From Alphaproteobacteria bacterium (lineage in GTDB: Bacteria; Pseudomonadota; Alphaproteobacteria; Micavibrionales; Micavibrionaceae), in assembly GCA_017999645.1 (NCBI GenBank), contig JAGNLJ010000011.1:1-64000 (forward strand): DNA of 64,000 nt, given 5' to 3'. How positions within the stretch are numbered: the stretch's first letter is position 1; each line of letters starts with the position of its first letter. The notes beneath the pieces are model-generated. The model saw only the letters and a list, made by a program, of their open reading frames with translations, did not search any database and was not told the origin of the DNA. Shown here in pieces: positions 1 to 64,000 of the stretch. Made by a program: the position numbers and the translations under genes.

Positions 1-26
1 CCGCCATTTATTAAAGGGCAGCCTGG

Positions 27-695
27 ATGCCAAAAGGCATAGAATTTCATTTTTTAAATGGAAAGCATTTTTCTTCCAGCCTGAAAAAAAAGATCAGGCA
101 TGAAGCAACTATAGCTTTTGAAAAAATTCATGCGCTTATTCAGGAGCAACCTTTAAATGTATTTTTTCATCATGCTCCCGACCGGACCATCCCCGGCTTG
201 TATATTGGCGGATACTGCCCGAATTCCCTGAACCTGAATATTTATCTGGATACCGGATATAAGAGAATTTTAAGTGTTGTTAAGGGCATGATGAAGAACA
301 CGCTTGCGCATGAATATCATCATGCTTCGCGTTGGGCATCACCAGGCTATGGTAGAGCCCTGGGTAAGGCAATTATATCAGAGGGATTGGCAGATATTTT
401 CAGCCTTGAAGCCTTTCCGGCGGAGCCGCCTCCCTGGTGCACGGCATTGGGACAAGAACAAACCGAAGTTTTGTTGCAAAGAGCTGCGGCCTCTTTTAAT
501 CAAAAAAACTATAATCACGTCGACTGGTTTTTCGGCGATGGCTCGGACCACCCGCGTTGGGGTGGATATACTCTAGGGTACAAAGTCGTTAAAAGTTATC
601 TGGAGAGACATCCTAAAAAGACCGCTGCTTCTCTTGTTCACACCCCGGCTTCTACTATTCTGAAGGGCAGCGGCCTCGTAAGAGATTTTGCCTAA
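27..695 (+). CDS. Putative zinc metallopeptidase, DUF2268-like
   Basis: A 222-residue protein with a gluzincin-type motif: HEYHH at residues 95-99, followed by SEGLAD with Glu119 as a possible third metal ligand. This arrangement resembles the DUF2268 group of predicted Zn-dependent proteases. No signal peptide is obvious, so it is probably cytoplasmic. An AAAGGG stretch lies just upstream of the ATG. The gene ends in a 4-nt tail-to-tail overlap with the VOC gene on the other strand. The substrate is unknown. The metallopeptidase fold is inferred from the motif only. Confidence 0.75.
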   Translation: MPKGIEFHFLNGKHFSSSLKKKIRHEATIAFEKIHALIQEQPLNVFFHHAPDRTIPGLYIGGYCPNSLNLNIYLDTGYKRILSVVKGMMKNTLAHEYHHASRWASPGYGRALGKAIISEGLADIFSLEAFPAEPPPWCTALGQEQTEVLLQRAAASFNQKNYNHVDWFFGDGSDHPRWGGYTLGYKVVKSYLERHPKKTAASLVHTPASTILKGSGLVRDFA

Positions 696-1168
696 CCCTC
701 CTTATAAGCCTTCTCAATCTCCGCGATATCCAGCTTCACCATGCCCATGACCGCCTTCATCACCCTGTTGGTTTTCGCCTGGTCTTTATCGTTCAGGTGC
801 TTTTCGATGATGCGCGGCACGACCTGCCACGAAAGGCCGAATTTATCCTTCAGCCAGCCGCACTGAACAGGCTGTCCGCCCGCCGCCGTGAGCTTGTCCC
901 AGTAATAATCAATTTCCTCCTGCGTATCGCAGGGGATCATCAGTGAAATCGCTTCATCGAACTTGAATTCCGGCCCGCCATTAAGCGCCATAAATTGCTG
1001 ACCCATGATTTCAAACGTAATTGTCAGGACCGTGCCCTCGGGCAGATGCATGCCGGGGCCGTAATAGGATGTGCTCAGGATTTTCCCGTCCTTGAAAATG
1101 GACGTATAAAATTTGACGGCCTCTTCGGCATTGCCGTCGAACCACAGGCAGGGGGTGATCGTTTTCAT
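692..1168 (-). CDS. VOC-superfamily PhnB-like protein
   Basis: A 158-residue protein that opens with the pattern typical of PhnB/3-demethylubiquinone-methyltransferase-like VOC proteins (TPCLWFDGNAEEAVKFY). Further along it has the family's FMALNGGPEF and GWLKDKFGLSWQ segments. VOC proteins of this type form a beta-alpha-beta-beta-beta fold and may bind a metal or a small ligand. The exact reaction cannot be told from sequence. The stop codon overlaps the convergent metallopeptidase-like gene by 4 nt. Confidence 0.85.
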   Translation of the reverse strand: MKTITPCLWFDGNAEEAVKFYTSIFKDGKILSTSYYGPGMHLPEGTVLTITFEIMGQQFMALNGGPEFKFDEAISLMIPCDTQEEIDYYWDKLTAAGGQPVQCGWLKDKFGLSWQVVPRIIEKHLNDKDQAKTNRVMKAVMGMVKLDIAEIEKAYKEG

Positions 1169-1252
1169 GTGTCCTCCAATGGGCGGTTTGATTGAAAACC
1201 AACATCTGTTCCGCTTTTTTGCTCCATGCTATGTTTACCACCGGAGGCATTC

Positions 1253-1825
1253 ATGGGCAAAGGCAGACTTGAGGCATTCAGCGACGGCGTGCTGGCCATC
1301 ATCATCACCATCATGGTGCTGGAAATGAAAGTTCCGCACGGCGTTGAAATTGCGGCCCTGAAACCGTTATTTCCGGTTTTAATGAGCTATCTGCTCAGCT
1401 TCATCTATATCGGCATCTACTGGAACAACCACCACCACATGCTCCACGCCGCGAAAAGAGTCAGCGGCGCGGTAATGTGGGCCAATCTGCACCTATTATT
1501 CTGGCTCTCGTTAATTCCCTTCGTCACCGGCTGGATGGGCGAAAACAATTTCGCCTCGGTGCCGACCGCGCTTTATGGCGTAGTGCTGTTTCTCTCGGCT
1601 ATCGCATACTGGATTTTACAATCCGTCATCGTGCGCGAACATCACGGCGACACAATCCTTGCCCAGACATCGAAGCTGAAAATAAGAATATCGCCCGTTC
1701 TTTATGTCGCGGCTATTATCTGCGCTTTTTATGTGGAGTGGCTGGCGGGCGCTTTATACGCGCTTGTCGCGCTGATGTGGCTGGTGCCGGATCGCCGTAT
1801 CGAACGCGCGCTCGGCGAACATTAA
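1253..1825 (+). CDS. TMEM175/DUF1211-family membrane protein, putative K+ channel
   Basis: About 190 residues, predominantly hydrophobic, consistent with six membrane helices. The first helix carries the TMEM175 signature RLEAFSDGVLAI near residue 5; the FSD residues are diagnostic of this family of K+-permeable channels. An upstream in-frame ATG exists at 1226, but a GGAGG at 1243-1247 sits correctly for the ATG at 1253, and family members begin just before the signature. It ends in a 4-nt convergent overlap (TTAA) with the TerD-like gene. Confidence 0.85.
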   Translation: MGKGRLEAFSDGVLAIIITIMVLEMKVPHGVEIAALKPLFPVLMSYLLSFIYIGIYWNNHHHMLHAAKRVSGAVMWANLHLLFWLSLIPFVTGWMGENNFASVPTALYGVVLFLSAIAYWILQSVIVREHHGDTILAQTSKLKIRISPVLYVAAIICAFYVEWLAGALYALVALMWLVPDRRIERALGEH

Positions 1826-2433
1826 GCTTTGGTGAGCAGGGTGGACAGCGCACCGTTCGGTTTCTGAAGCGCCGTTACATCGATATATGTGCTGATATTA
1901 TGAATGTTCCAGCCTTCTTCCTTGCGGTAGATGCTCGCAAACGCAAAAGCCGATTTTGCCTTGCCCTCGAGATGCGTGAGCGGCATCACCAGGAAATTAT
2001 GATTGCTGTATCCGTCGGCTAATCTGATTTCAGGTGAATCAATTTCACCGAACGTATGGCCGCTTTTTATCGTCGCAACAAACATGATGTAGTGAATGGA
2101 CGGGTCGAGCTTCAGCAACTCGACTGAAACCTGTTCGTCATCGCCGTCGCCTTCGCCCGCGACATTATCGCCGCTGTGATAGATACGGCCCGATCCATCC
2201 GTGGAATAGCCCGGGATCGCCGAAATTGTTCCCAGTAGATTTTTTTGCTCATCGAACGTCAGGCAGGCGAGGTCGAGATCGTGATTGATGCTTTTAAGCC
2301 CGATGGCCGCGCCGAGCTTATCCAATATTCCGGCATGCGCATGCGGCTCCCATCCAAGGCCCGCGAGGACCCGGTGTTCGGCCTTTTTGGTCACGTTAAG
2401 GGAACAGTGCTCGCCCTTTTCAAGTCTTGGCAT
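1822..2433 (-). CDS. TerD-family stress protein
   Basis: About 203 residues. It starts with the TerD-type PRLEKGEHCSLNV segment and contains the acidic, Ca-binding-like stretches of the family: NHDLDLACLTFDE, then SGDNVAGEGDGDDEQ, where the family usually has a D-x-D-N-x-T-G type loop. TerD proteins are linked to tellurite resistance and general stress, probably through calcium binding. The start at 2433 is preferred over 2472 because AAGGA precedes it at good spacing and it matches the family start. No other ter genes are nearby, so this is an orphan copy. Confidence 0.85.
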   Translation of the reverse strand: MPRLEKGEHCSLNVTKKAEHRVLAGLGWEPHAHAGILDKLGAAIGLKSINHDLDLACLTFDEQKNLLGTISAIPGYSTDGSGRIYHSGDNVAGEGDGDDEQVSVELLKLDPSIHYIMFVATIKSGHTFGEIDSPEIRLADGYSNHNFLVMPLTHLEGKAKSAFAFASIYRKEEGWNIHNISTYIDVTALQKPNGALSTLLTKA

Positions 2434-2547
2434 TGCGCGTAATCCTTTGAATTCAAGGCCACCCCGGGGCAAAGCCTTGTTTAAACTCCTATTTTAGAAG
2501 AATATGGCTTAAGAATTGGTATCCATATTCTGGAAATACGTATTGCC

Positions 2548-3798
2548 ATGCAAAAAATCAGGGATTTTCTCCAGCGCGAACAGGTCGATAAGGCAACCCT
2601 CCTGACCATCCTTGTCGCGGCGCTCGGCTATTTCGTCGATATTTTCGACCTGCTGATGTTCAGCATCGTCCGCGTCCAGAGCCTCAAGAGCATCGGCGTG
2701 CCGGAAGACCAGATCCTCGAAACCGGCATCTTCCTGATCAACACCCAGATGGCGGGCCTGCTCATCGGCGGCATCGTCTGGGGAATTTGGGGCGATAAAC
2801 TGGGACGCATCTCCGTTTTGTTCGGCTCCATTCTTTTGTACTCAATCGCCAACATCGCGAACGGCTTCGTGCACGACGTTGAAATGTACGCGGTGTTTCG
2901 TTTCATCGCGGGCGTCGGCCTCGCGGGCGAACTTGGGGCAGGGGTGACGCTCGCCTCCGAACTTTTCCCGCGCGCGTGGCGCGGTTTGGGAACAACCTTC
3001 ATTGCCTCCATCGGCGTTCTCGGCGCGGTGTTCGCCGCCTTCGTCGCGGAAATGACCGACTGGCGCACGGCCTACATCATCGGCGGCATCATGGGACTTG
3101 CGTTGTTACTGCTTCGTATCAATGTCCGCGAATCCGGTCTCTATGAAAAAATGGCGAAAAGCGCGCAGAATGTTTCGCGCGGCAATTTCCTGATGCTGCT
3201 GACCAACGGAAAATTATTCACGCGCTATCTCGCCGTCATTCTCGTCGGCGCGCCGCTCTGGGGCATCGTCGGGCTATTCATCACCTTCACGCCGGAATTC
3301 GCCAAGGATTTCGGCATGACCGAAATACCCAAGGCAGGTACCGCCGTTCTTGCATGTTATGCGGGCCTGTTTGTCGGTGATGCGCTTAGCGGGATTTTGA
3401 GCCAGTTCCTCCGCAGCCGCCGCAAGGCCGTTGCCATCTGCCTCGTCTTCATGAGTGTCTCCATCGCCGCTTACGTTCTCGCGCCGCATGAAACCCTGTT
3501 CGAATATTACAGCCTCTGCTTCATGATGGGCGTCGGCGCGGGCTATTGGGCGATGTTCGTGCAGATGGGCGCCGAGCAGTTCGGCACCAACATCCGTGCC
3601 ACCGCCGCGACATCCATTCCGAACATGGTACGCGGCTTCATCATCCCCATGAGCGGGGCATTCCATTTCCTTATCCCCTATACGGGCGTGACAATGGCAG
3701 GCGTAACGGTTCTGGCGGTGATGATTTCGCTGGCGTTTCTCTCGCTGATTGTCCTGCGTGAGACATTCCACGAAGATCTGGATTACGTCGAGGTTTAG
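2548..3798 (+). CDS. Major facilitator superfamily transporter
   Basis: A 416-residue integral membrane protein with about 12 predicted helices. Between helices 2 and 3 is the MFS motif WGDKLGR, near residue 84, equivalent to GxLaDrxGrk. The helix-4 region GVGLAGELGAGVTLASELFP resembles metabolite:H+ symporters of the sugar/organic-acid type. The substrate cannot be assigned. It stands alone: the nearest upstream gene is divergent, and the downstream MraZ-like gene is convergent with a 4-nt overlap (TTAG). Confidence 0.9.
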   Translation: MQKIRDFLQREQVDKATLLTILVAALGYFVDIFDLLMFSIVRVQSLKSIGVPEDQILETGIFLINTQMAGLLIGGIVWGIWGDKLGRISVLFGSILLYSIANIANGFVHDVEMYAVFRFIAGVGLAGELGAGVTLASELFPRAWRGLGTTFIASIGVLGAVFAAFVAEMTDWRTAYIIGGIMGLALLLLRINVRESGLYEKMAKSAQNVSRGNFLMLLTNGKLFTRYLAVILVGAPLWGIVGLFITFTPEFAKDFGMTEIPKAGTAVLACYAGLFVGDALSGILSQFLRSRRKAVAICLVFMSVSIAAYVLAPHETLFEYYSLCFMMGVGAGYWAMFVQMGAEQFGTNIRATAATSIPNMVRGFIIPMSGAFHFLIPYTGVTMAGVTVLAVMISLAFLSLIVLRETFHEDLDYVEV

Positions 3799-4253
3799 GT
3801 TTGATCGTTCGTGAGTTGATCGATAGCGCGTTTGGCTTCTTCGATACGTTGGGATTTTACACCGGCCCACTTTTCCGGCGTCCAGAGTTCAAAATGATTG
3901 CCTCTGCCAACCATTATCAGATCTGTTTTTTCAGTATTATCGCCTGTCGCAGCGCGCTGAAAGGCGGCAGGAATAAGAATTCTTCCGCTTTTATCGATAT
4001 GAACCGGGCATGAAACCAGGGCAACTGCCTGCAACGCTTCATCGGAAAGCTTTGCAACTTGAGAGGGGGGGAATAGCAAAAACATGCTTTCTTCCTTTGT
4101 ATTTCTCACCAATAAATATTCCGAAAGTTCATCTTCCTCATCCGGGCGCATTTTCGCAGGGATGGTGAAACGATTTTTCTCATCCCTGTGAACCGTGCGC
4201 ACGCCGTAGCAGGCAAATATTCTGGTTAAACTTGGTTTATCTGCGTTTGCCAT
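3795..4253 (-). CDS. Orphan MraZ-like protein (double SpoVT-AbrB fold)
   Basis: A 152-residue protein with two AbrB-like half-sites: one around residues 20-60 (VHRDEKNRFTIPAKMR) and one around 85-127 (HIDKSGRILIPAAF ... VGRGNHFELWTPEKW). The second half matches MraZ closely (D-x-x-GRILIP and G-x-G-N-x-FE-x-W). MraZ normally opens the dcw cell-division cluster as a transcriptional regulator. Here there is no rsmH or fts gene; it follows gatB on the same strand after 62 bases. It may be a second, divergent paralogue with another target. The family call is firm, the role unknown. Confidence 0.75.
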   Translation of the reverse strand: MANADKPSLTRIFACYGVRTVHRDEKNRFTIPAKMRPDEEDELSEYLLVRNTKEESMFLLFPPSQVAKLSDEALQAVALVSCPVHIDKSGRILIPAAFQRAATGDNTEKTDLIMVGRGNHFELWTPEKWAGVKSQRIEEAKRAIDQLTNDQT

Positions 4254-4315
4254 AATGTTAAATTATTACGGCAGAAACCTTCAATTAGCAACAAAATTGC
4301 AATTTTTGAACGAAA

Positions 4316-5770
4316 TTAAGGGCTTAATTTCTTCTTCAGCAGATCATTAATGATGTTCGGGTTCGCCTTGCCTTGCGATTTTTTCATCACCTGGCCGACG
4401 AAGAATCCGAACAATTTGTCCTTACCCGAGCGGTAGGCCGCGACATTATCCGGGTTCTCCGCGATCACCTCGTCGACAATCTTTTCAATCGCGCCGGTAT
4501 CGGTGACTTGTTTCAACCCTTTTTCCTCGACGATTTGCGCCGGGTCTTTGCCGCTCTTGTACATCTCGGCGAAAACATCCTTGGCGATCTTGCCGGAAAT
4601 CGTGTTGTCGGAAATCAAATCAATCAACTGGCCGAGTTGCGCGGCGGCAATCACAGAATCCGTAATTCCCTTGCCATCCTTGTTCAGCGCGCCGAGCAAT
4701 TCATTCAGCACCCAGTTTGCCGCCAGTTTCGCATCGCGCCCCTTGGCGACGGTCTCGTAATAATCCGCGCGCACGCGCTCCGCGATTAAAACATTCGCAT
4801 CATACGCCGACAGGCCGAAATCTTTCATGAAGCGGTGCTTCTTCTGGTCAGGCAGTTCCGGCAGCGTCTCACGTACGCGCTCAATCCATATATCCGCCAC
4901 ATGCAGGGGCAGGAGGTCCGGGTCCGGGAAGTAACGATAATCATGCGCTTCTTCTTTCGAACGCATCGAGCGCGTCTCGCCCTTGGCCGGGTCCCAGAGA
5001 CGTGTTTCCTGGTCGATCTTCCCGCCGCCCTCGATAATCTCCACCTGGCGCTGTGCTTCGTATTCAATCGCCTGCTGCACGGCCTTCAGCGAGTTGACGT
5101 TCTTAACCTCGCAGCGTGTTCCCAATCCGTCACCCGGTTTGCGCACGGAAATATTCACGTCGGCCCGCATCGAGCCTTCTTCCATGTTGCCGTCGCACGT
5201 ATCCAGATAACGCAAAATCATGCGCAGCTTGGAAAGGTAAGCCGTGGCTTCATCGGGGCTGCGGATATCCGGCTCGGAAACGATTTCCATCAGCGCGCAG
5301 CCCGAGCGATTCAAATCCACGTAACTTTTTGTCGGGTGCTGGTCGTGCACCGATTTCCCTGCGTCCTGCTCAAGATGCAAACGGGTGATGCCGATTGTTT
5401 TTGCCGTGCCGTCGGGCAGGTCGATTTCAATCTCTCCCTTGCCGACAATCGGGTGCAGGAACTGCGAAATCTGGTAACCCTGCGGCAGGTCGGGATAAAA
5501 ATAATTCTTCCGCTCGAAAACGGAGGTCTTGTTGATCTGCGCGTTCAGACCAAGGCCGGTACGAATGGCCTGCTCGACGCAATATTCATTCAGGACGGGA
5601 AGCATCCCCGGCATCGCCGCATCGACGAGCGACACTTGCGAATTCGGCTCCGCGCCAAACGAGGCCGCCGCGCCGGAAAATAATTTGGATTCAGCGATCA
5701 CCTGCGCATGGACTTCCATGCCGATCACCACTTCCCATGTGCCTTTTTCGCCCTGAATTTGATAAGTCAT
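4316..5770 (-). CDS. gatB: Asp/Glu-tRNA amidotransferase subunit B
   Basis: A 484-residue GatB. Recognisable segments are [11 protein letters not shown] near the N-terminus, [45 protein letters not shown], and a C-terminal GatB/YqeY domain. With GatA and GatC it amidates Glu-tRNA(Gln) and/or Asp-tRNA(Asn), using ammonia made by GatA. An in-frame TTG precedes the ATG at 5770, which has AAAGGA seven bases upstream. In this cluster it is separated from gatA by two unrelated secreted-protein genes. Confidence 0.97.
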
Positions 5771-5829
5771 CAATATGTCCTTTAACGGCGCTTACATTAG
5801 TAAGGCCGGGCGGCGCTGTCTAGTCGGGT

Positions 5830-6531
5830 TTATTGCTTGAAGGCACCGTGCTGCTGGATGCAACCCGTAAAGGTCGCATTGACCTGCGCCTGGTATTCCT
5901 GGCTGTTCAGGAAAGCCCCCAGCGGGTCCATGTCGGCCGGGTTGGCCGCGAGCTTCTGCGCCAGGATCGGCTGCGCGTTCATCGCCACATAGGCCGCCAT
6001 ATTCTGGGCCAGGCATCCGCAGATCGCTTCGCCGTTAATGGATTGCCCGCCAGCCGTTTTCTTAAGCTTCTCCTGATAACTGTTGCACTGGTTCATCAGC
6101 AACGCGCGCGATGGATATTCCATGCACGGGGCGTAAACATCGGTCACCATGCGGTTGCGCTGGACCTGTCCCTCCGGGGTATCGGTCGTCATAGTCTCGA
6201 CTTCCGCGACGGTCATCTTTTCCTGCAGCTTCGATGCCGTGCAGGCGCACAGCATTCGCAGATCGTCGCCCTTCAGAATTTCATTCTTTTTCTTCAGGCA
6301 GTTTTCATTGTAACGCTTGGCAAAGCTTTCAATGGATTCTTTCTCGGCCTGGGGCGCGGCCTGCGGTGATGGCATCTGCTGCAGTTGCGGCGCGGGCTGC
6401 GGAGCCAGTTGTTGTTGTGCCGGCACATCGGGCAGGGCGTTATCCTTGACCGGCTTGTTGAAGATGTCCGCCGCAAGGGCGGGAAGGGCCGCGAAAGCCA
6501 CAACCAGGGCAATGATCAAAAATGTTCTCAT
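5830..6531 (-). CDS. Secreted eight-cysteine protein, paralogue of the next gene
   Basis: A 233-residue protein with a clear signal peptide (residues 1-20, cut near ALA-AD), a Pro/Gln/Ala-rich linker (about 33-62) and a globular domain with cysteines at 78, 95, 97, 136, 149, 171, 173 and 224. The first four spacings equal those of the 214-residue neighbour exactly, and both share CACTASKL and an ICxC motif. It is probably an oxidised periplasmic protein with four disulphides, or a metal or cofactor binder. I recognise no named family. It lies between gatA and gatB on the same strand. Confidence 0.85.
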   Translation of the reverse strand: MRTFLIIALVVAFAALPALAADIFNKPVKDNALPDVPAQQQLAPQPAPQLQQMPSPQAAPQAEKESIESFAKRYNENCLKKKNEILKGDDLRMLCACTASKLQEKMTVAEVETMTTDTPEGQVQRNRMVTDVYAPCMEYPSRALLMNQCNSYQEKLKKTAGGQSINGEAICGCLAQNMAAYVAMNAQPILAQKLAANPADMDPLGAFLNSQEYQAQVNATFTGCIQQHGAFKQ

Positions 6532-6568
6532 AGCTTGATTGTATCAAAAACCGGGGCGGGCACAAATG

Positions 6569-7213
6569 TTACTTCTTGCCGAAGCCATACGACTCGGTCA
6601 TGACGCATTGCTCGAATAGCCCCCTGGATTGCCGTTCGAAATTGCTGCTGCCGATAATATGAGCCAATGGATTGGGCACCGCTTTTGAAGTGTTAAATCC
6701 TTCTCTTGTCATGCCGGGCACGAAAAACTCGGCCTTCGAGGCAATGTGGTCAGCCATTTTATGACTATAGCACTCGCAGATTTTACGCGGGCTGTTCATC
6801 TTTTTCCGCATCTCGTGGGGAAAATAACAACTGTCGAAAACGAACTCTTTGATGGACTCATAAAGACAAGGCATATAGGCCAGCATCATAACCCGGCCTT
6901 GCTGAAAATCGCCTTCCTGGCCTTTGCTGAACAGGGACTTCATATTTTTCAGCTCCATAAACTCCGGCAGCTTTGACGCCGTGCAGGCGCATTGCGTCAC
7001 CACATATTCATCGAGTTGCGTTTCGGTATTCGCATCGTGGCAGTTCTTGTAATAAATATTGGCGTATTCGCTGATGGTTTGCGGCACGCCGCCATGCTTG
7101 TCGAGCAGTTTTGCCGCCGGGTCGTCGTTGCGGTGCTCGCGCAAGACATCCTGCGCAGAGGCGGGCTGGATCAGAACGGCAAAAAAGGCTGCGAGAAGAA
7201 ACAGGACTTTCAT
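6569..7213 (-). CDS. Secreted eight-cysteine protein, tandem paralogue
   Basis: A 214-residue protein with a signal peptide (about 1-20, ending SA-QD) and cysteines at 58, 75, 77, 116, 129, 146, 148 and 203. It aligns with the 233-residue neighbour across the whole mature domain: YxxNC, CACTASKL, a YxPC element, ICxC and a late NPL...S/E segment. It lacks the Pro/Gln linker of its partner. The pair looks like a local duplication that has diverged strongly. Function unknown. It sits 27 bases after gatA and may be co-transcribed with it. Confidence 0.85.
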   Translation of the reverse strand: MKVLFLLAAFFAVLIQPASAQDVLREHRNDDPAAKLLDKHGGVPQTISEYANIYYKNCHDANTETQLDEYVVTQCACTASKLPEFMELKNMKSLFSKGQEGDFQQGRVMMLAYMPCLYESIKEFVFDSCYFPHEMRKKMNSPRKICECYSHKMADHIASKAEFFVPGMTREGFNTSKAVPNPLAHIIGSSNFERQSRGLFEQCVMTESYGFGKK

Positions 7214-7240
7214 AAATCCATTTTACATGAAAACAGGCGG

Positions 7241-8725
7241 TTAGGCAGCCTTTTGCACGGATTCAGGCAGGGCGGTGAAATTCGCGGCTTTTTCAATCAC
7301 GCCCGCGACATTGAACAGCGTTTCCTCACCCCACGGACGGCCAAGAAGTTGCAGCCCCAGCGGCAGGCCCTTCGCATCCAGCCCGGCGGGCAGGGCAAGG
7401 CCCGGAAGGCCCGCAAGGTTCCCGGTCACGGTGAACACGTCGTTCAGATACATTTTAACCGGGTCGTCCTCGTTCTCGCCGATGGGAAACGCCGCCGACG
7501 GCGCGGTCGGTGTTAACAGAACATCGCATTTCTCAAACGCGCTCATGAAATCGTTGTAGATCAATCGGCGGACGCGCTGCGCCTTGATGTAATAGGCGTC
7601 ATAGTAACCCGCTGACAGAACATACGTGCCAACCAGAATACGGCGGCGCACTTCCTCGCCGAAACCTTCGGCGCGGGTTTTCTGGTACATGTCTTTCAGG
7701 TCTTTGCCCGATGTCACACGCTGCCCGTAACGCACGCCGTCATAACGCGCTAAGTTCGACGAAGCCTCCGCCGGGGCGATGATGTAATAAACGGGCAGGG
7801 CATATTTCGTGTGCGGCAACGACACATCGACGATCTCCGCGCCTGCAGCCTTCAGCCACTCTATGCCCTGCTGCCACATTTTCTCGATCTCTAGAGGCAT
7901 GCCGTCGACGCGGTATTCTTTCGGCACGCCGATTTTAAGACCTTTGATATTTCCCGTCATCGCCGCGGCGTAATCTGGCACCGGCCTGTCGGCGGATGTT
8001 GAATCTTTCGCGTCATACCCGGCCATTGAACGCAGTAACAGCGCGTTGTCTTTCACCGTGCGTGCAAACGGCCCGGCTTGGTCAAGCGAAGACGCGAACG
8101 CAACGACACCCCAGCGCGAACAACGGCCATAAGTTGGTTTGATGCCCGTGATGCCGCAGAACGCTGCCGGCTGCCTGATCGATCCGCCCGTATCCGTTCC
8201 CGTAGCACCCATGCAGATGCGCGCTGCAACGGCGGCGCTTGAACCGCCCGATGAACCGCCGGGAACCAGGTCCGTATTGTCGCCCTTGCGCTTCCAGGGG
8301 TTGATTACATTACCAAATGCGCTCGTGGTGTTCGACGACCCCATCGCGAATTCGTCTAAATTGGTTTTACCGAGCATCACCGCGCCATCGCGAAACAAAT
8401 TCGCCGTGACGGTCGATTCATACTGTGGTTTGAATCCTTCGAGAATTTTGCTGGCTGCTGTGGTCTGGACGCCCTTCGTGCAAAACAGATCTTTAATCCC
8501 GAGCGGAATACCGTCCAGCAACCCCGCCTTGTCGCCTGCGCGGCGCTTGTCGGATTCCGCTGCCTGTTTTAATGCGATCTCCGGCGTCTCGACGATGTAG
8601 GCATTGAGCGCGCGGAATTTCTCCATTGCCTTGATATGCGCCTGCGTCAATTCAACCGCGGTGAATTCTTTTTTCTCAAGGCCGTTGAGCGCCTGTTCAA
8701 TCGTGAGGTGGGTCAGGTTTGTCAT
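7241..8725 (-). CDS. gatA: Asp/Glu-tRNA amidotransferase subunit A
   Basis: A 494-residue amidase-signature enzyme. It has the Ser-cisSer-Lys machinery: [14 protein letters not shown] carries the Lys, and [13 protein letters not shown] followed by [16 protein letters not shown] carries the serines. GatA hydrolyses glutamine and channels ammonia to GatB. It starts in a 4-nt ATGA overlap with the small membrane protein gene that separates it from gatC, so the three are probably translationally coupled. Confidence 0.98.
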
Positions 8726-8973
8726 TTCAATTTACGCATTCTCATTTTTTCAACATATGGCACGGCGATAATACAAAGCCCGATAAGCAAAAATGCCCAT
8801 GAAACCATCGTAATGGTCTGCGCGCTGTAACCCGTGAAATTCTGCAAAGGGGTAATCACCAGAAGACAGAAAGATCCGAACGCCATCACCACGATGCCAA
8901 GCCCCTGCATCAGGGTGGTCATGGTTTTTATCGCGTCATCGATTTTTTTATGGCTTTCTTCGGGCGTCGTCAT
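8722..8973 (-). CDS. Small two-helix membrane protein between gatC and gatA
   Basis: An 83-residue protein with a polar N-terminus and two membrane segments at roughly residues 22-42 and 52-74, ending in a basic tail (RMRMRKLK). Its start overlaps the gatC stop by ATGA and its stop overlaps the gatA start in the same way, so it is coupled into the amidotransferase operon on both sides. I do not recognise a family. The tight coupling makes it very likely a real gene. A link to tRNA amidation is not implied by the sequence. Confidence 0.8.
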
Positions 8974-9257
8974 TCGACCACCTTCGGCACGACGAAATAT
9001 CCGGCTGTTGTTTCCGGCGCGTTAGCCAGAACCTTGTCCGCGCTATTGCCATCGGTCACGGCGTCGGTGCGGAGCTTCAGTTCAATATTGGCGACATTCG
9101 CCAGCGGCTCGACATTGTCCGTATTCAGGGCCTGCAGCTGCTCGATCCATTGCAGGATGCCGTTCAGCTTCGGGGTCATTTTCTCGAGCCCGGCCTCGTC
9201 TATTTCCAGGCGGGCGAGCGAGGCAACCTTGCGGACGGTGTTTTTGTCTATGGACAT
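8970..9257 (-). CDS. gatC: Asp/Glu-tRNA amidotransferase subunit C
   Basis: A 95-residue GatC with the standard opening (DKNTVRKVASLARLEIDE), the L-N-x-I-L-x-W-I-E-Q-L segment and the NVEPLANV motif. GatC wraps around GatA and GatB and stabilises the complex. It is the promoter-proximal gene of this minus-strand cluster. The 58-base gap to ruvX on the other strand should hold divergent promoters. Confidence 0.96.
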   Translation of the reverse strand: MSIDKNTVRKVASLARLEIDEAGLEKMTPKLNGILQWIEQLQALNTDNVEPLANVANIELKLRTDAVTDGNSADKVLANAPETTAGYFVVPKVVE

Positions 9258-9315
9258 GATATATAAACCCTTCGGACTTGTTTTTTAACGGCCATGGCGT
9301 AAAGGCGCAAGGGTT

Positions 9316-9810
9316 ATGACGATAGGATTGCTGAAGGATATAGCGGACAGGGCGCCAAAAGGCCACAGCCTGCTCGGCATCGATGTCGGGGCCAAAACCC
9401 TTGGCCTCGCCGTTTGCGATGACGGCCACAAGGTCGCCACGCCGATCCAGACCCTGCGCCGGACCAAATTCACCCGCGACGTCGAGGAACTGGCCAATAT
9501 CGTCCAGGATTACGAAATCGGCGGTTTCGTCCTCGGCTTGCCGCTGAATATGGACGGCAGCGAGGGGCCTCGCTGCCAGTCTGTCCGTGATTTCGCCTTG
9601 GAGCTGGTCAGATACCCCGCCGTCGTCGGGGGCAGACCATGGATCGCCCTTTGGGACGAAAGGTTATCCACAGTTTCTGTGGAAAACTTTGTGGATAACT
9701 CTGTGGGTATTAAGAGATCCAAGGCTAAGGATAAAGGCATCACCGACAAGCTCGCCGCCCAGCTTATTTTACAGGGTGCATTGGATTATCTGGACAGGAT
9801 AACAAAATGA
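9316..9810 (+). CDS. ruvX: YqgF/RuvX-family pre-16S rRNA nuclease
   Basis: A 164-residue RNase H-fold protein. GIDVGAKTLGLAVCDD gives the first catalytic Asp, GLPLNMDGSEGP and DERLSTV are the next family blocks, and DKLAAQLILQGALDYL closes it. YqgF proteins mature the 5' end of 16S rRNA and were earlier named Holliday junction resolvases. The stretch encoding LSTV through NSVG also carries a phased array of DnaA-box-like motifs (listed separately). Confidence 0.95.
   Translation: MTIGLLKDIADRAPKGHSLLGIDVGAKTLGLAVCDDGHKVATPIQTLRRTKFTRDVEELANIVQDYEIGGFVLGLPLNMDGSEGPRCQSVRDFALELVRYPAVVGGRPWIALWDERLSTVSVENFVDNSVGIKRSKAKDKGITDKLAAQLILQGALDYLDRITK
9664..9710. promoter_or_regulatory. Phased DnaA-box-like array inside ruvX
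   Basis: TTATCCACA (a perfect DnaA-box consensus on the plus strand) lies at 9664-9672. Three opposite-oriented boxes follow: TGTGGAAAA at 9678, TGTGGATAA at 9690 and TGTGGGTAT at 9702, at exact 12-base steps. Two of the four match the consensus perfectly and one differs at a single tolerated base. The array overlaps conserved ruvX codons (LST of DERLST), so coding constraint explains part of it. DnaA binding is an inference. Confidence 0.5.
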
Positions 9811-9850
9811 TCGTTATAAGAGCGTTTAAGAAAGAAACGAGCAGATAATT

Positions 9851-10114
9851 ATGCTGACATTGTTATATTCTTCAACAGTTGCACAGGCTGATGCAAAAAA
9901 TTGCCATCAAGTACTAATCGGCTTACAGCCCTTGAGATACACTTTCGCGTCTGCAAACCAAAAGAAGATTGCCGACTATCGGGAACAGCATCCCGGCACC
10001 TACACAGTTGCATATCTCGGGGACAATAGTGACGAAAGCTCAAAAGTTGTCGTGGATCGTGACGAAGTAAAGATCCCTGCCTTACATCCTCAGGCAGTCG
10101 CGGCAATGGCCTGA
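9851..10114 (+). CDS. Small hypothetical protein, weakly supported
   Basis: An 87-residue ORF in the gap between ruvX and the convergent YgjP-type gene. It begins with a short hydrophobic stretch (MLTLLYSSTVAQA) that could be a signal peptide or chance. It contains the polar, plausible-looking segments YREQHPGTYTVAYLGDN and VVVDRDEVKIPALHP. No good ribosome-binding site is visible. Its stop abuts the stop of the convergent gene. The antisense ORF at 9849-10106 looks less like a protein. I recognise no family. Confidence 0.45.
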   Translation: MLTLLYSSTVAQADAKNCHQVLIGLQPLRYTFASANQKKIADYREQHPGTYTVAYLGDNSDESSKVVVDRDEVKIPALHPQAVAAMA

Positions 10115-10831
10115 TTAATCCTCGACCGCGTCGGTATATCCGTAACGCATCAGGTCCTGGCCGAAATTCTGCATCCAGTATTGACCTTCAAGGAAATCGT
10201 CTGAAATCGCGCGGCACAAATTCCAGAAGTGTCGTCCGTGGTTCATGTGACGCAGGTGAGCCACCTCATGAGCCACCACATAATCCAGCGCAACTTCGGG
10301 CGCAAAGATCAGTCTCCACGAAAAAGACAGGCCGCCATCATCGGCGCAACTGCCCCAGCGTGACTTTGTGTCGCGCACGTGAATCTCTTTAATTTTCTCG
10401 CCGATCTCGGCGGCCTTTTCCCCGGCCAGTTCGGTCAGGCGAAGTTTGGCCCATTTGGCGAGGGCGCGTTTAACTTTCTGCGTCGGATCGTCGAGATTCG
10501 TAACAACCAGAATCTCATTCTGTTTCAAGATGACATCAGTCGTCTTTAATGTTTTTCTTTTAATGACGCGGATGGTGCGGTGACGTCCGAAAATCGGAAT
10601 GCTTTCGCCGTGATTGAATGAAACCGGGCGAGGCAGTTCGCGCAGTTTTTCCTTCATCCAGCGTTCATGTTCTTCGATAAATGCGGTAGCGCTTCTGACG
10701 CTCATGCCGCGCGGGAGAACCAGGTGAAAAACACGTTCCTTGGCGTCCAGGCGAAGGGCCATACGGCGCGCGCGGGCGCTCTTCTTCACCTTGATGTAGG
10801 ATGGCAGTTTCGGTTCACGTGATCTGGTCAT
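10115..10831 (-). CDS. YgjP/DUF45-type M48-like metallopeptidase
   Basis: A 238-residue protein of the YgjP family (WLM/SprT-like). It has the TKSRWGSCADDGGLSFSWRL block before the zinc motif, then HEVAH at 188-192 and the downstream H-x-x-x-FW pattern (HGRHFW). The family is a predicted cytoplasmic zinc hydrolase whose substrate is not settled. The gene lies 35 bases downstream of phaZ on the same strand. Confidence 0.92.
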   Translation of the reverse strand: MTRSREPKLPSYIKVKKSARARRMALRLDAKERVFHLVLPRGMSVRSATAFIEEHERWMKEKLRELPRPVSFNHGESIPIFGRHRTIRVIKRKTLKTTDVILKQNEILVVTNLDDPTQKVKRALAKWAKLRLTELAGEKAAEIGEKIKEIHVRDTKSRWGSCADDGGLSFSWRLIFAPEVALDYVVAHEVAHLRHMNHGRHFWNLCRAISDDFLEGQYWMQNFGQDLMRYGYTDAVED

Positions 10832-10866
10832 TTGCAGTTCTGCCCTTGTTTACACAGTAGGTTAAA

Positions 10867-12249
10867 TTAGTCGGCCATCTCCTTGTAATTATGCTGCTGG
10901 TTCTCTTTCAACCAGCGCCGTATAGCTACAATTCCATGCTTATCCCGGTTATATCTCTCAGGTGCAAGGTCGGCAACCCTCTCCAGATCATTTTTTGGAA
11001 CAGGGTCCTTGTCCGGGTCCATAAGCCTAATGAAATGGCGGATTCTCGGCATAATTTCTTCACGCCACTTACGACCGTTGAAAATTCCATAATGACCGGT
11101 TTGCAACTGGAAATGGTGATATTGCTTGTGCTGCGGCAGTGAATAACATAACTCGTGCGCGGCGGTGGTTTGCCCCCGTGCTGAAATATCATCTAGCTCA
11201 CCCTCAATGGTAAGCAAGGCTGTGTGTTCGATATCCTGCGGGCGAACATCGACCAGCTGGTTGTTGAGCGGATCGCGCCATTTCATCAGGCCGCGCGGGA
11301 GGAGGTGACGCTGGAACACTGTCTCAATCGTCTGCAGATAAAATTCCGCCGGAATATCCATGACCGAAAGATATTCGTCATAGAATTTTCTATGCGCATC
11401 GGCCGAACTGCCATCACCGGTAATCAGATGCTGGAAGAATTTCATGTGCGAGCCGACATGGCGGTCGAGATTCATCGACATGAACCCGGTGAGTTGCAGG
11501 AAACCCGGGTAAACTTTTCTGAACGCGCCGGGATAATAAAACGGCACCTCCTGAATGACTGATTTTTCAAACCACTGCATCGGGCGGTTCTCGGCGAGAT
11601 CCGTGACTTCCGTTTTCGAAATCCGCGTATCGACCGGCCCACCCATCAAAGTCATAGACAGTGGCTGGTTTGGATCATTTTCGGATGCCATCAGCGCAAC
11701 TGTCGCCAGTGTTCCCGGCGCGGGCTGGCACACCGCGATCAAATGTGTCTCCGGCCCGAGCAGGCTGAGATATTCGCGCAGGTACGTAATATAACTGTCG
11801 AGATTGAAAACGCCTTCCTTCAGCGGAACCTGGCGCGCATCTTCCCAGTCCGTAATATAAACTTCGTGATGCGGGAGCAGGGCCTTCACCGTGCCGCGAA
11901 GCAGCGTCGCGTAATGTCCCGACATCGGCGCGACGATCAGAACTTTCGGATCGTTACGTTTAATATTGCGTTTGAAATGCAGCAGGTTACCCCACGGCTT
12001 GTCGACGATAATCTCTTCAACGACCTCGACAGTTTTACCGTCGATCTTCGTTTCATGCAGTCTAAAATCGGGCCGTCCGAAACGGCGGGTTGAACGTTCC
12101 AGCAATTCCGCACCTGCGGCCATGGTCCGCCCCACTTGAGTATAGGAGAGGGGATTCCAGGGACTCTGGAATACATTGCGGGCCACCTCGGCCTGAAACC
12201 TGACCGGGGTCAGCAACGCATGTTGAAGCTCATAAAGTTGATAAAGCAC
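10867..12249 (-). CDS. phaZ: Intracellular polyhydroxyalkanoate depolymerase
   Basis: About 460 residues, alpha/beta hydrolase of the intracellular PHB depolymerase family (PhaZa-like). The nucleophile motif is CQPAPG (Cys near residue 174) in place of a serine lipase box, as in PhaZa1. ITDWEDARQVP and the late EGELDDISARGQT and GHYGIFNGRKW segments also fit. It degrades storage PHA granules. The reading frame runs open to 12408, but a GTG at 12249 with GGAGGG upstream gives the family start LYQLYELQHALL; 12336 is another option. No phaC or phaP is present here. Confidence 0.88.
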   Translation of the reverse strand: MLYQLYELQHALLTPVRFQAEVARNVFQSPWNPLSYTQVGRTMAAGAELLERSTRRFGRPDFRLHETKIDGKTVEVVEEIIVDKPWGNLLHFKRNIKRNDPKVLIVAPMSGHYATLLRGTVKALLPHHEVYITDWEDARQVPLKEGVFNLDSYITYLREYLSLLGPETHLIAVCQPAPGTLATVALMASENDPNQPLSMTLMGGPVDTRISKTEVTDLAENRPMQWFEKSVIQEVPFYYPGAFRKVYPGFLQLTGFMSMNLDRHVGSHMKFFQHLITGDGSSADAHRKFYDEYLSVMDIPAEFYLQTIETVFQRHLLPRGLMKWRDPLNNQLVDVRPQDIEHTALLTIEGELDDISARGQTTAAHELCYSLPQHKQYHHFQLQTGHYGIFNGRKWREEIMPRIRHFIRLMDPDKDPVPKNDLERVADLAPERYNRDKHGIVAIRRWLKENQQHNYKEMAD

Positions 12250-12402
12250 GGTGTTTTTTGCCCCTCCGCCTATACTATTATTATACGTTATATAGTGTTT
12301 TTTAGCCTTAAAATCGGGAAAAATGGCCTGTTGCATAAATTTTGCCAAGATAGTTTTACCGCATTGCGGTAATATCCGGAAGGGACTGGAAAGACATATT
12401 TT

Positions 12403-13434
12403 ATGCAAAACCTAACTTCATATTTTAGCACCCTCCATAGCAATATTATGGACCCCGACCGCATTCCGCTGGCGATTTCGGCCATAGTGCTGGCGGCGAT
12501 TCTCGGGGTTATAACCGGCCCGGTGGCCGGAAATGCCAATCCGCTGCTCTGGCTTTTGTACGATAAAACCCTCGGCGGCTTCGGCGACCGGCTCGACCGC
12601 CTGCACCGTGCGCCCGCCGATCTCGCTTTGCGGGGATTTGCGATCACCGCCATCGGCCTCGCCGCTGGTCTTCTAATCGGAAAATTCTACGCAGCGCTCG
12701 TCTGGGAAAAACCCGTCTCCGGCCTCACCGAAATCATCCTGCTTTCGACTCTTATTACAAGCGGCAGTATCTGGTACGCGCTGCTCCGTCTTTATTTCGC
12801 GCTGGAGAAAAAGCAGGCGCTGCAGGGCTCATATCTCGCTATTTCCCGCTCGACACGTATCAATCTCTCCGCCACCGATGATTTCGGCATCACTCGCGCG
12901 GGCATGGGTTTCGCTGCGCGTGCCTTCGACAAGGGACTCGTCTCGCCTGTTTTCTGGTACCTCATCGGTGGCCTGCCGCTCGCGGTCATCTATTCGGTGC
13001 TTGCGGCGCTTGGCTGGCGCTTCGGCAAGGACGGTTTCTCGAAAGGCTTCGGTGCCGTGCCGCTCGCACTCGAAAAACTGATGGGTTATGTGCCCTCACT
13101 TTTCGCTGCTACGCTAATGACCCTTGCCACCATCATCACGCCGACCGCCGCCATCCATAAGGGCGTCGCCGCCTGGTTCGGCCATAAAAACCGCGCGCCA
13201 TACGAGCAGGGGGGATATCCCTTATCCGCACTGGCCTGGTCCCTGAATGTCAGTTTAGGGGGCGCCAGTCAGGATCTGGGGGGCAGCGCCCTCCACAGCG
13301 TATGGGTAGGCCCCGAAGGGGCCACGGCCAAAAACGACCACAAACACCTCCGCCGGGCCATTTATATCAATTTTGCCGCCACTATTTTGCTCATGGCCTC
13401 CCTCTGCGGTGCCTATTTATGGTCCGGCCTATAA
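12403..13434 (+). CDS. CobD/CbiB-family adenosylcobinamide-phosphate synthase
   Basis: A 343-residue membrane protein matching CbiB/CobD: a late SLNVSLGGASQDLGG motif corresponds to the family's ALNVxLGG, and several helices precede it. The family attaches aminopropanol phosphate to adenosylcobyric acid in cobalamin synthesis. No other cob gene is in view, so whether it serves de novo synthesis or salvage is open. GGAAAG lies nine bases before the ATG at 12403; 12448 is an alternative start. Transcribed divergently from phaZ. Confidence 0.83.
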   Translation: MQNLTSYFSTLHSNIMDPDRIPLAISAIVLAAILGVITGPVAGNANPLLWLLYDKTLGGFGDRLDRLHRAPADLALRGFAITAIGLAAGLLIGKFYAALVWEKPVSGLTEIILLSTLITSGSIWYALLRLYFALEKKQALQGSYLAISRSTRINLSATDDFGITRAGMGFAARAFDKGLVSPVFWYLIGGLPLAVIYSVLAALGWRFGKDGFSKGFGAVPLALEKLMGYVPSLFAATLMTLATIITPTAAIHKGVAAWFGHKNRAPYEQGGYPLSALAWSLNVSLGGASQDLGGSALHSVWVGPEGATAKNDHKHLRRAIYINFAATILLMASLCGAYLWSGL

Positions 13435-13447
13435 AAGCTTGACTTAA

Positions 13448-13508
13448 GGGGGCCATTTCCCTTATTTTCCGCCATCGATTTGATTAATTTATATAAGGAA
13501 TGGCCCCC
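13448..13508 (+). promoter_or_regulatory. Long imperfect hairpin in front of rpmB
   Basis: The arms at 13448-13465 and 13493-13508 can pair over about 16 base pairs (GGGGGCCATT...CTTAT with ATAAGGAATGGCCCCC), with two single-base bulges and a 27-base loop. It starts 14 bases after the cobD-like gene's stop and ends 22 bases before the rpmB start. There is no T-run after it, so a plain intrinsic terminator is unlikely. A leader structure controlling rpmB is the better guess. Confidence 0.5.
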
Positions 13509-13530
13509 CCGAGGCCCCGAGGAAAATAAA

Positions 13531-13824
13531 ATGAGCCGTCGTTGCATGATTACCGGAAAAGGCGTTATGAGCGGGAACAATGTTTCCCACGCTGAAAACA
13601 GAACGCGCCGCAAATGGCTGCCGAACGTCAAGGACGCCAACATTTACAGCGAAGCGCTGAAGCGCTGGGTTCGCATCCGCGTCAGCCCGAACGGCCTGCG
13701 CACGATTGAGCACAAGGGCGGCCTCGATGCCTACATCATCGACACGGCCAAAACCAAGCTGGACGTTAAACTGCGCCCGCTGAAAGCCCAGATCGAAAAG
13801 GCCCAGGCTAATAAAAAAGCCTAA
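13531..13824 (+). CDS. rpmB: 50S ribosomal protein L28
   Basis: A 97-residue L28 with the family opening SRRCMITGKGVMSGNNVSHA and the typical NRTRRKWLPN segment. A longer frame runs to 13480, but the ATG at 13531 has GAGGA at correct spacing and starts exactly where L28 does. The protein lacks CxxC zinc pairs. tgt follows after only five bases. Confidence 0.97.
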   Translation: MSRRCMITGKGVMSGNNVSHAENRTRRKWLPNVKDANIYSEALKRWVRIRVSPNGLRTIEHKGGLDAYIIDTAKTKLDVKLRPLKAQIEKAQANKKA

Positions 13825-13829
13825 GCTCC

Positions 13830-15011
13830 GTGCTTCAATATCCCGGCTTTGATTTTAAAATCCTCCACCGCGATGGAAAAACGTCTGCGCGCCTCGGGCG
13901 CCTGACGACCCCGCACGGCACCATCGAAACACCCAATTATATTTTCTGCGGAACGAAAGCTGCTATCAAAGGCCTCTCGCCCGCGCAGGTGAAAGAAGCG
14001 CGCACCGATATCATCCTCGCGAACACTTATCACCTGATGCTTCAGCCCGGCGCCGACCTCGTCGAAAAAATGGGTGGCCTTCACAAATTCATGCAATGGG
14101 ACGGCCCCATGCTCACCGACTCCGGCGGCTTCCAGGTGTTCTCCATGGGAGAGGGCGCCATGGCCAGTGAAATCAAGGGCAACCGCAACAAACCCCACGA
14201 TAATAAATCCCTCCTGAAAATCTCGGAGGAGGGAACTGAGTTTCGCTCGTACGTTGACGGCTCTAAAATAAAACTCACGCCCGAAAGCGCCATGGAGATT
14301 CAAAGAAAACTCGGTGCCGATCTGCTCATGCAGTTCGACGAATGCACGCCGTATCACGCGACAAAAGATTACACCGCCCGCTCGATGGAAATGTCGATGC
14401 GCTGGGGCGACCGCTGCCTCGCAGAGTTCGAACGCAAACATAACGGCAAGCAGGCGGTGTATGGAATCGTGCAGGGTGGCGTGCACGCCGATCTTCGCCG
14501 CATCAGCGCCGAATACACCGCCGACCGCCCGTTTTTTGGAACTGCTATCGGCGGCTGTTTAGGGGGCACCGATGAAGAAATGCTCACTACGGTCGCCGCC
14601 AGCATGCCGTTCGTAAATCCATCGCGGCCCGTTCATTTTCTCGGTATCGGCCGTATAAAAGACGTCTTCACGTTCGTGCGCCTCGGCATCGACACGTTCG
14701 ATTGTGTGATCCCGACACGTCTCGCTCGCCACGGCACAGCGTTCTTAAAAGGTGTGAAAGGCGAAACCATTAACCTGATGAACGCCCGTTACCGCGACGA
14801 CGCCGAACCGCTAGACCCCGAAAACGACATCCCCGCCAGCCGCGATTTCTCAAAAGCCTACATCCATCACTTATTAAAGGCCGGCGAACTGCTCGCCCCC
14901 CAGATCATTGCCCAGCACAACGTCGCCACCTTCAATCGCCTGATGCGCGAGGTCCGGGTCGCCATTAAGAAGGGCACCCTCGATAAGCTCGAAAAAGAGT
15001 GGCTTCCTTAG
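13830..15011 (+). CDS. tgt: tRNA-guanine transglycosylase lacking the zinc cysteines
   Basis: A 393-residue Tgt that inserts preQ1 at the wobble guanine of GUN-anticodon tRNAs. DSGGFQ (Asp97, general acid/base), GGVHADLRR, and TFDCVIPTR (Asp291, nucleophile) are intact. The zinc site is not: the usual DPECDCxxCR loop reads DPENDIPASR, so the three Cys positions are Asn332, Ile334 and Ser337, while His363 remains. The start is a GTG five bases after the rpmB stop. Catalysis should still work if the loop folds without zinc. Confidence 0.95.
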   Translation: MLQYPGFDFKILHRDGKTSARLGRLTTPHGTIETPNYIFCGTKAAIKGLSPAQVKEARTDIILANTYHLMLQPGADLVEKMGGLHKFMQWDGPMLTDSGGFQVFSMGEGAMASEIKGNRNKPHDNKSLLKISEEGTEFRSYVDGSKIKLTPESAMEIQRKLGADLLMQFDECTPYHATKDYTARSMEMSMRWGDRCLAEFERKHNGKQAVYGIVQGGVHADLRRISAEYTADRPFFGTAIGGCLGGTDEEMLTTVAASMPFVNPSRPVHFLGIGRIKDVFTFVRLGIDTFDCVIPTRLARHGTAFLKGVKGETINLMNARYRDDAEPLDPENDIPASRDFSKAYIHHLLKAGELLAPQIIAQHNVATFNRLMREVRVAIKKGTLDKLEKEWLP

Positions 15012-15106
15012 GCTTTACGGCCCTATTTAACGAAATCAGTTAACCATTTAGGTACTTTTCCAGTGTAATTTAGAGAGGTTAAAACTCCTGATTCATGTGA
15101 AACCTC

Positions 15107-16021
15107 ATGGCATTACATTACGACCTGGATACCGACATTAAAGCTTTGGAAGCCGTTCTGGACGAATACACAGAATGGTTTCTCCAGGTCACGCGCCGCA
15201 TCTTCTATCCGCAACACATCAGCGACAACAAGAACCAGATTTTTTCCTGTCCGCCCTCTTTTGAGGCCTGGGTCAAAAGCGCGAGTAGCGTCCGCCCTGA
15301 TATCGTGCGCACCCTTCGTGCCCTGCATGACGATCTCTGCAAGCGCTCTGAACTTTTAATGAACAATGCCGTACGCGAGCGAAAGCCTCCGGTCTATGAA
15401 GAATTTTTAAAACTCACGGTCCTGTTTGAGGAATTCACCGGGCGCATTCGCCGCTTTGAAAAAGACCTCGTGCTGGGCGACAGCGGTATCGACGCGCTGA
15501 CCGGTCTGCGCAGTATGCACGCGCTGGAAAAAGATACAAAACGCGAAATGGAACGCCTCGCGCGGCAGGGAAAAACATTCGCTATGGCGCTCGTGCGCAT
15601 CGACCACTTCAAGGACATCCAGAAAGAAGACCCGCAGGAAGTCGAACATTGCATCAAAATCGTCGCGGAACTTGTAAAGAAATCCATGCGCTCTTTTGAT
15701 GACGCCTATCGCGGCGAAGACGGTATGTTCATTCTTTCGCTGAAACAGACCGGTACGCCCGGCGGTATCAAAGCGCTCAAGCGTCTTAAAAAGGAACTCG
15801 ATGAATCAAAGCTGATGTATAAAAGCAAGGGCGTCGATACGCTCGTCACGCTTTCTTCCTGCATCGGCGAGCCGAATGAGGGCGAGGAACTCAAAACCTT
15901 CCTCGACAATTTGCAAAAAGATCTCGATGTTTACCGTGAAGACATGGGTTCGGTGCTCGAGCATTTCGACCTGAGCCCGCTTCAGCGTTACATCCGCGAC
16001 AAGGACCAGAATCAGGGATAA
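15107..16021 (+). CDS. Degenerate GGDEF-domain protein
   Basis: A 304-residue soluble protein. The N-terminal 120 residues are helical and unrecognised. A GGDEF-type domain follows: DALTGLRSMHALEKD near residue 128, MALVRIDHFKDIQ, then YRGEDGMFIL where an active enzyme has G-G-D/E-E-F. The signature is therefore lost, and diguanylate cyclase activity is unlikely. It may be a c-di-GMP or nucleotide sensor. The histidine kinase gene starts one base after its stop, suggesting one signalling unit. A TTAACCAT motif at 15040-15047 upstream resembles a CtrA half-site. Confidence 0.8.
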   Translation: MALHYDLDTDIKALEAVLDEYTEWFLQVTRRIFYPQHISDNKNQIFSCPPSFEAWVKSASSVRPDIVRTLRALHDDLCKRSELLMNNAVRERKPPVYEEFLKLTVLFEEFTGRIRRFEKDLVLGDSGIDALTGLRSMHALEKDTKREMERLARQGKTFAMALVRIDHFKDIQKEDPQEVEHCIKIVAELVKKSMRSFDDAYRGEDGMFILSLKQTGTPGGIKALKRLKKELDESKLMYKSKGVDTLVTLSSCIGEPNEGEELKTFLDNLQKDLDVYREDMGSVLEHFDLSPLQRYIRDKDQNQG

Positions 16022-16022
16022 T

Positions 16023-17576
16023 ATGACCGCGACAAGACACGGCGAGCTTTTTCAAAGGATGCCCGTACCGCGTTTCATCGTCGAGGCGCGGGGCGGCGAA
16101 GAATATGTCGTAGCCGAAATCAACGATCTAGCTTTGAGATATTTCGACCTCAGCGCCGAGCAGATCGTCGGCCATAATATCCGGGACTTCATGAGCCCCG
16201 AAAATGCCCGGCACTTCCAGCAATCTTTCGAGGTTTCCTGCACGAAACGTCGCGCTGTAACAATTCAGGCCTTGCCCGGCGTGCCGAGCAATCTGCGCGT
16301 TTACGGCTTTTACATCAGCCCGATTATGGGCGCTCCGATCATGGGCTCCGACGGTGATATCACTTATCTCGATGTCATCGGCCAGCTTGACGTCTCCGAT
16401 CAATCCATTCTCCAGCGCGAGCGCGACGATGCCATTTCGCTCATGTCCTCGATCTTTGACGTATCCGAAGTCGGCGTTGTCGTTACCGATCACAACACCC
16501 GCATCATCCGCGTGAACGAAAGCTTCGTTCGTACCTATGGCTGGTCGCGCGACGAGCTTATCAATTCCGATGTCATCACGCTTGTGACGCCGGACGAAAG
16601 AAATCTCGCGCGCCGCAACCACGATGAATTTATCAGGACCGGAATCCGCAGCTCCGGCGAAATGAAAATAATCCGCAAGGACGGCAACATCGCAAACGCA
16701 CTGTTCACCACCGCGACGCTGGAACTCAGCCAGAAACGGCGCTACCAGGTCACAACGGTCATGGACATTACGCTGCGTAAGCAGATGGAAGAATCCCTCC
16801 GCCTCGCGAAAGACCAGGCCGACACCGCCAACCGCGCCAAATCGGCCTTCCTTGCCAATATGAGCCATGAACTCCGCACGCCGCTTAACGCCATCATCGG
16901 TTTTTCCGAAATGATGATCAAGGAAACTTTCGGCGCGCTCGGTCATGACAAATACAAGGAATATCTCGGCGACGTGCATGCCAGCGCCAATCACCTGCTG
17001 GAAATCATCAACGAAGTTCTCGATATGTCCAAAATCGAGGCCGGGCGCATCGAACTGGATGAAAGCGGCGTCGATATCGGCGAAACGGTATCCTCCGTCA
17101 CACGCATGATGGCCTCGAAGGCGTTCGGCAGCAGTCTCAAAATTAATATCGACGTGCCCGCCGATCTGCCCGGAATCAACGCCGACCAGCGTCTCGTGCG
17201 CCAGATTTTCATCAATCTTCTCTCCAACGCAGTTAAATTCTCGCGCCCCGGCGGCAACATCGACGTTCACGCCGAAATGCTGAAAGACGGTCGCTTGCAG
17301 GTCGATATTAGGGACGAAGGCGTAGGCATCCCGACCGCCAAGATCAACCAGGCCATGGAGCCCTTCGGGCAGGTCAGCGACCGCGCCGAAAATGCTCAGT
17401 ATCAACAGGGCACCGGCCTCGGCCTGCCGCTCGCTAAGGCCATGATCGAGCTGCACGATGGCAAGATGAAACTCGAATCGGAAGAGGGTAAGGGAACCCG
17501 CGTTACCATCATCTTCCCGGCCTACCGCGTCATGGTGCCGGAAACCGCGCAGCCCGCCATCCTGAAAGCCAACTGA
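16023..17576 (+). CDS. PAS-domain sensor histidine kinase
   Basis: A 517-residue kinase with no membrane segment. It has two PAS-like regions (about 10-125 and 140-255), then HisKA with the phospho-acceptor His282 in NMSHELRTPLNAIIGFSEMM and an HATPase domain: NLLSNAVKFS (N box), DEGVGIP (G1) and GTGLGLPLAKAM (G2). The H-box is of the PleC/DivJ-like type common in alphaproteobacteria. There is no receiver domain and no response regulator gene nearby. It is coupled to the degenerate GGDEF gene, which may supply its input or modulate it. Confidence 0.93.
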   Translation: MTATRHGELFQRMPVPRFIVEARGGEEYVVAEINDLALRYFDLSAEQIVGHNIRDFMSPENARHFQQSFEVSCTKRRAVTIQALPGVPSNLRVYGFYISPIMGAPIMGSDGDITYLDVIGQLDVSDQSILQRERDDAISLMSSIFDVSEVGVVVTDHNTRIIRVNESFVRTYGWSRDELINSDVITLVTPDERNLARRNHDEFIRTGIRSSGEMKIIRKDGNIANALFTTATLELSQKRRYQVTTVMDITLRKQMEESLRLAKDQADTANRAKSAFLANMSHELRTPLNAIIGFSEMMIKETFGALGHDKYKEYLGDVHASANHLLEIINEVLDMSKIEAGRIELDESGVDIGETVSSVTRMMASKAFGSSLKINIDVPADLPGINADQRLVRQIFINLLSNAVKFSRPGGNIDVHAEMLKDGRLQVDIRDEGVGIPTAKINQAMEPFGQVSDRAENAQYQQGTGLGLPLAKAMIELHDGKMKLESEEGKGTRVTIIFPAYRVMVPETAQPAILKAN

Positions 17577-17646
17577 ACTTAAACTTGCCGACCGTTCCCC
17601 ATCTGTCTAATATCCACCCATGCAGCTAGCCAAGGTGGAGAATCAT

Positions 17647-18069
17647 ATGACGGAACTCGAGAAGGCCTGCGCCGAGAAGGGTTTGAAAATGACCGGCCAG
17701 CGCCGCGTGATCCTGCGCGTGCTCGGCAGCTCCGAAGACCACCCCTCCGTCGAAACCGTTTATGAGCGCGCCAAGGAAATCGACCCGTCCATTTCCATCG
17801 CCACCGTTTACCGCACGCTCAGCCTGCTCGACGAAATGAATCTCGTCATCCGCCATGAATTCCAGGAAGGCCATTCCCGTTACGAACTTAATTGGGACCA
17901 CCACCACCACCTGATTGATCTCGAAACCGGCCACGTGATCGAGTTCCAGAATGACGACCTCGAAAAACTGAAAAAGAAAATCGCCCGCGATCTCGGCTAC
18001 GATCTCATCGATCACCGCCTTGAACTCTACGGCAAAAAAATCAAAAAAGCCGATAACACCAAGAAATAG
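17647..18069 (+). CDS. fur: Fur/Mur-family metalloregulator
   Basis: About 141 residues: winged helix (GLKMTGQRRVILRVL ... SIATVYRTLSLLDEM), then the dimer domain with HHHHLIDLETGHVIEF. The CxxC zinc site of many Fur proteins is absent, as in alphaproteobacterial Fur/Mur proteins. The regulatory His-rich site is retained. It may respond to Fe or Mn. The start at 17647 is preferred because a GGTGGAG sequence lies at correct spacing, although the frame opens at 17620. A candidate target site for a protein of this family lies before the suf regulator in this window. Confidence 0.9.
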   Translation: MTELEKACAEKGLKMTGQRRVILRVLGSSEDHPSVETVYERAKEIDPSISIATVYRTLSLLDEMNLVIRHEFQEGHSRYELNWDHHHHLIDLETGHVIEFQNDDLEKLKKKIARDLGYDLIDHRLELYGKKIKKADNTKK

Positions 18070-18078
18070 AGTATCACT

Positions 18079-18303
18079 ATGTCCTGTAACGAAACCAAAA
18101 AAGGTAAAATCGAATTCGACGGCGACTGCAAATGCCAGAACGCCGTGATGCGCGCCTACAAGGGATTGCTTACCGCAGGCACGCCCGAAAGCCGCGCGCT
18201 CGAGGCCGCAAAAATCGTTTATTCCCACCACCACCCGGAAGATCCCGCCGATATCGCCGCTTTGACTGTCGAGCGCTGGGTCAACGCCGGGCACTTCCAT
18301 TAA
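18079..18303 (+). CDS. Small hypothetical protein downstream of fur
   Basis: A 74-residue protein, probably cytoplasmic, with three cysteines near the N-terminus (Cys3, Cys17, Cys19 in DCKCQN) and a SHHHPEDP segment. It is nine bases after the fur stop and likely shares its transcript. The Cys/His content might fit metal binding, but this is speculative. The C-terminal AALTVERWVNAGHFH suggests a helical tail. I know no family name for it. Confidence 0.75.
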   Translation: MSCNETKKGKIEFDGDCKCQNAVMRAYKGLLTAGTPESRALEAAKIVYSHHHPEDPADIAALTVERWVNAGHFH

Positions 18304-18311
18304 TGCCTGAT

Positions 18312-18426
18312 CTGTCAGCCCCGGCAGCGAGCCGACAGGCGAGCGTAAACGGGGACCTGGCATATAAATGCCGCGAAGCGGCCTGCCGTCAAAAAGACTG
18401 GGCCCCCGCTTTCGCGGGGGTGACAG
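18312..18426. repeat. Palindromic intergenic repeat patch
   Basis: Between the small gene after fur and the DUF1491 gene lie two short inverted repeats. One runs from GTCAGCCCCGG (18314) to CGGGGAC (ending 18356). The other is CCCCCGC-TTTC-GCGGGGG at 18403-18420, followed by TGACAG. The second resembles the CCCGC...GCGGG TGACA class of dispersed palindromes common in bacterial genomes. It could act as a terminator for the fur transcript. Confidence 0.5.
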
Positions 18427-18435
18427 AGGTGATGT

Positions 18436-18774
18436 ATGGATGACACGCGCCTGCCGACCGCGCTCTGGGTCGAGGCGCATTTGCGGCGCCTGACGCAGGA
18501 AGGAATTCCGTATTACATCGCCAACACCGGCGCGTACGCCGCCGGAACCGTGCTTGTGAAAATCAACGGGCTGGAGAAGGGGTGCCGCCTGTTAATCCAG
18601 CAGCGCAACCTCGACGGCATTCTTGGCTGGGCCGACGCGACAAAAGACCAAATCCTCGAGGAAAAAAAAGCCGACGAATACATCAGTCGCGCTGTCTCCC
18701 GTGATCCCGACATCTGGGTCATCGAAACCGAAGACCGCCGCATGCAAAATCCGTTTGAACATCCTCAGGTTTGA
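18436..18774 (+). CDS. DUF1491-family protein
   Basis: A 112-residue protein matching the alphaproteobacterial DUF1491 family: TRLPTALWVEAHLRRL at the start, the TGAYAAGTVLVKINGL core, and DPDIWVIETEDR at the C-terminus. The function is unknown. Its last 66 bases, including the stop codon, have a second copy 481 bases downstream (listed as a fragment), so the gene's 3' end has been duplicated around the next ORF. Confidence 0.88.
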   Translation: MDDTRLPTALWVEAHLRRLTQEGIPYYIANTGAYAAGTVLVKINGLEKGCRLLIQQRNLDGILGWADATKDQILEEKKADEYISRAVSRDPDIWVIETEDRRMQNPFEHPQV

Positions 18775-18837
18775 CAGAGGCCGGATTTATTAGTATTAGG
18801 TAAAATAAATCATCGAAACCTGGAAGGAGTAGCTAAA

Positions 18838-19134
18838 ATGAATCAGGCAGGCATTAGATACAAATACGCAGAAGGAACCGCCACAGACAAAAGCGCAGAT
18901 TTTACAAGACATGCGAAAAGTCTTTTATGGGGCTACCAGGTTAAGCCATGGGATGGCGGCCCTATAACTGTAGATTTATATCAGATTGAGGAATTGCATG
19001 CGTGGGGCAAGCAACCAAACGCTGCGGCAGTCGATGTCGAAAATAGTAAAGATTTCGGACGGGCTCTTGTTGATATTAAAAAAGCTCAAAATCTCAAAGC
19101 CACCTCGTCGCCGCACAACCCGACACACGGCTAA
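18838..19134 (+). CDS. Hypothetical protein in AT-rich insert
   Basis: A 98-residue protein with a strong ribosome-binding site (GGAAGGAG) before the ATG. The composition is clearly more AT-rich than the flanking fur and prfC genes. It contains KSLLWGYQVKPWDGGPITVDLYQ and a lysine-rich end. No signal peptide or membrane helix is seen. It is the only gene in the segment bracketed by the two copies of the DUF1491 gene end, so it probably arrived by transfer. Function unknown. Confidence 0.7.
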   Translation: MNQAGIRYKYAEGTATDKSADFTRHAKSLLWGYQVKPWDGGPITVDLYQIEELHAWGKQPNAAAVDVENSKDFGRALVDIKKAQNLKATSSPHNPTHG

Positions 19135-19193
19135 TTTTGAAAGAAACCTTCAACCCCGACGCGATATGATGACTTTAATGAAAATAGAAACCT

Positions 19194-19259
19194 CTGGGTC
19201 ATCGAAACCGAATACCGCCGCATGCAAAATCCGTTCGAGGGAACCAATATTTGACAGAA
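19194..19259 (+). pseudogene. Duplicate 3' end of the DUF1491 gene
   Basis: These 66 bases align without gaps to 18713-18778, the end of the DUF1491 gene. The first 46 positions differ at only two bases, the middle is diverged, and the last eight (TTGACAGA, containing the TGA stop) are identical. The copy stays open in the original frame and would encode WVIETEYRRMQNPFEGTNI and stop. It has no start and is a remnant, either of the original gene end or of a replacement tail. Confidence 0.8.
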
Positions 19260-19403
19260 ACGTTGTATTTTTGTCATAACATACACAATAGTAAAATTGT
19301 GAATAAAATCCGCGCCCGGCTCAGCCAGAAAAAATACGCGGCTATAATAACCAGATAAAAAGAGACGCCTATGCGTCCGAAAATAACAGGACAGGGAATA
19401 AAA

Positions 19404-19748
19404 ATGCAGAAACAACGTGAACCTCTATCGCCGCATTTTTTTGTAAATGTAATACCATCGCAAACGCCTGAACCTGATTTTTTAATCGAATCTGTACCAC
19501 TGAAAAAATATACATTTCTTCGGGATAAACCTTCACCGGATCCCGAAAAGGTATATCTCAGCGAAGTCACCGCACTTTCAGGTGAAACCCCGGAGGAGGT
19601 TCTTAAAAACGCAAATGAATGTCAGGCAATTTTATATGCCGCTTTCAAAAATCCCCATGACTTCTCGTCCTCGCACAACAATTACGAAATGGGCCAGGCA
19701 CTTACCTTTTTAAGGCGACGGGCATATAACCCCATGCCAATTGTTTAA
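19404..19748 (+). CDS. Hypothetical protein in AT-rich patch
   Basis: About 114 residues from the ATG at 19404 (AGGGAA upstream); the frame also has an ATG at 19371. It contains PHFFVNVIPSQTPEPDFLIESVPLKKYTFL and a helical C-terminal half (GETPEEVLKNANECQAILYAAF). No family is recognised. Low GC and the position within the run of small unknown genes suggest horizontal origin. Confidence 0.6.
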   Translation: MQKQREPLSPHFFVNVIPSQTPEPDFLIESVPLKKYTFLRDKPSPDPEKVYLSEVTALSGETPEEVLKNANECQAILYAAFKNPHDFSSSHNNYEMGQALTFLRRRAYNPMPIV

Positions 19749-19839
19749 AAATATATTCTTCTGGTTATCATGCTTGTTTTAACCCGATATGTTTTGTCAC
19801 AAAATTTAAATGCACCTAAAAATAATTTCGGAGTCTCGT

Positions 19840-20175
19840 ATGCCGGAAATTTTTGACCCTAGGTCTTGGTACGAGTACCTAAGGCTCATTGAGAACGACG
19901 CAAAAAAAGGCCCTGACCGTGTTGAGGCCCGCTTTAATAAAGCTGCGCGGACTTATTGGGGATTTGGTATATTGCGACCCGCAATAATAGGTGAAGAGGA
20001 ATGTTTAGCTTTGGCTAAGTGCTATAGAAATGTAGTTCCTCAAACGCTGGCGCATAAGGATATGACCGAGCTTTTTGAAAATACTGCAAGTCGCATTCGT
20101 GCTGAGAAAATTAAATTGTGCCTTATATCGGCGCCTGCGGAAAACGCGGCCCCAATAGAAAGCGTCCCAGGTTAG
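19840..20175 (+). CDS. Hypothetical protein in AT-rich patch
   Basis: About 111 residues starting at MPEIFDPRSWYEYL, where CGGAG precedes the ATG; an upstream in-frame ATG at 19810 lacks such a site. Mostly helical and charged, soluble, with three cysteines. No family is recognised. It is the third gene of the AT-rich patch between the DUF1491 gene and prfC. Confidence 0.6.
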   Translation: MPEIFDPRSWYEYLRLIENDAKKGPDRVEARFNKAARTYWGFGILRPAIIGEEECLALAKCYRNVVPQTLAHKDMTELFENTASRIRAEKIKLCLISAPAENAAPIESVPG

Positions 20176-20224
20176 TAAAGCTGATTATTCTTGCCATCAA
20201 ACTATATTAGGTTTATATTCCTAT

Positions 20225-20632
20225 ATGGTTTGGAGCGAAGAACGCAGGCAAAAACAACGCGAAATCATCAATCGCAATAAACCGTGGGAAAAATCCACGG
20301 GTCCCCGGACGCGCAAGGGCAAGGCCCGCGCCAGTCTCAATGCAATAAAAAACGGCCTTCACTCCCGCTCGGGTCGCGAAATCAGGAAACTCCTGTTCCA
20401 CAACCGCGAATTTCTCAAGGCCTACCGCGAGCACGCTGAGTGGGAAGTGCTCATGCGATTACTTCGTTTGGAACAGGCCCCGGAACGAACTGTTGAAAAA
20501 TCCTTTGAAATCAGTCATACCCCGGGGGCACCCCCGCCAAACGGGGCAAACGAACTGAATGTAAATGACGACAGAAACCGAAATTCAAAAACGCCGCACC
20601 TTCGCGATCATCGCCCACCCCGATGCCGGTAA
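20225..20632 (+). CDS. Short basic protein with PWEKSTGPRTRKGKA motif
   Basis: A 135-residue, very basic ORF. The N-terminal part RNKPWEKSTGPRTRKGKARASLNAIKNG resembles a short motif I associate with small hypothetical proteins in proteobacteria and their phages. The last 68 bases overlap prfC in another frame, and the C-terminal quarter (GAPPPNGANEL onward) looks non-native, so the original end may have been lost. The motif part is probably real. Function unknown, possibly nucleic-acid binding. Confidence 0.5.
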   Translation: MVWSEERRQKQREIINRNKPWEKSTGPRTRKGKARASLNAIKNGLHSRSGREIRKLLFHNREFLKAYREHAEWEVLMRLLRLEQAPERTVEKSFEISHTPGAPPPNGANELNVNDDRNRNSKTPHLRDHRPPRCR

Positions 20633-22139
20633 AACCACGCTGACGGAAAAGCTGCTGCTGTTCGGCGGCGCGATTGAACTTGCAGGCGCGGTCAAGGCCA
20701 AGGGCGACCGCCGCCGCGCGCGCTCCGACTGGATGAAGGTCGAGCAGGAGCGGGGCATTTCCGTCGCATCCTCCGTCATGACCTTCGACCATAAGGGCAA
20801 AGTCTTCAACCTGCTCGACACACCCGGTCACGAAGATTTCTCCGAAGACACATACCGCACCCTCACCGCCGTCGACAGCGCCGTCATGGTCCTCGACAAC
20901 GCGAAAGGTATTGAAACCCAGACATTGAAACTCTTCGAGGTCTGCCGCCTCCGTGATGTTCCCATCATCACCTTCATCAACAAGATGGACCGCGAGGGGC
21001 AGGACCCGTTCAATCTGTTAGATGAAATCGAGCAGAAACTCGCGCTTGATGTCACGCCCGCGAGCTGGCCCATCGGCATGGGCCGCGATTTCAAGGGCTG
21101 TTACGATCTGTTGAATGACGAACTCGTTCTTTTCGACCGCACCAAGGGCGAAAAACTCCAGGACACCGTCAAATGCTCCGGCCTCGACGATCCCAAAATC
21201 GATGAACTGCTTCCTGCCGACCAGGCCGCAAAACTCCGCGCCGATGTCGAGATGGTGCGCGGCCTTTGCAAGGAATTCGATATGCAATCCTATCTTGAAG
21301 GCCACATGACGCCCGTTTTCTTCGGCTCTGCCGTGAACAATTTCGGCGTGCGCGAATTGCTGGATGGGATCGGCGGCTACGCCCCACAGCCGCGCCCGCA
21401 AAAAGCAGTGCAGCGCATGGTCGAGCCCACCGAGAAAAAAGTCACGGCCTTTATCTTCAAAATTCAGGCCAACATGGACCCGAAACACCGCGACCGCATC
21501 GCGTTCACGCGCATCTGCTCCGGCGAATTCAAAAAGGGCATGAAATTAAAACATGTCCGCAGCGGTAAAATGATGACGGTGCATTCGCCGCTTCTTTTTT
21601 TGGCGCAGGACCGCGAAATGGCGCAGGAAGCCTTCGCGGGCGATATTCTCGGCCTGCCGAATTACGGCGGCCTGCGCATTGGTGACGCCTTCACCGAAGG
21701 CGAAGACCTGACTTTTACGGGCATCCCGAGCTTCGCGCCCGAGCTCATGCAGCGTGCGCGTCCCATCGACCCGCTCAAGGCCAAGCATCTTGGTAAAGCG
21801 CTGGAGCAACTGGCGGAAGAGGGTGCAGCCCGGGTGTTCAAGCCAGTCATGGATTCCGACTGGATCGTCGGCGTCGTCGGCGCATTGCAGTTCGACGTTC
21901 TGGCCGATCGCATCCGCACCGAATACAGCATCCCTGTGAAATTCGAGGAAACGCCGCTCTTCACCGCCCGCTGGGTCGCGGCGGACGATCCGCAGGTTCT
22001 GAAGAAATTCCTCGATTCAAATCAGGCGGCGATTGCCAATGACCATGACGGCGACCCTGTTTTCCTGGCGCGCAACAGCTGGCACCTGGGCGACGCGCAG
22101 GATAAAAACAAGGACATTAAATTTATGACGACCAAATAG
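20565..22139 (+). CDS. prfC: Peptide chain release factor 3
   Basis: A 524-residue translational GTPase of the RF3 type. AHPDAGKTTLTEKLL is the P-loop, DTPGHEDFSEDTYR the G3 motif, NKMD the G4 motif, followed by the RF3-specific GVVGALQFDVLADRI near the C-terminus. RF3 recycles RF1/RF2 from ribosomes after peptide release. It ends 13 bases from the convergent spermidine-synthase-like gene. Confidence 0.97.
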   Translation: MTTETEIQKRRTFAIIAHPDAGKTTLTEKLLLFGGAIELAGAVKAKGDRRRARSDWMKVEQERGISVASSVMTFDHKGKVFNLLDTPGHEDFSEDTYRTLTAVDSAVMVLDNAKGIETQTLKLFEVCRLRDVPIITFINKMDREGQDPFNLLDEIEQKLALDVTPASWPIGMGRDFKGCYDLLNDELVLFDRTKGEKLQDTVKCSGLDDPKIDELLPADQAAKLRADVEMVRGLCKEFDMQSYLEGHMTPVFFGSAVNNFGVRELLDGIGGYAPQPRPQKAVQRMVEPTEKKVTAFIFKIQANMDPKHRDRIAFTRICSGEFKKGMKLKHVRSGKMMTVHSPLLFLAQDREMAQEAFAGDILGLPNYGGLRIGDAFTEGEDLTFTGIPSFAPELMQRARPIDPLKAKHLGKALEQLAEEGAARVFKPVMDSDWIVGVVGALQFDVLADRIRTEYSIPVKFEETPLFTARWVAADDPQVLKKFLDSNQAAIANDHDGDPVFLARNSWHLGDAQDKNKDIKFMTTK

Positions 22140-22152
22140 GACGGTGGAGTAA

Positions 22153-24450
22153 TCAGTAATCCGTCTGCTCCGCCTCTTTCTTGGCGGCTTCTATTTCCTT
22201 GCTGCGCTGGAATCCTGTCACGTTATTAAGCACCCGGAAAATGTTCGAATATTGGTCGGTCCACGGTTTGACGCCCTTGCGCGACCGCGCATCGGTCCAT
22301 CCCATCTCTCGCAGTTTATTTTTGAAGGTTTCATTTTTGGTGAACAAAACCCAATGGCTTGCGTAAGCCTTGATTTCCGTTCCGGGAATTTCCGTGTCAT
22401 CGCTCATCCCGACAATCGCCGGAACACCGAGAACCTGCGACGCTTCGTACAGCACAGGCTCAAGGTCGAGGAAACGGTTCGAGATATGAACCAGAACAGC
22501 TCCATCATCCTTGATCTTGTTCAGGTACATCTGCAGCGCTTCGACCGTCAGCAGGTGAATGGGAATGTTATCCGAGGTAAACGCATCCGTGACAATCAGG
22601 TCATATGTATCGTCCGGCTTCTTGGCGACCGTCAGTCGTCCATCGCCCAATATGACTTCGTAATCCGTTCCGCAATCCTTCAGGAAGGTGAAGTATTGCG
22701 GGTCTTCGGCGATCTCCTGTACCAGCTTGTCGATCTCGAAGTAATCGATGGTTCGTCCGGGCTTCTTGAAGCATGCCGTCACGCCGATTCCGAGGCCGAG
22801 AATGCCGATCTTCTGCTCGCCGGGCTTGTCATCCAGAACCTTGAAGACATTACGGATCGGGCTATGGATGCTGTAATAGGACATTGGCGTCAGGCGGAAC
22901 TTTTCATCCATAACCTGTGTGCCGTGATTGGTCGTGCCGTGCAGCAGGATGCGCTCACCCTGCTTGGTGTTGGCAATCTTCACGATGCCGAAGAAGTTCC
23001 GGTCGCGGTGGATGACCTCGTTATACGCATCGCCGCCCCAGTGATAACCCAGCGGGAAAAATCCGAATATCATCGCCACCAGGAAACTGAACAGCCAGCG
23101 GCGATCCATCATATAGGACAGGATCATCGCAATCAGTGCCGAGCCGCCAAACAACACGAATTTAGAAGATGTGTTGAACAGGAACACCGTGATGAAAAGG
23201 GCGACGAAGGACATAAGGAAAGGCCCGCTGAACAGGCTGTCGACACCTTTCTGCCTGAGCGTGTTTTTTACGCTATCGAGGGCCGCCTGAAAGCTCCTCG
23301 CCGGGTTGCCGGCGTGACGGACCATGCAGGCCAGCACGAGCGCGAAAACATACTCCAACGGAATGACCATGAATTGCGGCGCGATGATCGCGTTGAAAAA
23401 TCCGCCAAGGGCACCGCCCAGCGACATGATTAGATAGAATTCAGTCAGGTTCCGCGCATCGGGCCGCGACTGCGCGAGCTGGATATGGCACGTCATCGCC
23501 GAGAAGAAGAACACCGAAAGATGAATGGCGATCAGGAACAGCGGGTCGATAAAGGGGAAGGAGATTTTCTGCGCGATAAGCACAATCAGCATTGCCGCCT
23601 GCAACGTTATGGCGTTATCGAGGCTGAGAAGCTGCTTGCGCGCAAAAACCAGAATGAACGTGCCGACATAAATCGCCAGCGGCAAAATCCACAGCATCGG
23701 CACCGCCGCAATATCCATGGTCATGAAGGTCGTGACGCCGAGCATGAGCGACGAGGGAATAAACGCCAGCGTCAGCCACAGGAAACGCTGCTTCCATGTC
23801 ACGCCGCCAGACGATGAGGCAGCGCGCGCGGGTACAGATGCAGGCGCGGCTTTCCAAATCATGAATGCCGAAAGGCCGGTCAGCGCGATCAACGCGAAAT
23901 ACCCGAGCATCCATGTGTGCGCCTGCCCCGAGAGCGGCAATAACGGCTCGATAAGAACCGGGTAGAGAAGCAGCGATGTCATCGAGCCGAGATTGCTCGC
24001 GCCATACAGGAAATAGGGATTGCTGGAATCCTTGTCGCCGCTCGCGGCGAACCAGCGCTGAAGCATCGGCGCCGAGGCGGCTAAAACGAAAAACGGCCCG
24101 CCGACTGTGGTGAGCATCAGGCCAAGTTGCCACAATGTCGGGTCCAGGCCCTCGGGCGGTTCGACACCAACCGGAATGACGATCGGCAGAACGATTGTAA
24201 ACAGCGCCAGCAATCCAATCTGTAAAATTGCCTGCATCCGGATGCTCAGATATTTCGTCGTCCCGTGCGCATAGGCATACCCGCCGAGCAACATTACCTG
24301 GAAAAACAGCATGCAGGTGTTCCAGACCTGCGGCGTGCCGCCCAGATACGGCAGCACCATTTTCGAGAACATCGGCTGGACCGAGAACAGCAGCGCGGCG
24401 CTGAGGAGCAGGGTCAGGGAATAGAGGGAGACAAGCGGTGAAAGCTTCAT
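22153..24450 (-). CDS. Membrane-fused spermidine-synthase-like protein
   Basis: About 765 residues in two parts. The N-terminal ~500 residues form many membrane helices of an MFS-like or SpeE-associated type (LLLSAALLFSVQPMFSKMVLPYLGG). The C-terminal part is a class I methyltransferase fold of the polyamine synthase kind: ILGLGIGVTACF, YFEIDKLVQEIAED, ILGDGRLTV and DAFTSDNIPIHLLT. These fusions are widespread, but their substrate is not established. The ATG at 24450 is preferred; the frame extends to a TTG at 24489. Confidence 0.9.
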   Translation of the reverse strand: MKLSPLVSLYSLTLLLSAALLFSVQPMFSKMVLPYLGGTPQVWNTCMLFFQVMLLGGYAYAHGTTKYLSIRMQAILQIGLLALFTIVLPIVIPVGVEPPEGLDPTLWQLGLMLTTVGGPFFVLAASAPMLQRWFAASGDKDSSNPYFLYGASNLGSMTSLLLYPVLIEPLLPLSGQAHTWMLGYFALIALTGLSAFMIWKAAPASVPARAASSSGGVTWKQRFLWLTLAFIPSSLMLGVTTFMTMDIAAVPMLWILPLAIYVGTFILVFARKQLLSLDNAITLQAAMLIVLIAQKISFPFIDPLFLIAIHLSVFFFSAMTCHIQLAQSRPDARNLTEFYLIMSLGGALGGFFNAIIAPQFMVIPLEYVFALVLACMVRHAGNPARSFQAALDSVKNTLRQKGVDSLFSGPFLMSFVALFITVFLFNTSSKFVLFGGSALIAMILSYMMDRRWLFSFLVAMIFGFFPLGYHWGGDAYNEVIHRDRNFFGIVKIANTKQGERILLHGTTNHGTQVMDEKFRLTPMSYYSIHSPIRNVFKVLDDKPGEQKIGILGLGIGVTACFKKPGRTIDYFEIDKLVQEIAEDPQYFTFLKDCGTDYEVILGDGRLTVAKKPDDTYDLIVTDAFTSDNIPIHLLTVEALQMYLNKIKDDGAVLVHISNRFLDLEPVLYEASQVLGVPAIVGMSDDTEIPGTEIKAYASHWVLFTKNETFKNKLREMGWTDARSRKGVKPWTDQYSNIFRVLNNVTGFQRSKEIEAAKKEAEQTDY

Positions 24451-24538
24451 GAGACGCAAACCATTGGCGGGGGTGAACAAATCGACCAAATAAGGGTACT
24501 ATGAGGGCCGGGAGACATAACATGGGAATTTAGTCGGA

Positions 24539-24568
24539 CCCCCCACTTTTCCCTTGAAAAATGGGGGG
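24539..24568. promoter_or_regulatory. Strong hairpin between divergent genes, upstream of suf
   Basis: CCCCCCA at 24539-24545 pairs with TGGGGGG at 24562-24568, and TTTT (24547) with AAAA (24557) extends the stem after one mismatch. It lies in the intergenic region between the spermidine-synthase-like gene and the suf regulator. There is no T-tract on either side. It could be a structured leader or an element shielding the two divergent promoters. Confidence 0.4.
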
Positions 24569-24610
24569 CAAGATGACAAATAATTGGTACATTTTTAGTC
24601 CTGAATGGAA

Positions 24611-24627
24611 TTGAGATTGATTCTCAA
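24611..24627. promoter_or_regulatory. Putative Fur/Irr-type operator before the suf operon
   Basis: TTGAGATTGATTCTCAA is an interrupted palindrome (TTGAGA-N5-TCTCAA). Its inner 15 bases differ by one base from the 7-1-7 iron box TGAGAATnATTCTCA. It is centred 30 bases upstream of the Rrf2 regulator's ATG, where it could block transcription. Iron control of suf operons in alphaproteobacteria is established, so a Fur, Irr or related protein is the likely binder. Confidence 0.65.
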
Positions 24628-24648
24628 CAACTTAAGGCGGGTTTTTGA

Positions 24649-25101
24649 ATGATTAAAGTATCCAAAATGGCTGATTACGCAGTGGTGGTTCTCGCGGCGC
24701 TTGCACGCAGCGATGACGCGCTCATGACGGCCTCCGGCGTCTCGGCAAAAACCGGCCTGCCTGAGCCGACCGTTGCCAAAGTTCTGAAACTTCTTTCGCG
24801 TGGAAACTTTTTGGACTCCGTGCGCGGCGCGACCGGCGGTTACAAACTCGCGATGCCGCCCGAAAAAATTTCCGTGGCAAAAATTATTACAGCCGTCGAT
24901 GGCCCGATCTCGCTCACCTCATGCGTCGATGATACCGACCAGAGCTGCGGTTACAGCAATCGCTGCGCCGTGAAGGGGCGGTGGAACGGGGTCAACTACG
25001 CCGTGCGCGGCGCGCTTGAATCCGTAACCCTTGCCGACATGATGAACAATGAATGCCACTCCTCGCGCAGCGACGAAGTGGTGATTGAAGGTCTCGCATG
25101 A
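24649..25101 (+). CDS. Rrf2-family SUF operon regulator
   Basis: A 150-residue winged-helix Rrf2 protein: [15 protein letters not shown] at the N-terminus, the recognition-helix segment [21 protein letters not shown], then [16 protein letters not shown]. Three cysteines in [22 protein letters not shown] match the cluster-binding layout of the SUF-type Rrf2 regulators. It probably binds an Fe-S cluster and represses or activates the operon. The stop overlaps the sufB start by ATGA. Confidence 0.93.
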
Positions 25102-26555
25102 GCTCGATCACCGAAGAGACAATCAAGACGGTCGAAGGCCTTGGGCAAAAATACACCGCCGGGTTCGTGACCGATATTGAATCCGAAAAAGCGCCCAAGG
25201 GCCTGTCCGAAGACACCGTTCGTTTTATTTCGGCGAAAAAAGGCGAGCCTGAATGGCTGCTGGAGTGGCGCCTGAAAGCCTTCCGCCACTGGCAGAAAAT
25301 GCCCGAGCCGACATGGGCGAAGGTTGACTTCCCGCCAATCGATTACCAGGACGCCTATTATTACGCCGCGCCGAAAAGTGCTGGCGATGGCCCCAAAAGT
25401 CTGGACGAGATCGACCCCAAACTTCTCGAGACCTACGAGAAGCTCGGCATTCCGCTGCGTGAGCGCGAAATGCTCGCGGGCGTCGCCGTTGATGTCGTGT
25501 TCGACTCCGTTTCAGTCGCGACAACCTTCAAGGCGAAATTAAAAGAGGCGGGGGTTATTTTCTGCTCGATCTCCGAAGCGGTGAAGGAACACCCGGAACT
25601 GGTCAAAAAATATATGGGCTCGGTCGTGCCCTTCGCGGATAACAAGCATGCGTGCCTCAACAGCGCGGTATTCACGGATGGTTCATTCGTCTACATCCCG
25701 CCCGGCGTGCGCTGCCCGATGGAGCTTTCGACATATTTCAGGATCAATGAACTCAACACCGGCCAGTTCGAGCGCACGCTCATCATCGCGGACAAGGGCT
25801 CGTACGTGTCGTATCTTGAGGGCTGCACCGCACCGATGCGCGATGTGCGCCAGCTTCACGCTGCCGTGGTCGAACTTATTGCCCATGATGACGCGACGAT
25901 CAAATATTCGACCGTCCAGAACTGGTTCCCCGGCGATGAAAACGGAAAAGGCGGGATTTATAACTTCGTCACCAAGCGCGGCCTGTGTGAGGGGCGCAAT
26001 TCCAAAATTTCCTGGACGCAGGTTGAGACGGGCTCGGCGATTACATGGAAATACCCATCCTGCATCCTGAAGGGCGATAATTCTCAAGGAGAATTTTATT
26101 CCGTCGCGATCACGAACGGCATGCAGCAGGCCGACACCGGCACGAAAATGATTCACCTCGGCAAAAACACCCGCAGCCGGATTGTCTCGAAAGGCATCAG
26201 CGCCGGAAAATCCGACAACACCTATCGCGGCCTCGTGAAAATCATGCCGAAGGCCGAAGGTGCGCGAAACTTCACCCAGTGCGACAGCTTGCTTATCGGC
26301 GATAATTGCGGCGCCCACACCGTGCCTTATATCGAGAGCCGGAATAAGAGCGCGAATTTAGAACACGAGGCTACGACGTCCAAAATATCCGAAGACCAGA
26401 TGTTCTACTGCATGCAGCGCGGTCTTAGCCAGGAAGAGGCCGTCGCCCTCATCGTCAACGGCTTCGCCCGCGAAGTGCTGCAGAATTTACCGATGGAGTT
26501 TGCGGTGGAAGCACAAAAACTTGTCGGCATTTCATTGGAAGGGAGTGTCGGATGA
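25098..26555 (+). CDS. sufB: Fe-S cluster assembly scaffold SufB
   Basis: A 485-residue SufB with [47 protein letters not shown] and [19 protein letters not shown], the last holding the conserved Cys used in cluster building. SufB forms the SufBC2D scaffold. The final 20 codons are an AT-leaning version of a sequence that recurs 263 bases downstream with almost all codons changed, so this gene's 3' end may be a replacement. It starts in a 4-nt overlap with the regulator. Confidence 0.97.
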
Positions 26556-26566
26556 TTAGTCGCATT

Positions 26567-26668
26567 CGTCATTGCGAGCGCAGCGAAGCAATCCAGTCTT
26601 TTTCTGTCTTCCCCGTGAAGGCGGGGATCTGGATTGCCGCGTCGGCCTTCGGCCTCCTCGCAATGACG
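26567..26668. repeat. Dispersed palindromic repeat, copy 1
   Basis: Begins CGTCATTGCGAGCG and ends CTCGCAATGACG, with internal GCAATCCAG and CTGGATTGC as a second pair of arms. The loop carries its own small palindrome (CCCCGTGAAGGCGGGG). The same outer and inner arms occur at 39156-39248 and 62944-63016. It lies directly after sufB, between the two copies of the sufB tail. Confidence 0.9.
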
Positions 26669-26675
26669 CTCTCAA

Positions 26676-26753
26676 CCGCAATCCCGGCGAAAGCCGGGAC
26701 CCATAAGGTCTGTGTGAACAACGCATGGACCCCGGTTTTCAGCGGGGTTGCGG
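26676..26753. repeat. Second palindromic element behind sufB
   Basis: CCGCAA at 26676 and TTGCGG ending at 26753 are inverted ends. Inside are two hairpins: CCCGGCGAAAGCCGGG and CCCCGGTTTTCAGCGGGG. The element belongs to a different class from copy 1 but was inserted next to it. The duplicated sufB tail begins five bases later. Confidence 0.7.
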
Positions 26754-26758
26754 ATAAT

Positions 26759-26818
26759 GAATTCGCCGTCGAGGCGCAGAAGCTGGTGGGGATCTCTCTT
26801 AAGGGGAGCGTGGGATAA
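26759..26818 (+). pseudogene. Recoded duplicate of the sufB 3' end
   Basis: Twenty codons encode [19 protein letters not shown] and stop, the same as the end of SufB except for one Glu-to-Lys change. Yet 18 of 20 codons differ from those of 26496-26555, almost all at the third base. It is in frame with an ORF from 26552 that reads through the two repeat elements; that ORF is probably meaningless. The stop TAA is immediately followed by the ATG of the 105-residue gene, suggesting this was the original sufB end. Confidence 0.8.
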
Positions 26819-27136
26819 ATGGAAGAAGAAGTAGAAGCGGCTAAGAAAAAATTTGAAAAACACGATAACGAATACTTATTAGCTGAGGCAGCAAGAATAT
26901 CGGACAGCATAGGAGAAGTTTCTAAAGATTTTTCTAAGTTGCCACCCGAGACGAGAAAGCAAGTCATTGATTATTGTGCGATCAGGTTTTTGCTTAGAAG
27001 TAGGTCACAGGAAAATCGAGAGTTTTGGATTTTTAATAAAAAACAAGCAGCAATAATTGTTTTTTTTACCGGAGTCATGGCTGTCTGTTCACTTGGCGGA
27101 TTAATAATTCAATTTTTGGAGTATTTGGAAAAATGA
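26819..27136 (+). CDS. Unknown C-terminally anchored protein inside suf operon
   Basis: A 105-residue protein: a charged, helical N-terminal part (EEEVEAAKKKFEKHDNEYLL), a middle KLPPETRKQVIDYCAIRFLL, and one membrane helix at about residues 77-99. AT-rich compared with sufB and sufC. It starts directly after the duplicate sufB tail and overlaps the sufC start by ATGA, so it is translated as part of the operon. It is not a known Suf component, and I recognise no family. Confidence 0.75.
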   Translation: MEEEVEAAKKKFEKHDNEYLLAEAARISDSIGEVSKDFSKLPPETRKQVIDYCAIRFLLRSRSQENREFWIFNKKQAAIIVFFTGVMAVCSLGGLIIQFLEYLEK

Positions 27137-27906
27137 TCAAAATTAAAAACCTCCACGCCTCGATCGAAACGGACGAGGGGCAGAAAGAAATCCTGAAAGG
27201 CATCTCGCTCGAGATTAAGCCGGGTGAAGTCCATGCCATCATGGGCCCGAACGGCAGCGGCAAATCGACGCTGTCTTACGTTCTGGCGGGGCGCGAGGAT
27301 TATGAAGTCACGAAAGGCTCCATCGAACTCGACGGCAAGGACATTCTTGAGCTGCCGCCGGAAGAGCGCGCCGCAGCGGGCCTGTTCCTCGCGTTCCAGT
27401 ACCCGGTCGAAATTCCCGGGGTCAACATGAGCACGTTCCTGAAAACCTCCGTCAACGCCGTGCGCAAGCAACGCGGGCAGGAGGAGTTAGACGCCCTCGC
27501 CATGCTGAAACTCATCCGCGAAAAATCAAAAGAGCTCGGCATCTCCGACGACATGATGAAACGCGCCGTGAATGTCGGCTTCTCCGGCGGCGAAAAGAAA
27601 CGCAACGAAATTCTCCAGATGGCGATTCTGGATCCGAAATTCTGCGTCCTCGACGAAACGGACTCGGGCCTCGACATCGACGCGCTCAAAATCGTCGCCG
27701 ACGGCGTGAACAAGATGCGCGGCAACAACCGCTCATTCCTCGTCATCACGCACTATCAAAGACTGCTTGATTACATCAAGCCGGACGTCGTGCATGTCAT
27801 GGCGGCGGGCAAGATCATCAAAACCGGCGGCCCGGAACTTGCGTTAGAGCTTGAGAAAACCGGCTACGCCGCCCTAACGGGAATAGCTTCGGGTAAAGCC
27901 GCATGA
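27133..27906 (+). CDS. sufC: Fe-S cluster assembly ATPase SufC
   Basis: A 257-residue ABC ATPase of the SufC type: GPNGSGKSTL (Walker A), FSGGEKKRNEILQM (signature), FCVLDETDSGLDIDAL (Walker B and D-loop), then a switch His in VITHYQRLL. It powers structural changes of the SufB-SufD pair during cluster assembly. It overlaps sufD by ATGA. Confidence 0.98.
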   Translation: MIKIKNLHASIETDEGQKEILKGISLEIKPGEVHAIMGPNGSGKSTLSYVLAGREDYEVTKGSIELDGKDILELPPEERAAAGLFLAFQYPVEIPGVNMSTFLKTSVNAVRKQRGQEELDALAMLKLIREKSKELGISDDMMKRAVNVGFSGGEKKRNEILQMAILDPKFCVLDETDSGLDIDALKIVADGVNKMRGNNRSFLVITHYQRLLDYIKPDVVHVMAAGKIIKTGGPELALELEKTGYAALTGIASGKAA

Positions 27907-28868
27907 GCGCATTAGCAGCACTCCAGCCGCAAAACCTGCCAACCCCCGTTCAGGAAGAATGGAAATACACCAACCTGCCGAAATCAATTCCGGCTGGGCT
28001 TTCTGTCCTACAACCTGAACCCCATTCTATCCACAGAAACAGGGGACAAGTTGGTGGACAAGCTGTGGAGCTGTTGTGGACAGGCCGGGATGGAACGCTG
28101 CAAGCGCCTGTTCTGAAAGTCGTTTTGGAAGAGGGCGCAGACCTTACACTCATAGAGCGACATGATGGTACCGGTTCATACTGGAAAAACATGACGACGG
28201 AAATCATCGTCGGCCCGAACGCGAAATTCAATCACATCCGCATACAGAATGACGCGCTTGAAGCCGTGCACACCAATATGGTGAGGGTAACGCTCGATCG
28301 CGACGGAACTTATAACGGCTTCGCGCTCAATCTCGGCGGCAAAATGATGCGCCATGAAATTCACGCCATCCTGAACGGCGCGAATACCGAATGCAGTTTC
28401 AACGGCCTCAACCTCGCAAACGGCCAGCAGCACACCGACACCACCATATTAATGGAGCACAAGGCGCCGCATTGCCGCTCGAACCAGTTTTACCGCAGCG
28501 TTCTCGATGACTCCGCGCGCGGCGTTTTCCAGGGCAAGGTCCACGTCCATAAACCCGCCCAGAAAACCGACGGTTATCAATTGTCCAACGCGATCCTCCT
28601 TTCCGAGAAGGCCGAAATGGACACCAAGCCCGAGTTAGAGATTTATGCCGACGATGTGAAATGCTCGCACGGCGCGACAACCGGTCAGCTCGACGAAGAA
28701 CCGCTCTTTTATCTCCGCTCACGCGGGTTAACCGACGCACAGGCGCGTTTGCTCCTCATGGACGCCTTTGTGGATGAAGTGGTGGACAAGATTGAGGATG
28801 AAAAGTTTAAAACTATTATTCAGCAACAGGCTCAGGAATGGCTGCACAAAGCCCTGTCAAAGCGATAA
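27903..28868 (+). CDS. sufD: Fe-S cluster assembly protein SufD, short form
   Basis: A 321-residue SufD/SufB-fold protein, about 100 residues shorter than common SufD proteins. The shortening is at the N-terminus: it opens with QEEWKYTNLPKSIPAGL, which in longer relatives is internal. The C-terminal core is normal (SDGs replaced by DDVKCSHGATTGQLDEEPLFYLRSRG). It partners SufB and SufC. The segment encoding HRNRGQVGGQAVELLWTG contains a phased array of DnaA-box-like motifs. Confidence 0.94.
   Translation: MSALAALQPQNLPTPVQEEWKYTNLPKSIPAGLSVLQPEPHSIHRNRGQVGGQAVELLWTGRDGTLQAPVLKVVLEEGADLTLIERHDGTGSYWKNMTTEIIVGPNAKFNHIRIQNDALEAVHTNMVRVTLDRDGTYNGFALNLGGKMMRHEIHAILNGANTECSFNGLNLANGQQHTDTTILMEHKAPHCRSNQFYRSVLDDSARGVFQGKVHVHKPAQKTDGYQLSNAILLSEKAEMDTKPELEIYADDVKCSHGATTGQLDEEPLFYLRSRGLTDAQARLLLMDAFVDEVVDKIEDEKFKTIIQQQAQEWLHKALSKR
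28029..28083. promoter_or_regulatory. DnaA-box-like array inside sufD
   Basis: ATCCACAG at 28029-28036 is followed by opposite-facing motifs of the GTGGA kind whose cores lie at 28044, 28056, 28067 and 28078, with steps of 12, 11 and 11 bases. The layout aligns with the array in ruvX (same leading ATCCACAG, then phased TGTGGA units), though the match to the DnaA consensus is poorer. The region encodes a weakly conserved part of SufD. Confidence 0.35.
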
Positions 28869-30085
28869 CCGGAATTGAAAAATTCCGCGCCGACTTCCCC
28901 GTTCTCAAAACGAAGATGAACGGACAGCCGCTCGCGTTCCTCGATACGGCCGCCAGCGCCCAGAAACCGCAGGCCGTTTTAGATGCCATGAACGCGGTGT
29001 ACGAGGGTGCGTACGCCAATATCCACCGCGGGCTTTACCGCCTCTCCACCGACCTGACCGAAAAATTCGAGAACGTACGCGCACGCGTCGCCAAATTCAT
29101 CGGCGCGACTGAACGCGAAATCGTCTTCACCCGCAACGCGACCGAAGGCGTCAATTTAGTTGCCATGAGCTGGGGCCACAGGAATTTACGCCAGGGCGAT
29201 GAAATCATCCTCACGGAAATGGAGCACCACGCGAACATCGTGCCTTGGCAGATCCTCCGCGATCATATCGGCATCGTCATCAAAACCGTGCCGTTCGATT
29301 CAAACGGCGTGCTCGATCTCGACGCCTTCGAAAAACTTTTATCCCCAAAGACGAAGCTTATTGGCCTTGTGCATATCTCGAATGCACTCGGCACTATCAA
29401 TCCGGTCAAAGATATCATCAGGATGGCGCGCGGTTACAACAAGGATATCCACATCCTGATCGACGGTTCGCAAGGAATTGTCCACGGACCTGTCAACATG
29501 CGCGATCTCGACGCCGATTTCTACGTTTTCACCGGACACAAACTTTACGGTCCCACGGGAATCGGCGTTCTCTACGGCAAATTCGACGTGCTGAACGCCA
29601 TGCCGCCATACCAGGGCGGCGGCGACATGATCGCCCGCGTCAGCTTCGAAAAAACCACGTACAAGGACGCACCCTATAGGTTCGAAGCCGGTACGCCCGC
29701 GATTGCCGAAGTCATCGGGTTAGGGGCCGCGATCGATTACATGCAGTCCATCGGCATGGACAAAATAGCCGCCCATGAAAACGACCTGCTCGGCCACGCA
29801 ACTGAACAACTCAAGCAAATTGACGGCCTCACCATCCACGGCACGGCGCCGGAGAAAGCTGGCATTCTGAGCTTCACGATGAAAAACGCCCATCCGAGTG
29901 ATATCGGTATAGTGCTCGACCAGTGCGGCGTCGCCGTACGCGCCGGGCATCATTGCTGCATGCCGCTGATGGCAAAATTAGGACTGGATTCCACCGTGCG
30001 TGCGTCATTAGGGCTGTACTCTGACAAAAATGATATAATTCAATTGGTGGAGGGGCTGCACAAGGTGCAGAAACTGTTCGCATGA
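28838..30085 (+). CDS. sufS: Cysteine desulfurase SufS
   Basis: A 415-residue group II cysteine desulfurase, PLP-dependent. FTRNATEGVNLVA and ILTEMEHHANIVPW are family blocks, FTGHKLYGPTGIGVLYG carries the PLP lysine, and RAGHHCCMPLM holds the catalytic Cys. It supplies persulfide sulfur to SufBCD. The chosen ATG lies 31 bases inside the end of sufD. No sufE gene is visible in the operon. Confidence 0.96.
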   Translation: MAAQSPVKAITGIEKFRADFPVLKTKMNGQPLAFLDTAASAQKPQAVLDAMNAVYEGAYANIHRGLYRLSTDLTEKFENVRARVAKFIGATEREIVFTRNATEGVNLVAMSWGHRNLRQGDEIILTEMEHHANIVPWQILRDHIGIVIKTVPFDSNGVLDLDAFEKLLSPKTKLIGLVHISNALGTINPVKDIIRMARGYNKDIHILIDGSQGIVHGPVNMRDLDADFYVFTGHKLYGPTGIGVLYGKFDVLNAMPPYQGGGDMIARVSFEKTTYKDAPYRFEAGTPAIAEVIGLGAAIDYMQSIGMDKIAAHENDLLGHATEQLKQIDGLTIHGTAPEKAGILSFTMKNAHPSDIGIVLDQCGVAVRAGHHCCMPLMAKLGLDSTVRASLGLYSDKNDIIQLVEGLHKVQKLFA

Positions 30086-30537
30086 TGAAGATCGACCCGA
30101 TAGCCGACCAGGATATGGTCAAGCAGGCGGTAGGCGAGGAAGCGTACGACGAACTGTCGGAGCCGCCGAATGTCGACATGCCGCGCGCGCACCCGCTCTG
30201 GCCGAAAATCCAGGCGGCGCTCCGCGAGATTTACGACCCGGAAATCCCGGTCAACATTTACGAGCTCGGCCTGATCTACAAAATTACGGTTAAGGACGAA
30301 GAAGGTGAAGGCGAGGGGGAAGAAGGCAAAGGCGGGGTTAAGAGTAATGTCGATGTCAAAATGACCCTGACCTCGCCCGGCTGCCCGGTCGCGCAGGAAA
30401 TGCCCGTCTGGGTGCAGAGCGCAATTTTACCGATCGAAGGCGTCGGCGATGTCGATGTCGAGATCATCTGGGACCCCGCGTGGGACCCGTCGCACATGGC
30501 GGAAACCGCGAAAATGCAACTGAACATGTTTTATTAA
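30082..30537 (+). CDS. sufT: SufT-like DUF59/MIP18 protein with acidic insert
   Basis: A 151-residue DUF59 protein: REIYDPEIPVNIYELGLIY, MTLTSPGCPVAQEMP and WDPAWDPSHMAETAKMQL. The family assists maturation or delivery of Fe-S clusters, and members in suf operons are often called SufT. Between the first two blocks is an unusual low-complexity insert (VKDEEGEGEGEEGKGG) of about 18 residues. The conserved Cys in SPGCP is present. ATGA overlap with sufS. Confidence 0.9.
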   Translation: MMKIDPIADQDMVKQAVGEEAYDELSEPPNVDMPRAHPLWPKIQAALREIYDPEIPVNIYELGLIYKITVKDEEGEGEGEEGKGGVKSNVDVKMTLTSPGCPVAQEMPVWVQSAILPIEGVGDVDVEIIWDPAWDPSHMAETAKMQLNMFY

Positions 30538-30550
30538 ATAGAAAACACAA

Positions 30551-30886
30551 ATGGCATTTGAAAAAAGAATTGGTAAAGACGGCTCTTATTTAGAAGACTT
30601 AGACCGTAACATCATATTGAAAAAGGTGATTGGCGGGCCGGATTTTGCTGGATATGAACTTAAAATCGATGACGATAAATTTTTAATACAGCTAACTGTA
30701 AAAACGACTAAAGAGGGAGAGTGCTGGGATTTACATACGATAAACTTCCCCAAAAATTATGATCCACGTCGGAAAGACGATATTACCAGTATCGCTAAAG
30801 AAGCCATTAATGCAGCGTTGGATCTTTTTTATAAGAGAACAAGATCCTTGCTTCATCTTACCTATTCCATTGATCAACCCAATTAA
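30551..30886 (+). CDS. Unknown small protein inside suf operon
   Basis: A 111-residue soluble protein, AT-rich relative to its neighbours. Segments include KDGSYLEDLDRNIILKKVIGG, YELKIDDDKFLIQLTVKT and a helical C-terminal half (DDITSIAKEAINAALDLFYKR). It lies between the sufT-like and sufA-like genes with short gaps of 13 and 12 bases. It is not a known Suf protein, and I recognise no family. The composition suggests a later insertion. Confidence 0.65.
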   Translation: MAFEKRIGKDGSYLEDLDRNIILKKVIGGPDFAGYELKIDDDKFLIQLTVKTTKEGECWDLHTINFPKNYDPRRKDDITSIAKEAINAALDLFYKRTRSLLHLTYSIDQPN

Positions 30887-30898
30887 AGGAGAAAGAAA

Positions 30899-31276
30899 AT
30901 GGACCAGCCGATCAACATTACCGAAAGCGCCGCCGCGCAGATTGAAAAATTACTGTCGAAAGCACCGGACGGCACGCAGGGCGTACGCCTGAACGTCAAG
31001 CCGCGCGGCTGCTCGGGCAGCAGCTACCAGATGGAATATATCAAGTCCGGTGAAGACATCGCAGCTGACGAAGCGTTCAAACAGGGTAACGCGACGCTGT
31101 ATATCCCGAAGCTCCACAGCTGGATGCTGTTCGGCATCACCATCGACTACGCCGAGGATGAAATGGGTAACGCGAAATTCCGTTTCAAGAATCCGAACGA
31201 GAAAGGCCGCTGCGGTTGTGGTGAATCTTTTTATGTTGCTGACGAGCAGAACAAAGGCCACATCGAGAAGGTCTAA
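30899..31276 (+). CDS. sufA: A-type Fe-S carrier (SufA/IscA/ErpA-like)
   Basis: A 125-residue A-type carrier with the three cluster cysteines: Cys in KPRGCSGSSYQM and two in the C-terminal KGRCGCGESFYV. It passes Fe-S clusters from SufBCD to target proteins. AAAGGAG precedes the ATG. It closes the suf operon; the next gene is convergent and ends only four bases away. SufA and ErpA cannot be told apart from sequence alone; the context favours SufA. Confidence 0.92.
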   Translation: MDQPINITESAAAQIEKLLSKAPDGTQGVRLNVKPRGCSGSSYQMEYIKSGEDIAADEAFKQGNATLYIPKLHSWMLFGITIDYAEDEMGNAKFRFKNPNEKGRCGCGESFYVADEQNKGHIEKV

Positions 31277-31280
31277 GACC

Positions 31281-31505
31281 TTACCAATCAATAATTCGTC
31301 CAATAATCTCAACGACTCCTTGCGCCAGTATGGCGAAGGGCAGAATAATTAACGTTGCTAGTGCTAACATCATTATGAAGCTGCAGACAATCTCAATTGT
31401 GCCCATTGCAACATTGCTCATGCCGTGGGCTAAAGCTGTGCCGTAAAATGCAGCAATGCATCCAAGAATTAAAGAACCGATCAATGGAATTTTATATCTT
31501 TTCAT
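31281..31505 (-). CDS. Small membrane protein after dusA
   Basis: A 74-residue hydrophobic protein with two or three membrane segments (residues about 7-27 and 36-66, the second long enough for a hairpin). Its ATG overlaps the dusA stop by ATGA, so it is coupled to dusA. No family is recognised. AT-rich, like the other small genes of this region. Confidence 0.6.
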   Translation of the reverse strand: MKRYKIPLIGSLILGCIAAFYGTALAHGMSNVAMGTIEIVCSFIMMLALATLIILPFAILAQGVVEIIGRIIDW

Positions 31506-32572
31506 GCCGCCAGCCTCTGCTTGCCTTCCATCATCTCCAGCGCTTTGAGCAACACGCTTTCATCCGCGCCGTCTTCGTGGGGCAGGGTGCTCAGGGCACG
31601 CCGCCACGCTTTCGCACCCGGCAATTCATGGTACAACCCGATCATGTGCCGCGTGAGGGATTTGATCGGCGTGTCGTATAATTTTCTCTGCTCGCGGGCA
31701 TAGCTGTGCATTTTCATCACAACCGTTTCCCGGCTTAAACCCTCACCCGATCCTCGCTTGATGCTCGGATCACCCTCTCCCTCAGGGAGAGGGAGGCGAA
31801 GCGAAGCTGAGCGGGGTGAGGGGTTACGGCTGAAAAATTCTTTTTCAATCTCCGTCAGGAACCACGGGTTCTGGTACGCCTTGCGGCCGATCATCGCGCC
31901 GTCGACGCCTGCGGCCTTGATGCCGCCAATCGTCGTCAGCCCGCCATTCAAAATTATCCTCAGCTGGGGATATTTCGCCTTGATCTCGCGCACACGTTCA
32001 TAGTCTAACGGCGGCACTTCACGATTTTCTTTCGGCGACAAACCTTTGAGCCACGCCTTGCGTGCGTGGATGACAAAAGTTTTACACCCTTTATCCGCAA
32101 TTTCGCCCACAAATTTATCGAGGAATTCAAAACTGTCTTCGTCGTCGATGCCGATGCGGCATTTAACAGTCACGGGAATATTCACGGCTTTGATCATCGC
32201 CTCGATGCAATCGGCGACATGAGACGGCTCGCGCATCAGGCAGGCGCCGAAACGTCCCGACTGCACGCGGTCAGACGGGCAGCCGCAGTTCAGGTTGATT
32301 TCGTCATAATCGGAATTCTCCCCGGCCTTGGCGCAGAAAGCCAGGTCTTCGGCGTCCGACCCGCCAAGCTGCAGGGCAATCGGGTGCTGTGAATCGTCAA
32401 AACGCAGGAAACGGTCCTTGTCGCCATGCAGAATAGCCCCGGTCGTCACCATTTCCGTGTAGAGCTTCACACTGGGCGAAAGCAGCCGGTGGAAATACCG
32501 GCAATGGCGGTCGGTCCAGTCCATCATCGGCGCGACGGAAATTTCGGGGAGATTCAACACTCGGTCTTGCAT
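31502..32572 (-). CDS. dusA: tRNA-dihydrouridine synthase A with in-frame repeat
   Basis: About 356 residues of FMN-dependent DusA: APMMDWTDRHCRYFHR, NCGCPSDRVQSGRFGACLM (catalytic Cys region), VKCRIGID, FVIHARKAWLKGLSP, LNGGLTT and GAMIGRKAYQNPW. It reduces uridines in the tRNA D-loop. A palindromic element at 31738-31825 adds about 30 residues (around PSPRSASLRLPLPEGEGDPS) between IEKEFFSRN and SRETVVMKM without breaking the frame. The start is the ATG at 32572; the TTG at 32593 is unlikely. Confidence 0.95.
   Translation of the reverse strand: MQDRVLNLPEISVAPMMDWTDRHCRYFHRLLSPSVKLYTEMVTTGAILHGDKDRFLRFDDSQHPIALQLGGSDAEDLAFCAKAGENSDYDEINLNCGCPSDRVQSGRFGACLMREPSHVADCIEAMIKAVNIPVTVKCRIGIDDEDSFEFLDKFVGEIADKGCKTFVIHARKAWLKGLSPKENREVPPLDYERVREIKAKYPQLRIILNGGLTTIGGIKAAGVDGAMIGRKAYQNPWFLTEIEKEFFSRNPSPRSASLRLPLPEGEGDPSIKRGSGEGLSRETVVMKMHSYAREQRKLYDTPIKSLTRHMIGLYHELPGAKAWRRALSTLPHEDGADESVLLKALEMMEGKQRLAA
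31738..31825. repeat. Palindromic element inserted in frame in dusA
   Basis: Outer arms AACCCTCACCC (31738) and GGGTGAGGGGTT (to 31825) enclose an inner palindrome CCCTCTCCCTCAGGGAGAGGG (31773-31793). This is a common dispersed palindrome class in bacterial intergenic DNA, but here it sits inside an open reading frame and is translated into a Ser/Pro/Gly-rich loop. Confidence 0.85.
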
Positions 32573-32602
32573 GGCCGGGTTTTTATCATACAATGGGTTC
32601 GA

Positions 32603-33142
32603 ATGACCAATAAAACCTCAAATATGGCCTTTCTGGCTATTTTAGCTCTTATAGTCGTGATTATGGCGGTTTTCGGCATTTCCTATGCCGCTAGCCCGCC
32701 CGGCGGCGATGCCTTCCGCTCGACGGCTTTCCCTTTGCCGCGCTTCGTCTCCCTGTCGTCGGAGGAGGTTTTTGTACGCTCCGGACCCGGGTCGCGCTAC
32801 CCGGTTAAATATGTATATAGAAAGAAGGGCTTGCCGGTCGAAGTTATCCTTGAATATGAAGTCTGGCGCAAGATTAAGGATTTCGAGGGCGAAACCGGCT
32901 GGGTCCACCAGTCCCTGATCTCCGGCAAGCGCACCGGCATGGTTAAGGACGGCAAGAACATAACCCTGTTCCAAAAGCCCAAAGAGGGCTCCCGCAAGGC
33001 CGCCGTTCTCGAGCCCCGTGTCATCATCGGCCTTGATAAATGCGGCGATGGCGACTGGTGTGAAGTCAGCGCGGCAGGCTACAAAGGCTGGCTCGAACGC
33101 GACCAGATCTGGGGAATTTATGAAAAAGAAAAAATAGAGTAG
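32603..33142 (+). CDS. Secreted or anchored double SH3-domain protein
   Basis: A 179-residue protein with an N-terminal hydrophobic segment (about 8-28, ending SYAAS), a signal peptide or anchor. Two SH3b-type modules follow: one with EEVFVRSGPGSRYPVKYVY and TGWVHQSLISG, a second with NITLFQKPKEGSRKAAVLEP and YKGWLERDQIWG. Such periplasmic SH3 proteins usually bind cell-wall material. The start at 32603 is chosen because upstream codons overlap dusA and look non-native. Confidence 0.88.
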   Translation: MTNKTSNMAFLAILALIVVIMAVFGISYAASPPGGDAFRSTAFPLPRFVSLSSEEVFVRSGPGSRYPVKYVYRKKGLPVEVILEYEVWRKIKDFEGETGWVHQSLISGKRTGMVKDGKNITLFQKPKEGSRKAAVLEPRVIIGLDKCGDGDWCEVSAAGYKGWLERDQIWGIYEKEKIE

Positions 33143-33202
33143 CTATAAGCATCATTTTTCCTTTTCCCACCCATTTACGAATCGCAAAATTTCACTTATC
33201 CT

Positions 33203-34276
33203 ATGATTCATAAGGCTGATTCGAACCCGGCCCTAATTTCCTACAGATTCTATCTACTTAGTTTTCCACACTCCCCCGAACCCCGCATTTTACTGAATCA
33301 CATGTTTGCACTGACCAACAAGCCCGACATGGGAGGCCGGTTGTATGCCGGACTCATTCGTCTTGCCACCGATTCCAAGCGGGGCACGGACGCGATGAGG
33401 GTCATCCAGCATATGGCGGGTGTCTTGGTTGAAACCTATCTCGTCTTTGACGATCCCGATTTATCCATGCATGCCGGGTTTAAAAAGCTCGGCAATTTGC
33501 TTGGTTGCCAGCCCGCGCAGGGCGTATTAACCGCCACGGCGCTGCCGCCTGCTCACCTGCTCGACCAGGAAACCGAACGCGGCCGTCAGGCGGCGCGGGA
33601 GTTTTTCGAGGAATGGCTGGATTGCTCTTTTGAATTTCATGAACTCATCATGGTCATTCTTCACAATATTATTGTCAGCTGGGAAGACGACGGCCAGCCG
33701 CGCGAGGAATCATTGCGCCTTCTGATTGAATGTTCGTTACGTTGCATGGCCTTTGAAATATCGGCACAGGAGCTGTGCGATATCGTGATCGAAAAGAAGG
33801 TCGCCGAGGAGGGCTGGTCGCTTGGCGATTGCATCGCCGCGCTTGCTGCCGTCTCTGGCCGTCGGCTTGCCTTGTCATTAAATTCCGACTGCTGCCAGCT
33901 TTTCCGCGGCGCCGATCTGCCCGAAAATCTCGACCTTATAACCAATGTGATGACGCAGGAGGCCGTGCGCCTCGGCGTGCCCGCCGGTTCCGACTGGCGC
34001 TTCGGCCTTGCCGCCAACGATACGCCGCTGAATGCGCCGGTTGACCTCATTATGGGCATCGAGCCTTACTGCCAGGGCTTTTTCGCGGCCATCCAGGTAA
34101 AAAACCAGTACGACCAGTCCGTGGCCTGCGCCAAGGCGGCGGGGCGGATGATCGCTGTGGCCTCGGGCGGGGAAGTGCCCGATCTCGAGCCCGCCATTGC
34201 CAAGCCCCTGGCCATGATGGCTATCACGGAAACCTATAAATCCGTGTGCATGACCCACATAATGGCCTCAGGGTAA
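33203..34276 (+). CDS. Unknown cytoplasmic protein upstream of fabA
   Basis: A 357-residue soluble protein, largely helical, rich in cysteine in the middle (ECSLRCMAFEISAQELCD, NSDCCQLF). It has a mixed C-terminal part (FFAAIQVKNQYDQSVACAKAAGRMI). No motif or family is recognised. The first 33 codons are poorly supported; MFALTNKPDMGG from an ATG at 33302 is an alternative start. It precedes fabA by 61 bases on the same strand. Confidence 0.75.
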   Translation: MIHKADSNPALISYRFYLLSFPHSPEPRILLNHMFALTNKPDMGGRLYAGLIRLATDSKRGTDAMRVIQHMAGVLVETYLVFDDPDLSMHAGFKKLGNLLGCQPAQGVLTATALPPAHLLDQETERGRQAAREFFEEWLDCSFEFHELIMVILHNIIVSWEDDGQPREESLRLLIECSLRCMAFEISAQELCDIVIEKKVAEEGWSLGDCIAALAAVSGRRLALSLNSDCCQLFRGADLPENLDLITNVMTQEAVRLGVPAGSDWRFGLAANDTPLNAPVDLIMGIEPYCQGFFAAIQVKNQYDQSVACAKAAGRMIAVASGGEVPDLEPAIAKPLAMMAITETYKSVCMTHIMASG

Positions 34277-34337
34277 GACTCGGTTTCGGCTGCTAACGGC
34301 TTGCGCCAGTGGGCTTTTCCCCCTATAACTCTCTTTC

Positions 34338-34886
34338 ATGACAAACACAGCAGCAAGGCCCGTAATGTCCTTCCAGCCGAAGTCCAGCTATTCCTATGAC
34401 GACCTGATCGATTGCGGTCATGGCCGTATTTTTGGGCCCGGCAATGCCCGTCTGCCACTGCCGCCCATGCTTATGTTCGACCGCATTACCAATGTTTCCA
34501 TTGATGGCGGAGCGCACGGCAAAGGCGTGATCGAGGCCGAATTCGATATCAAGCCGTCTTTATGGTTCTTCGATTGCCACTTTGAATCCGACCCCGTTAT
34601 GCCGGGCTGCCTTGGTCTTGATGCGCTCTGGCAGCTTCTGGGATTTTATCTCGGCTGGACCGGTGCGCTTGGCTCTGGCCGCGCACTTGGCCTTGGTGAA
34701 TTGAAATTAACCGGCCAGGTATTACCTGAAGTCAAACTGGTTAAATATGTCGTCGACCTGAAGCGCGTGATCAACCGCAAACTCGTGCTCGGCATCGGCG
34801 ATGGCAAAATGTACGCCGACGGCAAACTGATCTACGAAGCTGCCGACCTGAAAGTGGGATTGTTCGATAATCCCAAGGCCCTGTAG
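34338..34886 (+). CDS. fabA: 3-hydroxydecanoyl-ACP dehydratase/isomerase
   Basis: A 182-residue hot-dog-fold Fab[22 protein letters not shown] contains the catalytic His81 and Asp95. FabA dehydrates 3-hydroxydecanoyl-ACP and isomerises trans-2- to cis-3-decenoyl-ACP, opening the anaerobic route to unsaturated fatty acids. fabB and fabI follow, forming the usual alphaproteobacterial trio. Confidence 0.97.
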
Positions 34887-34898
34887 GGAAAAACTCAA

Positions 34899-36128
34899 AT
34901 GACACAACATCTGCGCCGCGTTGTTATCACCGGGATGGGGATCATATCCTGCATCGGCAATTCGATTGAGGAAGTTTCGAAATCGCTTAAGGCCGGAAAA
35001 TCCGGCATCATCGGCGCGCCCGATTATCACCAACTCGGTTTTCGCAGCCAGGTCTACGGCAAGCCGCAGATCAATCCTGAAGAGCTAATCGACAAGCGCC
35101 TCTACCGCTTCATGGGCGATGCCGCGGCCTATGTTCACCTCGCGATGACGCAGGCGATCAAACATGCGGGCCTCGAGGAAAAAGACGTCAGCAACGAGCG
35201 CACGGGCATTATCGTCGGCTCCGGCGGGCCTTCGACGAAAGTGCAGGTTGCTGCGGCTGAAACGACATTGACCAAGGGGCCGAAACGCGTTGGCCCGTTC
35301 GCAGTGCCTAAATGCATGAGCTCCACGACATCCGCCACCGCTGCGACCAATTTCAAAATCAAGGGCGTGAATTATTCGATTTCTTCTGCGTGCTCGACCT
35401 CGGCGCACTGCATCGGCAACGCCGCAGAGCAAATCCAGTGGGGCAAGCAGGACGTTATGTTCGCAGGCGGCGGCGAGGATCTGGATTGGACTCTTTCCGT
35501 CCTGTTCGACGCCATGGGCGCGATGTCGTCCAAATATAACGACACGCCTTCGCGCGCATCCCGTGCCTACGACAAAGACCGCGATGGATTCGTCATTTCC
35601 GGCGGCGGTGGAATTGTAGTTCTAGAAGAGCTTGAACACGCAAAAGCGCGCGGCGCAAAAATTTACGGCGAAATCACCGGCTACGGCGCAACATCCGACG
35701 GCGCCGACATGGTCGCCCCGAGCGGCGAGGGCGCGGAACGTTGTATGCGCCAGGCGATCTCAACTGTTAAAACGCCTGTCACTTATATCAATACGCACGG
35801 CACATCGACGCCCGTCGGCGATATTACCGAGTTGGGCGCCATCAAGAATGTGTTCGGCGAGAAGAAGCCCTATATCAGCGCAACCAAATCCATGACCGGT
35901 CACAGCCTCGGCGCGACCGGCGTGCAGGAAGCGATTTACTGCCTGCTGATGATGAACGAGAATTTCGTCGCGCCCAGCATCAACGTTGAAAACATGGACG
36001 AGGGCGCAGTCGGTATGAACATCGCGACCAAGCGCGTCGATAACGTCACGCACCAGACCGTGCTGTCGAATTCCTTCGGCTTTGGCGGCACGAACGCGAC
36101 GCTCGCCCTTTCACGGTATGAGGGCTAG
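34899..36128 (+). CDS. fabB: 3-oxoacyl-ACP synthase I
   Basis: A 409-residue ketosynthase with the Cys-His-His triad: [25 protein letters not shown] and [15 protein letters not shown]. The C-terminal [12 protein letters not shown] is typical. Next to fabA it elongates cis-3-decenoyl-ACP. The fabI start codon follows its stop directly. Confidence 0.97.
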
Positions 36129-36950
36129 ATGAGCGCGCAACTTATGAAAGGCAAAAAAGGACTGGTGATGGGCGTCGCCAACGACCACTCCATCGCCTGG
36201 GGCATGGCGGAAATGCTGCACAAGCACGGCGCCGAAATGGCATTCACCTATCAGGGTGAAGCCTTTGGCAAGCGCGTGAAACCGCTCGTCGCCGAAATCG
36301 GCTCCAAGATCGTCATCGACTGTGACGTCCAGAAAGAAGAAAGCCTCGACAAGGTTTTTGAAACCCTCAAAAAAGAATGGGGCGAACTCGATTTCATCAT
36401 TCACGCCGTGGCGTACTCGAACAAGGACGAACTGCAGGGCCGCTACGTCAACACGACGTTAGATAACTTCCTGCAGACGATGCACATTTCCTGCTATTCA
36501 TTCACCTCCGTTATGCGCCGGGCGAAAAGCCTGATGAAAGACGGCGGCAGCGCTGTCACGCTTTCCTATTACGGCGCGGACAAAGTCATGCCGAGTTACA
36601 ACGTCATGGGCGTCGCCAAGGCCGCGCTCGAAGCCTCGACGCGCTATCTGGCGGCGGATCTCGGCCCCGATGGAATCCGTGTCAACGCGATTTCGGCTGG
36701 CCCGATGAGAACACTCGCCGGCGCTGTTATCGGCGGCGCGCGCAAGACGTTCAAATATTCGACTCTCGCTTCGCCGTTGCGCCGTTCCGTCGAGCTTGAA
36801 GAAATCGGCGGGGCGGGGCTTTATCTGCTGTCCGACCTCTCATCCGCCGTCACCGGCGAAATTCACTATGTCGATTGCGGCTTCAATGCCGTCGGCATGC
36901 CCGCGCACGATCAATTAGATGCGATTGCCAAGAACGGCAACGGCGGCTAG
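36129..36950 (+). CDS. fabI: Enoyl-ACP reductase (NADH)
   Basis: A 273-residue short-chain dehydrogenase of the FabI type: GVANDHSIAWGMAEML nucleotide site, then YYGADKVMPSYNVMGVAKAALE with the catalytic Tyr and Lys, and SAGPMRTLA. It performs the last reduction of each elongation cycle. It ends in a 4-nt convergent overlap (CTAG) with the glycerophosphodiesterase gene. Confidence 0.97.
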   Translation: MSAQLMKGKKGLVMGVANDHSIAWGMAEMLHKHGAEMAFTYQGEAFGKRVKPLVAEIGSKIVIDCDVQKEESLDKVFETLKKEWGELDFIIHAVAYSNKDELQGRYVNTTLDNFLQTMHISCYSFTSVMRRAKSLMKDGGSAVTLSYYGADKVMPSYNVMGVAKAALEASTRYLAADLGPDGIRVNAISAGPMRTLAGAVIGGARKTFKYSTLASPLRRSVELEEIGGAGLYLLSDLSSAVTGEIHYVDCGFNAVGMPAHDQLDAIAKNGNGG

Positions 36951-37696
36951 TGCACCCTGAAAATCGCGTCTTTCAGCACATCGGGCGCGTCGGTGAAAAA
37001 CGCATCCACGCCCCAGCCCTGTAAAATCCGTGCGCGGTCGGGATCGTTGATCGTGTAGGCCAGGATCGGCTTTTCCAGATCCAGCAATTCATCAATCTCG
37101 TCCCGCGTGACCTTGTTGCCGTTCACGTTGAACGTGGTGACATCGAGATATTCAGCGAGCTCCTTCCAGTTCTCCGGCCATTCCTCGGGCAGCAGAAAAC
37201 CACGGTGCCAGTCACCAGCCATATCAAGCGCCGTCTCCATCGACACATGCGAAAAGCTGGAAATTAATAAGCGGTCATGTTCATCCCAGACCTGTGACAA
37301 CACATCGAGCGCGGCCTCGGCGGTTTCCTTCTCGCGGCCCGGGCAGGGTTTGATCTCCAGATTCAAACCCATGCCATGTTGAATAACAACTTCGAGCGCT
37401 TCCTCCAGCGTCGGAATTTTGATCCCTGCGAATGAATCCGCGAACCAGCTTCCCGCCTCGAACTGCCGGATTTCATCGTATGTAAGCTGAGCGATCGGCG
37501 TATCGCCGCCATTCGTCGTGCGCTCAAGTGTCTCATCGTGAAACAGGATCGGCACCTGGTCCTTCGTGAGTTTCACGTCGAACTCCACCCACTCCACGCC
37601 CATGTCGGCGGCGGTGTGGATTCCCTCCAGCGTGTTTTCAGGGGCATAAGCCGCCGCGCCACGGTGACCGATAATCTTGGGAAGTTTAAGCGCCAT
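36947..37696 (-). CDS. ugpQ: Glycerophosphodiester phosphodiesterase
   Basis: A 249-residue GDPD-family TIM barrel: IGHRGAAAYAPENTLEGI, WVEFDVKLTKDQVPILFHDETLERTTNG and LNLEIKPCPG hold the metal and catalytic residues (paired His, Glu, Asp). There is no signal peptide, so it is the cytoplasmic UgpQ type. It releases glycerol-3-phosphate from deacylated phospholipids. It overlaps the upstream transporter gene by 11 bases. Confidence 0.93.
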   Translation of the reverse strand: MALKLPKIIGHRGAAAYAPENTLEGIHTAADMGVEWVEFDVKLTKDQVPILFHDETLERTTNGGDTPIAQLTYDEIRQFEAGSWFADSFAGIKIPTLEEALEVVIQHGMGLNLEIKPCPGREKETAEAALDVLSQVWDEHDRLLISSFSHVSMETALDMAGDWHRGFLLPEEWPENWKELAEYLDVTTFNVNGNKVTRDEIDELLDLEKPILAYTINDPDRARILQGWGVDAFFTDAPDVLKDAIFRVH

Positions 37697-38456
37697 AAAA
37701 ATATCTCACTAACAAATACAGGCCTGTTAAAATCGTCACGGCCTCGAAAGCCCGCTTGATCCATGTGCTGCCTTTTAAAATACCAAGATGCGAGCCCAGA
37801 TAGCCACCCAAAAAAGAACCCAGCAAAAGGGCGGGCATCCAGCTCCATTCGATATACTGGCCGAACGCGACGACGGAAACCGCGCCGCTCGCGTTCCAGA
37901 ACAGGCCCCCGGCGGTGATCATGTACATCACGGCGCTTTTATAATCGAACCCGTACCAGAGAATGAGGAGTAACGTCAGGAACATCCCGCTGCCCGACGA
38001 GAGCGAGCCGTTGTAAACACCGATCAGGAACATGAGAACGCCGCCGATGATATAGCCCCTGAGGTCGCGGTTCTTTGGCTCCGACGTGAGGCCCATCGTT
38101 TTCCGGCACGCCGAATAAATCCCGATGCTGATGGTGATGATGCCAAGGCACAGTTCAGCGATACGGTCGGGCGTCTGCACGATGATGAACGCGCCGAGAA
38201 TGGTGCCCGGCACACCGCACAGCAAAATCCAGCCAGCGATTTTCCAGTCGTAATCGCCGGGATTTTTGAAATAGCGGTAGGTGGAGCCGAGCCCGAGCGC
38301 GACGGTGGCAACCTTGTGCGTCGCCAGCGCCACGGAAAACGGCAGGCCGAGGAATAAAAGAACTGGGAACTGCACCAGCCCCGCGCCCCCGCCGGCAAAG
38401 GCCGACATTGTGTTCGCGAAGAGGGAGGCTATGAAGAGGATGATCTGCTCAAACAT
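37686..38456 (-). CDS. TauE/SafE-family sulfite exporter-like protein
   Basis: A 256-residue membrane protein with about eight helices. The start matches the family (FAGGGAGLVQFPVLLFLGLPFSVALATHKVATVALGLGS), and the second half has GVYNGSLSSGSGMFLTLLLI. Family members export sulfite or organosulfonates, but the substrate cannot be told here. It is co-directional with and overlaps ugpQ. Confidence 0.92.
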   Translation of the reverse strand: MFEQIILFIASLFANTMSAFAGGGAGLVQFPVLLFLGLPFSVALATHKVATVALGLGSTYRYFKNPGDYDWKIAGWILLCGVPGTILGAFIIVQTPDRIAELCLGIITISIGIYSACRKTMGLTSEPKNRDLRGYIIGGVLMFLIGVYNGSLSSGSGMFLTLLLILWYGFDYKSAVMYMITAGGLFWNASGAVSVVAFGQYIEWSWMPALLLGSFLGGYLGSHLGILKGSTWIKRAFEAVTILTGLYLLVRYFYGA

Positions 38457-38726
38457 GGCGCTTTATAGTTCGTTTGGTCCGGGAGGCCTAGGGGGGTGGG
38501 GGTGATCCTTGATAATAAAGGATTTTCTATTAGTCCGTTCCGGGCCCTGTTTTAAACGAAGTAATGCTTCCGGCGCTGTTTCACCCCTGTTTTCCATCCG
38601 GATATTATAGGAATAAATTCATATACAGGCAAGTGATAGATCCAAAAAGCCGGGCTTTTATTTTTCAAAATCTTTAATGGCAAGCCTGCATAAAAAGATA
38701 TAGCAATATCTGGCTTTGGAGACGCA

Positions 38727-39110
38727 ATGACCAGGAAAAGAAATAACTACGGATTAAAAGGCGCGCACATTATCTGGAAGGCTGTGCCGAAGAAGGGCCG
38801 GGGCGTTTTCACAACCCGTAATATCAAAAAAGGCGAAATCATCGAGGTCTCGCCTGTCGTAACGATGAAGTCAAAGAACGTGCCGAAGGACGAGGCCCCG
38901 GATGGCTGGGTGCTGGACTGGGATGAAAATAACAGGAATAAAAAATACGCTTTAGGCCTTGGTTATCTGATGCTTTACAACCACAGCGCAAAGCCGAATA
39001 TCCGGCTTGAATCTGATCTGGAAAAAAATCTTATAACGGTCTTTGCTCTCCGTAATATCAAGGCGGGTGAGGAACTTGCATGGAATTACGGCGTCGAGGT
39101 CTGGTTTTAA
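38727..39110 (+). CDS. Small SET-domain protein
   Basis: A 127-residue protein that is nearly only a SET domain: GRGVFTTRNIKKGEIIEVSPV at the N-terminus, then YNHSAKPNIRL and IKAGEELAWNYGVEVW, matching the NHxxxPN and GEELxxxYG motifs for S-adenosylmethionine and lysine binding. Bacterial proteins of this type are predicted protein lysine methyltransferases with unknown targets. It is isolated, with a 270-base upstream gap and its own terminator. Confidence 0.9.
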   Translation: MTRKRNNYGLKGAHIIWKAVPKKGRGVFTTRNIKKGEIIEVSPVVTMKSKNVPKDEAPDGWVLDWDENNRNKKYALGLGYLMLYNHSAKPNIRLESDLEKNLITVFALRNIKAGEELAWNYGVEVWF

Positions 39111-39116
39111 CCTGTA

Positions 39117-39151
39117 AAAAATGCCCGCTTTTGAGGGCGGGCATTTTTTTA
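39117..39151 (+). terminator. Rho-independent terminator after the SET gene
   Basis: AATGCCCGC-TTTTGAG-GCGGGCATT followed by TTTTT, a perfect stem of eight or more base pairs with a T-run, starting seven bases after the SET gene's stop. Confidence 0.9.
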
Positions 39152-39155
39152 TTTC

Positions 39156-39248
39156 CGTCATTGCGAGGAGGCTTTTAGAGCCGACGAAGCAATCCAGTAC
39201 TTTCTAAAAAATGGATTGCTTCGGTCGCTTTGCTCCCTCGCAATGACG
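39156..39248. repeat. Dispersed palindromic repeat, copy 2
   Basis: CGTCATTGCGAGG to CCTCGCAATGACG with inner arms GCAATCCAG and the imperfect ATGGATTGC. Same family as the copies at 26567-26668 and 62944-63016. It fills the space between the SET gene terminator and the end of pnp. Confidence 0.9.
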
Positions 39249-39257
39249 CGTTTTTGA

Positions 39258-41459
39258 TTACCCCCGGTTACGGCGCGGGCCACGGTCGCGTCCGCGATCA
39301 CGGTCGCCACCTTCACGGCGGGGACGCGGTGCAGATACTTCATCAGGCGAAGGAAGTTCGCCGATGATCTCGCCATTCTCCTGATTGACGCGCTTGATCG
39401 ACAGTTTCACCTTGCCGCGGTCATCCATGCCAAGCACGACGACTTTCACCTGGTCGCCTTCGTTGACGACATCGGTGGTTTGCGCAACGCGTTGGTCGGC
39501 CAGTTCGGAGATGTGAACGAGGCCGTCTTTCGCGCCCATGAAATTGACGAACGCGCCGAATTCCATGGTCTTCACGACTTTACCGCTATAGACCTTGCCG
39601 GCTTCGGGTTCTTCCGTGATGCCTTTGATCATGTTGACGGCTTTCTCAATGGCGTCGGCATTAACGGCCGATACCTTGATCGTGCCGTCATCCTCGATAT
39701 CCACTTTCGCGCCGGACACTTCGCAGATTTCGCGAATGACCTTGCCGCCGGTGCCGATAACCTCGCGGATTTTATCCGTCGGGATTTTCAGCGTGACGAT
39801 CTGCGGTGCGAACTTCGAGAGCTCGCCGCGCGCTTCGGTCAAGGCTTTGTTCATTTCGCCGAGAATGTGCAGGCGGCCATGTTTCGCCTGTTCGACAGCG
39901 ATCTTCATGATTTCCTCGGTGATCGAGGTAATCTTGATGTCCATCTGCAGGGCGGTGATGCCGTTTTCGGTTCCCGCGACTTTAAAGTCCATGTCGCCAA
40001 GGTGGTCTTCATCGCCGAGAATGTCGGACAGGACGGCGAATTCATTGCCTTCCTTGATGAGGCCCATAGCGATACCGGCAACAGGCGCTTTCAGGGGCGC
40101 GCCGGCATCCATAAGAGCCAGCGAGGTGCCGCAAACAGTTGCCATCGAGGAGGAACCGTTCGATTCCGTGATCTCGGAGACCACGCGCATCGTGTACGGG
40201 AAATCCTCGACTGACGGTAGTAACGGGTTGATCGCGCGCCATGCGAGCTTACCGTGACCGATTTCGCGGCGGCCCGGTGCACCCATGCGTCCGGCTTCAC
40301 CGACGGAGTATGGCGGGAAGTTATAGTGGAGCATGAAGCGCTGCTTGTATTCGCCTTCCAGCGCGTCGATGATTTGTTCGTCCTGGCCGGTGCCGAGCGT
40401 CGTAACGACCAGCGCCTGGGTTTCGCCGCGTGTGAACAGGGCGGAACCGTGGGTGCGGGGCAGAACGCCGGTTTCTGCAACGATCGGGCGGACAGTTTTG
40501 GTGTCGCGCTGATCGATGCGGCGGCCGGTTTTCAGGATGTTGCCGCGAACGACATCGGCTTCGAGTTCTTTGAATTTACCGACAATCGTGTTGTCGTTGA
40601 TTTCATCAGACTTGAACTGCTCGATCGCCTTTTTCTTGGCGGCATCGACCGCATCGCGGCGCTCGCCCTTGTTAACGAGAGCGTAAGCATCGCGCACTTC
40701 TTTCTCATAGCCGGATTTGATATCGGCGGTGAGTTTCTTGATGTGAGCAGGCGTCTCGGTGATCGGCCATGGCTCTTTCGCGCACATTTCGGCGAGATCG
40801 ATAATGCCATCAATAACCGGCTGGAACGCTTTCCAGCCCTTGGTGACTGCATCGAGCATGATTTCTTCCGAAAGCTCTTTCGCTTCAGATTCAACCATCA
40901 GGACGCCTTCCTTGGTGCCTGCGACAACGAGGTCGAGCGCGCTTTCTTTCATCTCCGACATGGTCGGGTTGATGGCGAGCTGGCCGTTGATGTAGCCGAC
41001 GCGTACGCCGCCGATCGGGCCCATGAACGGGATACCCGAAATCGTGAGCGCTGCCGAGCAGCCGATCAATGCGATCATGTCAGGGTCGTTCTCTAAATCG
41101 TGTGAAACGACGGTGGCGATAACCTGAACTTCATTGTAGAAATCCTTCGGGAACAGCGGACGGATCGGGCGGTCGATCAGGCGGGAGGTCAGCGTCTCTT
41201 TCTCAGAGGGACGCGCTTCGCGCTTGAAGAAGCCGCCGGGGATTTTACCGGCTGCGTAGGTTTTTTCCTGGTAGTGAACCGTGAGGGGGAAGAAATCCTG
41301 GCCTTCCTTCACTTTTTTGGCGCCGACAACGGTACAGAGCACAGTCGTTTCGCCGATGGTCGCCATAATGGCCGCATCGGCCTGGCGGGCAACTTTACCG
41401 GTTTCGAGGATAATTGTTTTACCTGCGAAATCGATTTCTTTTCTAAAGACATTAAACAT
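39258..41459 (-). CDS. pnp: Polyribonucleotide nucleotidyltransferase
   Basis: A 733-residue PNPase with two RNase PH domains ([50 protein letters not shown]), a KH domain ([15 protein letters not shown]) and S1 ([19 protein letters not shown]). The C-terminus ends in an Arg/Gly/Asp-rich tail. It degrades RNA phosphorolytically. The frame runs upstream to 41588, but the ATG at 41459 matches the family start. It is separated from rpsO, its usual neighbour, by three genes, two of them on the other strand. Confidence 0.97.
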
Positions 41460-41485
41460 AGTTTTTATTTCCTTATATGATTTGA

Positions 41486-41510
41486 CCCCTCCCGTACCTT
41501 TACGGGAGGT
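41486..41510. promoter_or_regulatory. Hairpin in the pnp leader
   Basis: ACCCCTCCCGTA and TACGGGAGGT form a near-perfect inverted repeat with a CCTT loop, located 27 bases upstream of the pnp ATG on the minus strand. In enteric bacteria pnp is self-regulated through an RNase III hairpin in its leader; a similar role here is an inference. The same DNA lies upstream of gpmA on the plus strand. Confidence 0.45.
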
Positions 41511-41687
41511 GATTGTATGTTCGGTGGGAGCGGGGAACTGGTTCCGGGCGGACAGTGGAAACCACTTTGGGGTGGGTTCAACAGTCAACCGGGAAACAGG
41601 GCCATTCCCGCCTCTTTACTGCGCATACAAATGCCATTATTTATAACCAAAGTCAAAGGAATCTTTAGGTCAAAAGGCGCTAATATA

Positions 41688-42308
41688 ATGAATTACCTAG
41701 TACTTTTAAGGCACGGCCAGAGCCAGTGGAACCTCGAAAACCGATTTACGGGTTTCCGCGATGTCGATTTGACCAAAATTGGCGAGGAAGAGGCCAAAAA
41801 GGCTGGCGAAATGATCAAAAAAGCCGGTTTGAGCTTCGATCATGTCTTCAGCTCAACCCAGACGAGGGCCAACCGCACCGCCCAGATGGCACTTGCCGCG
41901 TCGGGACAGCCAGAGCTTTTCAATGAAATGGTTCGCCACGATGATCTGCGCGAGCGTGATTACGGTGATCTCACAGGCCTGAACAAGGATGAAACCCGCG
42001 AAAAATATGGGGCGGAACAAGTTCATATTTGGCGTCGTTCATATGATGTGGCACCGCCCGGCGGAGAGTGCCTCGGCGATGTCGTGGAAAAACGCGTACG
42101 GCCCTATTTCAATGGAAACATCAAGCCGTTGCTGGAAAAGGGCGAGAATGTACTGATCGCGGCGCATGGCAATTCCCTGCGCGCCGTATTGATCATTCTG
42201 GGCGCTGAATCACCGGAGACAATTAACGACGCCGAATTTCCAACCGGCATACCGCTCGTGTTTAAACTGGATAAAGGCAAGATTTTGGAAAGGTATTTTT
42301 TAAAATGA
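41688..42308 (+). CDS. gpmA: 2,3-bisphosphoglycerate-dependent phosphoglycerate mutase
   Basis: A 206-residue dPGM: LVLLRHGQSQWNLENRFTGF with the phosphorylated His, SSTQTRANRTAQ, ERDYGDLTGLNK, and AAHGNSLRAVL with the second His. It is shorter than the E. coli enzyme (about 250 residues) in the alphaproteobacterial manner. Interconverts 3- and 2-phosphoglycerate. The frame opens at 41517, but the family start is the ATG at 41688. It overlaps the next gene by ATGA. Confidence 0.94.
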   Translation: MNYLVLLRHGQSQWNLENRFTGFRDVDLTKIGEEEAKKAGEMIKKAGLSFDHVFSSTQTRANRTAQMALAASGQPELFNEMVRHDDLRERDYGDLTGLNKDETREKYGAEQVHIWRRSYDVAPPGGECLGDVVEKRVRPYFNGNIKPLLEKGENVLIAAHGNSLRAVLIILGAESPETINDAEFPTGIPLVFKLDKGKILERYFLK

Positions 42309-42682
42309 GTAAGAGTATAAAAATTATACTGATTGCCCTGCTGCTTGCAGTTGGCGCTTTTGCCGCCGATGCCTTCATATTCATGAACCACATGAAATCT
42401 GAATCCGCACGCGTTAAAAATATCAGCGGAGAGGAACTCGAGAAAGTCTGCGAGACCGCTCTCGCTGCCCCGGCCAGTGCCGCAGAAGTCACAAAATTCA
42501 TGGAACAGCATCAAGGCGAAACGCCGGGAACGGAATATGATTTCCCAGTTGTGGCCCTTCGCCGCCACCATGTCTGGACTTATAAAATCACCCTGCCATG
42601 CAAGGTGAAGGTCAGGGTTGCGGAGCAACCTGCAACGGCGCCAGTTCCGGCACCGGCTCCAGCCCCAGTTCCGGCTCAGTAA
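42305..42682 (+). CDS. Membrane-anchored protein with Pro/Ala tail
   Basis: A 125-residue protein with one N-terminal hydrophobic segment (about 5-27), a small domain with two cysteines (EKVCETAL and TLPCKVKV), and a Pro-Ala-Val repeat tail of about 20 residues. Likely periplasmic and inner-membrane anchored. Coupled to gpmA by ATGA and followed by a strong terminator. No family is recognised. Confidence 0.75.
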   Translation: MSKSIKIILIALLLAVGAFAADAFIFMNHMKSESARVKNISGEELEKVCETALAAPASAAEVTKFMEQHQGETPGTEYDFPVVALRRHHVWTYKITLPCKVKVRVAEQPATAPVPAPAPAPVPAQ

Positions 42683-42684
42683 TA

Positions 42685-42711
42685 AAAAACCCCGCCGAAG
42701 CGGGGTTTTTA
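42685..42711 (+). terminator. Rho-independent terminator after the gpmA pair
   Basis: AAAAACCCCGC-CGAA-GCGGGGTTTTT, symmetric with A-run and T-run, so it can work on both strands. It lies two bases after the stop of the Pro/Ala-tailed protein gene and faces the small minus-strand gene. Confidence 0.9.
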
Positions 42712-42728
42712 AATTGTAGCTCGGAAAA

Positions 42729-42959
42729 TTATTCCGGGCTGCCGTCTCTAGCATCATCGATATCATCCTTGATGCGCTCGGCAGGCGTACGGTCTTCAAG
42801 CTCGCGGGCGGCATCATCAACGCCTTCATCAAGCTTGCTGATGGCATCGCCGACATGCTCGCCGGTGCTGCGTTGATCGGGCTGGTTCAGAACCATATAG
42901 CCAACGACAACAACCAGAACGACGATAACCAGACCTATAAGTGTGTTTCTGTTATTCAT
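42729..42959 (-). CDS. Small single-helix membrane protein
   Basis: A 76-residue protein with one membrane helix (about 7-24: TLIGLVIVVLVVVVGYMV) and an acidic, soluble tail (KLDEGVDDAARELEDRTP). It resembles other small bitopic proteins of unknown role in alphaproteobacteria. It lies between terminators, downstream of rpsO on the same strand. Confidence 0.7.
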   Translation of the reverse strand: MNNRNTLIGLVIVVLVVVVGYMVLNQPDQRSTGEHVGDAISKLDEGVDDAARELEDRTPAERIKDDIDDARDGSPE

Positions 42960-43025
42960 TACAAAACTCCCTTAAATATTAAGCTTCCGTGGCACTAACG
43001 CCTGAAATCAGGAAAAGTTTCCTGA

Positions 43026-43062
43026 AATAAAAAACGCCCCCGATATTAACCGGGGGCGTTTT
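43026..43062 (-). terminator. Rho-independent terminator after rpsO
   Basis: On the minus strand ACGCCCCCG-GTTAATAT-CGGGGGCGT is followed by TTTTT, 14 bases after the rpsO stop. It ends the long rimP-to-rpsO transcript. Confidence 0.9.
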
Positions 43063-43075
43063 ATGAATTCTGTTA

Positions 43076-43354
43076 TTAGCGGCGGATGTTCAGGCGCTCG
43101 ATCAGGCTCTGGTAACGGTCGTTGCTCGTGCGCTTCAGGTAGTCGAGAAGCTTGCGGCGCTTGGCAACCATCATCAGAAGGCCACGGCGGCTGTGAACGT
43201 CTTTCTTGTGCGTCTGGAGGTGTTCCGACAGGTAATTGATGCGGTCGGTTAGGATGGCAATCTGCACATCGGCCGAACCGGTGTCGTTTTTCTCGGTCTG
43301 GTATTCTTGAATGACTTTTGCTTTGCGCTCTGCGCTCTTCTGTAATGCCGACAT
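43076..43354 (-). CDS. rpsO: 30S ribosomal protein S15
   Basis: A 92-residue S15 with [48 protein letters not shown] and the C-terminal [12 protein letters not shown]. It binds the 16S rRNA central domain early in 30S assembly. It lies 19 bases after truB in the order common to proteobacteria. Confidence 0.98.
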
Positions 43355-43373
43355 CGTGTACTCCTTTTCGGGG

Positions 43374-44309
43374 TTATATGTTTAAAATCCGAACGGGTCT
43401 GACTTCAGGTCCTTCCGCCTCTACAAGTGCCACCGGTTTGTTGTTACACATCACCAGCGCTTCTTGAAGCGTCCCATCCAGACCTGCACGCCCAAGGCGC
43501 TCGAAGTCGGGGCGGGATATGAAGGCGAGAACTTGCCCGTTTCTCAATCTGGCTGCTTCATCCTCCCTTACGGCCAACGCCGGGATGTCGTCCAGCGCGG
43601 TCTCAAGGGGGAGTAAAACGGCCTCGTTGAGGCGGGCAATATCGTCCAAACCCGCCAGTTTGTCCAGAGAAATAGAGGATTCCAGCGTAAAAGGGCCGAC
43701 TTTCTCGCGTTTCAGGGCGGTTATATAGCCCAGGCACCCCAATTCCCGGCCCATATCCCGGGCCAGGGACCGGACATAGGTGCCCTTGCCGCAGACCATG
43801 CGGAAGTCGGCTGTATCCGGCGTGGCGGTCAGGAGGCTCAAGCTTTCGATGTAAACCTCGCGCTCTTTCAACTCGACCTCTTCGCCGTCACGGGCGAGGT
43901 CATAGGCACGGGCGCCGTCAATTTTAATCGCCGAGAATTTAGGCGGCGTCTGCATGATCGTCCCGGTGTAATTCTTCAGGATCGATTCAATTTGTTCTTT
44001 TGACGGGCGCACATCGGACGTAGCGATGATCTTGCCTTCGCCGTCATCCGTATCGCGCTGCTCGCCCCATTGCACGGTGAAGGAATAGGTCTTGAAGCCG
44101 TCCTGTATGTAGGAAATCGTTTTAGTCGCTTCGCCGAGCGCAATGGGAAGAATGCCTGTAGCGAGGGGATCTAACGTTCCGGCATGCCCGGCTTTCTGCG
44201 CCTTCATCAGCCAGCGCACTTTCGCCATGGCTTGTGTTGAAGTTAAACCGAGGGGTTTATCGAGGTTGATCCAGCCGTCGATTTTGTCGCCTTTGCGCTT
44301 GCGGGCCAT
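43374..44309 (-). CDS. truB: tRNA pseudouridine-55 synthase
   Basis: A 311-residue Tru[46 protein letters not shown] with the catalytic Asp, and [18 protein letters not shown]. It makes pseudouridine at position 55 of the T-loop. It follows rbfA with a short gap. Confidence 0.97.
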
Positions 44310-44323
44310 AGTAATCTCTGGGG

Positions 44324-44701
44324 CTATTCTTTTTCGGCGTGGATTTCGCGGAGGATGTTTTCGATCTTCTCCGCTTCGTTGAATGAGTTATCAGCGACAA
44401 AGCGGATCGTCGGCGTGAAACGCAAACCCGCATTCCGCGCGATTTCTTTTTTGAAAACATTTCGGTCTTTATTCAGCGCCGGGAGGATTTCATCCATATT
44501 GATGCCGCCCAGGGCCATGACATAGGCCGTGGCGTGCTTGAGATCAGGGCTGAGCTTCACCTCGGAGATGCTTAAATGAGCGTCAATCAGGACGGGTTCG
44601 TTAAAATGACCGCGTTGCATGGTTTCCGCGAGGATGTGGCGGATCTGTTCGCCGACCCTGAGCTGGCGCTGCGTGGGTTCACTGGATTTGCTGTTACGCA
44701 T
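44324..44701 (-). CDS. rbfA: Ribosome-binding factor A
   Basis: A 125-residue RbfA with a KH-like fold: QRQLRVGEQIRHILAETMQRG, SISEVKLSPDLKHATAYVM and LRFTPTIRFVADNSFNEAEKIENIL. It helps mature the 16S 5' end and small subunit. Its start directly abuts the infB stop. Confidence 0.96.
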   Translation of the reverse strand: MRNSKSSEPTQRQLRVGEQIRHILAETMQRGHFNEPVLIDAHLSISEVKLSPDLKHATAYVMALGGINMDEILPALNKDRNVFKKEIARNAGLRFTPTIRFVADNSFNEAEKIENILREIHAEKE

Positions 44702-47161
44702 TTACGTGACCGTGCGGGCTTCTTCTACGATCTGGTAGCACTCGATGACGTCGCCGTCTTTCAGGTCGTCGTAATCCTGGAATGCCATACCGCATTCCGT
44801 GCCTTCTTTGACCTCTTTGACTTCATCCTTGAAACGCTTGAGGGTTTTGAGCGTGCCTTCGTGAATGACAACGTTGTCGCGGAGCAAGCGGACTTTCGCG
44901 CCGCGCTTGACCCAGCCTTCCATGACCATACAGCCCGCGATCTTGCCGACCTTGGTGATGTTGAAGACCTGCTTGACCTGCGCCTGGCCGATATATTCCT
45001 CGCGCTTGGTCGGGGAAAGCATGCCGGTGAGGATCGCTTTTACGTCATCGATAATGTTGTAAATGATGTTGTAGTAATGAATTTGTACAGCATCGCGCTG
45101 CGCGAGGTCGCGGGCCTGATTGTTGGCGCGGACGTTAAAGCCGATGATAATGCCGCCCGATGCTCTAGCGAGGGTAACGTCGGATTCCGTAATCCCGCCG
45201 ACGCCGCTATGCAGGACCTGCACGGCGATGCCCTGGTTGTCATCGACCATTTTCTGCAAGCTGCCGGCAATCGCCTCGACCGATCCATGCACGTCGCCCT
45301 TGATGACGACGGGCAGGGTGGTTTTTTCGCCTTCCTGCTTGATAAGCAGAAGGTCTTCCATAGTCGTGCGGCCTTTGACGGCCTTCGTAGCCTGCATTTC
45401 GCGCTTTTTACGCTGGCGATAATCGGCAATTTCACGCGCCTTGTTCTCGTCGCCGACAACAGTGAACGTATCGCCCGCGTCCGGCGTTCCGCCGAAACCA
45501 AGTACCTCGACCGGCTGGCCGGGCAGGGCTTTCTGGATATTCTGGCCACGGTCATCGACGATGGCGCGGACACGGCCCGACTCTTTACCCGCGACAAAAA
45601 TATCTCCGACTTTCAGCGTGCCCTTCTGGATCAGGACGGTAGCAACCGAGCCTCGGCCTTTTTCCAGCTTGGATTCCACGACGAAACCGTGCGCTTCGCG
45701 GTTTGGATTGGCTTTAAGCTCAAGAACCTCGGCCTGCAGGAGAATGGCCTCTTCCAGCTTGTCGAGATTTGTCTTTTTCTTGGCCGAAACTTCAACGGTC
45801 TGGACGTCCCCGCCCATTTCCTCGACCACCACTTCATATTGAAGCAGGTCCTGGCGCACTTTTTGCGCATTGGCGGACGGCATATCGATTTTGTTGATCG
45901 CGATGATGATCGGCACTTTCGCCGCGCGGGCATGGCTGATCGATTCAATCGTCTGCGGCATGATGCTGTCTTCGGCGGATACGACGATAACGACGATATC
46001 CGTGACGTTGGCACCGCGTGCGCGCATCTCGGTAAACGCCGCGTGGCCGGGCGTATCGAGGAAGGTAATCTTCGCGCCGGATTTCAGGGTAACCTGGTAA
46101 GCGCCGATATGTTGCGTAATGCCGCCTGCTTCGCCTGCGACGACGTCAGTGTGACGCAAGGCATCGAGCAGCGAGGTTTTACCGTGGTCGACGTGACCCA
46201 TGATGGTGACAACGGGCGGGCGTGGCTGCAGATCGGCATCGGTGTCCTGAATGCCTTCCATGCCGATTTCGACGTCGGCTTCGGTAACGCGTTTAACCTT
46301 GTGGCCGAACTCTCCGGCGATCAGTTCCGCCGTGTCGGCGTCGATTGGTTCATTGATCGTCGCCATGACGCCCATTTTCATCAGCGCCTTGATAACTTCG
46401 CTGCCGGGCTCGGCCATACGGTTGGCCAGTTCAGCAACAGTCAGGATTTCAGGAAGAATAACTTCGCGCAGGATTTTTTGCGCCGGTTCCTGCACGCCAA
46501 GAGCGGCAAGGCGCGCTTTTTCGCGGGCGCGTTTTTGCGCCGCGAGTGATTTGCCACGTACGCGTTCATAATCTTCGTTAAGTGCCTGCGCAACGGTCAA
46601 ACGTCCGCCGCGCTGATCGGGTGTCATACGCTTTTGCGGGCGGGGCGGTGGTTTCTTGAAGCGGTCGCGGAATCCGCCGCCGCTGCTTTCTTCTTCGCCG
46701 CCAGGGCGACCGCGGCGTGCCGCGTCACCCGGACGTACGAAGCCGGGAGCAGCCGGTTTGTCTCCGCGTTCCACCTGCTCGATACGGCGCATTTCTTCAA
46801 GTTCACTTGCAGCGGCGTCAGGCGCGGATTCCGCCTTAATGATCTCTTCCTTCTTGACGTCTTCAATCGTACGGCGCTTGGGAAGATTGGTTTTCGGTCT
46901 TGCGCCATCGGCCATGGCGTTCTGAAGAGCGCGGGCGCGGGCGTCGCGCTCCTCGTTCGTCAGTTGCACATCGTCCTGTTGCTGCTGGTCCTGGGTGGTG
47001 GAAGGCCCGCTGCGTTTGCGGCGAACCTCAACCGAAAATCCGCCGGAGGACTGACCCATGTTCGGACGAAGCTGCCCGGCATTGCCTTTCAGGCTCAGCG
47101 TGCCTTTGGCACCGAGCGTGAGTTTCTTGCCGTCTTCTGCTTTGTCTTTAGTTTCTGTCAT
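44702..47161 (-). CDS. infB: Translation initiation factor IF-2
   Basis: An 819-residue IF-2. The N-terminal ~250 residues are charged and low in complexity, followed by the IF2_N-type helix region ([30 protein letters not shown]). The G domain has [22 protein letters not shown] and NKID, and the C-terminal fMet-tRNA-binding domains follow. It lies 48 bases after nusA; the ylxR-type gene often found between nusA and infB is absent. Confidence 0.98.
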
Positions 47162-47209
47162 TTGTCCTTACCAGCATGCTTTATACACCAGAACGTCGCC
47201 TGCGTACAA

Positions 47210-48739
47210 TTAAGCCGGTTGCTCTTCCGTTTGTGTTGCAGCTTGCTGTTCATCAGCAAACCAGTGCGCCCGCGCGTTCATAATAACCACGTTGGCATCT
47301 TTTTCGGTGATTTGACCGGCACCCAGCATTTCAACCAACTCGTCAGCGGCAAGATCCGCGAGGTCGTCGCGTGTCTTGATGCCGGCTTCGCCGATTTTGA
47401 TAAGCTGCGCAGGAGATAGGCCCTCGATGCTGACCAGATCGTCTTTCATGCCAAGTTCTTTCTGCTTTTGCTCAAGTTCTTTTTTCTTGGCAGCGAGGAA
47501 GGTCTGGGCACGTGTAACCAGTTCGTTCGAGATTTCTTCCTCGAAGCCCTGAATACGGTTCAGTTCATCGACCGATGTGTCGGCCAGTTCCTCAACGGTC
47601 GCGAAACCTTCAGCAACCAGCAGGTGGGCAATAACATCGTCAACGTCAAGCGCCTCGATAAACAGAGCGGAGCGCGTCTTGAGTTCTTCCGCGCGGCGGG
47701 CCGATTCCTCGGCTTCCGTCAGGATATCGATATCCCAGCCGGTGAGGATGGAAGCCAGACGCACGTTCTGGCCGCGGCGACCGATGGCGAGTGAAAGCTG
47801 CTCGTCCGGCACGACAACGTCCATGCGTTTCTTGTCTTCATCGAGAACGACTTTAACAACCGTAGCAGGCTGGAGCGCGCTGACGACGAAGGAGCCGATA
47901 TCGTCCGTCCACGGCACGATGTCGATTTTCTCGCCTTGCAGTTCGCCGACGACGGCCTGAACGCGGGAGCCGCGCATACCGACGCAGGCACCGACAGGGT
48001 CGATGGAGCTATCGCGGGAAACAACCGCGATCTTGGCGCGTGAACCAGGGTCGCGGGCGACGGCCTTGATTGTGATGATGCCGTCATAAATTTCCGGCAC
48101 TTCCTGCATGAACAGTTTCGCCATGAATTCCGGGTGCGTACGCGACAGGAAAATCTGCGGACCGCGCTGTTCTTCACGGACTTCGTAAATGATCGCACGG
48201 ACGCGGTCACCGTTTTTCAGGTGTTCGCGTGGCAGTGTTTCATCGCGGCGGAGCAATGCTTCTGCGCGGCCTTGAATGTCGATAGTCGCGTTGCCGTATT
48301 CGACGCGCTTGATGACGCCGTTGACGATTTCGCCAACCTTGTCCTTGAATTCGCCGTACTGGCGCGAACGCTCGGCTTCACGCACTTTCTGCATGATGAC
48401 CTGTTTCGCGGTCTGGGCTGCGATGCGGCCGAAATCCAGCGGCGGCAGGTCGTCGATTATGAACTCACCGGGCTTTACGCTCGAGTTGATTTTCTTCGCC
48501 TGCGAAGACGTAAGCTGCGCAACTTCATTCTCGATGAGCGCGCCGTCTTCCATCACCTGGCGGTAGCGCTTCAACTCGATAACGCCCGAGCGGCGGTCGA
48601 TATGAGCGCGGATGTCATGATCGTGGCCGTATTTCGAGCGGCCCGCCTTTTGAATGGCTTCTTCCATCGCCCCGATGACGATTTCACGATCAATATTTTT
48701 TTCTCTTGCGACGTTATCAGCGACTTGCAGCAGTTCCAT
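47210..48739 (-). CDS. nusA: Transcription termination/antitermination factor NusA
   Basis: A 509-residue NusA: N-terminal polymerase-binding domain, S1 ([18 protein letters not shown]), two KH domains ([37 protein letters not shown]), and two acidic/helix-hairpin repeats at the C-terminus. It modulates pausing, termination and antitermination. It is ten bases after rimP. Confidence 0.98.
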
Positions 48740-48749
48740 GGTTCACCTT

Positions 48750-49256
48750 TTAGTTAATACCTTTCGAGGTTTGTTTAAGCAGTTTGTCGTTTAAAACCAG
48801 TTTTGCCTTGTTAAGGGCGGTAAAAGGAATTTCAGCGGTGCCTTGCTCGGTCTCGATTACAACAGATTGACCGTTCACGCCACGTAAAACGCCTTTAAAT
48901 CTTTTTTGCCCCGTTACATCGACGGGCATATCGCTCTCCAGTTTCGCTTCGAAACCTTTGTAAGTTTCAAAATCCTCGATTTTCACCAGCGGGCGGTCGA
49001 TGCCCGGCGAGCTGACCTCGAGACGGTACGCACCGTTGATCGGGTCCTCGACATCGAGCAGGGCCGAGAGCGCCTTGCTGAGTTTCGTGCAGTCTTCGAC
49101 GCCGAGATTTTTAGTGGCCGGGTTCTCCGCCAGCACCTGGACGTTCGTGCCGCCGCCTTCGCCGAGGATTTTGACAGAAACAATCTCCAGCCCCATATCC
49201 GCAGCGGCGGGGCGGGCTATTTCTGCAATCCTGTTCTCAAGCGGCGTCGAGCGCAT
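48750..49256 (-). CDS. rimP: Ribosome maturation factor RimP
   Basis: A 168-residue RimP with DVEDPINGAYRLEVSSPGIDRPL as signature and a C-terminal SH3-like part (FKGVLRGVNGQSVVIETEQG). It opens the rimP-nusA-infB-rbfA-truB-rpsO series. The leader between trmB and this gene contains two neighbouring hairpins (GGGCTT/AAGCCC at 49299-49316 and GGG/CCC around 49287-49298). Confidence 0.95.
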   Translation of the reverse strand: MRSTPLENRIAEIARPAAADMGLEIVSVKILGEGGGTNVQVLAENPATKNLGVEDCTKLSKALSALLDVEDPINGAYRLEVSSPGIDRPLVKIEDFETYKGFEAKLESDMPVDVTGQKRFKGVLRGVNGQSVVIETEQGTAEIPFTALNKAKLVLNDKLLKQTSKGIN

Positions 49257-49362
49257 AAAACCTTATATTATCAGTCGTTTAGGCACGGGTTTTTGCCCGG
49301 GCTTTTTATTAAGCCCATCCATATCGTTTTAGCAATATTGGGATGATGCGGTTTATATAGGC

Positions 49363-50031
49363 TTATTTCAGTGGCTTGGCAAGGTTTTTAAAAACCAGAA
49401 ACGTCTGCCGCCGCCCGGCCTGCTTGCCCTTGAACGCGTAGCGCGTCTCGATCCATTCGGCGGGCGGTGTCTGCCAGTCCTTTGAGGAATTTGCCGTCCA
49501 TTCGAAATCCGGGTGGATCATGCATTGCGTAACCATCCATTCAGCGAGATCATCGACATCGGTCGCCAATACCAATTTCCCACCGGGTTTCAACACGCGC
49601 GCGAATTCATCGAGATTACCCTGCGAAACGATCCGGCGCTTGTGATGGCGCGTCTTAGGCCACGGGTCGGGATTGAGAATATAAATCCGCCCGAGCGATT
49701 TGTCTTTCAGCGAACGAACGATCATCATCGCATCATCCATGTGAACGCGGACATTGCTTAAATCATCGCCCGCGTCTTTGAGAAAATTCGCCATACCATT
49801 AACAAACGGCTCAGCGCCGATAAATCCGACGTCCGGAAACCCGTTCTTCAAAGCGATCAAGTGTTCGCCATTGCCGAAGCCGATCTCGAACCAGTAATCG
49901 CTGAACGGTTTCACGAATAATGAAGCGGGATCGAGATTCCGTGCATCGGTGATTTTGTCTTCAGAAATGGCGACGACAGGGAGAACGTTTTCAATCGCGT
50001 GCAGGCGATCTTTCTTGAGAGGCCGCCCCAT
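49363..50031 (-). CDS. trmB: tRNA (guanine-46-N7)-methyltransferase
   Basis: About 222 residues of TrmB: YWFEIGFGNGEHLIAL (SAM site), VGFIGAEPFVNGMANFL, IYILNPDPWPKTRHHKRRIV and ATDVDDLAEWM. The start is uncertain. The ATG at 50031 is the first after the metK stop, but the conserved RR-x-GR motif typical of the family spans it (WGRRMGRPL), which suggests translation from an upstream codon such as the ATG at 50139, overlapping metK by 62 bases. Confidence 0.92.
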   Translation of the reverse strand: MGRPLKKDRLHAIENVLPVVAISEDKITDARNLDPASLFVKPFSDYWFEIGFGNGEHLIALKNGFPDVGFIGAEPFVNGMANFLKDAGDDLSNVRVHMDDAMMIVRSLKDKSLGRIYILNPDPWPKTRHHKRRIVSQGNLDEFARVLKPGGKLVLATDVDDLAEWMVTQCMIHPDFEWTANSSKDWQTPPAEWIETRYAFKGKQAGRRQTFLVFKNLAKPLK

Positions 50032-50077
50032 GCGGCGGCCCCATAAACGTCTCTTTAATGATGATAAATCGTCGGCG

Positions 50078-51292
50078 TTAGCCGAGGACTTTGCGGAGCT
50101 GTTCGACAAGGTCCAGCTTTTCCCATGAGAAACCGCCATCTGGATCGGGGTCGCGGCCAAAATGGCCGTACGCCGCGGTCCGTGCGTAAATCGGGCGGTT
50201 GAGTTTCAGATGTTCGCGAATGCCGCGGGGCGAAAGGTCGATCAGCTGGTTGATCGCGTTGACGATCACCGCTTCCGGCGCGTTGCCCGTACCGTGCGTA
50301 TTCAGGTACAGCGAAATCGGCTTCGATACGCCGATGGCATAGGAAAGCTGGATCGTGCAGGCCTTGGCGTAACCGGCGGCGACAATATTTTTCGCGAGGT
50401 AACGTGCGGCGTATGTTGCCGAGCGGTCGACCTTCGTTGGGTCCTTGCCGGAGAACGCGCCGCCGCCATGCGGAGCCGCGCCGCCGTAAGTGTCGACGAT
50501 AATCTTGCGTCCCGTGAGACCGGCATCGCCGACCGGACCGCCGATAACGAAACGACCCGTCGGGTTAACGTAGAATTCGTCTTCTTTCGGCATCCAGCCA
50601 TCAGGCAGGATATTACGAACGTAAGGACGAACGATTTCTTTGACGTCCGACTGGCTGAGGCCATCTTTGTGCTGTGTCGAAACGACGACAGCGGCAGCGC
50701 TGACAGGGCGGTCATTTTTATACTGAAGCGTTACTTGCGATTTCGCATCTGGCTCAAGCTCGGGCAGGGCACCAGAGTGGCGCGCTTCTGCCAGTGAGCG
50801 AAGAATGGCGTGCGAATAATAAATCGGCGCAGGCATGAAAGCCGGCGTTTCGTCGCAGGCATAACCGAACATGATGCCCTGGTCGCCCGCGCCTTCGTCT
50901 TTGTTTCCAGCAGCATCAACGCCCTGCGCGATGTCGGCTGATTGCTTGTGCAGGCGAACATCGATCTTAACCGTCTTCCAGTTAAAACCTTCCTGTTCGT
51001 AACCGATTGTACGGATCGCTTCGCGGGCCGCCGTTTCGATCATTGCAGAGGTAATTTCTTTAGAGCTGCGCGCTTCGCCGCCGACCAGAACGAAATCGGT
51101 CGTCGCGAAAGTTTCACAGCCGACGCGCGCGACAGGATCATGCGCGAGAAACAGGTCGAGAACTGAATCGGAAATGCGGTCGCAAACTTTGTCCGGATGT
51201 CCTTCAGACACGGACTCGGATGTGAAAATAAAATCCTTGAGGTCAGCTGACGGCAAAGGAATGGGCTTCTTGGAATCGTTGGCTTTATTCAT
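50078..51292 (-). CDS. metK: S-adenosylmethionine synthase
   Basis: A 404-residue Met[39 protein letters not shown] and [19 protein letters not shown] carry the catalytic His, metal and ATP residues. It makes SAM from methionine and ATP. The frame extends to 51331, but the ATG at 51292 has GGAAG close upstream. That site is directly attached to a nested stem structure in the leader, listed separately. Confidence 0.97.
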
Positions 51293-51303
51293 AAGGTTCT
51301 TCC

Positions 51304-51358
51304 GCTCTCTGGGGTGGTTTTCGTAAAACAACCCGTGCAGGGTAATGTTTCAGAGAGC
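51304..51358 (-). promoter_or_regulatory. Structured metK leader, possible RNA regulator
   Basis: An outer perfect 8-bp stem (51304-51311 with 51351-51358, GCTCTCTG/CAGAGAGC) encloses a 10-bp hairpin with one mismatch and a three-base loop (51312-51321 with 51325-51334) and a 16-base single-stranded stretch (51335-51350). The 3' edge of the outer stem touches the GGAAG ribosome-binding site of metK. There is no T-run, so it is not an intrinsic terminator. I could not match it to the SAM-II or SAM/SAH consensus as I know them. Confidence 0.6.
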
Positions 51359-51376
51359 AGGATTCAAGAGATTATT

Positions 51377-51832
51377 CTATTCGGATTCGCCTTCGCCGCC
51401 CATGCGGTTTGCCATGGATTTGACGAATTTGAGGATGTCCTTACGGATTTCCGGATTGTCGATGGTGTAGAAGGCGCGAACGAGATCAAGGGTTTCCTTG
51501 TTCTGCATGAGATCGCCAGCTGCGAATTCTTCCTGGTCGTTATCCGCAAGACCGTAAGTTGCTGAAGAATAAGCCTTAGCTGCATTGCCGAGTTGGTCAT
51601 AAAAATATGTGACCGGAACTTCGAGGATTTTGCTGAACTGATACAGACGTCCGGCGCTGATGCGGTTCATGCCGCGCTCATATTTCTGGATTTGCTGGAA
51701 TGTGAGGCCGATCGATTCAGCCAGTTTCTCCTGGCTGAGCCCCAGCAGGGAACGGCGTACACGCAGACGTTGACCGACGTGAACGTCGACCGGATCCGGT
51801 GTGCCCTTAGTTTTTCTCGCGTGTGAAGCCAT
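51377..51832 (-). CDS. XRE-family transcriptional regulator near metK
   Basis: A 151-residue protein with an N-terminal helix-turn-helix (GQRLRVRRSLLGLSQEKLAESIGLTFQQIQKYERG), then NRISAGRLYQFSKILEVPVTYFYDQ, and a helical C-terminal part ending in an acidic tail. Alphaproteobacteria often carry such a regulator between lnt and metK. The target is not evident. It may control metK, whose leader lies directly downstream. Confidence 0.92.
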   Translation of the reverse strand: MASHARKTKGTPDPVDVHVGQRLRVRRSLLGLSQEKLAESIGLTFQQIQKYERGMNRISAGRLYQFSKILEVPVTYFYDQLGNAAKAYSSATYGLADNDQEEFAAGDLMQNKETLDLVRAFYTIDNPEIRKDILKFVKSMANRMGGEGESE

Positions 51833-51966
51833 TAATTTTGTTCTTCCTGATTTTTTAGTAAATTCTAATACACCTTATAGACATATAGTGCGCCTACGAC
51901 AGTGTGCAACTAACCTCAGGTGTTTTTACCATCTGTTTATTCAACCATACTCATTATTTCGGGTGT

Positions 51967-53514
51967 TTAGCCGGGCGCAAGGTTCTTGCGCCGGACGAGG
52001 TATCCGAAAGCGGTAAAAAGCAGCACCATCCCTGTAAAAATAACGTTCTTGATTAAATTATTGTTCCTAAAAATCATATTTTTATGCGGGAGCGCAAGTG
52101 TTTTTTCATATTGCTCGAAAAGTGGGGATAGGCCGTGAACTCGGCCCAAAGGATCGATAAGTCCGCTCAAACCGGTGTTCGCAGCCCGAATCACGGGTAT
52201 TCCTTCCTCTACTGCGCGGAAGATGGCCTGGGTGAAATGCTGGTGCGGCCCGGCGCTGATGCCGTACCACGCATCGTTGGTAATGTTCACTATAAAATCA
52301 GGCGTGTCAGGCCCCACGACTTTGCCTGAGAATATAATCTCATAACAAATTACCGGACTGTATTTCAGGCCGAAGGCTTCGAATGTTTTAACGCCCGAGC
52401 CGAGAATGAAGCCTGTGAACTCGACGACCGGCTTCAGCGGTATCCATTTCTGGAACGGAATATATTCGCCGAACGGGACAAGGTGATATTTATCGTAAAC
52501 GTTCGAGATTTTGCCTTCCGCGTCGAACATGACCAGCGAATTGAAATAGGATTTTGTTTCCGCTTCATGACGAAGCATGCCGGTCATAAGTACCGCGCCG
52601 CCGGGGTAAGCCTGAAGCGTATCAGTTATATATTGAACCGCTTGCGGATCTTCGGCGAGCCAGAATCCCATCGCGGTTTCAGGCCAGACGATAATTGTTT
52701 TGTTTTTAGATCCTTCTGCGGGCTGTGAGAGTTGAATCGATTTCAGGAAATGCTGGCCGGTTTTGGAACGGTCCCATTTTTCCGACTGGTCGATATCAGG
52801 CTGGACGATGCGGATGTCGACATTCGGCACTGTTGTGATTTGCGCCGTCTGCAGGCGGACAATCCCGAAGACCATGCACAAAGCGAAGCTGCCGAGCGCT
52901 GCCGCGATAAGTGCCGTCTTTTCTTTTTTTTGTAAAGTTTTGAGAAATAAAAATCCCGGCAGCGTGAACCAGAAAATCGTCAGCCATGTCAGGAAATAAA
53001 TATTACCGACGGCGACCGTCTGGATCATCGGCGGCGTGCCGGCCCATGTGTAGCCAAACAAATTCCACGGATAGCCCGTGAAAACGAATCCGCGCCCCCA
53101 TTCAACCAGTGCGATGAAAGCCGTGAAAGCTAAAAACCCTGCGCCTGTTTTCAAATCGGCAAAACGTTTCGCTGCCCACGCGCCGACCGCGATGAAAAGC
53201 GCAAGCAGTGAAGGCAGGCCCGCTACGGCAAGCGGCCATATCCATGAAAAAGGGTTGCCATCAACCAGCAGTGCATTCTTGACCCAGAACAGCCCGGTGA
53301 AAAAATATCCGAACGCGAACAGCCAGCCGTAAACCAGCGCGCCGCGCGGTGAGCCCGTGCGGTCGATCAGAAGATAAAAAGCGGAAAGGCAGAGAATAAG
53401 AACGGGCCACGCATTATAAGGTGCCATACCGAGCGCGCCCAATGCGCCGAGCGCAAAGCACGCCAAGGCGCGCTGTGGTCGGTTGGCTTTTTCAATCAGG
53501 GCATGAAAATTCAT
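51967..53514 (-). CDS. lnt: Apolipoprotein N-acyltransferase
   Basis: A 515-residue Lnt: about six N-terminal membrane helices, then a nitrilase-like periplasmic domain with the catalytic Glu (VWPETAMGF), Lys (YDKYHLVPFGEYIPF) and Cys (PVICYEIIFSG), and a final C-terminal helix. It transfers the third acyl chain to lipoproteins. It follows the corC-like gene after two bases. Confidence 0.96.
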   Translation of the reverse strand: MNFHALIEKANRPQRALACFALGALGALGMAPYNAWPVLILCLSAFYLLIDRTGSPRGALVYGWLFAFGYFFTGLFWVKNALLVDGNPFSWIWPLAVAGLPSLLALFIAVGAWAAKRFADLKTGAGFLAFTAFIALVEWGRGFVFTGYPWNLFGYTWAGTPPMIQTVAVGNIYFLTWLTIFWFTLPGFLFLKTLQKKEKTALIAAALGSFALCMVFGIVRLQTAQITTVPNVDIRIVQPDIDQSEKWDRSKTGQHFLKSIQLSQPAEGSKNKTIIVWPETAMGFWLAEDPQAVQYITDTLQAYPGGAVLMTGMLRHEAETKSYFNSLVMFDAEGKISNVYDKYHLVPFGEYIPFQKWIPLKPVVEFTGFILGSGVKTFEAFGLKYSPVICYEIIFSGKVVGPDTPDFIVNITNDAWYGISAGPHQHFTQAIFRAVEEGIPVIRAANTGLSGLIDPLGRVHGLSPLFEQYEKTLALPHKNMIFRNNNLIKNVIFTGMVLLFTAFGYLVRRKNLAPG

Positions 53515-53516
53515 TT

Positions 53517-54410
53517 TTATTCCGGCGCAGGCAGGGAGGGAATGTTGCTGATGCGGAGCAGGTTAATGCGGCGCGGCCCGGCATCAATCACTTCAAATAA
53601 CATACCGGTATGATGCGTAATGATTTCCCCGCGCGCAGGAATGCGCCCGGCGAGGAAAAACACAAGGCCGCTTAGCGTATCGCTGACATTTCTTTCCTCG
53701 TCAGTCAGGACCTGCCCGAAGCGGTTGTCGAATTCCTCGACAGGCATGCGTGCATCAGCGAGCACCGAGCCGTCGTCATGAACTACAAGCTGCGGGATTT
53801 CATCCACAGCATGTTCGTCATCAATCTCGCCGACAATGGCCTCAATCACGTTACCGATGGTCACCAATCCGTCGATGCCGCCATACTCATCAACGACCAG
53901 CGTCATATGGCGGCTGCTCTGGCGCATTTTCAGGAGCAGATTGAGAATGGTCATGGCAGGCGAGACAATAGGAATATCGGTAATCAGTTTCTTGATATCA
54001 GGCTGCTCACCACGCGCAACGGCGCTGAGCACGTCCTTGGCGTGAATGGTGCCGAGCACATCGTCCAGCGTGTCGCGGTAAACCGGAATGCGGCTGTACT
54101 GCTTCTCGGACACCAGCGCCAGCAATTCCTTGGGCGATGTATCGACTTCGATGGCGACGATGTTGGCGCGCGGCACCATGACATTGATCACCTTAAGTTC
54201 ACGCAGCTTTAAAATATTAGACAGCAGGATACGCTCATGGCTCGTGATGAAATCATAGGCCGGGTTCGCGCCATTATTACCATCGGGCGCATTGGCGTTT
54301 TCAGCCGCAGCGGGCTTCGCAAGACTCTTGATCCATTTAAGGAGAGTGTTTTGTCTGGGGGGCGTCAGGTCCGACAGTGTTCCGGGCGGGTTACTTTGGG
54401 GGTCAGGCAT
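53517..54410 (-). CDS. CorC/HlyC-family CBS-domain protein
   Basis: A 297-residue protein with two CBS domains (VMVPRANIVAIEVDTSPKELL ... ITDIPIVSPAMTILNLLLKMR) and a CorC_HlyC transporter-associated domain at the C-terminus. No membrane part is present, as in CorC. These proteins are linked to magnesium or cobalt efflux. The order phoH, ybeY, corC, lnt is a widely conserved group. Confidence 0.94.
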   Translation of the reverse strand: MPDPQSNPPGTLSDLTPPRQNTLLKWIKSLAKPAAAENANAPDGNNGANPAYDFITSHERILLSNILKLRELKVINVMVPRANIVAIEVDTSPKELLALVSEKQYSRIPVYRDTLDDVLGTIHAKDVLSAVARGEQPDIKKLITDIPIVSPAMTILNLLLKMRQSSRHMTLVVDEYGGIDGLVTIGNVIEAIVGEIDDEHAVDEIPQLVVHDDGSVLADARMPVEEFDNRFGQVLTDEERNVSDTLSGLVFFLAGRIPARGEIITHHTGMLFEVIDAGPRRINLLRISNIPSLPAPE

Positions 54411-54450
54411 AGGAACATAATATAAAGCCGGGGGGCTATTTCACAATATC

Positions 54451-54921
54451 TTAGTAGGGGTTTTTTATACCGAGGCTTTCCAGAACGCGGATTTCAAGCG
54501 ATTCCATCTCCTCGGCCTCGGCGTCTTCCTCATGGTCGTAAGCCAGCAAATGCAAAATTCCGTGCACCAGAAGGTGCGTAACGTGATTTTCGAAACTCTT
54601 TTTTTGTGAAATAGCTTCCTTTTTCACGGTTTCATAGGCCAGGACAACATCGCCCAGATTGGTCACCTTATCGTCGTTCCCGGGATCTTGCGGGAAGGAC
54701 AGGACATTGGTCGGTTTGTCCTTGCCCCTGTAAGTCCTGTTCAGGTTTTGAATAAACGCGTTGTCAGCGAGAACAATGCTGATTTCAGTCGTGCGTCCTG
54801 AAAATTCATGAAAGACCAGGTTTTCATTCAGCGCTTCGATCACGCTTTCGGTGATGTCTGAAATGTCGGGCCAGTCGGCGCAAAGGACATTGGTGTCTGG
54901 CTGGATATCCGGCAGGGTCAT
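54451..54921 (-). CDS. ybeY: Endoribonuclease YbeY
   Basis: A 156-residue YbeY with the zinc site HLLVHGILHLLAYDHEED (three His; the usual Gly of LGYDH is Ala) and the upstream LNRTYRGKDKPTNVLSFP block. It acts in 16S rRNA 3' maturation and ribosome quality control. Its start overlaps phoH by ATGA. Confidence 0.96.
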   Translation of the reverse strand: MTLPDIQPDTNVLCADWPDISDITESVIEALNENLVFHEFSGRTTEISIVLADNAFIQNLNRTYRGKDKPTNVLSFPQDPGNDDKVTNLGDVVLAYETVKKEAISQKKSFENHVTHLLVHGILHLLAYDHEEDAEAEEMESLEIRVLESLGIKNPY

Positions 54922-55877
54922 TTTTTCTTGTCGTAGGCATTGACGATCTTGCCGACAAGCGGGTGGCGGATGACGTCTTCCTTGGTGAAGTGAACGAACT
55001 TGATCTCATCGACATTCTCGAGAATTTCAACCGCATCACGCAGGCCGGACTTGATGCCGACGGGCAAGTCGGTTTGGGTCAGGTCGCCCGTAATCACCAT
55101 GCGCGAGGATTCGCCCATCCGCGTCAGGAACATTTTCATCTGCGTTGCAGTTGTGTTCTGCGCCTCATCGAGGATAACAAAGGCATTGCTGAGCGTGCGT
55201 CCGCGCATGAAGGCGAGCGGTGCAACTTCGATCTCGCCTGTTTCCATTTTCTTGACCAGCATGTCCATGGGCATCATGTCCTGAAGCGCGTCATAGATCG
55301 GGCGGAGGTAAGGATCGACTTTTTCTTTCATGTCTCCAGGCAGAAAGCCAAGACGTTCGCCCGCTTCAACAGCCGGGCGGCAGAAAATCAAACGCTCGAC
55401 CTCGCCGCTCAGGAACATGTTCACGGCGCTTGATACCGCGAGATAGGTTTTACCCGTGCCGGCAGGGCCAAGGCCGAACACCATCGCGTTTTCCTGGATC
55501 GTCTTGATATACAGCGCCTGGTTCGGCGAGCGCGGGCCGATTGTCTTTTTCTTCGTGTGAATGGCGAGCTTGTCGTCGTTCATTTCATATTTGCCGTTTT
55601 TACCGTTGGTTTTTTTGCTATCCAAAAAACGCAGGGCGGCGTCGATCTCCGCCGTGCCGACATCCTGATTTTTATTCAGCATCTCCCATAGAGAGTTTAA
55701 GACTTTGCCGGCTTTTTCGACAGAAGTTTTGTCACCAGACAATGTTAATTGATTGCCGCGATCTGAAATTGAAATTCCGAGCTTTTTTTCAAGGTGGGCG
55801 ATATGCGTGTTGCGCTCGCCGAAAAGGAGGGGAACCAGGTCGTTATTCCTGAACTCTAAAACTTGGTTTTCAGCCAA
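54918..55877 (-). CDS. ybeZ: PhoH-family ATPase (YbeZ)
   Basis: A 319-residue PhoH protein: an N-terminal KH-like part with GERNTHIAHLEKKLGI, then the ATPase with GPAGTGKTYLA (Walker A), ERLIFCRPAVEAGERLGFLPGD and FVILDEAQNTT (Walker B), and MVITGDLTQTDLP. It works with YbeY in RNA metabolism, and here it is coupled to it. Confidence 0.95.
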   Translation of the reverse strand: MAENQVLEFRNNDLVPLLFGERNTHIAHLEKKLGISISDRGNQLTLSGDKTSVEKAGKVLNSLWEMLNKNQDVGTAEIDAALRFLDSKKTNGKNGKYEMNDDKLAIHTKKKTIGPRSPNQALYIKTIQENAMVFGLGPAGTGKTYLAVSSAVNMFLSGEVERLIFCRPAVEAGERLGFLPGDMKEKVDPYLRPIYDALQDMMPMDMLVKKMETGEIEVAPLAFMRGRTLSNAFVILDEAQNTTATQMKMFLTRMGESSRMVITGDLTQTDLPVGIKSGLRDAVEILENVDEIKFVHFTKEDVIRHPLVGKIVNAYDKKK

Positions 55878-55947
55878 ATAGGCATCCTTTCAAGGTCAAT
55901 CTTATTATACAGCAATAAGGATTAAAATGTAAGAAAAGCCTGAACAA

Positions 55948-57321
55948 TCAAGCCCTAAGCACGGTTTCATGCTGTTTTATTGAGCCCGTCAGGGACTGGT
56001 CGAAACCCTCCTGTATGTGAACTTCGACGATCTGGCCCATCAGGCGTTCATTAGCCGTGACAAAAACTGACTGGTTATAAGGCGAGCGCCCCTGAATCTG
56101 GCCGGCGCGTTTGCCCTTGCGGTCGAGAAGCACGGGCAGGGTCAAGCCCACGCATTTCTTATTAAAGGCAATCTGCTGCTCAAGGATAAGAGCCTGCAGT
56201 TTCTGTAGACGCTCATTCGCAATCTTGCTGTGAACAAGGTTCTTCATGTTGGCAGCAGGCGTGCCCGGGCGTGCACTGTAAGTAAAAGAGTAGCAGGACG
56301 CAAAGCCTACATCGCGCACGAGCTGCATCGTTGCTTCATGATCTTCATCGGTTTCACCGGGAAAGCCGATAATAAAGTCTGATGAGAAGGCAATGTCAGG
56401 ACGCGCGGCGCGGAGACGGTCGATAACCCGGCGGTAGTCATCGGACGTGTGCTTGCGGTTCATGGCCTCCAGAATTTTGTCCGAGCCTGACTGAACCGGC
56501 AGGTGCAGGAACGGCATAAGCTTCTCGACGCTGCCATGCGTTTCGATCAGTTCGTCATCCATATCGCGCGGGTGCGAGGTCGTGTAGCGGATGCGCTCGA
56601 GACCATCCATTTCGGCCAGCGTTTTGATCAAACAGCCCAGACCCCAGACTTTCCCATCCGGTCCTTCACCATGGAAGGCATTGACGTTCTGACCCAGCAG
56701 CGTGATTTCCTTCGATCCACCTTCAACCAGTCTCTTAGCTTCAGCCAATATCTTGCTTACATCACGGGAATATTCAGAGCCACGCGTATAGGGCACCACG
56801 CAAAAGGTGCAGAACTTGTCGCACCCTTCCTGGATCGAAAGAAACGCGGATGGGCCGGTGCTCTGGTGCTCCTCTGGCAGATAATCGAATTTAGATTCAG
56901 CCGGGAAGTCCGTGTTTATAATCCGGTTTTTGCCATACGCGCCCGTGGCCTTCGCGACCATTTCAGGGAGTTCATGATACGTTTGCGGTCCGAAAACCAT
57001 ATCGACGTAAGGTGCGCGCTCGGCGATGAAGGCACCTTCAGCCTGCGCCACACAGCCCGCCACGGCCATGATCATCCTGCCACCGTCTTCCTTTTTCTTG
57101 TCCTGATGCTCGCGGAGGCGGCCAAGTTCGGAAAAAACTTTATCGGTGGCTTTTTCGCGGATGTGGCAGGTGTTCAGGATAACCATATCCGCGCCATCCG
57201 GCGTATCCACGGCTTTATAGCCCAGCGGAGCCAGCACATCGGCCATCCGGTTGCTGTCATAGACATTCATCTGGCAGCCCCAGGTCTTGATAAACAGCTT
57301 CTTTTGCGCGTGTTCGGTCAT
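55948..57321 (-). CDS. miaB: tRNA-2-methylthio-N6-dimethylallyladenosine synthase
   Basis: A 457-residue radical-SAM methylthiotransferase. It has the N-terminal UPF0004 domain with cluster Cys (KTWGCQMNVYDS, ILNTCHIREKA, VAGCVAQ), the radical SAM motif CDKFCTFCVVPYTRG, and a C-terminal TRAM domain. It methylthiolates i6A37 in tRNA. It is upstream of phoH in the same direction, the usual order. Confidence 0.97.
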   Translation of the reverse strand: MTEHAQKKLFIKTWGCQMNVYDSNRMADVLAPLGYKAVDTPDGADMVILNTCHIREKATDKVFSELGRLREHQDKKKEDGGRMIMAVAGCVAQAEGAFIAERAPYVDMVFGPQTYHELPEMVAKATGAYGKNRIINTDFPAESKFDYLPEEHQSTGPSAFLSIQEGCDKFCTFCVVPYTRGSEYSRDVSKILAEAKRLVEGGSKEITLLGQNVNAFHGEGPDGKVWGLGCLIKTLAEMDGLERIRYTTSHPRDMDDELIETHGSVEKLMPFLHLPVQSGSDKILEAMNRKHTSDDYRRVIDRLRAARPDIAFSSDFIIGFPGETDEDHEATMQLVRDVGFASCYSFTYSARPGTPAANMKNLVHSKIANERLQKLQALILEQQIAFNKKCVGLTLPVLLDRKGKRAGQIQGRSPYNQSVFVTANERLMGQIVEVHIQEGFDQSLTGSIKQHETVLRA

Positions 57322-57419
57322 GCGGTTTCCGTAGCAGGAATGGGGTCAAAAAACAAACATATTGCAGGAAAATGGCCATTATAATATGACATGAGCCTTC
57401 GGATTCTGAGGAGCGGTGT

Positions 57420-57947
57420 ATGAAAAGAGTGTTTTTGTTTGTTCTGGCGGGCGTTGTAATGCTGCCGTCATTGGCTTTTGCCGAGCTTGAGCTCACCGTT
57501 AACCCCAATAAGCAACCGGGCAGAAAATGCTACAGCGCCGCCGAAGCCGAGGCCGAGCAGGGCATCCGTATCCATAGCGAACTGATGGTCATTGGCCTCA
57601 ACTGCAACCACATGGGCAAGCGCCACGGCCAGCCGCTTTATTCCATGTACCGGGAATTCACTGCCAGGTACGGAGATTTGTTTGCGCAGTACGAAACTAT
57701 CCTGATCGATTATTTCAAAATTAACGGCGACCCGAAACCTGTTGCCACTTTGAACACTCTGCGCACCAGCTTCGCTAATAAAATTTCAAATGACGCCGCC
57801 AAGGCAAGACCCGACATTTTCTGCTCGCAATATGCGCCCCGCGTTTTAAAGGCCGCGGAAATGCGCAAGGAAGATGTGCGTAAATGGGCGGCGACGATCT
57901 ACCCGTCGCACCCGGTTTCGCAACCTGCGTGCAAGCCCGGGAAATAA
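57420..57947 (+). CDS. Secreted protein of unknown function
   Basis: A 175-residue protein with a clear signal peptide (about 1-21, cut after AFA). The mature part has a GRKCYSAAEAEAEQGIRIHSELMVIGLNCN motif, and Cys pairs suit a disulphide-stabilised periplasmic protein. Its C-terminal end has FCSQYAPRVLKAA and a QPACKPGK tail. No family name is known to me. It is transcribed divergently from miaB. Confidence 0.85.
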   Translation: MKRVFLFVLAGVVMLPSLAFAELELTVNPNKQPGRKCYSAAEAEAEQGIRIHSELMVIGLNCNHMGKRHGQPLYSMYREFTARYGDLFAQYETILIDYFKINGDPKPVATLNTLRTSFANKISNDAAKARPDIFCSQYAPRVLKAAEMRKEDVRKWAATIYPSHPVSQPACKPGK

Positions 57948-57954
57948 AAAATCC

Positions 57955-57963
57955 TTATCCACA
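57955..57963 (+). promoter_or_regulatory. Single perfect DnaA box
   Basis: TTATCCACA, an exact match to the DnaA-box consensus, lies eight bases after the stop of the secreted protein gene, in the region leading to the giant coiled-coil gene. One isolated box can occur by chance. Confidence 0.3.
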
Positions 57964-57997
57964 GAAGTCAGGCTTTTTCACCGTAACTCCCGGGGAA

Positions 57998-58021
57998 TAT
58001 TCACGTTTGTTAATGTGAATA
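57998..58021. promoter_or_regulatory. Inverted repeat upstream of the coiled-coil gene
   Basis: TATTCAC-N10-GTGAATA is a perfect 7-base interrupted palindrome about 116 bases before the start of the 1254-residue protein. The geometry fits an operator for a dimeric regulator. No binder is known. Confidence 0.45.
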
Positions 58022-58136
58022 ACTTTTCCGCTTTTTCTTGAATGCGCGCATGTGCCGTGGCCTATTCAGGATGTCTCAAAATAATGCGTTCCAACCCACG
58101 CCTGTGCCGCTTCACAGGAACAAGGAGCTTTAATCT

Positions 58137-61100
58137 ATGTCTGAACTTTCCGCCCTCAAAAAAATCCCCGAGATCCAACAAGACGATACACAAGTCGATC
58201 TGAAAACGGATCTGCGAGCGGAACGTACAAAAGATTTGCGGAAAAAAGCGTCCAGCATTGGCGGTTTGAAAATCACGTCGGTTTCTGCGGCTCCCGCCCA
58301 GCCTCAAACTCAATCTCAGCCACAGGCGAGCAAGCCCAAAGCCGAGGAAAAAGAAACGTTCGACCTCGATGAAGAATCGGTCCTCGTTCTCAGTCCCGCG
58401 GCGCGCGTGCCGATGGCGCGTATCGGCGTTATCATCAAGGCGGTTTATATTGCGGCTGGCGCATTGACGGCTGTCTGGGTCGTTTATTCCCTTGGCTTTA
58501 TCGCGGTCAGCGGCGCCGCCAATCCCAACGAACTTGGCGGCATGCTTGCAGGAATGCTGGCGCCCCCGGCGATGCTGTGGCTGTTGCTCTCCGTTCTGCA
58601 TCGCCGCTCGGACGTCCATCAATATTCGCAGGCCCTGCGCACGGAACTGCAGTCGCTCCTGTTCCCCTCTGCGGAAACAGGCCAGCTCATCAATAAAGAC
58701 ATCGAGCGTCTCTGCGCTCAGGCCGCCGAAATTTCTTCGGCATCGAAAACGGTTCTGAAATCGCTCCAGCGCGCCCGTCAGGGTCTGCGCGTCGAGATGC
58801 GTGATTTCTCCGGCGTTTCGAAAAAAGCCGAATTCCACATCGACCGTCTTGCGGAATCCCTGCAGGAAAAAGCCGCAAAATTGAAAACGCTCACCGACGA
58901 GATCGAGCAGCGCACAGCAAGCATCGATGCAAAAGCGCAGGCAGGTGCTGAAGCCTGGGATCAGGCAACGCTTAAAATTCTTGAGCGTGCGGGCGAAATG
59001 GAATCCTCGCTCGGTAAAGGCGCGGATAAAATTCTCGGCGCGGCGGACAAAGCAGGCGAGCGCACGAGCGATATCGAATCCAGCCTCAACAAGAGCTATG
59101 AAGGTCTTAATGAGATCGTCGACCGTGTGGCCGAGCGTCTCAAGGGCCTGGGTTCGCAGTTCAGGGACCACACCGAAAATCTGGCATCAGTCGTCGGCAA
59201 TGTCGGCTCCGAAACCGAGAAGCTTGCCGTCATGATGACGTCGGGCGTCGAAAACCTCGAGGCCGTTACCGACCGCACGATTGACGCCATGAACCGCTCG
59301 ACCGAAACCATCGGTCAGCACAAGGACGCCCTCGATCTCGGCGCGCAATCCATCGCCGAGCAGGCCGAGAAAATCGTCGGCTCCATCGATGTCAGCATCA
59401 AAAAACTGGATGACGCCGTCGAAGGCGTGGTCCAGAAAACAGGCGATCTTTCCGTTCGTCTCGATGAAAAAACCGTTGCGCTTCATGATGTCATTAAAGG
59501 CATTACGAAAGAAGCCGATGGCATCGAGCAGGCCGGTGAGCATGCGGCCAACAAGCTTGGGGAAGCATTGTCCGTCGCTGTTTCGGGTGCGGAATCCATC
59601 AACTCCGCCGTTCGCCGCGCCATGGAAAACGTAGAAAAAACCAGCACGAACGCAAAAGAACAGGCCGAAAGCCTTATGGCGCAGACACAGGAAAAAGTCG
59701 TCGAGCTCAACAAGGCTGGCGAAAACAATCTCGAGAGCATCAAGAGCATGGTCGAGATGCTTGAGAAAAGCCGCGGCAGCATCGCCGAGGTTACGGAATC
59801 AACGCAACTTAATGTCACGAAACTCGCGGCGACTATCGAAGACCAGAGTGAAAAACTCAATCTTTCCGCCGTCAGCTTATCCGAACGCGTTGAGAAAGTA
59901 CGCGAAACGCTTGAGGAACCCGTCAAGGAACTTCAGGCTGCCGTACGCAATGCCGACGAACGTCACGAAGCGATTGAAACCATCCTGACGCGCCGCGTTG
60001 CCGAACTGAACGATGCAAGCGAAAAAGCCTCGGCCAGCGCCGAGAATATCCGCACTATCCTGCGCGTTCAGGCGCAGGAAATCTCGACTCTGTCGGGTCA
60101 GGTCGCGGGTCATGCGCGCACGATCAACGAGCAGATGATGCTCCAGAAGGATGCGCTGTCCGGCCAGGTTTCGGATTGCATGCAGAGCGTTGAGAAAATT
60201 GCCGAGTCCCTCGGCGTTCAGGCGAAAAACCTGCACGACGTTTCAGGCACAGCAAAAGAAGATGTTTCCACGCTCCGCGATGAAATCTCGACGCGCTGTC
60301 AGGAAATTTCCGAATTCACGACCAAAGCCTTCACTCAACTCGTCGAGATCGATGAATCGCTCAACGATAAAATCCTGCTGCTCCGTCAGCAGGCCGATAC
60401 GGCGGCGGATTCCATCCTTAAGGTCCGCGAAAGCCTCGTCGAAACGGCGCAGGACATGGAGCCTGTCTGTGAAAAGGCCCTGCAGGGCGCTGAATCGGTC
60501 AATACGCGCTTCGAAGCGTTGAAAGCCGGATTCGACGTCACCGCCACCAGCAATCTTTCGAAGCTTCAGCAGATCGGCAATGTCTTTGACGAGCGCCTGC
60601 ATTCTCTTAAATCGGGCTCCGACGATGCTTCGCGTCTTCTGCGCACATCCAGCGAAGATCTGCGCGAGCGCGTAGCAGATATCGAAAGCGCTTCGAACTC
60701 CGCCAGCGATAAAATGCGTGAAATCGCACAATCTATCGAAGGCCAGTCCTCGGACATCCACCTTCTTACCGACCAGGCATTGCTCAAGGTCGAGGCCATT
60801 CAAAAAGCCATCAACGAGCAGTTCCAGGAATTCTCGGCGTCAGTCGGACAGGCCGTGGCGCAGCTCAAGGATGCGGGTGATGAATTCGTCACTAATTCCC
60901 GCGCTGTTCATGACGAAGCAGAAAAAGCCCGTGAAAGCTTCGAGTTGGCCGGCGAGCAGGTGCGCGAGGAAACGCGCTCTCTGTCCGAACAGGCCGAAGA
61001 TGTCACAATCCGCGCCGAAACCATGGCCACCCGCGTCCGCAGGGAAGCGGAAGGATTGCTGGAAAGCGCGACAGAAAGCCTCTCCGAACTCAGGAAGGCA

Positions 61101-61901
61101 GGCGATACGTTTGCGATCCGCGCGCATGAAGTCGGCGAGCAGATGAAAGCCTCGCAGCAGACCACCGAAAGCTACAGCCGCGACCTGAAATCACAGGCCG
61201 CCGCCGTTGCCGACCTTACCTCGCAATCCGCGCAGGAACTCGGCCAGGTGGTTTCGGTTCTTACCTCCAAGATGGACGATGTCGGCAAATCGGCTGGCAA
61301 CGTTATCAAACAGGTCGAAAAAGCCGGCGACCGTCTCTCGACGGAATCTGAACGCCTCGTGCATGTCTCGAGCGCTGCGCTCGAAGCTGCGAAAGACGCC
61401 GCCGTTACCTTCGGCCGCCAGTCGGAATCGCTGTTCAAGGCATCGCAGGATGCCGCGCAGTTCGTCCGCGAGATCGAGGGCGCAGGTTCGAAATCTCAGC
61501 GCGATGCCTTCCTCACATCGTCGAAATTTATTATCGAGAGCCTGTACTCGCTCTCGGTCGATGTTTCGCGCCTTATGGATGGCGACATCTCCGAGAAAAA
61601 CTGGAAGGCGTTCCAGAAAGGCGATGTTGCCGCCTTCACACGGCGACTGGTTGCCCTCGGCGACGAATGGCCGGTCGACAAGGCGCGCGAGAAATTCGGC
61701 AAGGATTCTGAATTCCGCACCTTCGTCCAGCGTTACTTGCGCCAGTTCGAGGAAATGTACGACCAGGCCGTGGATACCGACCATGGGGCGCTGCTCAGCA
61801 CCACCATCGGCTCCAGCGAAGTGGCAAGGCTGTACCAGTTCCTTTGCCAGGTCGCAGGCCGCGATTCCCGCCTTGGCCGCGAGAACCTGAAGGCTGCATA
61901 A
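58137..61901 (+). CDS. Giant membrane-anchored coiled-coil protein
   Basis: A 1254-residue protein: a ~95-residue cytoplasmic N-terminus with a Pro/Gln-rich part, two membrane helices at about 96-124 and 134-154, then about 950 residues of heptad-like coiled coil, rich in Glu, Lys, Ala and Ser. A compact C-terminal domain follows (from SSKFIIESLYSLSVDVSRLM to the end). The layout recalls the polarity factor TipN (two helices plus a long coiled coil), although no sequence match to TipN can be claimed. GGAGC precedes the ATG. Confidence 0.9.
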   Translation: MSELSALKKIPEIQQDDTQVDLKTDLRAERTKDLRKKASSIGGLKITSVSAAPAQPQTQSQPQASKPKAEEKETFDLDEESVLVLSPAARVPMARIGVIIKAVYIAAGALTAVWVVYSLGFIAVSGAANPNELGGMLAGMLAPPAMLWLLLSVLHRRSDVHQYSQALRTELQSLLFPSAETGQLINKDIERLCAQAAEISSASKTVLKSLQRARQGLRVEMRDFSGVSKKAEFHIDRLAESLQEKAAKLKTLTDEIEQRTASIDAKAQAGAEAWDQATLKILERAGEMESSLGKGADKILGAADKAGERTSDIESSLNKSYEGLNEIVDRVAERLKGLGSQFRDHTENLASVVGNVGSETEKLAVMMTSGVENLEAVTDRTIDAMNRSTETIGQHKDALDLGAQSIAEQAEKIVGSIDVSIKKLDDAVEGVVQKTGDLSVRLDEKTVALHDVIKGITKEADGIEQAGEHAANKLGEALSVAVSGAESINSAVRRAMENVEKTSTNAKEQAESLMAQTQEKVVELNKAGENNLESIKSMVEMLEKSRGSIAEVTESTQLNVTKLAATIEDQSEKLNLSAVSLSERVEKVRETLEEPVKELQAAVRNADERHEAIETILTRRVAELNDASEKASASAENIRTILRVQAQEISTLSGQVAGHARTINEQMMLQKDALSGQVSDCMQSVEKIAESLGVQAKNLHDVSGTAKEDVSTLRDEISTRCQEISEFTTKAFTQLVEIDESLNDKILLLRQQADTAADSILKVRESLVETAQDMEPVCEKALQGAESVNTRFEALKAGFDVTATSNLSKLQQIGNVFDERLHSLKSGSDDASRLLRTSSEDLRERVADIESASNSASDKMREIAQSIEGQSSDIHLLTDQALLKVEAIQKAINEQFQEFSASVGQAVAQLKDAGDEFVTNSRAVHDEAEKARESFELAGEQVREETRSLSEQAEDVTIRAETMATRVRREAEGLLESATESLSELRKAGDTFAIRAHEVGEQMKASQQTTESYSRDLKSQAAAVADLTSQSAQELGQVVSVLTSKMDDVGKSAGNVIKQVEKAGDRLSTESERLVHVSSAALEAAKDAAVTFGRQSESLFKASQDAAQFVREIEGAGSKSQRDAFLTSSKFIIESLYSLSVDVSRLMDGDISEKNWKAFQKGDVAAFTRRLVALGDEWPVDKAREKFGKDSEFRTFVQRYLRQFEEMYDQAVDTDHGALLSTTIGSSEVARLYQFLCQVAGRDSRLGRENLKAA

Positions 61902-61994
61902 GCATTTCCTGAAAAACGGTTGATTCCGGGGACCAAAGCCATAATAATGGCTTTGGTTTCAAGTGCTTCCCACAGGGTATCAAGTCAGGACTTC

Positions 61995-62936
61995 ATGAGC
62001 GCCATTGTTAAAACAAAGTTTTGTCAGGGGATATCCGACATATCCGACAGCTATATGGGCTTTATCATCGACCAGTGGGGCGTGCTCCATGACGGCGAGC
62101 GGCCTTATCCAGGCGTTCTGGATTGCCTGAAGGAACTCAAGAACCGCAACAAGCACATCATTATTCTGTCCAATTCCGGCAAGCGCTCGGAGCAGAACAA
62201 GGAGCGCCTGAAAAAAATCGGCATCGGCCCGGGGCTGTACGACGAGCTCATTACCTCCGGCGAATTGGCCTGGCAGGGTATGAAGAACCAGGACGATGGC
62301 TTCTTCAAAGGCCTCGGCAAAAAGGTCTACATCATAAGCCGCGGCGGCGACCGCTCCATTGTTGATGACCTCGATCTTGAAGTTGTCGAGGACATCAAGA
62401 AGGCAACATTCCTCGTCATCAGCGGTGCCGACTCGCCGGAAATGTCGCTCGAAGATTACGAGCCGGTTCTCAAAGAAGCCGCCCGTAAGCAGATCAAGGC
62501 ACTATGCGCCAATCCCGACAGCTTAGGGGTCATGGGCAACCAGAACATCATGGGCCCGGGAACGCTCGCGCGGCGTTACCAGGATTTCGGCGGCGTCGTG
62601 CATTATATGGGCAAGCCGCACCAGCCTATCTTCCAGCATTGCATCCGCCAGCTGCAGGCCAAGGAAATTTATCCCGGCCAGACGATTGTCATAGGTGATA
62701 CGATGGCGCACGACATTCTCGGTGGTAATCTCGTAAACATCGATACATGCCTCGTGAAATGCGGCCTGCACGCGCCGACTTTTGTGAATGCGACAACACC
62801 GGGGCAGGTGAACCGCGCACTGACGCTGCTCGTTAATCAGTACAACAGCGTCCGTCCGAAATACCTTGTCGAAACCCTGAAATGGGGACGCGCGCTTCCG
62901 GACCGCAAGCACAAGAAACGCGCGGTTAAGAAGTAA
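61995..62936 (+). CDS. HAD-superfamily hydrolase, TIGR01459/NagD-like
   Basis: About 313 residues of HAD subfamily IIA: IIDQWGVLHDGERPYPGV (nucleophile Asp in D-x-WGV), ILSNSGKRSEQN (motif II Ser), GKPHQPIFQHCIRQL (motif III Lys) and VIGDTMAHDILGGNL (motif IV Asp). The DxWGV form marks the TIGR01459 group common in alphaproteobacteria. The substrate is unknown. ATGs at 61920 and 61950 are in frame, but the one at 61995 has AGGA close by. Confidence 0.9.
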   Translation: MSAIVKTKFCQGISDISDSYMGFIIDQWGVLHDGERPYPGVLDCLKELKNRNKHIIILSNSGKRSEQNKERLKKIGIGPGLYDELITSGELAWQGMKNQDDGFFKGLGKKVYIISRGGDRSIVDDLDLEVVEDIKKATFLVISGADSPEMSLEDYEPVLKEAARKQIKALCANPDSLGVMGNQNIMGPGTLARRYQDFGGVVHYMGKPHQPIFQHCIRQLQAKEIYPGQTIVIGDTMAHDILGGNLVNIDTCLVKCGLHAPTFVNATTPGQVNRALTLLVNQYNSVRPKYLVETLKWGRALPDRKHKKRAVKK

Positions 62937-62943
62937 TCCACTT

Positions 62944-63016
62944 CGTCATTGCGAGCGATAGCGAAGCAATCCAGAAAAAATGGATTGCCGCGTCGCTTAC
63001 GCTCCTCGCAATGACG
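62944..63016. repeat. Dispersed palindromic repeat, copy 3
   Basis: CGTCATTGCGAGCG to CTCGCAATGACG, with inner GCAATCCAG and TGGATTGC arms around AAAAAA. It is the shortest and most symmetric of the three copies. It sits between the convergent HAD and patatin genes and may serve as a terminator for both. Confidence 0.9.
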
Positions 63017-63021
63017 GAGAT

Positions 63022-64000
63022 TTACTTTTTCTTGCTACCGTTATTATCACGCGGCAGGAACAGCTTCATTGCATCGCGGATCGTCGGCATATTCCGCTCG
63101 CAGGCTTCGTCGCCCAACGTAATCAACTCTTTCGCGCGCTCGAATTCCAGCAGTCCGATATGACCGATCAGGGGCTTGATGTGAATGTCCGGCGGGTCGG
63201 CGGCAAGACGTGAGCGCGTCATGCGGTCCTGCATAATGCCGAGCGACGAAATCATCACGCCAAATAAACTCGGGCTGTTCTGCTCACGGCGGAACAGGCG
63301 GCGCGTGAGACTCGAATTGATTTTCTGTTGTTCTTCGGGCGGAACATCCTTGTCACTGAAAGGATCGAACCCGGCGACGGTTTGAAATTGCTGGCCGGGT
63401 TTCGCGGCTTTACCGATGATATCCGCGTGAAGGTCGACACCTATTGTCATGCGCGCGCCGAGCGCCTGGCATGCCGCGACGGGAACCGGGTTTACAAGCG
63501 CGCCATCAACGAGCAAACGCCCGTTTCTTTCAACCGGCGGGAAAACGCCGGGCAGGGCGAATGATGCCGTCATGGCTTTCATCACTTCGCCGCGACGGAT
63601 CCAGACTTCGTGACCGGTTTTCAGGTCAGCAGCCACCGTAACGAATGGAATGGGCAGGTCTTCCATCATCGTATCCTGAAAATGCTCCCTAAGAAGATTA
63701 TTCAGACGTGATCCGCCGATCATCCCAGCGCTGCGCACGCGGATGTCGAGGTAAGACAGAATTTTAAGACGGTTGAGGGAGAGGGCCCAGTCCTCGATCA
63801 CCTGCAGCTTGCCGACGAGATAGGCCGCGCCGACCACAGATCCGATGGATGTTCCAGCTAAGATGGCAGGTTTAATTCCGTGCCGGTCGAGGCATTTCAA
63901 CACCCCGATATGGGCGAAACCGCGGGCCATACCGCCGCCCAAAGCCAGGCCAATACCCGGATTCGGAGCTGTCCCCAGATCCAGAATCCCTTTTTCACCA
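63022..64000 (-). CDS. Patatin-like phospholipase, 5' end outside window
   Basis: At least 325 residues; the frame is open to the window edge, so the start lies beyond it. The sequence reads TAPNPGIGLALGGGMARGFAHIGVL, then the nucleophile elbow GTSIGSV and a DGALVNPVP block holding the catalytic Asp, as in RssA-type bacterial patatins. A Ser-Asp dyad hydrolase acting on lipids is likely; the substrate is unknown. The apparent ATG at 63942 in shorter readings is really a TTG inside the glycine-rich oxyanion motif. Confidence 0.92.
   Translation of the reverse strand, partial: GEKGILDLGTAPNPGIGLALGGGMARGFAHIGVLKCLDRHGIKPAILAGTSIGSVVGAAYLVGKLQVIEDWALSLNRLKILSYLDIRVRSAGMIGGSRLNNLLREHFQDTMMEDLPIPFVTVAADLKTGHEVWIRRGEVMKAMTASFALPGVFPPVERNGRLLVDGALVNPVPVAACQALGARMTIGVDLHADIIGKAAKPGQQFQTVAGFDPFSDKDVPPEEQQKINSSLTRRLFRREQNSPSLFGVMISSLGIMQDRMTRSRLAADPPDIHIKPLIGHIGLLEFERAKELITLGDEACERNMPTIRDAMKLFLPRDNNGSKKK

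Follow-up and report, generated by a model that had tools for sequence, protein, structure and literature searches.

A duplicated DUF1491 gene end around an AT-rich orphan gene in a Micavibrio-like alphaproteobacterium, probably left by one recombination event

The 3' end of a DUF1491 gene was found twice in the genome of an alphaproteobacterium from a Micavibrio-like genus, and the two copies, hereafter called tails, bracket an AT-rich gene that has no relatives in the databases searched. A single recombination event where the DUF1491 gene ends probably left this structure; the incoming DNA would have carried a DUF1491 tail of its own. It would be a clean, small example of a conserved gene end acting as the anchor for the gain of an orphan gene without a mobile-element enzyme, and it shows the short spot between DUF1491 and prfC to change quickly in Micavibrio-like bacteria. 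Positions refer to the window, which is the whole stretch of 64,000 nucleotides that was analysed. The host genome comprises 2.06 Mb in 23 contigs and is 97.6% complete. Two congeners, G001 and G002, one of which is Micavibrio sp. UBA7657, were used for close comparison.

The direct repeat was identical at 46 of its 49 positions (94%, three mismatches; blast E about 1e-13), with a start-to-start spacing of 480 between the copies. Both edges of the duplicated block are sharp and lie inside the gene. Past the block the copies are nearly unrelated over 11 positions, after which TTTGACAGA at the stop codon is common to both, in register. The initial annotation had described a 66-base recurrence in a 481-base unit. 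The duplication is real, but its register was one base off (18713-18778 pairs with 19193-19258, not 19194-19259), and the unit length gives way to the measured 480; with the register corrected, the two differences reported within the first 46 positions are indeed found. Copy 2 keeps the DUF1491 frame to a TGA, as had been stated, and translates as LWVIETEYRRMQNPFEGTNI up to the stop at 19252-19254. This frame is open from 19141, but ATG, GTG and TTG are all missing before the tail begins, which makes copy 2 most probably a remnant. A search of the host genome returned only these two good tail matches, the next best being 23 bases long, which rules out a wide repeat family as the source of the second copy, an origin the initial annotation had raised against its own reading. 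PF07372 was matched in 93 of 104 family genomes, once per genome except for one gene split between contigs.

Each of the genus's four alleles (copies 1 and 2, G001 and G002) has its stop codon within TTTGAC[AG], a -35-like box. TTGACA overlaps the DUF1491 stop at 18771-18779 and 19251-19259, and likewise in G001; G002 has TTGACG. A strict promoter scan did not list the box and gave no excess over shuffles, and a role as promoter element for the next gene is only a suggestion.

Table 1 Features of the DUF1491-prfC spot in the window.
Feature	Position	Strand	Evidence
DUF1491 gene, intact, 112 aa, carries tail copy 1	18436..18774	+	Pfam PF07372, E 8e-29
Tail copy 1, 3' part of DUF1491 coding region	18710..18758	+	46/49 identity to 19190-19238
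New right flank, with HPQV-stop, TTTGACAGA and an AAGGAG-containing leader before ORF1	18759..18837	+	Congener flank not significantly matched
ORF1, 98-aa orphan gene, GC3 0.42	18838..19134	+	No relatives in databases searched
Tail copy 2, most likely the displaced DUF1491 3' end (LWVIETEYRRMQNPFEGTNI-stop), no start codon ahead	19190..19254	+	Repeat and reading of the frame
Ancestral-type right flank of DUF1491 (TTTGACAGA..ATTTTTGTCATAA)	19252..19285	+	Match to G002 and G001
ORF2, 125-aa orphan gene, GC3 0.36, alternative ATG at 19404	19371..19748	+	No relative found
ORF3, 111-aa gene, probably equivalent in position to the one small gene of the congeners	19840..20175	+	blastp to G002 gene
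Conserved downstream gene (GPRTRKGKARASLN), right-hand synteny anchor, then prfC at 20565	20225..20632	+	Synteny resumes at 20188 in both congeners

Nucleotide identity between the window and the two congeners was 81-96% from tgt to DUF1491 and again from 20188 to prfC; from DUF1491 to 20188 there was almost nothing in common at the nucleotide level. The order in both congeners is DUF1491 with a single tail, one small AT-rich gene, the gprt gene and prfC, with no second tail, and ORF1, the second tail and ORF2 are extra in the window. Relatives without the unit, which the initial annotation had named as informative, are single-tailed at this locus, with a flank that matches that of copy 2. Both carry a different small gene at the spot, so that neither offers an exact empty site. 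Stepwise duplication of the whole gene, the gradual course that had been set against integration, was not seen in relatives. The small genes of G001 and G002 are related to each other at 38% identity (blastp E 3e-16), compared with more than 90% for most neighbouring proteins of the congeners. The fold predicted for the small gene of the congeners had a pLDDT of 68 and matched nothing in PDB below E 0.2. Divergence is extremely fast in the small gene that stands between DUF1491 and gprt (loci L010 and L011, and 19840-20175 of the window). Divergence along DUF1491 itself was scanned for a mosaic pattern against G001 and G002 and gave no clear breakpoint. Upstream, at 18304-18435, a 130-base spacer with the palindromic ccccgctttcgcggggg separates DUF1491 from a 74-aa gene; the corresponding genes of G001 nearly touch.

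The flanks indicate which tail is original. The 13-mer ATTTTTGTCATAA that follows copy 2 recurs unchanged in G002 (P 0.001) and has a similar counterpart in G001 (P 0.01), and local matches of the copy 1 flank to the congeners' flank were not significant (P 0.08-0.47). Insofar as the congener DUF1491 flank matches the sequence after copy 2 and not that after copy 1, the original tail, now displaced, is most likely copy 2. The C-terminus is NPFEGTNI in copy 2 and NPFEHPQV in copy 1. Among 84 surveyed DUF1491 C-termini, [E/D]G follows NPF in 48, in agreement with NPFEG of copy 2, and NPFEH is rare; this line of evidence is only moderate because the congeners end in EVKI and EFVDV. Since both copies share CGCCGCATGCAAAAT bases that are absent from G001 and G002, they probably separated after the genus split, within this lineage.

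The insert is about 430 bp long and contains no transposase, integrase or terminal inverted repeats. As the initial annotation had noted, it holds an AT-rich gene: the GC3 of ORF1 is 0.42, against 0.71 in DUF1491. An ORF of 98 aa appears in about 1% of shuffles of the segment between the copies. No relative of ORF1 was found in Pfam, PHROGs, NCBIfam, plasmids, phages or IMG/VR, nothing fell below 0.01 among 103 other family genomes, and the host genome has no second copy; the single PADLOC match (E 0.039) is at chance level. A structure model of ORF1 was unusable (pLDDT 44). ORF3 resembles the small gene of G002 (blastp E 6e-4; z 6.4 over shuffles). ORFs 1-3 are orphans, with no family match in Pfam, NCBIfam or PHROGs, no IMG/VR relatives and PADLOC output at chance level only, and have GC3 values of 0.36-0.42 versus 0.71-0.73 in DUF1491, fur and prfC. 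No RNA families were found. The 11-base TCATCGAAACC is present at 18810, at chance level (E 1.1).

Tandem duplication within the lineage would account for TTTGACAGA standing in register after both tails and for the in-register similarity there (P 0.016): a unit of tail, flank and small gene would have been doubled, and its downstream part would then have diverged rapidly or been replaced while the tail stayed similar. The 38% identity of the spot's small genes between congeners fits such speed. ORF1 and ORF2, however, have no similarity beyond chance (86 of 300 shuffles reach their score), and no reason is known for keeping copy 2. A tail at 94% identity also adjoins flanks that are near random, a contrast that a single ancient, uniformly diverging duplication does not produce and that favours incoming DNA with its own DUF1491 tail. 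Tandem duplication is accordingly considered unlikely. The shared, in-register TTTGACAGA means that the copy 1 flank may itself descend from a DUF1491 flank, blurring the line between foreign and native DNA.

For recombination with incoming DNA, the donor, the order of events, the type of recombination and a promoter role of the flank for the small genes are given here as we infer them. The incoming molecule, from a close relative, would have had a DUF1491 tail almost identical to the resident one and, behind it, a flank of different sequence and ORF1. The two tails would have paired, and the new DNA would have entered there in one of two ways: a single crossover with a circular or re-circularised fragment, or homology-assisted illegitimate recombination in which the foreign end was joined immediately before the resident tail. 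The gene would have been restored with the incoming last codons (HPQV) and would have gained ORF1 as its neighbour; the resident tail would have moved 480 bp downstream, together with its own final codons, its promoter-like flank and the genes that follow. In keeping with this, the genome has a DNA-uptake gene of the ComEC type. Searches of 103 other family genomes and of phages, plasmids and IMG/VR returned no donor of ORF1 with the same tail anchor.

Against the recombination reading stand the 49 bp of homology, a short stretch for RecA, the lack of a donor among the sequences searched, and the lack of an exact empty site in the congeners. Textbook illegitimate recombination predicts a deletion; partial target duplications were nevertheless observed in E. 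coli in 56 of 60 integrants screened, measured 109-950 bp in the 14 that were sequenced, and were attributed to a single crossover involving a circular molecule that had been shortened (PMC3240628). The DUF1491 locus resembles such single crossovers and homology-facilitated illegitimate recombination (PMC3240628; PMC2884548) in that part of the target recurs beyond the incoming DNA. It differs in that its block is 49 bp long and the event a natural one read from sequence, whereas the measured duplications were obtained with a plasmid. The event is of an ordinary, known kind, DNA uptake and recombination with orphan cargo, not a new mobile element, and it does not point to a new mechanism.

The fragmentation of the genome raises the question of an assembly chimera, in which alleles of two strains were joined in a metagenome-derived contig. 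An assembly in 23 contigs may be metagenome-derived, and the two tails resemble two alleles. The left entry into copy 2 is not shared with the gene, however, leaving no long shared word at the junction for a mis-join, and we regard a chimera as very improbable.

The initial annotation had proposed integration at the 3' end of the gene with the gene restored, and had seen no integrase nearby. Much of this stands, namely the addition of DNA and the restoration of the gene; copy 2 also looks like a displaced original end, in its flank match and in an EGTNI end that fits the NPFEG pattern. The site-specific part fared less well. The tail would then be an att core, and the insert of about 430 bp a mini-element that a distant tyrosine recombinase moved in trans. 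Repeat-insert-repeat geometry at a gene 3' end with a restored reading frame would suit this, and the genome has 11 matches to the tyrosine recombinase profile PF00589. All 11 lie off the contig of the window, the cores differ at 3 of 49 positions, ORF1 has a single copy in the genome, and the tail is duplicated in none of 84 relatives, though many hold extra DNA at the spot. With no tyrosine recombinase on the contig, imperfect repeats and no recurrence, site-specific integration becomes the less likely course, and we rate it as improbable. In comparison with integrative elements that use tyrosine recombinase att sites at gene 3' ends, the restored end and the flanking direct repeats are alike, and the small insert, its imperfect repeats, the lack of an integrase nearby and the lack of recurrence in 84 relatives are not.

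Other systems offer parallels. In insertion with long target duplication, described for H. pylori restriction-modification genes (Nobusato 2000, in the account given in PMC1643837), a long direct target repeat (here 49 bp, 94%) likewise surrounds an inserted gene, one copy is absent in relatives and no transposase or integrase is present. Both congeners and a further 82 loci have a single tail; with another small gene at the spot, however, the congeners give no exact empty site, and the cargo is an orphan and not a restriction-modification system. Similar geometry has been proposed for rhs tip displacement (PMC2935791) and for T6SS immunity gene arrays (PMC5361080). Shared with these are a new end and compositionally different cargo behind a conserved gene, and a displaced gene fragment with the old end downstream. 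DUF1491, in contrast, has no known toxin role, only about 5 residues of the end are exchanged, and ORFs 1-3, without family matches, show no effector or immunity relation.

Recurrence was examined at other DUF1491 loci and elsewhere in the genus. No downstream tail copy was present at any of 84 other DUF1491 loci whose 3' end is complete, two matches of 11-12 bases being at chance level. The distance from DUF1491 to prfC ranged from overlap to about 2 kb at the surveyed loci, and where the gap was at least 150 bp the intervening DNA averaged 6 points lower GC than DUF1491, on which grounds DNA often enters the spot, but without the tail-copy signature. A bolder idea, which we regard as a long shot, is that the DUF1491 3' end serves the genus as a docking site for exchanged small hypervariable genes. 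Each incoming unit would bring its own tail, last codons and promoter (the -35 box over the stop), giving new genes immediate expression while older ones stay on downstream, like an integron without an integrase. The tail-insert-tail form, which the initial annotation had suggested might occur at other loci, was sought in samples from three congeneric genomes, the host included, amounting to about 854 kb, and no second clear case emerged; the combination of a coding tail, an AT-rich insert and a unique repeat was confined to DUF1491. Three further gene-end repeats around AT-rich inserts (L070 10691, L086 2734 and L103 8207) were judged by eye to be dispersed non-coding repeats, and the remaining gene-end matches had GC-rich inserts. 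At L070:10691-11114, on contig C21 of the host genome, a lone small gene (10710-11012) lies between two copies of the dispersed GTCATTGCGAGG repeat; it is GIY-YIG nuclease-like by eye and directly follows a dxs-like gene. At L103:8207-8762 in G001, a 132-aa ORF, DUF559-like by eye, is bordered by a repeat of the CCCTCACCC..CTCTCCC type.
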